DNA of 39,711 nucleotides, taken from positions 1 to 39,711 of the forward strand of contig JAAYCB010000351.1 in NCBI GenBank assembly GCA_012744395.1. The letters are read 5' to 3'. Within the stretch, counting starts at the first letter, position 1, and each line of letters starts with the position of its first letter. This DNA is from Pirellulaceae bacterium. Lineage in GTDB: Bacteria > Planctomycetota > Planctomycetia > Pirellulales > Thermoguttaceae. Below are positions 1 through 39,711 of this stretch, piece by piece. The notes under the pieces were generated by a model. The model saw only the letters and a list, made by a program, of their open reading frames with translations, searched no databases and had not been told where the DNA came from. The position numbers were made by a program, and so were the translations under genes.

Positions 1-159
1 GCCGAGGCGGCCGAAGCAGCCGAGGCGGCCGAAGCGGCTGAAGCGGCTGAAATCGGCGAGGCGGCGGAGACAGCGGCGGGCAGCGCTGCGGAAGAACAAG
101 ACAATCCTGAGCCGGACGGGGAGCAGCCCTCCCAACGAGACCCGGCTGAAGGGCAATGA
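1..159 (+). CDS. nusA: C-terminal tail of a protein upstream of infB, probably NusA (5' end outside window)
   Basis: The first 53 codons are open from the window edge and end in TGA at 157-159. They encode a low-complexity tail: about six near-perfect Ala-Glu-Ala repeats (gcc gag gcg units), then an acidic, Gln/Pro-rich end. No folded domain is visible. The NusA call rests on gene order only: nusA-infB-rbfA is a widely conserved bacterial cluster, and NusA in several phyla ends in an acidic low-complexity extension. NusA modulates RNA polymerase pausing, termination and antitermination. Another upstream protein with an AE-rich tail cannot be excluded. Confidence 0.55.
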   Translation, partial: AEAAEAAEAAEAAEAAEIGEAAETAAGSAAEEQDNPEPDGEQPSQRDPAEGQ

Positions 160-283
160 GCGGTCTACTCACGGACGTCTTGAGCCGGCGGGGTCGTTTT
201 GTAATTTGCTCTGCCGATGCGTCATCATTCGAGGGAGACACGAAACATGCGGCACTAATCTATTCCTGTCCGATTACGGTTGG

Positions 284-301
284 TGCCGATCTTGATCGGC
301 A
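284..301. promoter_or_regulatory. Perfect 18-base palindrome just upstream of the infB ribosome binding site
   Basis: TGCCGATC and GATCGGCA form perfect 8-base arms around TT. The palindrome ends two bases before the GGAAAG Shine-Dalgarno-like sequence (304-309) that serves the proposed TTG start of infB at 322. It could be an operator or a small RNA hairpin affecting initiation. No function is demonstrated. Confidence 0.4.
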
Positions 302-321
302 ATGGAAAGCGAGAACACGAT

Positions 322-3219
322 TTGGCGATTCGCATCTACCAATTAGCGAAACAGCTAAAGGTCGACAACAAGATCCTGGTCGATGCTTGCAAGAAACTCG
401 GCATCGAGGGCAAGGGATCCGCGCTGGCGAGCCTGTCCGACGAACAGGTGGTCGCCATCCGCGAGCATCTCGGCGGGGCCAGGCGGCCTGCAGCGCCCGT
501 CCCTCCCCGGATGGAACCCCCGAAACGCGAGGAAAAACCTCTTGGCCGTGTTCGGGCCCTGCCTCCCACGATCCGGCCGGTCTCACAGCCATCCGCCCCC
601 GAGCCGCCGCCCGCCGCTGAGATCGCCGCGCCCAGCGAGGCCCCCCCACCCGTCACTCCCACGGTGCCCGTTACCCCGACAACCTCCGTGACGCCGACGG
701 CGCCGCCGCCCTCCGAAACGCCGGAGACGCCGGCCGCCCCGACAGGGACCCCAACCGCCGAACAGGTTTCGCCCCCCGCGGCGCCTGCCTCGCCGCCGCC
801 GGAGACGCCGATCCCAGCCACGGTGACCCCGACGCCGCCGCCGCGGCCAGCCGGTGCCGTGCGCCGCGAGGACTACATCGGCCCCGCTGCCGCCGCCGAC
901 AAGAGGATTCCGGTTCTCGGGTCCCGCCCCGACAAGGGCGCTCCGGTCAAGAAATCGCCGGGCGAGGAGGGCGGCCGCGGTTCGGCCGATAAGGGGGGGC
1001 TGTCGATCAAGCTCGCCCCGATGCCGGCGCCGAAACGACCCGCCGCCAAAAAGAAGGAAGAGCCTCGCGCCCAGAAGCCCGACTTGCGCCTGCCGCCCGG
1101 CGCCCTGCGGCCCGGCAAGGCCGGTGGACGGCCTCTTTCGGAACAACTCCGCCAGCACGAGAAGAAGCGCAAGGCGCCGGCCAAGAAGCCGATCGAGGCC
1201 GAGCCCGGCGCCGCGTTGTCTGAGACCGGGCAGGGCGGCAAGGATCGCGGCAAGAGAAGCAAACGCGCAGCCGGCCCGCTCGGCAATGCTGGCAGCACCC
1301 TGGGCGGGCGCGAGCAGCGCCAACTGAAGCGTAAACGATCCGGCGCCGCCACGACGCGGCGCCGAGCAGGCGACGAGGAAGAGATTTCGCCCCGCCTGGC
1401 CCGCCGGCTCCGCCGCACCGGGAATGTGAGCACCGCCGCGCCCCGAAAGCACAATGTCGTGGTCGACCTGCCCTGCACCGTCAAGAGCTTCGCGGAGAGC
1501 CTCGGGCTGCCCGTGGCCGACGTGCAACGCAAACTCTTCGAGTATGAAAAGCTCCTCCGCATCACCGACCAACTTGATCTGGAGACCGCCGAACTGCTGG
1601 CCACGGCCCTGGAGATCGAGGTCGATTTCCGCAAGGCGGCCTCGGCCGAAGAGAAGTTGATGGAAAGACTCCACAACATCAAGGACGACTCCGCGTCGCT
1701 CAAGCCCCGCCCCCCGGTGGTCACGTTTCTCGGCCACGTCGACCACGGCAAGACCTCCTTGCTCGACCGGATCATCAACATCGACGTTGTCTCGACCGAA
1801 AAGGGTCGGATCACGCAGCACATCCGCGCCTACCGGATCAAGAAGGACGGACGGCCGATCGCATTTGTCGACACGCCGGGCCACGAAGCCTTCACGGAGA
1901 TGCGCGCCCGCGGCGCCAACTGCACCGACATCGCGGTCCTCGTCGTGGCCGCCGACGACGGCGTCATGCCCCAGACCGAAGAGGCCATCAGCCACGCCCG
2001 GGCCGCCGGGGTCCCGATCGTCGTCGCCCTGAACAAGATCGATCTGCCCGGCGCCAACCCGGATCGGGCGTACCAGCAGCTGGCCGCCGCCGAACTGCTG
2101 CCCAGCGAGTGGGGTGGCGACGTGGAGGTCGTCCGCACCAGCGCGATCACCGGCGCGGGCATCGACGAGCTGCTCGACACGATCCTGACGGTTGCGGAGC
2201 TCAACGAGTACAAGGCCAATCCCGACGCTCCGGGGTCCGGGGTGTGCCTCGAGGCGGAGGTGCAGCAGGGGCGCGGTGTGGTCTGCAAGGTGCTCGTCGA
2301 CCGTGGAACCCTGCATGTCGGCGACATCGTCGTCTGCGGCGCGGCCCACGGCCGCATCAAGGCGATGTACGACACGCTCAATCCCCGCAGGCGGGTCAAG
2401 GAGGCCGGCCCTTCCTTCCCGGCCAACCTCACCGGGCTCGACGTGGCGCCCGGCGCGGGCGACCGCTTCTATGTCGTGCCGACGATTCCCGAAGCGCGGC
2501 AGATCGCCGAGGAGCGCGCCGCCCACCAGCGGAAGGAAGAGCTGCGGGTCACGATGCCCCAGGTCACGCTGGAGACGCTCAGCGAGCGGATCAGCCAGCA
2601 GCAGGTCCGCACGCTGAACATCATTCTCCGCGCCGACGTCCGCGGTTCGATCGAGGCGATCAAGAAGGAGATGACCAAGCTCCAGCACCCCGAGGTCCAG
2701 ATCAAGATCCTCCAGGCCTCGGTCGGCGGAATCACCGAAGCCGACGTGACGCTGGCCAGCGCGTCGGATGCCGTGATCATCGGATTCAACGTCGTCCCCG
2801 AGGAAAGCGCCCGGGTGCTGGCTGAAAACCGCGGCGTCCAGATTCGCCGCTACGACATCATCTATCAAATCACGTCCGATCTGAAGGCCGCCCTCGAAGG
2901 CATGCTGCGGCCGGAGAAACGCGAAGCGGAACTCGGCCGCGCGCTGGTGCAGAAGACCTTCGCGATCAGCCGTTTGGGCACGATCGCCGGCTGCCGCGTT
3001 CTCGCCGGGAGCATCCAGCGCGACGCCAGAATCCGCGTGATCCGCGAGAGCCGGATTATCGGCGACTACTCGCTGGAATCCCTCAAGCGCGAGAAAGACG
3101 ACGCCCGCGAGGTCCGCGAAGGGTACGAATGCGGCATGAAACTCGGCGGTTTCAACGACCTGAAGGAAGGCGACATCCTCGAAGCCTACAAGATTGAGGA
3201 GGTGGCGAGAACCTTCTGA
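322..3219 (+). CDS. infB: Translation initiation factor IF-2
   Basis: IF-2 is the GTPase that places initiator fMet-tRNA on the 30S subunit and promotes 50S joining. From the proposed start the protein has 965 residues. It opens with the IF2 N-terminal motif AIRIYQLAKQLKVD, followed by a long Pro/Ala then Lys/Arg-rich linker (about residues 60-370), the IF2_N domain (about 375-440), and the G domain with GHVDHGKT (471-478), DTPGH (517-521) and NKID (571-574). Domains II-IV follow and end in EVARTF. The frame is open upstream to a TTG at 280, but TTG 322 places the conserved AIRIYQLAK motif directly after the initiator and has GGAAAG 12 bases upstream, so it is preferred. No ATG precedes the conserved N-terminus in this frame. 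Confidence 0.96.
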   Translation: MAIRIYQLAKQLKVDNKILVDACKKLGIEGKGSALASLSDEQVVAIREHLGGARRPAAPVPPRMEPPKREEKPLGRVRALPPTIRPVSQPSAPEPPPAAEIAAPSEAPPPVTPTVPVTPTTSVTPTAPPPSETPETPAAPTGTPTAEQVSPPAAPASPPPETPIPATVTPTPPPRPAGAVRREDYIGPAAAADKRIPVLGSRPDKGAPVKKSPGEEGGRGSADKGGLSIKLAPMPAPKRPAAKKKEEPRAQKPDLRLPPGALRPGKAGGRPLSEQLRQHEKKRKAPAKKPIEAEPGAALSETGQGGKDRGKRSKRAAGPLGNAGSTLGGREQRQLKRKRSGAATTRRRAGDEEEISPRLARRLRRTGNVSTAAPRKHNVVVDLPCTVKSFAESLGLPVADVQRKLFEYEKLLRITDQLDLETAELLATALEIEVDFRKAASAEEKLMERLHNIKDDSASLKPRPPVVTFLGHVDHGKTSLLDRIINIDVVSTEKGRITQHIRAYRIKKDGRPIAFVDTPGHEAFTEMRARGANCTDIAVLVVAADDGVMPQTEEAISHARAAGVPIVVALNKIDLPGANPDRAYQQLAAAELLPSEWGGDVEVVRTSAITGAGIDELLDTILTVAELNEYKANPDAPGSGVCLEAEVQQGRGVVCKVLVDRGTLHVGDIVVCGAAHGRIKAMYDTLNPRRRVKEAGPSFPANLTGLDVAPGAGDRFYVVPTIPEARQIAEERAAHQRKEELRVTMPQVTLETLSERISQQQVRTLNIILRADVRGSIEAIKKEMTKLQHPEVQIKILQASVGGITEADVTLASASDAVIIGFNVVPEESARVLAENRGVQIRRYDIIYQITSDLKAALEGMLRPEKREAELGRALVQKTFAISRLGTIAGCRVLAGSIQRDARIRVIRESRIIGDYSLESLKREKDDAREVREGYECGMKLGGFNDLKEGDILEAYKIEEVARTF

Positions 3220-3367
3220 TCGCCGCGCCATCCGCCGCTGCGTTCCGGCGGCGGCCGCGCCAGGTTCATCGCCGCGGAAGACGGAGCAGACCGAGGCAAT
3301 CCGTCCCTGGCCGGCGGCGGGCAATCTCCGCAGATAGTTACTTGTCTTTCGCATGTTGGGAGTGGCA

Positions 3368-3805
3368 ATGCCGTCGCGCAGGGCTCAAAAAGCGGCTGAG
3401 GCAATCCGCGAGGTGGTTGGCATGGCGATCCTCGCCGACCTGAAGGACCCGAGAATCCGCGACGTGACCGTGACCTACGTCGAGGTCTCGGGAGACCTGC
3501 GCCACGCCAAGGTGCACGTCTCGGTGATGGGCGATGAAACCAGGCAACAGTTGAGCCTCCGTGGCCTGCGGAGCGCCGCCGGTTTCCTGCAAGCCCGATG
3601 CGCCGCCCGGATCAACACCCGCTACACGCCGAAGATCGAGTTCTTCCTGGACGACGGCGTGAAGAAGTCGATCGAGATTTCACGAATTCTCAAGGAGGTT
3701 TTGCCACCGGATGAAACGCGCCCGCCCGAAGGCGGCGAACCGGAAGAGCAGGACGCGGCCGGCGCGGACGAGGAGAGCGAGACGGATGGAGAGGCGAATC
3801 GGTAG
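3368..3805 (+). CDS. rbfA: 30S ribosome-binding factor A (RbfA)
   Basis: RbfA is a KH-fold protein that binds the immature 30S subunit near helix 1 of 16S rRNA and is needed for late maturation and cold adaptation. The 145-residue product starts MPSRRAQKAAEAIREVV and has the family's core: LKDPRIRDVTVTYVEVSGDLRHAKV, given here only in outline, then a VSVMG strand and the RYTPKIEFFLDDGV segment. A strongly acidic tail of about 35 residues (Glu, Asp, Pro, Gly) follows the domain. ATG 3368 is chosen over ATG 3353 because GGGAG (3358-3362) lies five bases before it, while 3353 has no ribosome binding site. It follows infB by 148 bases, the classical infB-rbfA order. Confidence 0.93.
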   Translation: MPSRRAQKAAEAIREVVGMAILADLKDPRIRDVTVTYVEVSGDLRHAKVHVSVMGDETRQQLSLRGLRSAAGFLQARCAARINTRYTPKIEFFLDDGVKKSIEISRILKEVLPPDETRPPEGGEPEEQDAAGADEESETDGEANR

Positions 3806-3878
3806 CGCCGCGCGGCTCGCAGGCGGCATTCCGTGAAGCATGCTTGAATTTTTCTGTGGATAACTGACGGCAGGACCC

Positions 3879-4850
3879 ATGGCAACCAGCAGTCGAAGCA
3901 CGAAGATCAACAAGATCCAGAAGGTTCTGAAAAAGGCTGGCTACCAACTCGTGGCCCCCGACCCGCAGAGGTCCGTCATCGAGCATCTCCTCTTCGCCGC
4001 GTGCCTGGAAGACGCCAAGTACGATGCCGCCGAGCAGGCTTTCGCGGCACTGGTCCATAATTTCTTCGACTGGAACGAAGTCCGCGTGACCACGATCCGA
4101 GAACTCGCCGAAGAGATTTCCTGCCTGCCGGACCCGACCCGGGCGGCACAGCGGATCAAGGAGATTCTCCAGTCGGTCTTCGAAACGAAGTACGCATTCG
4201 ACCTGGAGGAACTCCGCAAGGAGAACCTCGGCCCGGCCACCGAGCAACTGCAAAAGATCAAGGGCGCCACCAGCTTTGCCGTCGCCTACGTCATGCAGGT
4301 CGCTCTCGGGGGGCACGCGATTCCCGTCGACGCGGCCGCGATCAGCGTGATGGAAATCCTCGACCTGGCAAAACCCAAAGACCTCAAGGCGGGGAGCGTG
4401 CCCGGGCTGGAACGCTCGGTGGCGAAGAACAAGGGTATCGAGTTTGCCTCCCTGCTCCACCAGTTCGCCGTCGATTTCACGGCCACGCCCCACAAGCCCG
4501 AACTGCGCAAGTGCCTGCTCGAGATCGATCCGCAAGCCGCGCCCCGATTGCCGAAACGGCGCAGTCGGGCAGCCCCCGAGACGCCCGGGCAGGCTGCTCC
4601 ATCCCCGGCGGCCCCCGCCAAGCCGCCGGCGGCCACCCCCAAGGCCGAGCAGAAGCCGAAGAAAGCCGCCGCGAAGAAGACCGCAGCCCCCAAGCCCAAG
4701 GTCCAGGCCAAACCGGCCAGGGATGCCGCTGAAGGGAAGAAGACGCCCGCCAGGGGAAAGTCAACGGGCGGCGCGAACAAGCCCGCCAAGTCCGCACCCG
4801 CGGCAAAACGCTCGGCAACCAAAGGACTGTCGAAAAAGAAGCCCCGCTGA
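3879..4850 (+). CDS. Degenerate HhH-GPD (endonuclease III fold) protein with Lys/Ala/Pro-rich tail
   Basis: The 323-residue protein resembles the endonuclease III/HhH-GPD glycosylase fold over residues 1-215, with the helix-hairpin-helix at about 124-151 (LQKIKGATSFAVAYV ... HAIPVD). Aligned by hand to E. coli endonuclease III (LPGVGRKT ... AVDT), the catalytic Lys120 position is Phe133, while Asp138 is kept as Asp151. The hairpin glycines are partly lost and the C-terminal four-Cys [4Fe-4S] motif is absent. Residues 225-323 are a Lys/Ala/Pro tail like histone H1 or planctomycete DNA-binding tails. It is probably DNA-binding without lyase activity; a monofunctional glycosylase is possible. 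It lies in the infB-rbfA block, 28 bases before the next gene, which suggests co-transcription. Confidence 0.75.
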   Translation: MATSSRSTKINKIQKVLKKAGYQLVAPDPQRSVIEHLLFAACLEDAKYDAAEQAFAALVHNFFDWNEVRVTTIRELAEEISCLPDPTRAAQRIKEILQSVFETKYAFDLEELRKENLGPATEQLQKIKGATSFAVAYVMQVALGGHAIPVDAAAISVMEILDLAKPKDLKAGSVPGLERSVAKNKGIEFASLLHQFAVDFTATPHKPELRKCLLEIDPQAAPRLPKRRSRAAPETPGQAAPSPAAPAKPPAATPKAEQKPKKAAAKKTAAPKPKVQAKPARDAAEGKKTPARGKSTGGANKPAKSAPAAKRSATKGLSKKKPR

Positions 4851-4878
4851 TCGTTTGGCCGCGGGAAGGAGGCGCACG

Positions 4879-7146
4879 GTGCCGTTTCGCTTCTCTTGGT
4901 ACTCCCCTTTGCTGATCGCGCTCAGCCTGTTGCCGGCCTCCGGATGGACGCCGGCCGGAGCCTCTCCGCCCGGCGCCGAGCCCGGAGACGCGCCGGCGGC
5001 CGGCGATCCCCTCGATGCCTTCCCATTCGAGGAACCCTGCGCCCGGTTCATCCCGCAGCGGCCCCCGAGCGAAGCGGAACAAGACAGGGTCGAGGCCCTG
5101 GCTCTGTTCAGCCTGGCCCACGAACTGGAGGATCGCGGCGACCGTGCATGGCGGAGCGGCAAGACCGATTTGGCCCGGCCGCTGTACGACAAGGCGCTCC
5201 GCGCCTATCAGCGAACGCTGCGCTTCGATTCCGCCGCGGAGGACGCCGCCAGAGCGGTCGTCCGCCTCTCGGCGCGGCTCAAGCGCCCGGCCATGGCGGA
5301 GTACGCCGCAAGACGGATGCGGCCCGCCAATCGGGCCGATGCGGCGCTCCTGCGATTCATGGCCATGCACCTGGCGAGCGAAGGCCAGGGGCCAGGGGCC
5401 GTCGCGTTGTACGAGCGGCTCGTCGCGGCCGATCCGCCCGCCGTTCTCCCCGCCGGCGACGAAGTCATCCTCTGGCTGGAGATCGGACGGCTCTGCCACC
5501 TCAACGAAGAATACGAAAAAGCGGCCGGCTATCTGGCACGCGTGGTGGAAGCCCTCGCGGAGCCCGACAAGTTCCAACTCTCGCCGGAGGCCCGCAAGGC
5601 CCTGCTCGAGAAGGAGGCCGCCGTCTGCCAATTGATCGGATCGTGCTTCCTCTCGGCGGGCCGGACGGACGAGGCGAAACGCGCTTTCGACCAGTCGCAG
5701 AGAGCCGCGCCCCAACCGCGGCGCGCAGCGCTGAACGAGGCGAGACTCCACCAGTCCGCCGGCCGCCTCGAAGACGCGCTCGCCGCCCTGAAGGTCTATT
5801 TCCACGAACGGCCCGAGGAAGACGGGCTCGCCGGCTGCCTGCTCCTGGAGGAAATCCTCGGAAAACTCGGCCGCCAAGAACAACTCATCGAGTATCTGGA
5901 GGGACTCCATCAGCAGCAACCGGAGAACACGGCCGCCCGCTATTTCCTCGCCGAGAAATACGCCGCTGCAAACCAGCCCGAGAAGGCCGAGCGGCTCTAT
6001 CGCGGCCTCGTCGAGGACGCGCCGACTTTGACTGTCTATCGCCGCCTGCTCGAAATCCATTTGGGCCGCGGCGACGACCCGGCGATTGCCGACGTCCTCG
6101 CCGCCGTCGTTGAGAAGGCCGGCTCCCTCGATCCCCTGGGGGAAGGGTTGCAGCGGCTCGCCGCCTCCGAGTCCACCGTCAGCGCGATCCTCGCAACCGC
6201 CGGAACATCGCTCAGCGAAGAACCGCTCGCCGCCGCGGCGCTGCTGGCCGCGGCGCAGCTTGGCCTGGCCGCCGGACGCTTCGATGACGTTCCCCCCCTG
6301 TTCCAGGCGGCGTTCCGTCTGGCTCCCGAACGTGCCGCCAGTGGGCTTCTCGATTGGGGCGTGGCGCTGTTGGAGGCGGAGAAATACGCCGAGTCGGCCG
6401 ACGTGTTCCGCCAGGCCGCCGAACTGCCGGGAGTCGAGGGCCAGCGCGCGGCCGTCTTCCAGTATTATCTGGCCGCGGCCCTGGAGATGGCCGGGAAGAC
6501 GGACGAGGCCCTGGCCGCGGCGCGCGCGGCGATCCGGCTCGACGAGGATTCCGCCGTCTTCCATAGCCGAGTGGCCTGGATTCTCTACCATGCCGATCGC
6601 AAGCCCGAAGCGGCCGCCGCGTATCGCGCGCTCGTCGACCGCTTCGACGATCAGCACGGCTCCCCGCAGGTGCGGCGGATTGTCCGCCAGTCGCGGATGA
6701 TCCTCTCCAACCTCTGCCTCGAAGAGCGGCGAATTCCCGATGCCGTCGAATGGCTCCAGCAGGTTCTCGACGAGTTCCCCGAAGACCCCGGCGCGCTGAA
6801 CGACCTCGGCTATCTCTGGGCCGATGAGAACATGCACCTCCACCGCGCCCGGCGGATGATCGAACGGGCCGTCGAGGCCGAACCGGACAACGGCGCATTC
6901 CGCGACAGCCTCGGCTGGGTGCTCTTCCGGCAGGGCCAGTACGAGCGGGCTGTCGCCGAGTTGGAGAAGGCCGCGGAATTCGAGCCCGATCCGGTCGTGC
7001 TCGATCACCTCGGCGAGGCCTATGCCAGGTGCAAGCAGAACGACAAGGCGGCGGCGGCCTGGCGGCGATCCTACGAACGATTCAAGCAGGCCGGCGACGA
7101 ACAGGCAGCGGAAAGAGTCCGCGACAAGCTGGAAAAAACCAAGTAA
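4879..7146 (+). CDS. Secreted tetratricopeptide-repeat protein
   Basis: This 755-residue protein starts at GTG 4879 with an ideal AAGGAGG (4866-4872) six bases upstream. The open frame extends further 5' but overlaps the preceding gene. The N-terminus FRFSWYSPLLIALSLLPASG is a signal peptide or membrane anchor, followed by a Pro/Gly-rich segment. The rest is helical with many TPR-like units (for example residues with LGRQEQLIEYLEGL, AAAYRALVDRF, ALNDLGYLWAD and FRDSLGWVLFRQGQYERAV). The last units resemble the canonical TPR consensus W-LG-Y-A-P. TPR proteins scaffold protein complexes; the partner here is unknown. It sits between the HhH protein and yebC in a likely operon. Confidence 0.85.
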   Translation: MPFRFSWYSPLLIALSLLPASGWTPAGASPPGAEPGDAPAAGDPLDAFPFEEPCARFIPQRPPSEAEQDRVEALALFSLAHELEDRGDRAWRSGKTDLARPLYDKALRAYQRTLRFDSAAEDAARAVVRLSARLKRPAMAEYAARRMRPANRADAALLRFMAMHLASEGQGPGAVALYERLVAADPPAVLPAGDEVILWLEIGRLCHLNEEYEKAAGYLARVVEALAEPDKFQLSPEARKALLEKEAAVCQLIGSCFLSAGRTDEAKRAFDQSQRAAPQPRRAALNEARLHQSAGRLEDALAALKVYFHERPEEDGLAGCLLLEEILGKLGRQEQLIEYLEGLHQQQPENTAARYFLAEKYAAANQPEKAERLYRGLVEDAPTLTVYRRLLEIHLGRGDDPAIADVLAAVVEKAGSLDPLGEGLQRLAASESTVSAILATAGTSLSEEPLAAAALLAAAQLGLAAGRFDDVPPLFQAAFRLAPERAASGLLDWGVALLEAEKYAESADVFRQAAELPGVEGQRAAVFQYYLAAALEMAGKTDEALAAARAAIRLDEDSAVFHSRVAWILYHADRKPEAAAAYRALVDRFDDQHGSPQVRRIVRQSRMILSNLCLEERRIPDAVEWLQQVLDEFPEDPGALNDLGYLWADENMHLHRARRMIERAVEAEPDNGAFRDSLGWVLFRQGQYERAVAELEKAAEFEPDPVVLDHLGEAYARCKQNDKAAAAWRRSYERFKQAGDEQAAERVRDKLEKTK

Positions 7147-7267
7147 CGCGCGCGGCGCGGCGGTCTTTGCCCGGCGAACACCCGGCGGAAAGCCGGTCGG
7201 GAACCGGCGCAAGGATCCGCCACGACGCCAAGTCGAAGCATTCGATCCGAGCAACAAGGACGCTGAT

Positions 7268-8023
7268 ATGGCAGGCCATTCACACTGGGCGGGCATCAAG
7301 CACAAGAAGGCATTGATCGACGCGAAGCGGGGCAAGCTCTGGAGCAAGCTCACCAAGGCGATCATCATCGCCGCGAAGATGGGTGGCGGCGACCTGGACG
7401 TCAACTTCCGCCTCCGCGCCGCGGTCGACGCCGCCAAGGCGGTGAGCATGCCCAAAGACAACATCGCGCGGGCGATCAAGAAGGGAACGGGCGAACTGGA
7501 CGGCGGAAACCTCGAGGAAGTCGTCTACGAAGGTTACGGCCCGGGCGGCGTCGCCGTGCTCTGCGAATGCCTGACCGACAACCTCAACCGGACCGCCCCC
7601 GAGATTCGCAAGGCCTTCGAGGTGGCCGGCGGCAAGCTCGGCAAGACCGGCTGCGTCGCCTGGAATTTCGAGAAGAAGGGGCTGTTCATCGTCGCCGCCG
7701 ACCAGGTCGATGAAGATACGCTGATGGAGATTGCCATCGAGGCCGGGGCCGACGACGTCAAAGCCGGCGCCGGCAAGTTCGAAATCACCTGCGGCGTCGG
7801 CCAGTTCGAGGCCGTCTCCAAGGCCCTGGCCGACGCCAACATCGAGACCGAGGTCCGCGAGCTGAGCCTGGTTCCCAACGAGACCGTCGACCTCGACGCC
7901 GACGCCGCCCGCAAGATCCTCAGGCTCATGGAGCGCCTCGACGACCACGATGACGTCCAGAATGTCTCCGCCAACTTCAACATCTCCGATGAGGTGATGG
8001 CCGAGTTGGCGAAGGATGAGTGA
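7268..8023 (+). CDS. yebC: YebC/PmpR family regulator
   Basis: The 251-residue protein begins MAGHSHWAGIKHKKALIDAK, the highly conserved YebC start (MAGHSKWANIKHKK), and has MPKDNIARAIKKGTGE plus the YEGYGPGGVAVLCE segment. Length matches the family (about 240-250). YebC proteins have been described as transcriptional regulators (PmpR in Pseudomonas), and more recently as factors that help ribosomes through difficult sequences such as polyproline; a translation role would suit the infB/rbfA neighbours. AAGGA lies about eight bases before the ATG. The gene is last in the plus-strand block and converges on the UroD-like gene 115 bases downstream. Confidence 0.95.
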   Translation: MAGHSHWAGIKHKKALIDAKRGKLWSKLTKAIIIAAKMGGGDLDVNFRLRAAVDAAKAVSMPKDNIARAIKKGTGELDGGNLEEVVYEGYGPGGVAVLCECLTDNLNRTAPEIRKAFEVAGGKLGKTGCVAWNFEKKGLFIVAADQVDEDTLMEIAIEAGADDVKAGAGKFEITCGVGQFEAVSKALADANIETEVRELSLVPNETVDLDADAARKILRLMERLDDHDDVQNVSANFNISDEVMAELAKDE

Positions 8024-8138
8024 GGGTGGAGATCGAGTCCTACTGACGGGACTGGTGCAGATCCCAACTGCCGGCATTCACGAAGCAGCCGGGGACGACC
8101 AGAGCCGGCAGACTCGGCGGCCGGCCGGAGACCCCGCT

Positions 8139-9176
8139 TCACGCGCTGCCGATCGCCTCGTACATCGCCAGGATGTTCTCCGTCGGCGTGATCGGCTGGA
8201 GGTTGTGGCAGGGGGCGCAGATCCACCGCGCCGGGCGGTAGATTTCGATGCTTTCGCGGACCTCGCGGGCGACGTCTTCGGCGCTGCCGAAAGCCAGCGT
8301 CCGCTGGTTGTCGATCGAGCCGTGGAAGATCAGCCGGCCGCCGAAATCGGCCACCAGCCGCGCGCGATCCATCCCGGCGCTCCGCCACTGGATGGGATTG
8401 AGAATCTCGATCCCCACGCGGTCCAGCAGGTCGGGGATAAACATCCGCGCGGCCCCGTCGGTGTGGTACATCACGTGGATGCCATGGGACCGGGCCAGCT
8501 CGGCCATCTTCACCTGGTTGTCGCGCAAGAACCGCCGATACATCGCCAGGCTGATCAACGGCCCGGTCTGGGAGCCCAGGTCCTCGGCGACCCAAGTCGT
8601 GTCGATCCGCCCCGCCCCGGCCGCGAATATCCGCCGGTGATGCTCCCAGTGGAAATCGAACAGGTGGCCGAGGATCGCGTCGGCAATCTGCGGCCTGAGG
8701 ATCAAGTCCTCAAACGCCCGCTCCAGGCCCCGCAGGTAGCCGTAGAGCAGAAAGGGCTCGTAGCAGCCGGCATGGATCGGGCGGGTCCCGTCGTCCTCCC
8801 GGCAGATTTTCGTGATCGCCGCGTAGTCAAACTCCTCGGGCGATGGCCAGCGATAGGCGTGCACCTCCGCGACCGAGTCGACCTCGGCCAACGGGTGGCG
8901 GCACGGTTCGTTGTAGGCCCCGCCGCCGTACTCCACGCGGCGGTAAGTGATGCCCCATATGTCGCCGCCGCCCCCATCCCGCCGGCCGGTCCACGGCGGG
9001 ATGACTTCCTTCCGCCGGTCGATCTTCAGCCGCTTCCAGAGCCCCTCCTCGTCGCCGCAGCCGAGTTCATCCAGCAGCCGGGCGGTGACCTCCGGCGTCG
9101 CCTGATAGTCGGTCGGAATCCGGTCGGGCTGCCGGCATTCAAACAGAGCGAGCCACCGTTGGCGGGGTGTCATCAT
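8139..9176 (-). CDS. Uroporphyrinogen decarboxylase-like (URO-D family) protein, not HemE
   Basis: The 345-residue protein begins MMTPRQRWLALFECRQPDRIP, the start typical of URO-D-like proteins of planctomycetes and of the MtaA/CmuA methyltransferase branch. Further family signs are AILGHLFDFHWEHHRRI, YHTDGAARMFIPDLLDRVGIEILNP (given in outline) and a final HNLQPITPTENILAMYEA. The N-terminal RQAGRY substrate motif of true HemE is missing, so a role in heme synthesis is unlikely. Its ATG overlaps the TGA of the upstream oxidoreductase as ATGA (9173-9176), so translation is probably coupled. The substrate is unknown; a methyl-transfer or carbohydrate-linked role is only a guess. Confidence 0.88.
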   Translation of the reverse strand: MMTPRQRWLALFECRQPDRIPTDYQATPEVTARLLDELGCGDEEGLWKRLKIDRRKEVIPPWTGRRDGGGGDIWGITYRRVEYGGGAYNEPCRHPLAEVDSVAEVHAYRWPSPEEFDYAAITKICREDDGTRPIHAGCYEPFLLYGYLRGLERAFEDLILRPQIADAILGHLFDFHWEHHRRIFAAGAGRIDTTWVAEDLGSQTGPLISLAMYRRFLRDNQVKMAELARSHGIHVMYHTDGAARMFIPDLLDRVGIEILNPIQWRSAGMDRARLVADFGGRLIFHGSIDNQRTLAFGSAEDVAREVRESIEIYRPARWICAPCHNLQPITPTENILAMYEAIGSA

Positions 9177-10189
9177 AGCGAAACCGGCTTCCCTCCCGCG
9201 GCGATGGAGCGGTCGATTGCCAGGCACACCTCGTGGGTGTGGAAGCCGCTGGCCACGTTGCAGTGCGACTCGCGATCCCCGCAGATGCAGTCGACGAGGT
9301 GGCTCATCTGCGCGTCGAACGGGTGATGATCGACGTCGCCCGAATCGGGCAGGATCGTCTTCATCGTCGTCCACCCGCTCTGGCCCGGAAAGAGACGCGT
9401 CGACCAGATGCGGTTGTCGCGCAGCGCGCCCTCGCTGCCGAGCAGGTCGATGTTGAAACTGTAGGGCATGTCGGCGTCGAGCAGGGAAGACGTCTTGCCG
9501 ATCAGGCCGTTTTCGAACTTGAGGATCGCCACCACGTTGGCCTCGTACTCGTAATCGCGCTTGATGTTGTTGCCGAACGCCGCCACCTCGGCAACCTCGC
9601 ACCCGGCGAAGTAACGCAGTGCGTCGGCGGCGTGGCAGCCGGCCAGGAGCATCGTGCTGCCGCCGGTCTGCCGCGTGTGGGCCCACTGCCAGCCGCTGTA
9701 CCAGGTGCTGATCCCGTGCCAGTAGTCGACTTCGAGATAGAACAGTTCGCCGACCGCCCCCGCTGCCAGCAGCGACTTGATGTTGTCGAAGAGCGGATTC
9801 CAGCGGAGCACGAAACTGACCACGCTCTTGACCCGCGCTGCGGCCACCGCGTCGCGGAGCGCGCGGTTCTCCTCGGCGGTGATGCAGATCGGCTTCTCGA
9901 TCATCAAGTGCTTGCCGGCCTTGGCGGCGGCGATCGCCTGCTCGGCGTGGACATGGTTCGGACCGCTGATGTTGACCACATCCACCCGTTTGTCTCGCAA
10001 GACCGCCGCGTAGTCGTCGGTCACGGCAGAGTCGAGCTGGAACTCCGCGGCCAGCCGTTGCGCGCTCTCCAGCCGCCGGCTCGACACCGACACGATCTTC
10101 GCCCGGGGAATCTTCAGCCAACTGGCCACGTGCGCCCGGGCGACCGACCCCGCGCCGTGGATCGCCACGCCGAGTTTTCGCTCCGCCAT
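9173..10189 (-). CDS. Gfo/Idh/MocA family NAD(P)-dependent oxidoreductase
   Basis: The 338-residue protein starts MAERKLGVAIHGAGSVARAH, a Rossmann nucleotide-binding motif (GAGSVA). EKPICITAEE gives the EKP motif whose lysine is catalytic in this family, and LLAGCHAADALRYFAG is the usual GGxxxDxxxH-like helix of the C-terminal domain. ATG 10189 has AGGAG about nine bases upstream, and the longer open frame 5' of it has no such site. There is no signal peptide, so it should be cytoplasmic, unlike the second Gfo/Idh/MocA gene at 17052. These enzymes oxidise or reduce sugars, inositols and related polyols. It is coupled to the UroD-like gene by a four-base overlap. Confidence 0.9.
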   Translation of the reverse strand: MAERKLGVAIHGAGSVARAHVASWLKIPRAKIVSVSSRRLESAQRLAAEFQLDSAVTDDYAAVLRDKRVDVVNISGPNHVHAEQAIAAAKAGKHLMIEKPICITAEENRALRDAVAAARVKSVVSFVLRWNPLFDNIKSLLAAGAVGELFYLEVDYWHGISTWYSGWQWAHTRQTGGSTMLLAGCHAADALRYFAGCEVAEVAAFGNNIKRDYEYEANVVAILKFENGLIGKTSSLLDADMPYSFNIDLLGSEGALRDNRIWSTRLFPGQSGWTTMKTILPDSGDVDHHPFDAQMSHLVDCICGDRESHCNVASGFHTHEVCLAIDRSIAAGGKPVSL

Positions 10190-10418
10190 TGCCGCGTTCT
10201 CCTGATTCGTAACCGCTCCGACTCCCCAGCGTGAGGCGGAGGAACCGATTCCCTGTCCGCGGCCCTGCCCGTCGCCGGGCGCAGATCGCCGTTGCCTTGA
10301 GAGCCGACTGCCTGCCGCGGGCGCCATCGCCGCTTTTCCAACCTTCCACAAGCATTACGGAAAACGCACTGCCCTGCAAGCCGGCGGGCCCGCCGCCGGC
10401 GTTTCGACCGGCGCCAGC

Positions 10419-10446
10419 TTGCTGCGTCCGGCACGATCGCTATACT
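10419..10446 (+). promoter_or_regulatory. Candidate sigma-70 promoter for the PIG-L/NagB-like/pncB/nadE genes
   Basis: TTGCTG (10419-10424) and TATACT (10441-10446) are separated by 16 bases, with four and five matches to the consensus hexamers. The site lies about 80 bases before the PIG-L start, in the divergent gap to the Gfo/Idh/MocA gene. The rest of the gap (10190-10418) shows no gene. Confidence 0.5.
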
Positions 10447-10528
10447 AGACGGCGTTCTGAACCTGGAGCCGTTCCGGGTTCCCGCATTTCCCGAATTCGA
10501 TTCCCAGCAACGGACCTCCTCGCCCCCC

Positions 10529-11278
10529 ATGTCGCAGCCCACACGAAAAGTCGCCCTGAGTTTCCTGGCCCACCCCGACGATGCCGAATTCCTCTGCGCC
10601 GGCACGCTCCTCCGGTTGAAGAAGGCCGGATGGGAACTCCACATCGCCACCGCAACCGGCGGGGACTGTGGCAGCATGACCGAGACCCGCTGGGCGATCA
10701 GCGCCCGGCGAACCGAGGAGGCGGCCACCGCGGCCCGGCGGGTCGGGGCCAGCTACCACTGCCTGGGCGAAAACGATGGGCTGGTGGTCTACGACAAACC
10801 CACGCTCCAGAAGTGCTACGACCTGTTCCGGCGGATCGCCCCAACGCTGGTCTTCGCCCACGCGCCGAAGGAATACATGATGGATCATGAGATGGCCTCG
10901 CTGTTGGCCCGGGCGGCCAGCTTCCTCTACGGCGCCCCGAATTGCTCCGAGTTTCCAGTCGTTGAAGGTTCGCAAGTCCCCCATCTTTATTACTGCGACC
11001 CCCTGGAGGCCAAGGACCCGCTGGGCAACGCCGTGGAGCCGACAACCTACGTCGACATCTCCGAGCAAGTCGAAGAGAAGGCCGAAATGCTGGCCTGCCA
11101 CGTCAGCCAGCGGCAATGGCTCCTGGACCACCATGGCATCGATGAATATCTGAATGCCATGCGCCGCCACGCCCGCATGCGCGGCGAGCAGATCGGCGTT
11201 GCGGCCGCCGAGGCCTTCGTCCAGCACCGCGGTCATTCCTATCCTCAAGACGACATTTTGAAAGCGCTTTTTGCGTGA
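10529..11278 (+). CDS. PIG-L/LmbE family zinc-dependent deacetylase
   Basis: The 249-residue protein has the PIG-L signature AHPDDAE (residues 14-20), which supplies zinc ligands and the catalytic Asp, followed by [19 protein letters not shown] and a later MMDHEMAS zinc-ligand segment. The family removes acetyl groups from N-acetylglucosaminyl substrates, as in mycothiol, bacillithiol and GPI-anchor biosynthesis and amino-sugar catabolism. The next gene is NagB-like, and in some Bacteroidetes a NagB domain is fused to a PIG-L domain (family knowledge), so the two proteins may act in sequence on one amino sugar. No strong Shine-Dalgarno precedes the ATG. A heptanucleotide repeat array begins nine bases after the stop. 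Confidence 0.9.
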
Positions 11279-11286
11279 GAGAAGCT

Positions 11287-11407
11287 GTCAGCCGTCAGCC
11301 GTCAGCTTTTCCTGGTTGCCAAGCTCCAGCTTGGGAACCAAGTCTTAACGTTCCCAAGCTGGAGCTTGGCAACGAGGTGAGGGCCCTGAACCCTGAACCC
11401 CGAACCC
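11287..11407. repeat. Composite intergenic repeat: GTCAGCC array, inverted palindrome pair, TGAACCC array
   Basis: Three 7-base units GTCAGCC (11287-11307, last unit ending in T) are followed by two REP-like palindromes. The first is 11314-11339 (arms GGTTGCCAAGCT / AGCTTGGGAACC around CC, one mismatch); the second is 11350-11373 (arms GTTCCCAAGCT / AGCTTGGCAAC around GG, one mismatch). Three units of TGAACCC follow (11387-11407, last unit CGAACCC). The block ends 17 bases before the NagB-like ATG. The same order of parts occurs at 15837-15978. Confidence 0.85.
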
Positions 11408-11424
11408 TTCTCAGGAGGCCAACG

Positions 11425-12357
11425 ATGCCCCGACCGATCAGCAAAGTCGCCCCGGACTGGTGGGACTACACGACCCTCGACCCCGAGATCTACGCCGATG
11501 TGCCCAAGCTCAACGCGCGGAGCCTGGAAAAGCTGTCGCGGCCGGGCTTCAAGGTGGTCATGTACGACACCCTGGAAGACTTCTACCTTGCCGAGGCCCT
11601 GGAGTACATCAACGCCTGGCGGCAGTCGACGGACGACAACCCGGCGGGCATCTGCGGGCCGATCGGCCCCACGGAGCAGTTGCCCCTGGTCGCCCGGCTC
11701 GTGAATGAACTGGAGTTGGACATCCGCAAGGCCCATTACTGGGGCATGGACGAATGGGTCGACGACGACGGGGTGCCGGTGCCCACGTCGCATCCGCTGA
11801 GCTTCGCCAAAGCCGACATGCAGCTCTGCTTCAATCGGATCGACCGCAAGCTGCGGATGCCCCAGAGCCATCTGCACTTTCCCACCGGCGACCTGAACGC
11901 TTACAGCAAGAGTTTCGACGAAATTCGCTGCGTGGTGATGCAGGGGGGCCAGGGCGAAGTGAAGCACTGGGCGTTCAACGATCCGCCGCGGCGGAAAGGC
12001 AAGTACAAGGACGCGCCGCCGGCGCCGGAGGAATATCGCAAGCTGAAGACCCGCGTCACCGACCTGCACCCGATGACGGTCATCCAGAACGCGCGAACCA
12101 GCGGCGGAGGGCAGGTGGCGCTGGTCCCCACCAGGGCGGCCACCGTCGGCCCCCTCGAAACCTGGAAAGCCGAAAAGGTCTCGATCTGGCAGGCCGGCTG
12201 CCACGACAACCCCTTCGGCATGCGATTGACCGCGCTGATGATCTCCCAGAAGGTCCCCGACAGCTCCGTGCCGATGTCGCTCCTGGCGGATCACCCCAAC
12301 GTGCAGTTCAACTACTATCGCCACGGCCTCGGCGCTTGCGAGACGGAAATGCACTGA
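11425..12357 (+). CDS. NagB-like (glucosamine-6-phosphate deaminase family) protein with altered active site
   Basis: The 310-residue protein starts at ATG 11425 with AGGAGG (11413-11418) six bases upstream. The fold is that of Nag[16 protein letters not shown] for the phosphate-binding region, [13 protein letters not shown] matching the NagB MDEYV catalytic segment, and [14 protein letters not shown] near the C-terminus. In NagB the key loop is GGVGNDGHIAFNEP; here it is [14 protein letters not shown], so the general-base Asp141 position is Val, the His is kept and the Glu is Asp. It may act on another amino sugar or be a non-deaminating isomerase or sensor. It is followed by pncB after six bases and preceded by a PIG-L deacetylase. 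Confidence 0.8.
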
Positions 12358-12363
12358 GCGACC

Positions 12364-13830
12364 ATGCGCCGCCTGAATCCGATCTACCGGACTTCCCTCG
12401 GGCTGCTGACGGACCTCTATCAGCTCACGATGGCGGCTGGATACTGGAAGACGGGACGCGCCGATTGGGAGGCGGTGTTTCATCTCTCCTTTCGCGAGAG
12501 CCCCTTCGGCGGCGGATTCGCGATTGCCTGCGGGCTGGCCGCCGTCGTCGATTTCCTCCAGGTGTTCTCCTTCGACGCCGAGGACCTGGCGTATCTGGCC
12601 GAACAGCGCGGCGCCGATGGCGCCGCGCTGTTCGATCCCCGCTTCCTCGACTACCTCGCCGGGCTCCGCTTCCGCTGCGACCTGGATGCGGTCGAGGAGG
12701 GCACGGTGGTCTTCGCCAACGAACCCCTCGTCCGCGTCCGCGGGCCGATCCTGGAGTGCCAACTCGTCGAAACGGCACTCCTCACGATGGTTAATTTCGA
12801 GACGCTCGTCGCCACCAAGGCAGCGCGCGTGGTTTCAGCCGCCCGCGGCGATCCGGTGATCGAATTCGGCCTCCGCCGCGCCCAGGGGATCGATGGCGGT
12901 CTGTCGGCAAGCCGCGCCGCGTTCGTTGGCGGCTGCGTCGCCACCTCCAACGTGCTGGCCGGCCGGCTGTTCGGCGTCCCGGTCCGCGGCACCCACGCCC
13001 ACAGCTGGATCATGGGCTTCCACGATGAACTGGAAGCGATGCGGCTCTACGCCGAGGCGCTTCCGAACAACTGCATCTTCCTGGTCGACACCTACGACAC
13101 GCTCGCCGGCGTCCACAACGCGGCCCGGATCGGGCGGCTGCTCCGCGCGCGGGGCCACGAGATGATCGGCATCCGGCTCGATTCGGGGGACCTGGCCGCG
13201 CTGAGCGCCGCCGCGCGGCGGATCCTCGACGAGGCCGGCTTCCCCAGCGCGAAGATCGTCGCCTCCAACGATCTCGACGAATACCAGATTGCCGATCTGA
13301 AGGCCGCTGGGGCGAAGATCGATGTCTGGGGCGTTGGCACGCGGCTGGCGACGGCCTACGATCAGCCGGCCCTGGGCGGGGTCTACAAGCTGGCGGCCAT
13401 CCGGCCGCCCGGCGGCGCGTGGCAAGATTGCATCAAGCTCTCGGACGACTCGGCCAAGGCGACCACGCCCGGCATCCTCCAGGTCCGCCGCTACGAGGAT
13501 CGCGGCCGAGCGCTCGGCGATTGCCTGTTCGACGAGCGGGCGGCGGCCGGCCCGCTTCGGGCCGTCGATCCCCGCGATGGCTCGCGGCAGGCAATTCCCC
13601 GGCAGGCCGGCTGCCACGATCTGCTCCTGCCGGTGTTTCGCCGCGGACGGGCCGTCTACGAACCGCCGCCGGCGGCGGCGGCCCAACAGCGCGCCCGGCG
13701 GCAACTGGCGACCCTCCCCGAGACGGTCCGCCGCCTGGCTTCGCCCGACGCCTACCCCGTCTGGCTTGAGCAGTCCCTGTACGAGAAGAGACTCGGGCAA
13801 ATCGAGGCAACACGAGGAAACGCACCGTGA
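12364..13830 (+). CDS. pncB: Nicotinate phosphoribosyltransferase
   Basis: PncB converts nicotinate and PRPP, with ATP, to nicotinate mononucleotide, the first step of Preiss-Handler NAD salvage. The 488-residue protein carries [15 protein letters not shown] at the N-terminus, EFGLRRAQG (167-175), [11 protein letters not shown] (209-219) with the phosphorylatable His at 213, LVDTYDTL and the IRLDSGDL strand. All are hallmarks of the family, and the length is normal. It starts six bases after the NagB-like stop, and its last codons overlap the nadE start (GTGA at 13827-13830), so the two NAD genes are translationally coupled. Confidence 0.96.
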
Positions 13831-15824
13831 CCCGAATTCGCGTTGGCGCGGCGGTCCTGAACCAGACGCCGCTCGACTGGAGGAACAACCGGGCGAACAT
13901 CCTGGCGGCCATCCGCGAGGCCCGCGAGCGGGAGGTGCGGATCCTCTGCCTGCCGGAGATGGCGGTCTGCGGCTACGGCTGCGAGGACGCCCTCCATTCG
14001 CCCGGCCTGCCGCGGACGGCGCTGGAAATCCTCGGCGAAATCGTCGCCGAGACCCGCGGGATGATCCTCTCCGTCGGCCTCCCCGTGCTGCACCGCAGCG
14101 GGCTGTTCAACACGGCCTGCGTGGCGGCCGACGGGCGGATTCTCGGCTTCGTCGCCAAACGCTTCCTGGCCAGCGAAGGTCTCCATTACGAACCCCGCTG
14201 GTTCAAACCCTGGCCGCTGGGCGTCGCCGATTCGATCCGCTGCGGCGGCGAGGAATATCCGATCGGCGATGTCGCGTTCGACTGCGGCGGCATCAAGATC
14301 GGCCTGGAAATCTGCGAGGACGCCTGGGTCGCCAAGCGGCCCGGCGGCGACATGGCCCTGGCCGGCGTCGATGTGATCCTCAATCCCAGCGCCAGCCACT
14401 TCGCCTTCGGAAAATTCGAAATCCGCAAACGCCTGGTGACCGAAGGCTCGCGGGCCTTCGGCGTCAGCTATCTCTCGACGAACCTCGTGGGCAACGAGGC
14501 CGGCCGGGCGGTCTACGACGGCGGCGCGCTGTTGGCCTCCGCCGGGCGGCTGCTCGCCGCCGGCCCGCGGTTCTCCTACCAACCGATGCAGTTGACCACG
14601 GCGGTCATCGACGTCGACGCCACGCGGATGGCCCGGGCCCGAACCGGAAGCTATCAACCCCAGATTGCCGGCGAGGGCCGGCGGATCGCCTGCGATTTCT
14701 CCTTTCCCGAGATCGAACCGGACGTCTCCCAGCCGATCGCCGCCGCTTGGGAGAGCAGCCCGCGAATGAAAGAAGAGGAGTTCACCCGTGCGCTGACGCT
14801 CGGGCTGTTCGACTACCTGCGGAAGAGCGGCTCGCGGGGGTTTGTCGTCAGCCTCAGCGGCGGCGCCGATTCGTCAAGCGTGGCGTGCCTGGTGGCCCTG
14901 ATGGTTGAAATGGCCGCCGCGGAACTCGGCCCGGACGAGTTCAACGCCCGCTTGCGTCACATCCCCGCCCTGAAGGAAGCGGCCACGGACCGCCAGCGGG
15001 TCCGCGCCCTGCTGAGCTGTGCCTACCAGGCCTCGCGGAACAGCGGCCCGGACACCCGCTGCGCGGCGGTCTCCCTGGCCGAGGCCCTGGGGGCGGAAAT
15101 GGCCTGCTGGGAGATCGATGAGTTGGTTGCCGATTACACGGCCAAAGTCGAGGCCGTTCTGGGGCGCGAACTGAGCTGGGATCGCGACGATCTGGCGCTA
15201 CAGAACATCCAGGCCCGCGTCCGCGGACCGGGCGTCTGGATGCTGGCCAACGTCAAGGGCGCCCTGCTGCTGGCCACGAGCAACCGATCGGAGGCGGCCG
15301 TGGGCTACGCCACGATGGACGGCGACACGTGCGGCGGCCTCAGCCCGATCGCCGGCATTGACAAGGCATTCCTGCGGCACTGGCTTCGCTGGCTGGAGAC
15401 CGAGGGCCCGGCCGGCGTCCACCCCATCCCCGCGCTGGCCGCCGTCAATCGCCTGGCCCCCACCGCCGAGCTCCGGCCCCGGGAAGCGACGCAGACCGAC
15501 GAGGCCGATCTGATGCCCTACGAAGTGCTCGACGCGATCGAACGGGCGGCGATCCGCGACAAGCAGACGCCGATCGATGCCTTCCGCCGCGCGCGAGCGC
15601 AATTCGGCCAGTTCTCCGACGAGCAGCTCCACCTCTGGGTCGCGCGGTTCTTCCGCCTCTGGTGCCGCAACCAGTGGAAACGCGAGCGCTACGCCCCGTC
15701 GTTCCACCTCGACGACGAGAACCTCGACCCGAAGACCTGGTGCCGCTTCCCGATCCTCTCCGGCGGTTTCGAACGAGAGCTGGAAGAGCTCGCCCAATAC
15801 GTCGAAAGCCTGAAGAAGTCATAG
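13827..15824 (+). CDS. nadE: Glutamine-dependent NAD+ synthetase
   Basis: NadE amidates nicotinic acid adenine dinucleotide to NAD using ammonia released from glutamine. The 665-residue protein has an N-terminal nitrilase-type glutaminase with the catalytic triad visible as Glu44 ([10 protein letters not shown]), Lys111 (AKRFLASEG) and Cys163 (LEICEDAW), and a C-terminal ATP-pyrophosphatase domain with SGGADS (344-349) and [12 protein letters not shown]. The GTG start overlaps the pncB stop by four bases. With pncB it covers the first and last steps of NAD salvage; nadD, the middle step, is not in the window. A heptanucleotide array begins 13 bases after the stop. Confidence 0.97.
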
Positions 15825-15836
15825 GGTGGAAGGCTC

Positions 15837-15978
15837 AAGTTCCAAGTTCCAAGGTCCAAATTCCAAGGTCCAAATCGCACCTCCTGGTTCCCAAGCTCCA
15901 GCCTGGGAACCGGATTCATGCGTTCCCAAGCCGGAGCTTGGGAACGAGCTGATGAAGTGAACCCTGAACCCTGAACCC
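15837..15978. repeat. Second composite intergenic repeat: AAGTTCC-type array, inverted palindrome pair, TGAACCC array
   Basis: Five 7-base units (AAGTTCC, AAGTTCC, AAGGTCC, AAATTCC, AAGGTCC) plus a partial one cover 15837-15878. Palindromes follow at 15886-15911 (arms GGTTCCCAAGCT / AGCCTGGGAACC) and 15922-15945 (arms GTTCCCAAGCC / AGCTTGGGAAC), then three perfect TGAACCC units (15958-15978). The Nudix ATG is six bases further on. Order and spacing mirror 11287-11407, although the first array has a different sequence. Confidence 0.87.
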
Positions 15979-15984
15979 TCCTCC

Positions 15985-16485
15985 ATGCCTTACACCTATC
16001 GCTTCCCCCGTCCCGGGCTGACTGCCGACTGTGTGGTTTTCGGAATTGGCGGCGACACGCTCAACGTCCTGTTGATCCAGCGCAAGACGGCTCCCTTCGA
16101 GGGTTCATGGGCCATCCCGGGCGGTTTTGTCAATGAAGGGGAAGACCTTCACGAGGCCGCCGGGCGTGAGCTGCGGGAAGAGGCGGGGCTGGGCGATTTG
16201 CCCCTGAACCAATTCCACGCCTTCGGCAAGCCGGGCCGCGACCCGCGCGGTTGGGTCGTGACGGTCGCCTATTGGACCATCGTCGATGCGGACCGGGTCC
16301 AGCTCCGCGCCGGCGACGATGCGGCCCGGGCCGCCTGGTTCCCGCTCACGAATCTGCCGCCGCTTGCCTTCGACCATGACGAGATGCTGGCAAAGGCCGT
16401 CGCGGCGCTGCGAGCCGCCGCCAGCGGCGGCGGCGTCTCGCTTCTGCCGCCGGGCGTCGCGCCAGAGATGCTGCGATTTTCGTAG
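15985..16485 (+). CDS. Nudix hydrolase, ADP-ribose pyrophosphatase-like
   Basis: The 166-residue protein has a complete Nudix box at 47-69 (G-x5-E-x7-RELxEExGL; REL is 61-63 and EE 65-66), which binds Mg2+ and cleaves nucleoside diphosphates linked to another moiety. IQRKTAPFEGSWAIPGGF and AWFPLTNLPPLAFDH place it near the ADP-ribose pyrophosphatase/NrtR-like branch. There is no C-terminal winged helix, so it is not the NrtR repressor itself. The position after pncB-nadE suggests a role in NAD turnover such as ADP-ribose removal (inference). No Shine-Dalgarno is visible: the start abuts the TGAACCC array directly, so a repeat-provided or leaderless start should be considered. Confidence 0.88.
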   Translation: MPYTYRFPRPGLTADCVVFGIGGDTLNVLLIQRKTAPFEGSWAIPGGFVNEGEDLHEAAGRELREEAGLGDLPLNQFHAFGKPGRDPRGWVVTVAYWTIVDADRVQLRAGDDAARAAWFPLTNLPPLAFDHDEMLAKAVAALRAAASGGGVSLLPPGVAPEMLRFS

Positions 16486-16573
16486 CTGGCAGCTGCTACC
16501 GAAACGGGCGCCCGAGCTTCCCCGGGGGCGACAGCGCCGGCGCGCTCAATCCGGCCGAATTCGCCGCCGGCGG

Positions 16574-16775
16574 GAGGAATACAACGACCCTCAGACGGAA
16601 GCGGAGCTTGAGGCCATTGGCCGCTGCGCGGGCTACGGCTCACCGCGCAGGGCAGCACGGCTTGAACGGAGCAGACAGCGCTGCAACCCGGACTGCGATC
16701 GCCCCTGCGTCGTCGCGGCGCCCACGAAAAGAACCCGCACGACATGCCAGTCCCTGCATCGTACCCACTCTGTGG
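16574..16775 (+). pseudogene. Decayed C-terminal remnant of a REP-associated tyrosine transposase (RAYT, Y1 family), copy A
   Basis: Reading from 16574, the frame gives EEYNDPQTEAELEAIGRC then GYGSP, close to the C-terminal consensus of planctomycete RAYTs (VNxPQTEAELEAxRRxVxRGSPFG). After a frameshift the homology resumes at 16663 as a stop then TEQTA ... PGLRSPLRRRG, matching the WTEQTA..LGLESTLRPRGRP ending with W changed to a stop codon. From about 16589 to 16775 it is clearly similar, roughly four bases in five by eye, to 19477-19655. No catalytic HUH or Tyr region remains. RAYTs are IS200/IS605-like enzymes associated with REP palindromes, which also occur in this window. Confidence 0.7.
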
Positions 16776-17051
16776 GCCCGTCGCCTTCAGTTCACCCAAA
16801 CTCGCACGGCAAGGGCCGCCGGGCTTCGTGCCCGCGGTCATGGCAGCCGTGGTTGCGGACGTATTTCAACGTGACGGCTGCTGCCTCCAGCATGGCCGCC
16901 AAGAGACTGGATCGGGCGGGCTTGACTGGGGCCTGTCCGGTAACGAAGCTGGGTTTCGTCAGGCGACTGTCATGGAGGCCTGGAGGCCATGACAAGGGTG
17001 AGGATGCGCTGAACCATCACACAGAATCCATAAATCCAAGGAGAACAATCC
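16776..17051. other. Intergenic region with no recognised gene; short inverted/direct repeat
   Basis: No supported ORF is seen between the transposase remnant and the Tat oxidoreductase. At 16969-16993 there is an inverted repeat (GTCATGG ... CCATGAC) enclosing a direct repeat of GGAGGCC, about 60 bases before the start codon; it could be an operator. AAGGAG at 17038-17043 is the ribosome binding site of the next gene. Confidence 0.4.
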
Positions 17052-18395
17052 ATGACCACCAACCGGATGGATCGTCGCCAGTTCTTGCGAGTTGCGGCAA
17101 CGTGCGCAACGCCAGCCATCATCCCGGCACGGGCCCTCGGCGCTGACGGCAACGTCGCCCCGAGCAACCGGACCACCCTGGGCATGATTGGGCTGGGCCG
17201 CCAGGCGATCGCCTACAACCTGCCGTTCTTCACCAGCCAATCGGATTGCGAGGTGGTTGCATTGTGCGACGCCGATCGATGGCGGCTGGAAGTGACCGAG
17301 GAACGAACCGCATCGTATTACGGCGAGAAGAAGAACCGTTGTCCCAAGGTTCCGAAGTGTCCGCGTTACGCCGATTTCCGCGAGGTGCTCGGGCGGAAAG
17401 ACATTGACGCGGTCATGATCAGCACGCCCGACCATTGGCACGTGCCGATGTCGGTCGCGGCGGTAAAAGCGGGCAAGGACGTTTCCTGCGAGAAGCCGCT
17501 GACGCGGAGCATCGCCGAAGGCCGTCTGCTGAGTGATCTGGTCGCCAGACACAAGACAATCTTTCGCACGGACAGCGAGTTTCGTTCGATCAAGCAGTTT
17601 CACCGGGCGGTGGAGTTGGTGCGTAACGGGCGGATCGGCAAGTTGCACACGATCCGCACCACGGTGCCGATAGGCAGTTCCACCTCGCCGCCGTTTGTGA
17701 AGATGCCGGTGCCCGAAGAGCTCGACTACGATTTTTGGCTGGGACCGGCGCCGGTGAAGCCATACACCGAACAGCGAGTGCATCAGATTCAGGGCTACGA
17801 ACGGCCTGGCTGGATGAATATCCGCGATTACTGCGACGGCATGATCCTCAACTGGACTACGCATCTGAATGACATCGCCCAGTGGGGCAACAACACCGAC
17901 CGCACCGGACCCGTGGCCGTAGAAGGCCGCGGCAAGTATCCGCCGCCCGGCAGCCTCTGGGACGTATGTTACGAGTTTGAGTTCATCTGCACCTACGCCG
18001 ACGGAGTACGATTGATCTGCAAGACGGATACGAGTGCCCCCCACACGCGATTTGAGGGCGAAGCGGGATGGATTCAGGCCAATTTTGGCGGCGTGCCGCT
18101 GGAAGCCGAACCCAGGGGGCTGTTGGACTCGAAGATCGGCCCTGACGAGCAGCACTTCCCGTTGATGCACGAGAAACGCGACTTCCTCGACGCGGTGCAA
18201 ACACGCGGCCAGACGCTGGAAGACGCCGAAGTCGGACATCGCACCACCTCATTGGGACACTTGGGCCAGATTGCCATTCAGTTGGGCCGCCCCTTGAAGT
18301 GGGACCCGCAGAAGGAGCACTTCCCCGGTGACGATGAGGCAAACAGGCTGTTGTCGCTGCCGCCCGGCCGCAGCCCATGGTCGCTGGAAGCATAG
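17052..18395 (+). CDS. Tat-exported Gfo/Idh/MocA family oxidoreductase
   Basis: The 447-residue protein starts with a twin-arginine signal, DRRQFLRVAATCATPAIIPA (residues 7-26), so it is likely folded with NAD(P) before export. The Rossmann motif GMIGLGRQA, STPDHWHVPMSVAAVKAGKD (in outline) and CEKPLTRS with the catalytic Lys are all present, as is the C-terminal GMILNWTTHLNDIAQW helix. Secreted members of this type with an adjacent TIM barrel have been linked to glycoside cleavage through 3-keto intermediates in Bacteroides (family knowledge; not shown here). AAGGAG lies eight bases upstream. The next gene follows after 30 bases. The pair is bracketed by transposase remnants and by eye uses more A/T-ending codons than neighbours. 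Confidence 0.92.
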   Translation: MTTNRMDRRQFLRVAATCATPAIIPARALGADGNVAPSNRTTLGMIGLGRQAIAYNLPFFTSQSDCEVVALCDADRWRLEVTEERTASYYGEKKNRCPKVPKCPRYADFREVLGRKDIDAVMISTPDHWHVPMSVAAVKAGKDVSCEKPLTRSIAEGRLLSDLVARHKTIFRTDSEFRSIKQFHRAVELVRNGRIGKLHTIRTTVPIGSSTSPPFVKMPVPEELDYDFWLGPAPVKPYTEQRVHQIQGYERPGWMNIRDYCDGMILNWTTHLNDIAQWGNNTDRTGPVAVEGRGKYPPPGSLWDVCYEFEFICTYADGVRLICKTDTSAPHTRFEGEAGWIQANFGGVPLEAEPRGLLDSKIGPDEQHFPLMHEKRDFLDAVQTRGQTLEDAEVGHRTTSLGHLGQIAIQLGRPLKWDPQKEHFPGDDEANRLLSLPPGRSPWSLEA

Positions 18396-18425
18396 CGCCA
18401 CTAGATCCATCAAGAGGAGCCGGTT

Positions 18426-19319
18426 ATGCGTTTGTCCATGATTCGCGATTTTTTGGCCGGTCTTGCGTTGGGCGTGCTCGCGGCTGTATCCGCATGGGCT
18501 GCGGACGATGCCGAATCAGGACTGGCCAGTCCGTTCTTCGCCTTCGATAACGGCACGGGCCGCGAGCAGCATGTTCCGTTGGAAGAACAGGCGAAAATGC
18601 TCAAGGAGCTTGGTTATTCCGGCATCGGCTATACCGGTACCCAACAGATCCCAGAAATGCTCAAGGCGCTCGATGCCCAAGGGCTGAAGATGTTTAGCGT
18701 CTATGTCGGCGCCGACGTCGACCGGGGGAAATCGCCGTACGACCCCGGCCTCAAAACGGCCATCCGACAACTGAAGGGCCGCGACACGTTGATTTGGGTC
18801 TACATTCTGGGCGGAAGACCGTCCTCGACGGAATCGGACGACCGGGCCGTAACGATTCTGCGCGAGATTGCCGACATGGCTGAGGGGGCGGGCCTGAGGG
18901 TTGCGCTCTATCCGCACGCCGGCTTCTACGTCGCTCGAGTGGAAGACTCGGTGCGGCTGGCAAAGAAGGTAGACCGCAAAAACGTTGGCGCCACGTTCAA
19001 CTTATGCCACTTCTTGAAGGTCGACAACGAGGAGAACCTTGAGCGACGGTTGGCCGAGGCAATGCCCTATCTGTTTGCTGTCAGCATCAATGGGGCCGAC
19101 GGCGGTGACACGAACCGGATGCCTTGGAACCGGCTGATCCAGACACTCGATCGAGGCAGTTTCGACGTCGGCCGCGTGTTGCGGATTCTCAAGCGATTGG
19201 GCTACATGGGGCCGATCGGGCTGCAATGTTACGCGATCCGCGGCGACAGTCGCGAGAACCTGAAACACTCAATGGAAGGGTGGCGACAACTTTGCGGCCA
19301 AATAGGCGGCCAGCGGTAA
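18426..19319 (+). CDS. Exported xylose isomerase-like TIM barrel protein
   Basis: The 297-residue protein has a signal peptide (IRDFLAGLALGVLAAVSAWA) followed by an AP-endonuclease-2/xylose-isomerase-like barrel. Family signs are LKELGYSGIGYTG, LRVALYPHAGF, GATFNLCHFL with a likely metal-binding His, and GYMGPIGLQCYAI at the end. Proteins of this fold include epimerases, isomerases and, in secreted planctomycete/Bacteroidetes pairs with Gfo/Idh/MocA proteins, possible 3-keto-glycoside lyases. AGAGGAG lies six bases before the ATG. It is co-directional with and 30 bases after the Tat oxidoreductase, so the two probably form one pathway unit. The RAYT remnant starts right after the stop codon. 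Confidence 0.9.
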   Translation: MRLSMIRDFLAGLALGVLAAVSAWAADDAESGLASPFFAFDNGTGREQHVPLEEQAKMLKELGYSGIGYTGTQQIPEMLKALDAQGLKMFSVYVGADVDRGKSPYDPGLKTAIRQLKGRDTLIWVYILGGRPSSTESDDRAVTILREIADMAEGAGLRVALYPHAGFYVARVEDSVRLAKKVDRKNVGATFNLCHFLKVDNEENLERRLAEAMPYLFAVSINGADGGDTNRMPWNRLIQTLDRGSFDVGRVLRILKRLGYMGPIGLQCYAIRGDSRENLKHSMEGWRQLCGQIGGQR

Positions 19320-19655
19320 GTGCAACGAGGGACGGAGCAAGAGTTGCACGCGGGCAGCGTGTTCCACCTTCTTCACCGTGGCGTGGGACGGATGCAGATC
19401 TTGCGCGCGGAGAGAGTCTATGATCTGCGATTGGCCGTTGCCGGAACCGCGCGGCTGAACGAAGTACGTCAATAACCCTGAGAGGGAAGCGGAGCTTGAG
19501 GCCACTGGCCGCTGTGTCGGCGCGGCTCACAGCGCAGGGTAGCACGGTTTGAACGGAGCAGACAGCGGGGCAACCGGGACTGCGATCCCCCCTGCGTCGT
19601 CGCGGCGCGGTTGAAACGAACGCGCAGGACATTCCAGTCCATGCATCTTACCCAA
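19320..19655 (+). pseudogene. Internally deleted RAYT (REP-associated tyrosine transposase) remnant, copy B
   Basis: Directly after the TIM-barrel stop, the frame 19320-19473 reads HAGSVFHLLHRGVGRMQIL, matching the conserved RAYT N-terminus (VYHVLNRGVGRMxIF). A shift near 19468 then gives VNNPEREAELEATGRCVG, the C-terminal motif (VNxPQTEAELEA), and near 19550 a stop plus TEQTAGQPGLRSPLRRRG. The whole catalytic middle, some 150 residues in intact members, is missing. The C-terminal part is about four-fifths identical to copy A at 16589-16775, and both share the W-to-stop change, so they descend from an already damaged copy or from each other. Confidence 0.72.
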
Positions 19656-20154
19656 TAACTGCGTCTGCTCCCTTTCCGTTCTTCCCTTTTCCGTCAATAC
19701 CTGCTGTTTTGCGCCGTCAGCCTGGATTTCCTCAACCTGGCAAACCGACTTCTGCTGCCGGACGCTATGGCTGCCACGCATCTTCCCTAATTCGGTTGAC
19801 TGTGATGGCCATTGCCTCAGGGTGGCCTGGCTGGCGTCAGGCGGGCGGGTCTGCACGCTGGCCGCTGGCTGCGGGTTGGAATCGACCTTGTCGCCAGGCG
19901 CGCTTCCGGCTATCCTCCCCCGACCGTTGATCGGTTCCGCATGAACCCTTTTCCCCGATCGATTGCGGTATGCCGTCCCGAGAGCGGCCGAATCCTGGCG
20001 GCGGCAAGTGCGCTGGCGCAGCTCGTGCCGCTAGCCATTGCCTGAGCCCGGAATCCTCCGGCTAGGGGAGACAGCGGCAGCCGGGATTGCCCCTGCACGG
20101 TGATCGATTGGACGGTTCGGATTCAATTGGAGTGAACGCGCCGCGAGGATGATC
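19656..20154. other. Intergenic region of about 500 bases without a recognised gene
   Basis: No ORF here has a recognisable product or ribosome binding site. A short stretch at about 20069-20095 (GACAGCGGCAGCCGGGATTG) resembles part of the RAYT remnants (GACAGCGGGGCAACCGGGAC), so this may be further transposase debris. GAGGA at 20145-20149 serves the next gene. Confidence 0.4.
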
Positions 20155-20805
20155 ATGGACGATCGGTTCGCTTTTCGACCCGCGAGAGTATTCCTGGCCG
20201 CAACAGTCCTCGCCGTGTTGGCGCTTGCCGGTTGCACGAGCGGATTGGCCACGGCGATGTGGCTGCTCAAGGGGCCGAACATCCCCGCGGAATACAAATG
20301 CCTGAAAGACCAGAACGTTGCCGTCGTCTGCCGCGGGACCGACATCTACAATTTTCCCACGGTTCCCAAGGAACTCTCCCAGAAGGTGGCGAGTCTTCTG
20401 AAAAGCAACGTCCCCAAGATCAGAATGGTCAACCAGCGCGAGGTTGACCAGTGGATGGACAACAACGATTGGGATGAGTATCTCGAAGTCGGCCGCGCAC
20501 TGAAGGCCGACCGGGTGCTGGGAATCGAAGTCGAGCAATTCAGCATCTATCAAGGCCAGACGCTCTACCAGGGCAAGGCGAATATCGTGATGAAGGTCTA
20601 CGACTGCCAGACCGGCGACCTGCTGGTGGACAAACCGCTGCCGCAATCGATCCATCCGCCGAACTCGGCGAAATCCACGTCCGACGTGCAGGAAATCGCC
20701 TTCCGGCGCGAGTTCGTCGGCGTGCTGGCCGACCAGATCGCCAGGCACTTCTACGCTCACGATCCTCGAGCGTATTTCGCCGCCGACGCCGCCTATATGC
20801 ACTAG
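20155..20805 (+). CDS. Hypothetical lipoprotein
   Basis: The 216-residue protein has an N-terminal signal with a lipobox (VLALAGC, Cys near residue 27), so it should be lipid-anchored. The mature part is alpha/beta with VAVVCRGTDIYNFPTVPKEL, VLGIEVEQFSIYQGQTLYQG and MKVYDCQTGDLLVDKP. It resembles uncharacterised planctomycete lipoproteins that may bind at the envelope, but I do not recognise a named domain. ATG 20155 is preferred over ATG 20149 because GAGGA (20145-20149) would overlap the earlier start. It stands alone: about 500 bases of apparently empty DNA upstream and a repeat-bearing gap downstream. Confidence 0.8.
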   Translation: MDDRFAFRPARVFLAATVLAVLALAGCTSGLATAMWLLKGPNIPAEYKCLKDQNVAVVCRGTDIYNFPTVPKELSQKVASLLKSNVPKIRMVNQREVDQWMDNNDWDEYLEVGRALKADRVLGIEVEQFSIYQGQTLYQGKANIVMKVYDCQTGDLLVDKPLPQSIHPPNSAKSTSDVQEIAFRREFVGVLADQIARHFYAHDPRAYFAADAAYMH

Positions 20806-20834
20806 CCCAGATCGGCTCATGAAGGCGCCGCCGC

Positions 20835-20938
20835 GTTCCCAGGCGAGTGATTGGGAACCAGCGGAACGGCGCAGCGTTCGGGGGCCCCTTATTTTTTGGC
20901 TTAGGGATGGCGATGTTCCCAAGCTGGAGCTTGGGAAC
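20835..20938. repeat. Two REP-like palindromes, one perfect and one degenerate
   Basis: 20915-20938 is a perfect palindrome: arms GTTCCCAAGCT and AGCTTGGGAAC around GG. 20835-20858 has the same 24-base length and outer arms (GTTCCCA ... TTGGGAAC) but a different centre. They belong to the same family as the palindromes at 11314-11373, 15886-15945 and 32163-32186. The rest of the gap to 21081 holds no recognised gene. Confidence 0.8.
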
Positions 20939-21081
20939 CAGAGGAAGCGTTCAGGGTCCCGTTTCTTGCCTGCGGCAGGTCGCCTGCCTCGGGCTCTTGT
21001 TGCCGACCGCCGATCATTGGTTTTCCGGAAACCATGGCAGCGCAGCAATTTGCGCCCTCTGCCGGCGAGCCGTTTATTCCG

Positions 21082-21110
21082 TTGACGTGCGACGTAACTC
21101 GTTATAGGAT
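21082..21110 (+). promoter_or_regulatory. Candidate sigma-70 promoter for the alpha/beta hydrolase-ferredoxin genes
   Basis: TTGACG (21082-21087), a 17-base spacer and TAGGAT (21105-21110) give five and four matches to the consensus hexamers at optimal spacing. The ATG of the next gene is 73 bases downstream. Confidence 0.5.
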
Positions 21111-21183
21111 TTAGAGATATAGGCGTGGCCCTGCCGCTGCTGACGGCTATCGACATGATTTGACGCGGAAAGGCGGTTGCGAG

Positions 21184-22344
21184 ATGCCCTCGAATGCTGC
21201 TCAGACGATGGTTTTCGGTCCCTTCCCTCCTCGGCGCTGGCCGTGGTTAGCCGCCGGCTGGCTTGCGGGCCTGCTGGCGTGGTTTCTCGTCGGCTTGCCC
21301 CATCTTGAGGCGGGAGCCAATCCCCAGCAGCCATCGGCGCGGCGTTCCCCGGCGAGGGCGGCCGCACCGGCCCAAGCGCAACCGGCGGGCCGGCAGCCGC
21401 AGGCCAAGCCAGCCGCCAAACCGCAGGCAAAGCCCCAGCCGCCAGCGCCCAGCCCCGCCCGCCCGCCGGCTGGGCGGAAGGCCGAGAAGATTCCTCCGCC
21501 GGAAGAGATTTCCGGCGGCGACCTGATCACCCGCGACGGCGTCACCCTCTGTGCAACCTTCTATCCCGGTACCAAGGGGAAGGAGTCGGTGCCTGTTCTC
21601 CTTCTGCACAACTGGAAATCGAGCCGGCGGGAGTTTGCCACGCTGGCCCCACAATTGCAGCAGTTGGGGTGCGCGGTCCTCGTGCCGGACCTGAGGGGCC
21701 ACGGAGAGAGCACGCGAAAGATCGAGGTCTACCGGGGGAAGCCCCGTGAAGTGAAGCTCGATGCGGCGAAATTCCGGGGAACCGAGTTTGCCGAAATCGC
21801 CGCGCTCGATATGGCCGCCCTGCGCAGTTTTCTTCTGAACAAGAACAATTCAGAAGAACTGAACCTCAACAAGCTGGTGATCGTCGGCTCGGAAATGGGC
21901 GCGGCCGTTGCCATGGTCTGGTCGGCTTACGATTGGTCGCTGCCGAACTACGAACATGCGGGCATCAAGCAGAGCCAGGACGTGAAGGCCCTGGTGTTGA
22001 TTTCTCCGCGATGGTCCCACCCCGGGTTGGACACGGCCGCTGTCTTGAACGCCAAGGGCCTCTCCCCCGTCCGCGATCGTCTCTCGGCGATGATCCTCGT
22101 CGGCCAGGGCGTTTCGGAGAAGGCTCGCGATGCGGAACGGATCGAGGGGAAGATGGTCTTGAACCGGCCTCAGCCCGAGGCGCTAATCGACCGCACCGTC
22201 TTGCGGCTGGCCTTCGATACCACGCTCCAGGCGGAAAAACTGCTCAATCTGCCGCCCCTGAATCTTTCCGCGATGATCTGCCGCTTCATCGAAGAGCGCG
22301 TGATCAAGGGGGAGACGAATGCGGGCTGGATGAAGCACCAGTAG
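21184..22344 (+). CDS. Membrane-anchored alpha/beta hydrolase-fold protein with Glu at the nucleophile position
   Basis: The 386-residue protein has one N-terminal membrane segment (about 22-38, WLAAGWLAGLLAWFLVGL), a Pro/Ala/Lys/Gln-rich linker (about 46-104), then an alpha/beta hydrolase domain. VPVLLLHNWKSSRREF fits the oxyanion-hole strand and VLVPDLRGHGEST is typical. The nucleophile elbow, normally G-x-S-x-G, reads VGSEMG: Gly235-Ser236-Glu237-Met238-Gly239, so Glu stands where Ser (or Asp/Cys) should be. It is therefore a likely pseudoenzyme or uses unusual chemistry. ATG 21184 is chosen; an in-frame TTG at 21160 would add eight residues. It precedes the ferredoxin gene by 16 bases, so the two are probably co-transcribed. 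Confidence 0.85.
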   Translation: MPSNAAQTMVFGPFPPRRWPWLAAGWLAGLLAWFLVGLPHLEAGANPQQPSARRSPARAAAPAQAQPAGRQPQAKPAAKPQAKPQPPAPSPARPPAGRKAEKIPPPEEISGGDLITRDGVTLCATFYPGTKGKESVPVLLLHNWKSSRREFATLAPQLQQLGCAVLVPDLRGHGESTRKIEVYRGKPREVKLDAAKFRGTEFAEIAALDMAALRSFLLNKNNSEELNLNKLVIVGSEMGAAVAMVWSAYDWSLPNYEHAGIKQSQDVKALVLISPRWSHPGLDTAAVLNAKGLSPVRDRLSAMILVGQGVSEKARDAERIEGKMVLNRPQPEALIDRTVLRLAFDTTLQAEKLLNLPPLNLSAMICRFIEERVIKGETNAGWMKHQ

Positions 22345-22360
22345 GAGCTGCCAGCCGACC

Positions 22361-23101
22361 ATGCCGGTGCGGAAGATTATCCAGATCGACGAAGAGAAAT
22401 GCGACGGTTGCGGCCAGTGCGTCCTTTCCTGCGCCGAGGGGGCGATCCGCATCGTCGGCGGCAAGGCGAAGCTGGTCTCCGACGTCTATTGCGACGGGCT
22501 CGGCGTCTGCCTGGGCCACTGCCCCCGGGGGGCAATCACGATCATCGAGCGCGACGCCGCGGATTTCGACGAGGCCGCCGCCCGACAGCTTGGGGCATCT
22601 CAGCCGGCGCCCCTCTGCGACCATTCCGGCGGCGGCTGTCCCGGCGCGGCGCCGCGTGATCTCCGGCTCAACGTGCTGGCCCAGCCGGCATCCGAACCGG
22701 TCGCGCCGGGCGGTGCGTCCTTACCGCATTCCGCACTCCGCAACTGGCCGATCCAGCTTGCCCTGCTGCCCGAATCGGCAGCCTTCCTTCAAGGAGCCGA
22801 CCTGCTACTCGCGGCCCAATGCGCGGCGTTTGCCATGGCCGATTTCCATGAGCGGCTGCTGATGGAGAAGACGGTGGCCATCGCCTGCCCAAAACTCGAC
22901 AACGCCCAGCGGCATCTCGAGAAGCTCGCGGCGATTCTCCGCCAGTCCGACGTGAAGAGCCTCTCGGTCGCGCGGATGGAAGTCCCCTGCTGCACGGGCC
23001 TCGTGCGACTCGCCCGGGCGGCGATCGAAGTCTCCGGCAAGGAGATGCCCTTGCGGGAGATTGTCGTCTCGACGCGGGGGGAAGTGAAAGCGGAAAGCTG
23101 A
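22361..23101 (+). CDS. Ferredoxin-like 4Fe-4S protein with C-terminal Cys-containing domain
   Basis: The 246-residue protein begins with a ferredoxin domain. The first cluster motif is complete (Cys14, 17, 20, 24; CDGCGQCVLSC). The second, YCDGLGVCLGHCP, has Leu47 where the second Cys would be, leaving Cys44, 50 and 54; this three-Cys form recurs in the family and could hold a 3Fe-4S or a non-standard cluster. The C-terminal half has further cysteines in IACPKLDN and VPCCTGL, suggesting a redox or metal role beyond electron shuttling. It follows the alpha/beta hydrolase by 16 bases. The last codons (EVKAES) and the TGA lie inside a heptanucleotide repeat array. Confidence 0.88.
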   Translation: MPVRKIIQIDEEKCDGCGQCVLSCAEGAIRIVGGKAKLVSDVYCDGLGVCLGHCPRGAITIIERDAADFDEAAARQLGASQPAPLCDHSGGGCPGAAPRDLRLNVLAQPASEPVAPGGASLPHSALRNWPIQLALLPESAAFLQGADLLLAAQCAAFAMADFHERLLMEKTVAIACPKLDNAQRHLEKLAAILRQSDVKSLSVARMEVPCCTGLVRLARAAIEVSGKEMPLREIVVSTRGEVKAES

Positions 23102-23125
23102 AAGCGGAAAGCGGAAAGCGGAAAG
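23084..23125. repeat. CGGAAAG heptanucleotide array spanning the ferredoxin stop codon
   Basis: Six 7-base units: GTGAAAG, CGGAAAG, CTGAAAG, then CGGAAAG three times. The TGA of the ferredoxin gene (23099-23101) is formed by the variant unit CTGAAAG. A decayed unit (ACGAAGA) follows, directly before the truncated antitoxin. Confidence 0.9.
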
Positions 23126-23361
23126 ACGAAGACAGCAAAGCGTGCGTCGCCAAGGCGGCTGCGTTGCGGCAAGTCAGCATCAGCGATTATGTCCGCATGG
23201 TGACCGTTTCCCAGGCTCGGCGGGAGCCCCAACAGGCAGATGCGGGTGTGATTATGCTGACTCCCGATGAGCAACTACAGTTCTGGCGCGCGCTGGCCGA
23301 GGCGCAGGAGCCGACTCCGGCCCAGCGGGAACTGGGGGCAATCATCCGGGGCGCGAAGTGA
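23125..23361 (+). pseudogene. 5'-truncated DUF1778 (TacA-type) antitoxin gene
   Basis: The frame reads DEDSKACVAKAAALRQ, then VSISDYVRMVTVSQARRE and LTPDEQLQFWRALAE, ending RELGAIIRGAK. This matches DUF1778 antitoxins, which pair with GNAT acetyltransferase toxins: a ribbon-helix-helix region followed by the toxin-binding tail. The first strand of the DNA-binding domain is missing; in its place the open frame runs into the CGGAAAG array without a normal start codon. A TTG at 23164 could start a 65-residue fragment, but no ribosome binding site is evident. No intact GNAT gene follows; the minus-strand glycosidase-like gene ends only 50 bases later. Confidence 0.65.
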
Positions 23362-23411
23362 ACGGCGTTCAATTGCGATGAAATGCGGAGTCTGGATCGA
23401 CGCGTTCGCCC

Positions 23412-26400
23412 TCACTCGTCGCCGGATTTACCTCCGGCCGCTCGAAACCGCACCGCCGCTTCAATCTCCTTGCCGAACGGAACCAGCACGCCCTCGGCAT
23501 GGAGCCACTCGGGCGGCTGCGTCCAGACCGTCGTGTTGATCTGCGACGAGATCCGCCCGCCCGCCGGCAGGTTCAACTCGATCCGCACCCGCCGGACCTT
23601 GAAGCAGTCCTGGCCGGGGTTGGAGATCGCCAAGACGTTCTCCCGGCCGAGCGTGGCGATGGCCTCCGCGGTCAGCGGCAGGCAGGTTTCCGGGCCCCAC
23701 TGGCCGGTCGACTCCGAGCCGCGCGAGGGGGGCAAGGGGCCGAGGGCCGCGCCGTTCAGCGCGGCGTAGGAAGTGTAGCGGCCGGATTTTTCCAGCCCGA
23801 TGCTCTCCAGGCAGACCCGCCCGCCGGTGCCCTTGCGGAGCTGCGCCAGATCGACCTGGGGGGGCGTTTCCGCATGGTTCGCGTGGGTCAAGATGGCGGG
23901 CCGGTCGTGCAGCGTCCGCACAGGCACCGGCGCGGCCGTTTCCAGGCGCAGGTTCGCCCAGCGGGCCCAGTCGCCCGACGAATTGTCGTTCTTGCCGACG
24001 TCGGCAATCGCCTTCAGCTGGACCTTTTGCCCCGCCCAACGCCCCAGGTCCACGGTCCATTCCGACCAGGCGTGCTCGTCCCAGACCCGTTCGGCGGCCA
24101 GCGTCTCCGTTCCATCGGCCGCGACGACCGCAATCTGGAAGAGAATTCCGTCGCCGCGGTCGCTGCCGTCGCCCTTGCCGATCTCGCACTTCAGCACCGC
24201 CGCCGTCTCCGGCAGTTTAACCGCCTCGGTCAGGGCGAATACGCAGCCCGTGCCGCCGACGTACGGCGGGTGCATCGCCCAGCCATCCCGCTCGCTGCCG
24301 CCGCAGGCCAGCCGGTCGGAGTGATGCACGTGGGCCCGTGTCCGCGCCAGGTCCGCGTCCTCCTCGCCGCTCCGCAGCCGCTGGCCGAACCGGCTCCATT
24401 CAGGCCAGCGGGCCGCCTCCGCGATCCGCTCTTCCGTCTTCAGCCACCACATCTGCCGGTGCTCGAGCGCGGCGGCCTCAACGATCAACTCGACGGGCTC
24501 CACCCGCTCGTCCGCGGGGGGCGCGAGCGGATAGTCGAATCGCACCGGGGTGGCCGGCGGCAGGGCCTGCTCCCAGCGCTTGTCGGCAAGCCGGATCTTC
24601 GCTGTTGAAACGTCGGCCAGACGCGAACGGAGCGTGACCGCCAGTCGGCTCTCCTCCAGCGCGGCCGCCGCATCGACCAGCGGCACGGTGAGAAAGTCGA
24701 GCCACCGCCCACCCTGGCAATGCCAGAAGAGCCGCCCGATCGGCGCATCTGTTGGACATCGGACGGGCGGCTGGCCCCCGCCAACCTCGACTTGCTCGCC
24801 CGGGATCGCCTCGGTCCGCTTCGAGCCGAGCGGTTCCGGCGGGGCGGGCCTGGGTGAGAGAAGATAGCTGAACGCGCCCTCGACGGGAACGACATGCACC
24901 AGCCCGCGGCTGAAGCGGGTATCCGCCGGCCCGATTTCCTTGCCCGCCTCGTCAAGGGCCACGGCGGCCGCCGCGCCGCCGATGTCCACGGCGAAACCGA
25001 CCCGGCAGCCGACGGGGATCAGTTCAACCGATCCGCCGGCCCGCCGGTGGGCGATCAACTGGCCGTCGCAGGCCGCCCGGTCAAATCGCGTGAAGCGGCC
25101 GCGGCCGTTGGCGTAGGTGTAGGCGGGGCCGTCGACGTAGTCGGCCCGATGCCCATCGACCAGAGCGCTGAAACCAACCAGGTCCTTCCCGTGCCGATCG
25201 ATTGCGTACCAACCATGCGGCGGCAAGACGACGCGGCTCGCGCGATCCGCCCCCGGAATCGTCCAGGATTCTTCTCGATGGCCGTTGACCCAGACTTCCA
25301 TCCCGCCGCGATAGACCGTCTTGATCTGCGAGCGGCGGAAAGCGCCGGTCGCCACGGCGGTGCTCGTGTCGAGGAGCTTGCCGGCCTGGTCGGCGTAGCG
25401 GATCGTGGCGACCGTGTCGCGGGCATAGCGGGTGTGAAGCTGCTGGATGCTGAAGTAGCTGCGGATCGATTCCGCCTCGCCCGCCTCGCGAACGAAGAAG
25501 CCCGTGTGGCCGAAGGCCAGCGTGGCGGCGAGGAACTGGTCGAGCTTTGCCGGCCAGTCCTCCGCAGTCGTCCGCCGCAGCTCTTCCCGGCCGAAGAACA
25601 TCCCCGGATTGCCCATGCCGAAATTGCAGCAGAGCGGGTGGAGCTTGCGGAGGTCGAAATCGACCAGCCAGGGGTTTTCCGCCAGCCGGGCCCCCTGATC
25701 CTGCCCGTAGTTGCCGTCGGTCAGGCCGCAGTAGTACCAGTGCTGGTTGCCCTCGCTGTAGACCGGGCCGTTCCACGTCTTCTTCTGGTGGAGCATGATC
25801 TGCCCGTAGGCATAGAAGACGTCGGCCGCCCGGCCCGCGCCGGGAGCTCGGGCGTCGTAGTCGACGCTCGACCAGGGCGTGACGGCGGTGTGCACGTCGC
25901 AGTAGGAGGTGTCGAGCTGGAACTTTTCCTGGATGATCGGCGCCAGCCGGGCCTCCAACTCGACCGCCGCGGTCGGCTTGAGCATGTAGCAGCGGGCCCA
26001 GGCGGGAATCAACTGGCCCAGGCTGTCGCGGCCCACGCGGTCCGGGTCCCAATGTTCGTTGACCGGGGCGAAGTCGCGGTAGTTGTTGTAGATTCCGTAG
26101 CGGATCCCCAGGGCCCGCATCTTTCGGGCGTACTCGGCCTGGCCGGCGTCGCCGCCTTTGCCCGGCGCCGCGCGAGTCCGCAGGGTGAAGCTCTCGCCGC
26201 CATCGCGCCAGCCCACCTCGTGGTCGGTGACGACCATCTCCGTCATGCCGAACCGGGCCACGCGCTGCCAGAACAGGTAATCGGCCTGGCGGTTCGACGC
26301 TCCGTGCGCCCGCCAGAGCCGCGTGCCGGTCACGTCCATCCAGGGCGACTTGGGGTTGGGAATGTTGGGCAGGACCTCCTCGAAGGTCGGGGCGACGGTC

Positions 26401-27815
26401 AAGAACAGGCGTTCGAAGCAGTCGTTGCGCGCCCCGTCGGTCTTGGGGCGGTAACGCGTGCCGCCATGATAGACCGCCCCTTTCTCACCGGCGTCGTTGA
26501 TCGCGAAGAACTCCGAGGCGTTCGTGCGGCAGTGGTCGAACAGCCCCATCATGAACAGCGGCCGTGCCCCATCCGTCGAGACGAGCACGGCGGGCCGCCG
26601 GGCGTCGCAGGTCAAATAGGGCACGCTCACCAGTTGCACCTGCTTGAGCCCCACCGCCCGGCCGGTGCGAACCTCGCCCACGGCGCCCCCCGGGCAGGCA
26701 AGATCGACGACCAGCGACTTCTGCCAGAGCCGCAGCCGGAGCGTCCCTTCGGCCGACTCCGCGCCCCAACGATAACGCCAGCGGCTTGTCACCAGGTCGC
26801 CATCCTGGCGGCACTCCACGAGCTCGGCCTTTTCGGGCACGGCCGCGCCGGCCCCGCCCGCGGTCTGAAACAGGAACCCCCCATCGACCATCGGCCGGAA
26901 GCGCAGCTCGCCCGGGGCGATCACTTCAATGTCGCCGAGATCGCCGCCGCGCGGAGTGTAGCGATACGTGAGCCGCCCGTCGCTCCCCTCGTACGTGAAT
27001 GTGTACGCCGAACCGTCGCGGCCGGTCTTCGCGCGGAATTCCGCGACCGCGTTGTCGGGCAGGATCGTCTCCTCGCGCGTGGGAAACGGCAACCGGCCCG
27101 GACCGCTGTGCACTCCCGGCGATTGGCCCTCGAACAGGCCCACTCCCCGCTGCGGCTGCGGCTCAACGCGGAGCGGCTTGAGCTCCTCGCGGTAGAAGCA
27201 CAGGTCGTCGAAGAACAGCTCGCGGTCCTCGCGATTGGAGCCGCCGCCGATTTCGATCGAGTCGAACGTCGCGCCGGGGCCGATCCGTTGTTGCTGCTCG
27301 GGAGTCAGGCGGCGGTGCATCCAGAACCACTCTTTCCAGCGGACGCGGCCGAGCTCGACGCGGACCGGCGCCCCCGCCGTCCCATCGGCCGCGGGTGCCG
27401 ATCGCAGCACGACGGTGATCGAGACCTGGGGCGTCGTCGGATCGGAGCTGTAGGCCCAGTTGTTGCCGTAGACCCACAGGCTCACCGAGTCGCCGGGGAC
27501 CGAGAGCGGGATCGGCGCCGGCGGCCGCAGCGCGAGCTTGGGACCGCCGCCGTCGGCACGGTACGTGAGTTTGCCCACGTAGGTTCCCCAGAGTTGCTGC
27601 TGGCGCGAGCGGCTGAGCGTCGCTGCGGCCTGCTGGCAGGCGACCGTCCACCCATCGAGATTCTCGAAGTCGACCAGGGCCGGCCGCGGCGGTTCATTCC
27701 GCCCGGCCCAGTCCATCTCATAGGGGCGCTTGCCGACCGGTCCCTCGTCGCCCGGGGCAAGCCCCCAAAAACACAGGATCATCGCGAGACTCGCGGCCAG
27801 CAGTGACTTTCGCAT
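23412..27815 (-). CDS. Very large secreted glycoside hydrolase-like protein
   Basis: The 1467-residue protein begins MRKSLLAASLAMILCFWGLA, a signal peptide; GAGG lies eight bases before the ATG. The N-terminal part (about 40-240) looks like a beta-sandwich carbohydrate-binding region (DFENLDGWTV ... FDSIEIGGGS ... FFDDLCFY). The middle (about 520-820) looks like a TIM barrel: WFQR-type helix, YGIYNNYRDF, FQLDTSYCDVHTAVTPW with Asp635/Asp640, and VYSEGNQHWYY with Glu688 as a possible acid/base. This is reminiscent of GH101/GH129-like clans, but I cannot assign a family. A C-terminal NPCBM-like domain lies at about 1175-1290. It is divergent from the sulfatase, implying degradation of a sulfated glycan. 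Confidence 0.78.
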   Translation of the reverse strand: MRKSLLAASLAMILCFWGLAPGDEGPVGKRPYEMDWAGRNEPPRPALVDFENLDGWTVACQQAAATLSRSRQQQLWGTYVGKLTYRADGGGPKLALRPPAPIPLSVPGDSVSLWVYGNNWAYSSDPTTPQVSITVVLRSAPAADGTAGAPVRVELGRVRWKEWFWMHRRLTPEQQQRIGPGATFDSIEIGGGSNREDRELFFDDLCFYREELKPLRVEPQPQRGVGLFEGQSPGVHSGPGRLPFPTREETILPDNAVAEFRAKTGRDGSAYTFTYEGSDGRLTYRYTPRGGDLGDIEVIAPGELRFRPMVDGGFLFQTAGGAGAAVPEKAELVECRQDGDLVTSRWRYRWGAESAEGTLRLRLWQKSLVVDLACPGGAVGEVRTGRAVGLKQVQLVSVPYLTCDARRPAVLVSTDGARPLFMMGLFDHCRTNASEFFAINDAGEKGAVYHGGTRYRPKTDGARNDCFERLFLTVAPTFEEVLPNIPNPKSPWMDVTGTRLWRAHGASNRQADYLFWQRVARFGMTEMVVTDHEVGWRDGGESFTLRTRAAPGKGGDAGQAEYARKMRALGIRYGIYNNYRDFAPVNEHWDPDRVGRDSLGQLIPAWARCYMLKPTAAVELEARLAPIIQEKFQLDTSYCDVHTAVTPWSSVDYDARAPGAGRAADVFYAYGQIMLHQKKTWNGPVYSEGNQHWYYCGLTDGNYGQDQGARLAENPWLVDFDLRKLHPLCCNFGMGNPGMFFGREELRRTTAEDWPAKLDQFLAATLAFGHTGFFVREAGEAESIRSYFSIQQLHTRYARDTVATIRYADQAGKLLDTSTAVATGAFRRSQIKTVYRGGMEVWVNGHREESWTIPGADRASRVVLPPHGWYAIDRHGKDLVGFSALVDGHRADYVDGPAYTYANGRGRFTRFDRAACDGQLIAHRRAGGSVELIPVGCRVGFAVDIGGAAAAVALDEAGKEIGPADTRFSRGLVHVVPVEGAFSYLLSPRPAPPEPLGSKRTEAIPGEQVEVGGGQPPVRCPTDAPIGRLFWHCQGGRWLDFLTVPLVDAAAALEESRLAVTLRSRLADVSTAKIRLADKRWEQALPPATPVRFDYPLAPPADERVEPVELIVEAAALEHRQMWWLKTEERIAEAARWPEWSRFGQRLRSGEEDADLARTRAHVHHSDRLACGGSERDGWAMHPPYVGGTGCVFALTEAVKLPETAAVLKCEIGKGDGSDRGDGILFQIAVVAADGTETLAAERVWDEHAWSEWTVDLGRWAGQKVQLKAIADVGKNDNSSGDWARWANLRLETAAPVPVRTLHDRPAILTHANHAETPPQVDLAQLRKGTGGRVCLESIGLEKSGRYTSYAALNGAALGPLPPSRGSESTGQWGPETCLPLTAEAIATLGRENVLAISNPGQDCFKVRRVRIELNLPAGGRISSQINTTVWTQPPEWLHAEGVLVPFGKEIEAAVRFRAAGGKSGDE

Positions 27816-27866
27816 CGTTTTGCCTCGTCTTGCAGTCGGGAAGCGGCTCCAGTCCGTCTGCCGGCC

Positions 27867-27895
27867 ATTGTATGGATTATTCCACGAGAAATTAA
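27867..27895 (-). promoter_or_regulatory. Candidate promoter of the large glycosidase-like gene
   Basis: On the minus strand TTAATT (27895-27890), a 17-base spacer and TACAAT (27872-27867) are placed about 50 bases before the ATG. The -10 matches the consensus at five positions and the -35 at three. The 240-base divergent gap holds nothing else but the promoters. Confidence 0.38.
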
Positions 27896-27963
27896 GAGGC
27901 CGGCACGGCGGACCGCCGGCGAGAATCGCCCGCCCCCAGCGCGGTCGTTCCGAACAGGGCACG

Positions 27964-27993
27964 TTGAACAGCGCGGGCCGTTGGCTGTACAAT
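27964..27993 (+). promoter_or_regulatory. Candidate promoter of the sulfatase gene
   Basis: TTGAAC (27964-27969), an 18-base spacer and TACAAT (27988-27993) match the consensus at four and five positions and lie 65 bases before the sulfatase ATG. Confidence 0.4.
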
Positions 27994-28057
27994 CAGGCGT
28001 ATCTTGAACAATCCTCGGGTGCGACGCTGACGGCCCCGGCGTCACGGAGAGTGGTCC

Positions 28058-29797
28058 ATGAACGAGTTCCGCATTGCCTGCTTCGCGGGTCTGCTCGCCG
28101 CGTTCGGACTTGCCCGCCCCGCTTCGGCGGCCGAGCGGCCCAGCGTGGTCCTGGTGATCACCGACGACCAGGGCTACGGCGACCTGGCCGCGCATGGCAA
28201 CGCGATGATCAAGACCCCAAATCTCGACAAACTGCACGAGCGGAGCGTGCGGCTGGCGGATTTTCACGTCGACCCCACCTGCGCCCCGACGCGCGCGGCG
28301 CTGCTGACCGGCCGCTACTCCGCCCGGGTTGGCGTCTGGCACACGATCATGGGCCGCTCGATCCTCCGCGGCGACGAGGTGACGATGGCCGACGTGTTCC
28401 AGCGGGCCGGCTACCGAACCGGCATGTTCGGCAAATGGCACCTCGGCGACAACCATCCCTACCGGCCGCAGGACCGGGGCTTCGACGAGGTGCTCTGCCA
28501 TGGTGGCGGCGGCGTGGGCCAGGCGCCGGACTACTGGGGCAACGATTACTTCGACGACACCTACTTCCACAACGGCAAGCCGGAAAAGCAGGCTGGCTAC
28601 TGTACCGACGTCTGGTTCAACGCGGCGATCGAATTCATCCGGTCGACCCCAGACCGCCCCTTCTTCTGCTACCTGGCCACCAACGCGCCGCACGCGCCGT
28701 ACCTGGTCGATCCCAAGTACTCCGAACCTTACAGGGCCCGGGGAGTCCCCAGCCCGATGGCCGAGTTCTACGGGATGATCAGCAACATCGATGAAAACCT
28801 CGCGCGGCTCACCAGAACGCTCGCCGATTTGAAACGGATCGACAACACGATCTTTATCTTCATGACCGACAATGGCACGGCGGCGGGCGCGGCGGGCGGC
28901 AAGTCGCCGTCCGGCGGCTGGAGAGGATTCAACGCCGCAATGCGCGGCCAGAAAGGCTCCCAGTATGACGGCGGGCACCGCGTGCCTTGCTTCATCCACT
29001 GGCCTGCCGGCCAACTGGCCGCCGGGCGCGACGTCAGCCAGTTGACCGCCCACGTCGATCTGCTGCCCACGTTGATTGAACTATGTGGCCTCGAAACGCC
29101 CGCGAGCGTCTCCTTCGACGGAACGAGCATCGCCCGGCCGCTCAGGGGAGAGCCAGCCGGTTGGCCGGACCGGACGCTGTTCGTAGCGGTCAATCGGCTC
29201 GATCATCCCGAGCCTTGGCGGCGGACGGCCGTGCTGACCGAACGTTGGCGACTCATCGACGGCAAGGAACTCTACGACATCACGGCCGATCCCGGCCAGG
29301 CGGCGGACATTTCCGCCCGGCAGCCGGAGGTCGTCGCCAGGCTTCGCAGCCAGTACGAGAGCCACTGGAGAGATATTTCCAGGCGGTTTGACCAGTACGT
29401 GCGGCTGGTCCTGGGCGCGGAAGAAGAGAATCCGGCGACCATCTCCAGCCACGACTGGCACGCGGAGAATGTGCCCTGGAACCACCGGCAGATCGCGCAG
29501 ATGCCCGAGTGGAACGGCGTCTGGCAGATCGAAGCGGCCGTGGCGGGCCGATACCGCTTCGCCCTCATGCAGCGGCCGCCGGAGGCGAGATTTCCGCTGC
29601 GCGCGGTGAGCGCCCGGTTGAAGGTTGGCGGCTTCGACGAGGTTCAACCGGTCGCCCAGGGGGCGGTGGAGGCGGTCTTTGAAGTGGACCTGCCGGCGGG
29701 CCCGGCCTCGATGCAGACCTGGCTCGTCGAAGCGGGCGGCGCCCAGCGCGGCGCGTTTTACGTTCGGGTCGAGCGGTTGCCCGCTCGACGCAAATGA
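28058..29797 (+). CDS. Secreted type I (formylglycine) sulfatase
   Basis: The 579-residue protein has a signal peptide (ACFAGLLAAFGLARPASA) and the S1 sulfatase core. VITDDQGYGDL (33-43) supplies the calcium-binding aspartates, and CAPTRAALLTGR starts at Cys75 in the C-x-P-x-R signature converted to formylglycine by an FGE-type enzyme (none seen here). FGKWHLG and FMTDNG complete the active site. About 150 residues follow the catalytic domain and form a probable beta-rich accessory module. It cleaves sulfate esters, probably from polysaccharides outside the cytoplasm. GGAGAG precedes the ATG. The gene is divergent from the glycosidase-like gene and followed, in the same direction, by a GH29-like gene and an esterase. 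Confidence 0.94.
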   Translation: MNEFRIACFAGLLAAFGLARPASAAERPSVVLVITDDQGYGDLAAHGNAMIKTPNLDKLHERSVRLADFHVDPTCAPTRAALLTGRYSARVGVWHTIMGRSILRGDEVTMADVFQRAGYRTGMFGKWHLGDNHPYRPQDRGFDEVLCHGGGGVGQAPDYWGNDYFDDTYFHNGKPEKQAGYCTDVWFNAAIEFIRSTPDRPFFCYLATNAPHAPYLVDPKYSEPYRARGVPSPMAEFYGMISNIDENLARLTRTLADLKRIDNTIFIFMTDNGTAAGAAGGKSPSGGWRGFNAAMRGQKGSQYDGGHRVPCFIHWPAGQLAAGRDVSQLTAHVDLLPTLIELCGLETPASVSFDGTSIARPLRGEPAGWPDRTLFVAVNRLDHPEPWRRTAVLTERWRLIDGKELYDITADPGQAADISARQPEVVARLRSQYESHWRDISRRFDQYVRLVLGAEEENPATISSHDWHAENVPWNHRQIAQMPEWNGVWQIEAAVAGRYRFALMQRPPEARFPLRAVSARLKVGGFDEVQPVAQGAVEAVFEVDLPAGPASMQTWLVEAGGAQRGAFYVRVERLPARRK

Positions 29798-29882
29798 ACA
29801 GGCACGTGGGACGGGGCGGTTTCCCGCGCCGCAGGCGCCAACCGCTAGTCGTCAGCGTGCCGGTCAACAAGGAGACGTCCTC

Positions 29883-31106
29883 GTGATTCCACGAAAACCG
29901 ATCCCCCGCCGCGATTTCTTCAGGTCGGCCTCGGCCGCGGTCGCCGCCACGGTGGGGAGCACCGCCTGGGGCCGTGAGAAAACCCCGCCCGGCTACCTCG
30001 CCGGCCACGAGATGCTCTACGCGGAAGACCCCCGCGCGGCGGCGCTGAAATGGTTTGCGGGCGCTCGCTTCGGCCTCTCGATGCACTATGGGCTCTACAG
30101 CCTGCTCGGCCGCGGCGAGTGGGTCATGTATGACGAGAAGATACCCGTGGCCGAATACGCGCGGCTCCAGCAGGAGTTCACCGCGGCGAAATTCGACGCC
30201 GATTTCGTCACCGACCTTGCGCTGGAGGCCCAAGCGCGCTATCTGAACCTGACCGCCCGGCATCACGATGGGTTCTGCCTGTTCGACACGAAGACCTCCC
30301 AGTTCAGCAGCGCCGAGAGCCCGGCCCGCCGCGACCTGGTGGGCGAGCTGGCCGCCGCCTGCCAGCAGAAGGGGCTCGGCCTGTTCTTGTCCTATTCCTA
30401 CGCCGCCAATTGGCGACACCCCTACGTCTATCCACGCTCGATGGGCGCGATCAGCCGGCCGGACTACCCCCAACCGGACCCCAACTACAAGTACAAAAAT
30501 CCGGACGACTTCGCCCGCTATATCGAGGATGCCCACGAGCAGATTCGCGAACTGCTCGGCAATTACGGGCCGGTCGCCGGGCTCCACCTCCAACCGATCA
30601 TGGCATACTACGCCCAGCCCGACCTGTTCCCGATCCACGAGACCTACGCGATGGTCCGGCGGCTTCAACCGCAGGCGCTGATCTCGTTCAAGCAGGGGGC
30701 CACCGGCACGGAAGACTTCGCCGTGCCGGATTTGTCGGGGGACTGGCTCGCCGAGCGGGTCAGGAAGGCCCGGTTCCGGCCCAAGTCGGTCACCCTCGCC
30801 ACCCTCTCGTGGGAGGCGAACAAGACGAAGCACAACGAGGTCTGCGACTCGATACAGCCGCCGGTCCAGGACTCCCGCCAGGGCGGCCAGCCGAGCCACG
30901 ACACGCGCGATGAGCTGCTCGGCAGACTGGCCGCCGCGGCCGGGCGGAACTGCAACCTGCTGCTCACCACGGACCCGCTCGCCGACGGATCGATTCACCC
31001 GGCCGCTGCCGCCACGCTCCGCGAAGTTGGCAAGCAGATCCGCGCCAACGGCTGGCCGCGAGCGCGGGAAATGACGAATGTCGAAAGTCAAATGCCGAAC
31101 GAATGA
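29883..31106 (+). CDS. Tat-exported GH29 alpha-L-fucosidase-like protein lacking the usual nucleophile
   Basis: The 407-residue protein starts at GTG 29883 after AAGGAG and has a twin-arginine signal (PRRDFFRSASAAVAATVGS). The GH29 fold is clear: WFAGARFGLSMHYGLYSLLG, LEAQARYLNLTARHHDGFCLFDT (in outline) and AANWRHPY. The nucleophile strand, usually GLWFDG, reads VAGLHLQPI, which puts Gln237 at the Asp position. Either it is not a retaining fucosidase or another residue has taken over. There is no C-terminal beta-sandwich. The last residues, MTNVESQMPNE, are encoded by a heptanucleotide repeat array that also supplies the TGA. It belongs to the sulfatase-GH29-esterase run. Confidence 0.85.
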   Translation: MIPRKPIPRRDFFRSASAAVAATVGSTAWGREKTPPGYLAGHEMLYAEDPRAAALKWFAGARFGLSMHYGLYSLLGRGEWVMYDEKIPVAEYARLQQEFTAAKFDADFVTDLALEAQARYLNLTARHHDGFCLFDTKTSQFSSAESPARRDLVGELAAACQQKGLGLFLSYSYAANWRHPYVYPRSMGAISRPDYPQPDPNYKYKNPDDFARYIEDAHEQIRELLGNYGPVAGLHLQPIMAYYAQPDLFPIHETYAMVRRLQPQALISFKQGATGTEDFAVPDLSGDWLAERVRKARFRPKSVTLATLSWEANKTKHNEVCDSIQPPVQDSRQGGQPSHDTRDELLGRLAAAAGRNCNLLLTTDPLADGSIHPAAAATLREVGKQIRANGWPRAREMTNVESQMPNE

Positions 31107-31123
31107 CGAATGTGTCATGACGT
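31071..31123. repeat. ATGTCGA-type heptanucleotide array across the GH29 stop codon
   Basis: Units ATGACGA, ATGTCGA, AAGTCAA, ATGCCGA, then a 4-base interruption (ACGA), ATGACGA, ATGTGTC and ATGACGT. The GH29 stop codon (31104-31106) lies in the fifth full unit. The ribosome binding site AAGGAG of the next gene (31124-31129) begins right after the array. Confidence 0.88.
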
Positions 31124-31136
31124 AAGGAGTCAACCC

Positions 31137-32018
31137 ATGGGACGCGTTGCACTCGGGCTTGTGCTGGCTGGATTGCTTTCCACTCGATGCTGGGCCGCCG
31201 ACGAGGAAATCGAAATCACGCCGGATGTCGTCTACGGGCACAAGGACGGCATGGCCCTGACTTATGACGTCTTCCGGCCAAAGGAGAGCGCCAACGGTCT
31301 GGGCGTTCTCTTCATGGTCAGCGGGGGGTGGCATTCCCACTGGTCGCCCCCCGAGTCAAGGCTGGCTTTTTTCCAGCCGATGCTCGCTCGCGGGTTCACG
31401 GTGCTGGCCGTGCGCCATGGCTCGGCGCCGCGCTACAAGGTACCGGAAGCCGTCGCCGACGTTCGCCGGGCGGTTCGCCACATCAGGCTCCACGCCGCCG
31501 ACTACCAGATCGACCCCGAACGGCTCGGCGTGTATGGAATGAGTGCCGGCGGGCACCTCTCGCTGGTCCTCGCCACAACCGCGGACGCCGGCCACCCCGC
31601 GGCCAAGGATGAAGTCCTCCGCCAAAGCAGCCGGGTCGCGGCCGCCGTGGCCTATTACCCCCCGAGCGACCTCCGGCAGTGGGTCACCGGCGAGGAGCCG
31701 AGGATGCGGACGGACTACCCGGCCCTCCAATTCGCGTCCGACCTGGCCGACGATGTCTCGCCCCTGTTGCACGTCACCCGGGACGATGCGCCGACGCTGC
31801 TGATCCATGGCGACAAGGACCGGCTTGTCCCGATCGAACATAGTCTCCAGCAGCGCACCGCGATGGAAAAGGCCGGTGTGCCCTGCGAGTTGATCACCAT
31901 CGAAGGCGCCGCCCACGGATTCAAGGGAGAAGACGCCCAGCGAGCGGTCAACGCCCAGGTCGCGTGGTTCGAGAAGTTTCTGCGCGCTGCCGCTGGCACC
32001 GTCGGCAAGGACCAATAG
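31137..32018 (+). CDS. Secreted alpha/beta hydrolase, carbohydrate-esterase-like
   Basis: The 293-residue protein has a signal peptide (MGRVALGLVLAGLLSTRCWA) and the BD-FAE/acetyl-xylan-esterase-like alpha/beta hydrolase core. VYGMSAGGHLSLVLA carries the nucleophile elbow G-M-S-A-G, HGDKDRLVPIEHS the acid Asp and GAAHGFKGED the catalytic His, so unlike the protein at 21184 the triad is intact. It probably removes acetyl or feruloyl esters from a polysaccharide outside the cell. AAGGAG lies seven bases upstream. It is the last gene of the sulfatase-GH29-esterase run. A second ATGTCGA-type array begins 13 bases after its stop. Confidence 0.9.
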   Translation: MGRVALGLVLAGLLSTRCWAADEEIEITPDVVYGHKDGMALTYDVFRPKESANGLGVLFMVSGGWHSHWSPPESRLAFFQPMLARGFTVLAVRHGSAPRYKVPEAVADVRRAVRHIRLHAADYQIDPERLGVYGMSAGGHLSLVLATTADAGHPAAKDEVLRQSSRVAAAVAYYPPSDLRQWVTGEEPRMRTDYPALQFASDLADDVSPLLHVTRDDAPTLLIHGDKDRLVPIEHSLQQRTAMEKAGVPCELITIEGAAHGFKGEDAQRAVNAQVAWFEKFLRAAAGTVGKDQ

Positions 32019-32031
32019 AGGCGCGGGGGGA

Positions 32032-32186
32032 ATGACGAATGTCGAAAGTCAAATGTCGAAAGAAGGACGAAGGACGACGGTTCAAGCTCCAATGGCAAAT
32101 GACCAATGGGCAGTGACCAACGGCGACCTGCCCAGCCGCCGGGCCCCAGCGCACCCCACCTCGCTGCCAAGCTCCAGCTTGGGAAC
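32032..32186. repeat. Two heptanucleotide arrays and one REP-like palindrome downstream of the esterase
   Basis: Seven ATGTCGA-type units cover 32032-32080 (ATGACGA, ATGTCGA, AAGTCAA, ATGTCGA, AAGAAGG, ACGAAGG, ACGACGG). Five units of a second kind cover 32089-32123 (CCAATGG, CAAATGA, CCAATGG, GCAGTGA, CCAACGG). A palindrome of the AGCTTGGGAAC family lies at 32163-32186. Confidence 0.87.
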
Positions 32187-32260
32187 GTGGCTGGCGACGC
32201 GGGTTCAAGTCTCAAGCTTCACGGACCAGACAGCCTCGCGACGTCAGAAGGCTCGCGGCG

Positions 32261-32947
32261 TCAGAACGGCACGCCGAGGGCGCGGCAGAGGAACCGCATC
32301 AGGGGCCGGGCGGCAGCGCAGCGGGCGGCGACGATGTCGAGGAAATCGTCGCTGAGGACCTCGTCTTCCAGCAGGTCGGCCAGCCCGATGAAATCGGTCC
32401 GCTTGATGTCGTCGATCCAGGGATGATCCGCGGGAAAATCGCGGGGCGCCCGCTTCAAGGCGTCGCCGGCCAGCGCGAACTCTTGCCGGAACCGCTTGTC
32501 GTTCTTCGCCCGCCGCCAGCGGTCCGGTTCATCGACGATCGCCCGGCGGATCCGCGCCAGCGCGTCGCGATCCGGCCGCCAGACGCCCGCGGCCAGGAAG
32601 CATGCGTCGGTCGCGATATGCACGTAGAAGCCGGGGGCGTGCACATCGCGGCCGAGCCGGTGGCGGAACTGGATGCCGACGTTCGTCTTGTAGGGCGGCT
32701 GCTTGCCGGCGAACCGCGCGTCGCGGTAGACCCGCATCAGCGACCCGCCGATCCGCCGATCGCTGGCGACGCAGAATGGGGAAATCTTCTGGAGCCTGGG
32801 CTGGAAAGCGCGAATGAACGCCAGGCTGGGCTCCAGCACCTGGCTCTCATAGCGCCGCTTGTTTTCCTCAAACCACGGCCGGTTATTGTTGTCGGTCAAC
32901 TCTTCGAGGAATTGGAGGATCGTCGGCTCGAATCGCAGGAACTCCAC
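32261..32947 (-). CDS. DUF2461 family protein
   Basis: The 228-residue protein has the DUF2461 (TIGR02453) pattern: NNNRPWFEENKRRYE near the N-terminus, then RIGGSLMRVYRDARFA, PYKTNVGIQFRH, GFYVHIATDACFLAAGVW and GDALKRAPRDFPADHPWID. The full-length match (usual size about 220) indicates an intact gene. The function is unknown in all known members. The start is GTG at 32947-32945 with GAGGAGA about seven bases upstream on the minus strand. Its 5' end faces pyruvate kinase across a gap of about 290 bases; on the minus strand TATAGT lies about 45 bases before the start, a possible -10 element. Confidence 0.93.
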   Translation of the reverse strand: MEFLRFEPTILQFLEELTDNNNRPWFEENKRRYESQVLEPSLAFIRAFQPRLQKISPFCVASDRRIGGSLMRVYRDARFAGKQPPYKTNVGIQFRHRLGRDVHAPGFYVHIATDACFLAAGVWRPDRDALARIRRAIVDEPDRWRRAKNDKRFRQEFALAGDALKRAPRDFPADHPWIDDIKRTDFIGLADLLEDEVLSDDFLDIVAARCAAARPLMRFLCRALGVPF

Positions 32948-33236
32948 GGCGCGTCTCCTCTGGCACGGCGGAATGACGACACCACTATACTGCGTTTCGC
33001 CGCGCAGTACAGGTCGCCGATCGCGGGCGCCTGACCCACGCGGGCCGATCCCGCGCTGGCTCCGCCACCCTCGCCTGCCCCAGCACGGAATGCCGGCGGT
33101 GCGGGCCCGCCCCGCGCTTGGGCCCTTTTCCCGGCAAGACTCCGGGGGACTGGGAATGGAGTGGCGTCATCGGGTATGGTGAGTCCTGCCGCCTCATCGA
33201 GCCTTCGAAATCTCCTTGCCTGAAAGGACCGAAAAC

Positions 33237-34688
<1,452 letters not shown>

Positions 34689-35153
34689 GGAAGCGACACT
34701 TGCCGCGTCCCAACAGGCAAGCGGGGCGGGCCTGAATCCGTCGCTCTGGACATCGACATTCGCGCTTTGAACCTTCTCGAGCCCAATTTGCGCCCGGCCT
34801 CCCGAATCAGCGGACCTCTCTTGGGGCGGGAGACTTTTTTCTCTTGGGGTGTTGCGTACTTCTGGAAAGATTGGTAATTTCGGTTGTTACGATAGTCTCA
34901 GTTGATTGTAGAGTGTGCGTAACCGAGTTATCCGTTTCCCCGCACCACTCAGGCACCCCTTTTTCGCCGGCCCCCCCCGGTGCCAGTGCGTGGATTGTGA
35001 AAACCCAGCGATTCGCAAAATCGACACGCAATGCCGGAACGATGAGTTTGGGCAACGCGTCGAATTAGCTGTGGAACCCCCCGGCAACAATGTCCTGCTG
35101 TAACCTCTTTCATCCAAGGAATTTACGATCACACCCTGGGCCCTCTCGGATTT
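34689..35153. other. Intergenic region upstream of the sigma factor; no supported gene
   Basis: This stretch is visibly more A/T-rich around 34840-34925. It contains a direct repeat of TCTCTTGGGG (34815-34824 and about 34841-34850) and a T-run. A GTG-initiated 62-codon frame at 34915-35103 has no ribosome binding site and no recognisable product. It may hold promoters or a leader for the sigma factor gene. Confidence 0.35.
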
Positions 35154-35170
35154 TTGGCACTTTAGATGCT
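35154..35170 (+). promoter_or_regulatory. Sigma-54-like -24/-12 element upstream of the primary sigma factor gene
   Basis: TTGGCACTTTAGATGCT contains the invariant GG (35156-35157) and GC (35168-35169) with the required 12-base phase, and TGGCAC plus TGCT of the consensus. Two consensus positions differ. It lies about 78 bases before the TTG start of the gene. No enhancer-binding site was identified. Confidence 0.3.
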
Positions 35171-35247
35171 CCAAGCTGACCTCGGACCCTGAACCGGCTC
35201 CAAATCAGCCCTGCTCCCAGACGTCCCAGGCATGAGAGGATTCCACC

Positions 35248-36912
35248 TTGGCACGAGTCAGCAGCAAACCAGTGAATGGGAAATCTGCTCGCACGCGAAG
35301 CAACCAACGGTCAAACGGCTTGGCCCGCAAAAATGGCGCCCAGGAAAGCGGCCACGATGTGACCGAGATGGACCACCTCCTGGACCTCGATGACGCAGAA
35401 CCGGTCGACCACGAACCGATCGACGGCATGGACGACGGCGAGGGCGCGGACGATCTGGATGTCGAATTGCATGGAAGCGGCAACCACATCGACGACCCGA
35501 TCCGCATCTACCTCATGCAGATGGGCGAGATTCCCTTGCTCACCCGCAAGGAGGAGATCGCCTCTGCCAAGCGGATCGAAAAGTGGCGGAACCGGTTTCG
35601 CCACTCCATGCTGGCCACCGATTATGCCTTGCATGTCGCCGTCTCCTTGCTGGAGAAGGTCCGCGACGGGCGGTTGCGGCTCGATCGCACGATCGAGGTC
35701 TCGGTGACGAACATCCGCGAAAAGCGGCACATCATGGGGATCCTGCCTCCCAACCTCAAGACAATCCGCCATCTGCTCGAACAGAACCGCAAGGACTTCG
35801 CCAAGACGATCAGCAGGAGCCATACCCGCCGGCAGCGCCGCGACGCCTGGCGGCGGTTGGCCAAGCGCCGCAACAAAGCCGTCCGGCTGATCGAGGAATT
35901 GGGCTTGAGGACCCAGCGGCTGCAGCCGCTGGTCGACGATCTCCGCGAAATCGCGCGGCGAATGGAGCTGCTGCTGGCGGAAATCAACAAGCTGCGGCTG
36001 CTCGGCGATCCGTCCGGCCGCATCGGCCAGGCGCGGCGCGACCTCCGCCAGCTCATGAAGATCACCCTGGAAAGCCCCTCCACGCTCCGCCGCCGAGTCC
36101 GCAAGACGGCCGCCTATCAGCAGCAGTACGAGGCCGCCAAGCGAGGGCTCTCGGCGGGCAACCTGCGGCTGGTCGTCTCGATCGCCAAGCGATACCGCAA
36201 TCGCGGCCTGAGCTTCCTCGACCTGATCCAGGAGGGCAACACCGGCCTGATGCGGGCCGTCGACAAGTTCGAGTACGCCCGCGGCTACAAATTCTCGACC
36301 TACGCCACCTGGTGGATTCGCCAGGCGATCACCCGGGCGATCGCCGACCAGAGCCGCACGATCCGCGTCCCCGTCCACATGATTGAGACGATGAGCCGGG
36401 TCCGCACCGTCACCCGCAACCTGATTCAAGAGAAAGGTTGCGAACCGACGATCGAGGAGACCGCCGCGCTGGCCGGCCTCTCGGTCGATGAGACCACCTG
36501 CGTGTTGCAGATGAGCCGCCAGCCGCTTTCGCTTGACCAGCCGGTCGGCGACCACGACGACAGCTACTTCGGCGAGTTCCTGGAAGACCACCGCGACGAC
36601 GACCCGCTCCAGGACATGAACCAGATCTCGCTGAGAGATCGGATTGCCGAAGTCCTGGCCGCGCTGAACTACCGCGAGCGGGAGATCATCCGCCTCCGCT
36701 ACGGGCTGGCCGACGGCTACACCTACACGCTCGAAGAGGTCGGCAAGATCTTCTCCGTCACCCGCGAGCGGGTCCGCCAGATCGAGGCCAAGGCGGTCCG
36801 CAAGCTCCAGCACCCCGTCCGCAGCCGCAAGCTCTCCGGCTTTCTCGATCGCCAGCCAATGCCCGCCGAGCCGCCCGTGGACCCCTCCATGGCCCAGGCG
36901 ACAACCAGCTGA
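35248..36912 (+). CDS. rpoD: Primary (RpoD/SigA-type) RNA polymerase sigma factor
   Basis: The 554-residue protein has all sigma-70 regions: region 1.2 ([18 protein letters not shown], about residues 84-101), a long charged insertion, region 2 (from about 305: [57 protein letters not shown]), region 3, and region 4.2 ([20 protein letters not shown], from about 494). The inserted segment between regions 1.2 and 2 is Arg-rich and typical of planctomycete RpoD. It directs core polymerase to housekeeping promoters. The start is TTG 35248 with GAGAGGA seven bases upstream; no suitable ATG or GTG is near, so this essential gene probably starts with a weak codon, as infB does. Confidence 0.93.
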
Positions 36913-36926
36913 CTCGAATCGGGACC

Positions 36927-37088
36927 ATGGACCGACGGGACGAGGAGGTCTTCCTGCTGAACGCCTCCCTGGGGACGGATCTGCTCACCTCCCGCGCCGC
37001 AACCGGACGGTCGAAGAAGCCGCCCGGCTGCGCGCTTCTTGTGATCGCGGTCCTGGTCATGCTGACCGCCCTCCGGATCGCCTGTTGA
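36927..37088 (+). CDS. Possible 53-residue single-pass membrane protein
   Basis: ATG 36927, 14 bases after the sigma factor stop, opens a 53-codon frame ending in TGA at 37086-37088. The N-terminal half is polar and charged (MDRRDEEVFLLNASLG). A basic KKPPG precedes a hydrophobic stretch, CALLVIAVLVMLTALRIAC, which could span a membrane with the N-terminus in the cytoplasm. Only GGGA precedes the start. It may be co-transcribed with the sigma factor gene. It matches no family known to me and may be noise. The remaining gap to 37289 holds no other recognisable gene. Confidence 0.4.
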   Translation: MDRRDEEVFLLNASLGTDLLTSRAATGRSKKPPGCALLVIAVLVMLTALRIAC

Positions 37089-37289
37089 CCGCCCCGCCAA
37101 ACGGATCCCGGCCCCCGGCTGCGCGCCGCCGCCGGAAGGCAACACCCCGGCCGCGGTCGTGCGGCCAGGCCGGCGGCGGTTTTCAAGCGGCGCGGTCTGG
37201 CGCGCCGGATCAAGCGACAGCCGGCCCCCGATACGCTAGACTGGTCGGAATACGGTGGAGAATGCCCACGCACGCCGAGGTTCCCTGTC

Positions 37290-38492
37290 GTGAAAGACGC
37301 CCGCGACCTTTTCCTGGCAGCCAACCCACTTCGCCCTCCCGGCGCGGGGCCGGCCGTCGCGGTGGCCGGCGGGCTGGGGCCCTACGAAAACACCCGTGCC
37401 GCACTCGCCTCGATCGACCTCTCCCCAGTCCGCGGTAGACGCGTCCTGCTCAAGCCGAACGTCGGCCGGGTGGCCCCGCCCGACTCGGGAGTCGTGACCA
37501 ATCCCCAGGTCGTCGCCGCGGCCATCGACACCTTCCGCGCGGCCGGCGCCGAGGTCGCGGTTGGCGAGAGTCCGATTGTCGGAGTCAACCTGTCCGAAGC
37601 CTTCGCAGCGGCCGGACTGACCGCGATCGCCGCCCGCCGCGGGTGCCGCCTGATCGACATGGATCGGCACCACTTCACTGAGATCGCCTTGCCCGACGGC
37701 CGGGCGATTCACCGCATCCGTGTCTGCGAAGACGTGTTCGACTTCGACCTGCTCGTCTCGATTCCCGTAATGAAGATGCACATGCACACCGGCGTGACCC
37801 TGGCCGTCAAGAACATGAAGGGCTGCCTGTGGCGGCGGAGCAAGGTCGAACTGCACATGCTCCCGCCAATCGAGGGCGACACGGCCAAGCCGATCGACGT
37901 CGCCATCGCCGACATGTCGTCGCTGCTGCGGCCCCACCTGGCGATCGTCGACGGCACCGTCGGCATGGAAGGGCTCGGGCCGGGCGCCGGCAGGGCGAAA
38001 CCGCTGGGCGTCGTCCTGGCCGGCACGGACGCCTACGCCGCCGACGCCGTCGCCTGCCGCCTGATGGGCGTCGATGCCCGGCAGGTTCCCCATCTGCGCT
38101 TCGGCGCCGACCGCGGCTACGGCGTGATCGCGCTGTCTCAAATCGACGTCGCCCCTGAAGACTGGCTCCGCTGGGCGGCGCCGTTCGCCGCCCCGCCCGA
38201 AAATCTGACAATCGAGTTTCCCAGCGTCACGGTGCTCGACAGGAATTCGTGCAGCGCTTGCCAGTCGACCCTGCTGCTGTTTCTCCAGAACCACCGGGAG
38301 AAGCTCCTCGACTACTTCTCCTCCGACAGTCCGATCCATATCGCCATCGGCAAGGGCCATGCGGATTTGCCGGAAGGGACCCTCTGCCTGGGCAACTGCA
38401 CGATCAACCAGCGGGACAAGGGCATCTTCGTTCCCGGCTGCCCCCCGGTCGGCAGCCAGATTCTGCGGGTGATCGCGGAAGGCACGAGATGA
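37290..38492 (+). CDS. DUF362 family protein
   Basis: The 400-residue protein matches DUF362: VLLKPNVGRVAPPDSGVVTN, GESPIVGVNLSEAF, LVSIPVMKMHMHTGVTLAVKN, AIVDGTVGMEGLGPG and AYAADAVACRLMGVD (each given in part). CSACQSTLLLFL and LCLGNC ... PGCPP bring clustered cysteines in the C-terminal part, consistent with an Fe-S cluster as in many members. Members have been annotated as Fe-S or ferredoxin-like proteins; the substrate is unknown. The start is GTG 37290. The TGA lies in the first unit of a heptanucleotide array (38489-38516). It converges on the penicillin-binding protein gene. Confidence 0.9.
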   Translation: MKDARDLFLAANPLRPPGAGPAVAVAGGLGPYENTRAALASIDLSPVRGRRVLLKPNVGRVAPPDSGVVTNPQVVAAAIDTFRAAGAEVAVGESPIVGVNLSEAFAAAGLTAIAARRGCRLIDMDRHHFTEIALPDGRAIHRIRVCEDVFDFDLLVSIPVMKMHMHTGVTLAVKNMKGCLWRRSKVELHMLPPIEGDTAKPIDVAIADMSSLLRPHLAIVDGTVGMEGLGPGAGRAKPLGVVLAGTDAYAADAVACRLMGVDARQVPHLRFGADRGYGVIALSQIDVAPEDWLRWAAPFAAPPENLTIEFPSVTVLDRNSCSACQSTLLLFLQNHREKLLDYFSSDSPIHIAIGKGHADLPEGTLCLGNCTINQRDKGIFVPGCPPVGSQILRVIAEGTR

Positions 38493-38516
38493 GGAATGTC
38501 GAATGTCAAATGTCGA
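38489..38516. repeat. ATGTCGA-type heptanucleotide array at the DUF362 stop codon
   Basis: Four units: ATGAGGA (with the stop codon), ATGTCGA, ATGTCAA and ATGTCGA. A partial unit (AGGA) and a scattered ATGACGA at about 38535 follow. It faces the array at 38589-38637, which carries the same type of unit on the other strand. Confidence 0.88.
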
Positions 38517-38588
38517 AGGAATTTAGAAGCACGAATGACGATCGAATCCTGCCGCCTACACTCGGGGGCCGTGATCGGTGGTGTGATC

Positions 38589-38637
38589 CTTCGTCCTTCG
38601 TCATTCGACATTCGTCATTCGACATTCGTCCTTCCCG
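38589..38637. repeat. ATTCGTC/ATTCGAC heptanucleotide array directly after the penicillin-binding protein stop
   Basis: Seven units: CTTCGTC twice, ATTCGAC, ATTCGTC, ATTCGAC, ATTCGTC and CTTCCCG. The array ends at 38637 and the stop codon of the minus-strand gene starts at 38638. Read on the minus strand the units are GACGAAT/GTCGAAT, the same type as at 31071 and 38489. Confidence 0.9.
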
Positions 38638-39711
38638 CTAGATCCGCCCGAGCTGCCGCATCCGCACGACGAGCCGCTTGGCCACCGGCACGGCCGAGTC
38701 GGCCGCATTGCCGGATCGTTCGAGAACGACGACCAGACAGAACCGGGGACGGTCCGCCGGGGCATATCCGGCAAACCAGGCGTGTTCCTGATCTTCAACC
38801 CCCGTCTCCGCCGTGCCGGTCTTGCCCGCCCAACGGACCTGGAGGGAATCGTCTCCATCGTAAGCCGTGCCGGCGGGCTCGGCGACCGCGCGGCGGAGCC
38901 CCTCGCGGATTGCGGCGAGCAGGCCCGGCGTCAGACCTTCGATCGGCTGCGGCGGCGGGGCATCGAGCGACGCGTCGCTCAAATCCTGCCAGGCGGGAGT
39001 CGGTTCATCCAGTGCGGCCAGGCCGTATCCCCGGACCAGGTGCGGGGTGACGAGCTTGCCGCCGTTGGCCACCGCGGCGATCATCCGCGCGATCTGGATC
39101 GGCGTGGCGTCGAGATCGCCCTGCCCGATCGCCGGCAGCTCGGCCCACCGGTCCGTCTCCCCCTCGGGCACGGGCCGCGGCATCGGCAGCCGCCCGGACG
39201 CCTCCCCCGGCAGGTCGATCCCCGTTGGCCGCCCCAGTCCGAACCGCCAGGCCCAGTCGGCGATCGCCGCCCAGCCGAGCCTGCCGGCGTGGTGGAGGAA
39301 GTAGACGTTGCAGCTTGCCGACAAGGCGTCGGCCAAGGCCACCTCGCCGTGCCCCACTCCGTGCCGCTGATAGACAGCGCACCGCAGTCGGTCGGGCGAC
39401 CGCAGGTAGCCCCGGCAGTGAAATCGCTCGCCGGGATGGATCGTCCCGCTGTCCAGAAGTGCCGCCGCGGTGATGATCTTGAAGACCGAGCCGGGCGGAA
39501 TCGCCATGCGGACCGCGCGGTTGAAAAGCGGATCGTTCTCCGCCCGCAGCAGACCCTCGACCGCGGCCGAGTCGCCGGCGACGAACAGGTTGGGATCGAA
39601 GCCGGGCGCCGACGCCGCGACCAGCACCGCCCCGGTCTGCACGTCCATGACGACAGCCGCCCCGCCGGCCGCGCGCGCTCCCGGCAGCCGCGCCCGCCGC
39701 CGGGCGAGCGC
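38638..39711 (-). CDS. Class B penicillin-binding protein, transpeptidase domain (MrdA/PBP2-like); 5' end outside window
   Basis: The frame is open from the window edge (39711) to TAG at 38640-38638, giving the last 357 residues. All three transpeptidase motifs are present: SVFK in PPGSVFKIITAAALLDSG (active Ser), SCN in LSASCNVYFLHHAGRLG, and KTG in AGKTGTAETG. GGAAVVMDVQTGAVLVAAS and HAWFAGYAPADRPRF are typical of PBP2/MrdA. The enzyme crosslinks peptidoglycan peptides on the outer face of the cytoplasmic membrane, and PBP2 acts with RodA in elongation. FtsI cannot be fully excluded without the N-terminus. Its presence fits the finding that planctomycetes make peptidoglycan. The gene ends against a heptanucleotide array. 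Confidence 0.9.
   Translation of the reverse strand, partial: ALARRRARLPGARAAGGAAVVMDVQTGAVLVAASAPGFDPNLFVAGDSAAVEGLLRAENDPLFNRAVRMAIPPGSVFKIITAAALLDSGTIHPGERFHCRGYLRSPDRLRCAVYQRHGVGHGEVALADALSASCNVYFLHHAGRLGWAAIADWAWRFGLGRPTGIDLPGEASGRLPMPRPVPEGETDRWAELPAIGQGDLDATPIQIARMIAAVANGGKLVTPHLVRGYGLAALDEPTPAWQDLSDASLDAPPPQPIEGLTPGLLAAIREGLRRAVAEPAGTAYDGDDSLQVRWAGKTGTAETGVEDQEHAWFAGYAPADRPRFCLVVVLERSGNAADSAVPVAKRLVVRMRQLGRI

Follow-up and report, generated by a model that had tools for sequence, protein, structure and literature searches.

The alpha/beta-hydrolase-fold protein studied here is encoded in the window, i.e. the whole stretch of 39,711 nucleotides analysed (contig C292 of a 6.17 Mb genome), and probably acts in the cell envelope as a binding protein without catalytic activity (Table 1). 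As judged from alignments with relatives in the same phylum, its gene is descended from a serine hydrolase that lost its catalytic triad. The loss of the triad can be read directly from the sequences, and from it we infer a loss of activity, a binding function and a candidate partner. Against Pfam the window protein matches Abhydrolase_1 (E 5.5e-10), and the members of the class alignment (A1) match Hydrolase_4 in 30/30 and Abhydrolase_1 in 27/30 cases. Among named relatives, planctomycete MAGs (L031, L032) come closest to the window. An AlphaFold model computed from a two-sequence alignment with L031 had a mean pLDDT of 34.4, too low for use.

Table 1. Positions in the window of the hydrolase-fold gene, its parts and the neighbouring genes discussed in the text.
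Feature	Position	Strand	Basis or remark
Triad-less alpha/beta-hydrolase-fold protein, 386 aa	21184..22344	+	ATG at 21184, stop ends at 22344; Pfam, homologues
Putative N-terminal export signal / hydrophobic segment, residues ~1-45	21184..21318	+	read from sequence
Pro/Ala/Gln-rich linker	21319..21483	+	variable among homologues, as far as shown
DLRGHGES motif, residues 169-176	21688..21711	+	Arg171 in 131/131 class rows
Glu237 codon GAA, nucleophile elbow	21892..21894	+	alignments (MAFFT, hhalign)
Elbow helix and class-specific insert, residues ~238-272, including D250-W251 and D266	21895..21999	+	alignment
Gln349 codon CAG, opposite His of HGT in triad-bearing relatives	22228..22230	+	alignments
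Two-cluster ferredoxin-like protein	22361..23101	+	adjacent only in the window's genus; outside the conserved unit
Lipoprotein, lipobox LAGC (by eye)	20149..20805	+	recurrent Pirellulales neighbour

An earlier note on this DNA had pointed to a glutamate in place of the usual serine at the nucleophile elbow, next to an intact DLRGHGES element. Both are present: Glu237 lies in the elbow VGSEMG, within KLVIVGSEMGAAVA, and the same VGSEMG is found in the nearest full-length relative, which is 63% identical (L002/L031). Homologues were collected throughout the class Planctomycetia, where 177 loci with a profile match were reduced to 133 after removal of identical cores and to 131 after a 200-aa limit, with one row per genome. 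The elbow residue was Glu in 47, Gly in 45, Asp in 28, Lys, Pro and Gln in 2 each, and Ser, His, Asn, Arg and Cys in 1 each of these rows. No elbow Ser had been seen among the 30 first homologues, and in the full set serine is absent from 130/131 rows; the sole row that has it (L098) carries Gln at the position of the catalytic histidine. Four rows of family f16 (L068, L110, L111, L112) contain an extra residue that renders the elbow alignment ambiguous, and their D/N differences were not used. Since the sister lineage also has Glu and the class as a whole is non-Ser, a sequence error or a recent mutation was ruled out as the origin of Glu237.

At the position of the C-terminal histidine, where the window protein has Gln349, the class rows show Gln in 55, Arg in 18, His in 11 and other residues in the rest, and Ser and His occur together in 0/131 rows. 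The elbow is Gly in 12/12 rows of family f21, which holds 9 of the 11 His rows; most families no longer have this His. At the position of the acid after strand beta-7 there is Val310 in the window and Asp in the sister and in 82/131 rows, in a column that is less securely aligned. Compared with a catalytic serine hydrolase, the window protein has Glu237 at the nucleophile position of G-x-Nu-x-G, where Ser or, in some families, Cys or Asp is needed (Ser 1, Cys 1 and Asp 28 of 131 in the class), and Gln349 in place of the catalytic His. The gene itself is widespread: it was found in 51/60 relatives, the window's own genome included, and at 1e-20 in 226/297 class genomes, mostly as a single copy with up to 8 candidates per genome scored, while 71/297 were without a match at this threshold.

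The origin of the family was traced by a phylum-wide search, in which 31/149 genomes had a match at 1e-12, 23 of them outside the class. The outside-class set comprised 20 loci from 19 genomes (G341, G403, G460 and G466 were left out). Among the 19 aligned rows, 11 have both Ser (GAS-x-G) and His (HGT), 1 combines Asp with His, and in the other 7 the His is missing and the elbow is Gly or Asp. The twentieth locus (L221), kept out of the alignment because of a long frame beginning with a peptidase-like stretch, was read singly and has Ser and His (12/20 with L221); this frame (L221:2-2380), in which the peptidase-like stretch (by eye) lies ahead of an intact GAS-x-G/HGT hydrolase domain, is a possible fusion. 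L214, with an elbow Asp and a retained His (VGADIG, HGTKMFG), may be an enzyme with an Asp nucleophile among sisters that have Ser. Elbow Gly without His was observed in L209, L218, L220 (family f55), L219, L223 and L224, where the triad may have been lost in parallel or at an earlier time.

The 11 triad-bearing sequences (A4) are of Hydrolase_4 / Abhydrolase_1 type in 11/11 cases and were compared with the class alignment by hhalign (probability 100, E 1.1e-41, 228 columns). GSEMG was paired with GASIG and LQAEKLL with LHGTRMF, so that Glu237 aligns with Ser and Gln349 with His, and in a joint MAFFT alignment Glu237 was likewise opposite the Ser of GAS-x-G. A profile search of the PDB with A1 gave 5bov as best match (1.9e-07, query 30-103) and covered chiefly the N-terminal half, so the elbow is not firmly placed by it. 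With A4, 7qjm was found at 7e-17 with GAS-x-G over G-x-S-x-G, and a second stretch, weak alone (i-Evalue 43), put HGT over SHF; the Ser and His of these 7qjm motifs are presumably its catalytic residues.

In a quick tree of 67 class rows, drawn at random within groups, and the 19 outside rows, all 67 class rows are separated from the others by a single branch (SH-aLRT 99). A branch likewise sets apart each of the families f21, f22, f23, f24 and f26, and vertical descent therefore fits; the Pirellulales rows are also set apart by a branch, with a support of just 21. When 59 class genomes were searched with A4, the best match was this same gene in 13/13 Pirellulales genomes, of which 3 (the window's included) had 1-2 further, weaker matches. 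Because 11/19 rows elsewhere in the phylum keep Ser and His, we read the class gene as the descendant of a Ser hydrolase, and the Ser appears to have been lost no later than the time at which the class arose. As 8/19 outside rows are also without Ser, and at least 4 Ser/non-Ser changes are required on the tree, the loss may be older than the class, or repeated.

Activity could persist if catalytic residues were located elsewhere in the pocket, e.g. Ser236, His142, His173 or Asp209. The invariance of Arg171 and Asp209 (both identical in 131/131 class rows) and the frequency of His142 (115/131) and His173 (113/131) would agree with such an enzyme. However, Arg171, Asp209 and His173 are each present in 11/11 and His142 in 8/11 of the triad-bearing relatives, and since these share them the four residues look structural. 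Ser236 is without conservation in the class, where residue 236 is Ala in 66, Ser in 19 and Val in 19 of 133 rows. We therefore hold this explanation to be unlikely.

An enzyme that uses the elbow Glu or Asp as nucleophile or general base is more doubtful still. Asp acts as nucleophile in haloalkane dehalogenases and epoxide hydrolases, Glu or Asp is found in 75/131 class rows, and Asp together with His is kept in L214 outside the class and in L154 within it. However, Gly, which is unable to act in this way, occupies the elbow in 45/131 rows including all of f21, and the required His is present in just 11/131. Closely related proteins also differ, with Glu/Gly at 77% and Glu/Asp at 80% identity, and at least 26 elbow changes were counted among the 67 tree rows. 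Because the residue keeps changing, Glu has probably not taken over as nucleophile, and a special role for it is unlikely, Glu being just one among several elbow residues. At the same time Glu, Gly and Asp account for 120/131 elbow residues, so that the elbow is under a constraint which a site with no remaining use could do without. When mapped on the tree, the three residues require 18 changes compared with a shuffle mean of 26.9 and are thus less scattered than shuffled states, and the column entropy is 2.08 bits at the elbow versus 2.83 bits at the former His. Glu237 would then be one of the few residues (Glu, Gly, Asp) that the disused elbow tolerates.

The ferredoxin-like gene begins 16 nt past the hydrolase stop on the same strand, and a membrane redox or sensing role of the two proteins as a pair had been proposed in the earlier note. 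Ferredoxin homologues were detected in 19/60 relatives, 15 of which also have the hydrolase gene. In these 15, mostly draft genomes, the two genes are adjacent in 2, both of one genus that includes the window's own, and on different contigs in 13. In G001, the second genome of that genus, only 52 residues from one end of the adjacent hydrolase gene are present, where the contig ends, and in the closest relative outside the genus (G015) the two contigs that carry the genes separately are 107 and 83 kb long. Moreover, a ferredoxin match at 1e-10 is absent from 36/51 genomes with the hydrolase gene. The second cluster motif, which had been regarded as unusual, is normal for this family: of 17 homologue rows, CDGLGxC[LI]GxCP was found in 14/14 of those listed over this stretch (all but L187, L188 and L195). 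In 4/15 loci (L187, L190, L194, L196) the ferredoxin has another neighbour, as a YgbA_NO-like gene (nitrous oxide-stimulated promoter family) lies just upstream of it; the Pfam match was checked at one of the four loci (E 5e-41). This neighbourhood suggests a role of the CDGLGxCLGxCP ferredoxin in nitrosative or anaerobic stress. A partnership as a conserved unit was ruled out by the restriction of the adjacency to the window's genus, no support was found for a membrane redox role, and a functional pair is highly improbable; most likely the adjacency is a coincidence.

The earlier proposal that the domain has been kept for some purpose is borne out. The gene is, by its substitution pattern, under purifying selection, with dN/dS of 0.039-0.208 in 17 pairs above 70% identity (the highest value is a pN/pS, dS being saturated) and 0.22 between the window and its sister. 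Several residues are characteristic of the class when compared with the 11 triad-bearing relatives. Asn227 is present in 127/131 class rows and is Asp in 9/11 relatives; Trp251 is present in 102/131 and opposite a gap in 11/11; Trp382 is present in 121/131 and is matched by a gap in 7/11 and by Trp in 2/11. Gly264, Asp266, Gly307 and Arg385 are further such features, Trp382 and Arg385 being less sure because the C-termini of the relatives were trimmed for alignment. The class has also gained an insert next to the former active site, and the distance from the elbow to LVLISP has a median of 31 residues in the class (range 21-74) versus 19-20 in the 11 triad-bearing sequences. A decaying relic, as the stepwise loss of catalytic residues might indicate, is scarcely credible given dN/dS values of 0.04-0.21, an internal stop in a single row (G244) among the matches listed, and the conservation of these class-specific residues.

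Concerning the location of the protein, a simple hydropathy rule identified a hydrophobic segment following a basic residue upstream of the domain in 121/131 class rows; among the 10 rows that failed, 7 of the 8 listed resemble signal peptides by eye. In the homologues this segment often ends in a signal-peptidase-like AxA/AQ (by eye), and in the window protein a cleavage after LEAGA is possible. The N-terminal hydrophobic segment noted earlier is thus present, while its interpretation as a membrane anchor is not established because of these AxA/AQ ends. The long Pro/Ala linker, described as retained, differs among homologues, as far as shown.

The gene context was compared around the hydrolase gene in 41 Pirellulales loci, many on short contigs, where Pirellulales denotes rows classed as own, same family or same order, and gene names were checked on one representative each. 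Recurrent frames before the gene were a tilS-like PP-loop gene (7, opposite strand), rny (8), ymdB (9), DUF2752 (13) and the lipoprotein (25); past it, convergent secDF (13), yajC (12) and tgt (8) recurred. Among these context genes, the lipoprotein alone was recognised beside the hydrolase gene in the window. Farther upstream, positions 17052-18395 encode a Gfo/Idh-type oxidoreductase (by eye), and positions 18426-19319, which follow, encode a TIM-barrel protein resembling xylose isomerase (PF01261, 3.5e-23). Upstream of the hydrolase gene in 8 loci (cluster 18, e.g. L063:6875-8929) there is a conserved frame of ~690 aa on the opposite strand, von Willebrand A-like by eye and without a Pfam match; it is overlapped by conserved frames on the other strand, and either may be the gene.

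In 24 of the 25 loci having it, the lipoprotein gene precedes the hydrolase gene in the same orientation at a distance of up to 3.6 kb. In a coordinate comparison that drew on 69 (hydrolase) and 68 (lipoprotein) Pirellulales entries among the matches listed, 38/68 Pirellulales genomes with both genes had it no more than 5 kb upstream and in the same orientation. In the remaining 30/68 it was not so placed; six of these concern the same contig or a few-contig genome, yet with the gene far away or elsewhere. Outside the Pirellulales it was seen at 1/25 loci of 11-14 kb (L143-L167), on the opposite strand. The lipoprotein family occurs in 273/297 class genomes, many of those in f22 giving two matches, and its presence alone therefore says little. 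No Pfam match was obtained for the window lipoprotein. Among the Pfam families listed for its alignment (A2), seven each matched 1/13 members (best E 0.018; FlgT_M 0.069), and weak PDB profile leads were 2iqi (E 0.083) and 5odc (0.81). RecA chains (8.1e-06) were judged spurious, being a sum of ~3-bit repeats.

Taken together, hydrolase ancestry, loss of the triad and continued conservation, the features of non-catalytic hydrolase-fold proteins, were all found at the sequence level, and binding is the function that a lost triad in a conserved gene suggests. The retention of the acid Asp in 82/131 and of His in 11/131 rows, so that part of the triad survives in some, speaks against this reading, as do the constraint on the elbow, the 71/297 class genomes without a match and the 8/19 outside rows without Ser. 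A non-catalytic envelope protein of this kind would leave the cytoplasm via its signal peptide and would bind either a ligand or another protein, with the former pocket or the newly gained insert as the binding site; in the Pirellulales the upstream-encoded lipoprotein would be the first candidate partner. A fuller scenario, which we put forward tentatively and consider rather less likely than not to hold in all its parts, is that an ancient exported serine hydrolase became a widespread envelope receptor or adaptor at or before the origin of the Planctomycetia, that its elbow was kept acidic or Gly, that the Trp insert and the C-terminal Trp/Arg tail form a new binding surface, and that it works with the lipoprotein in the Pirellulales.

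The closest counterparts in sequence are the Planctomycetota Ser hydrolases of A4, which are homologous over nearly the whole domain, share the DLRGHG block and in many cases have an N-terminal signal (by eye) like the window family. They differ in that Ser and His are kept (by selection of the set), the insert is absent in 11/11 and the C-terminal Trp is present in only 2/11. Non-catalytic hydrolase-fold proteins are known mostly from animals and plants; NDRG2, NDRG3, neuroligins, gliotactin and thyroglobulin are animal proteins. The GID1 gibberellin receptors combine the hydrolase fold with a changed triad and bind a ligand, and they are an analogy only, as GID1 is a soluble plant protein that retains the Ser. 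The window family, in contrast to the NDRG2/NDRG3 group to which it is likened by description, is bacterial, exported and present throughout one class. According to passages of PMC7022630, all triad residues of the hydrolase fold are replaced in NDRG3, the nearest precedent found, which is discussed there with neuroligins, gliotactin and thyroglobulin. In these proteins and NDRG2, as in the window family, non-reactive residues have taken the place of the triad in a protein of hydrolase ancestry, and some of them act by protein interaction (PMC7022630).

Literature searches for a comparable planctomycete or bacterial pseudoenzyme brought up no paper whose title or abstract describes this family. 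In a study of the essential genes of Planctopirus limnophila, 151/748 of these are reported to be of unknown function, and its main text has no word beginning with 'hydrolase' (PMC10632474). The 'hydrolase' label that profile searches assign is probably misleading for this protein. Inside one phylum of bacteria the family can be followed from members with the complete triad to members that have lost it, and the order of triad loss can be examined because f21, without a nucleophile, mostly still has the His. Both this hydrolase-fold protein and the neighbouring lipoprotein family are widespread in the class, whose cell envelope is unusual.
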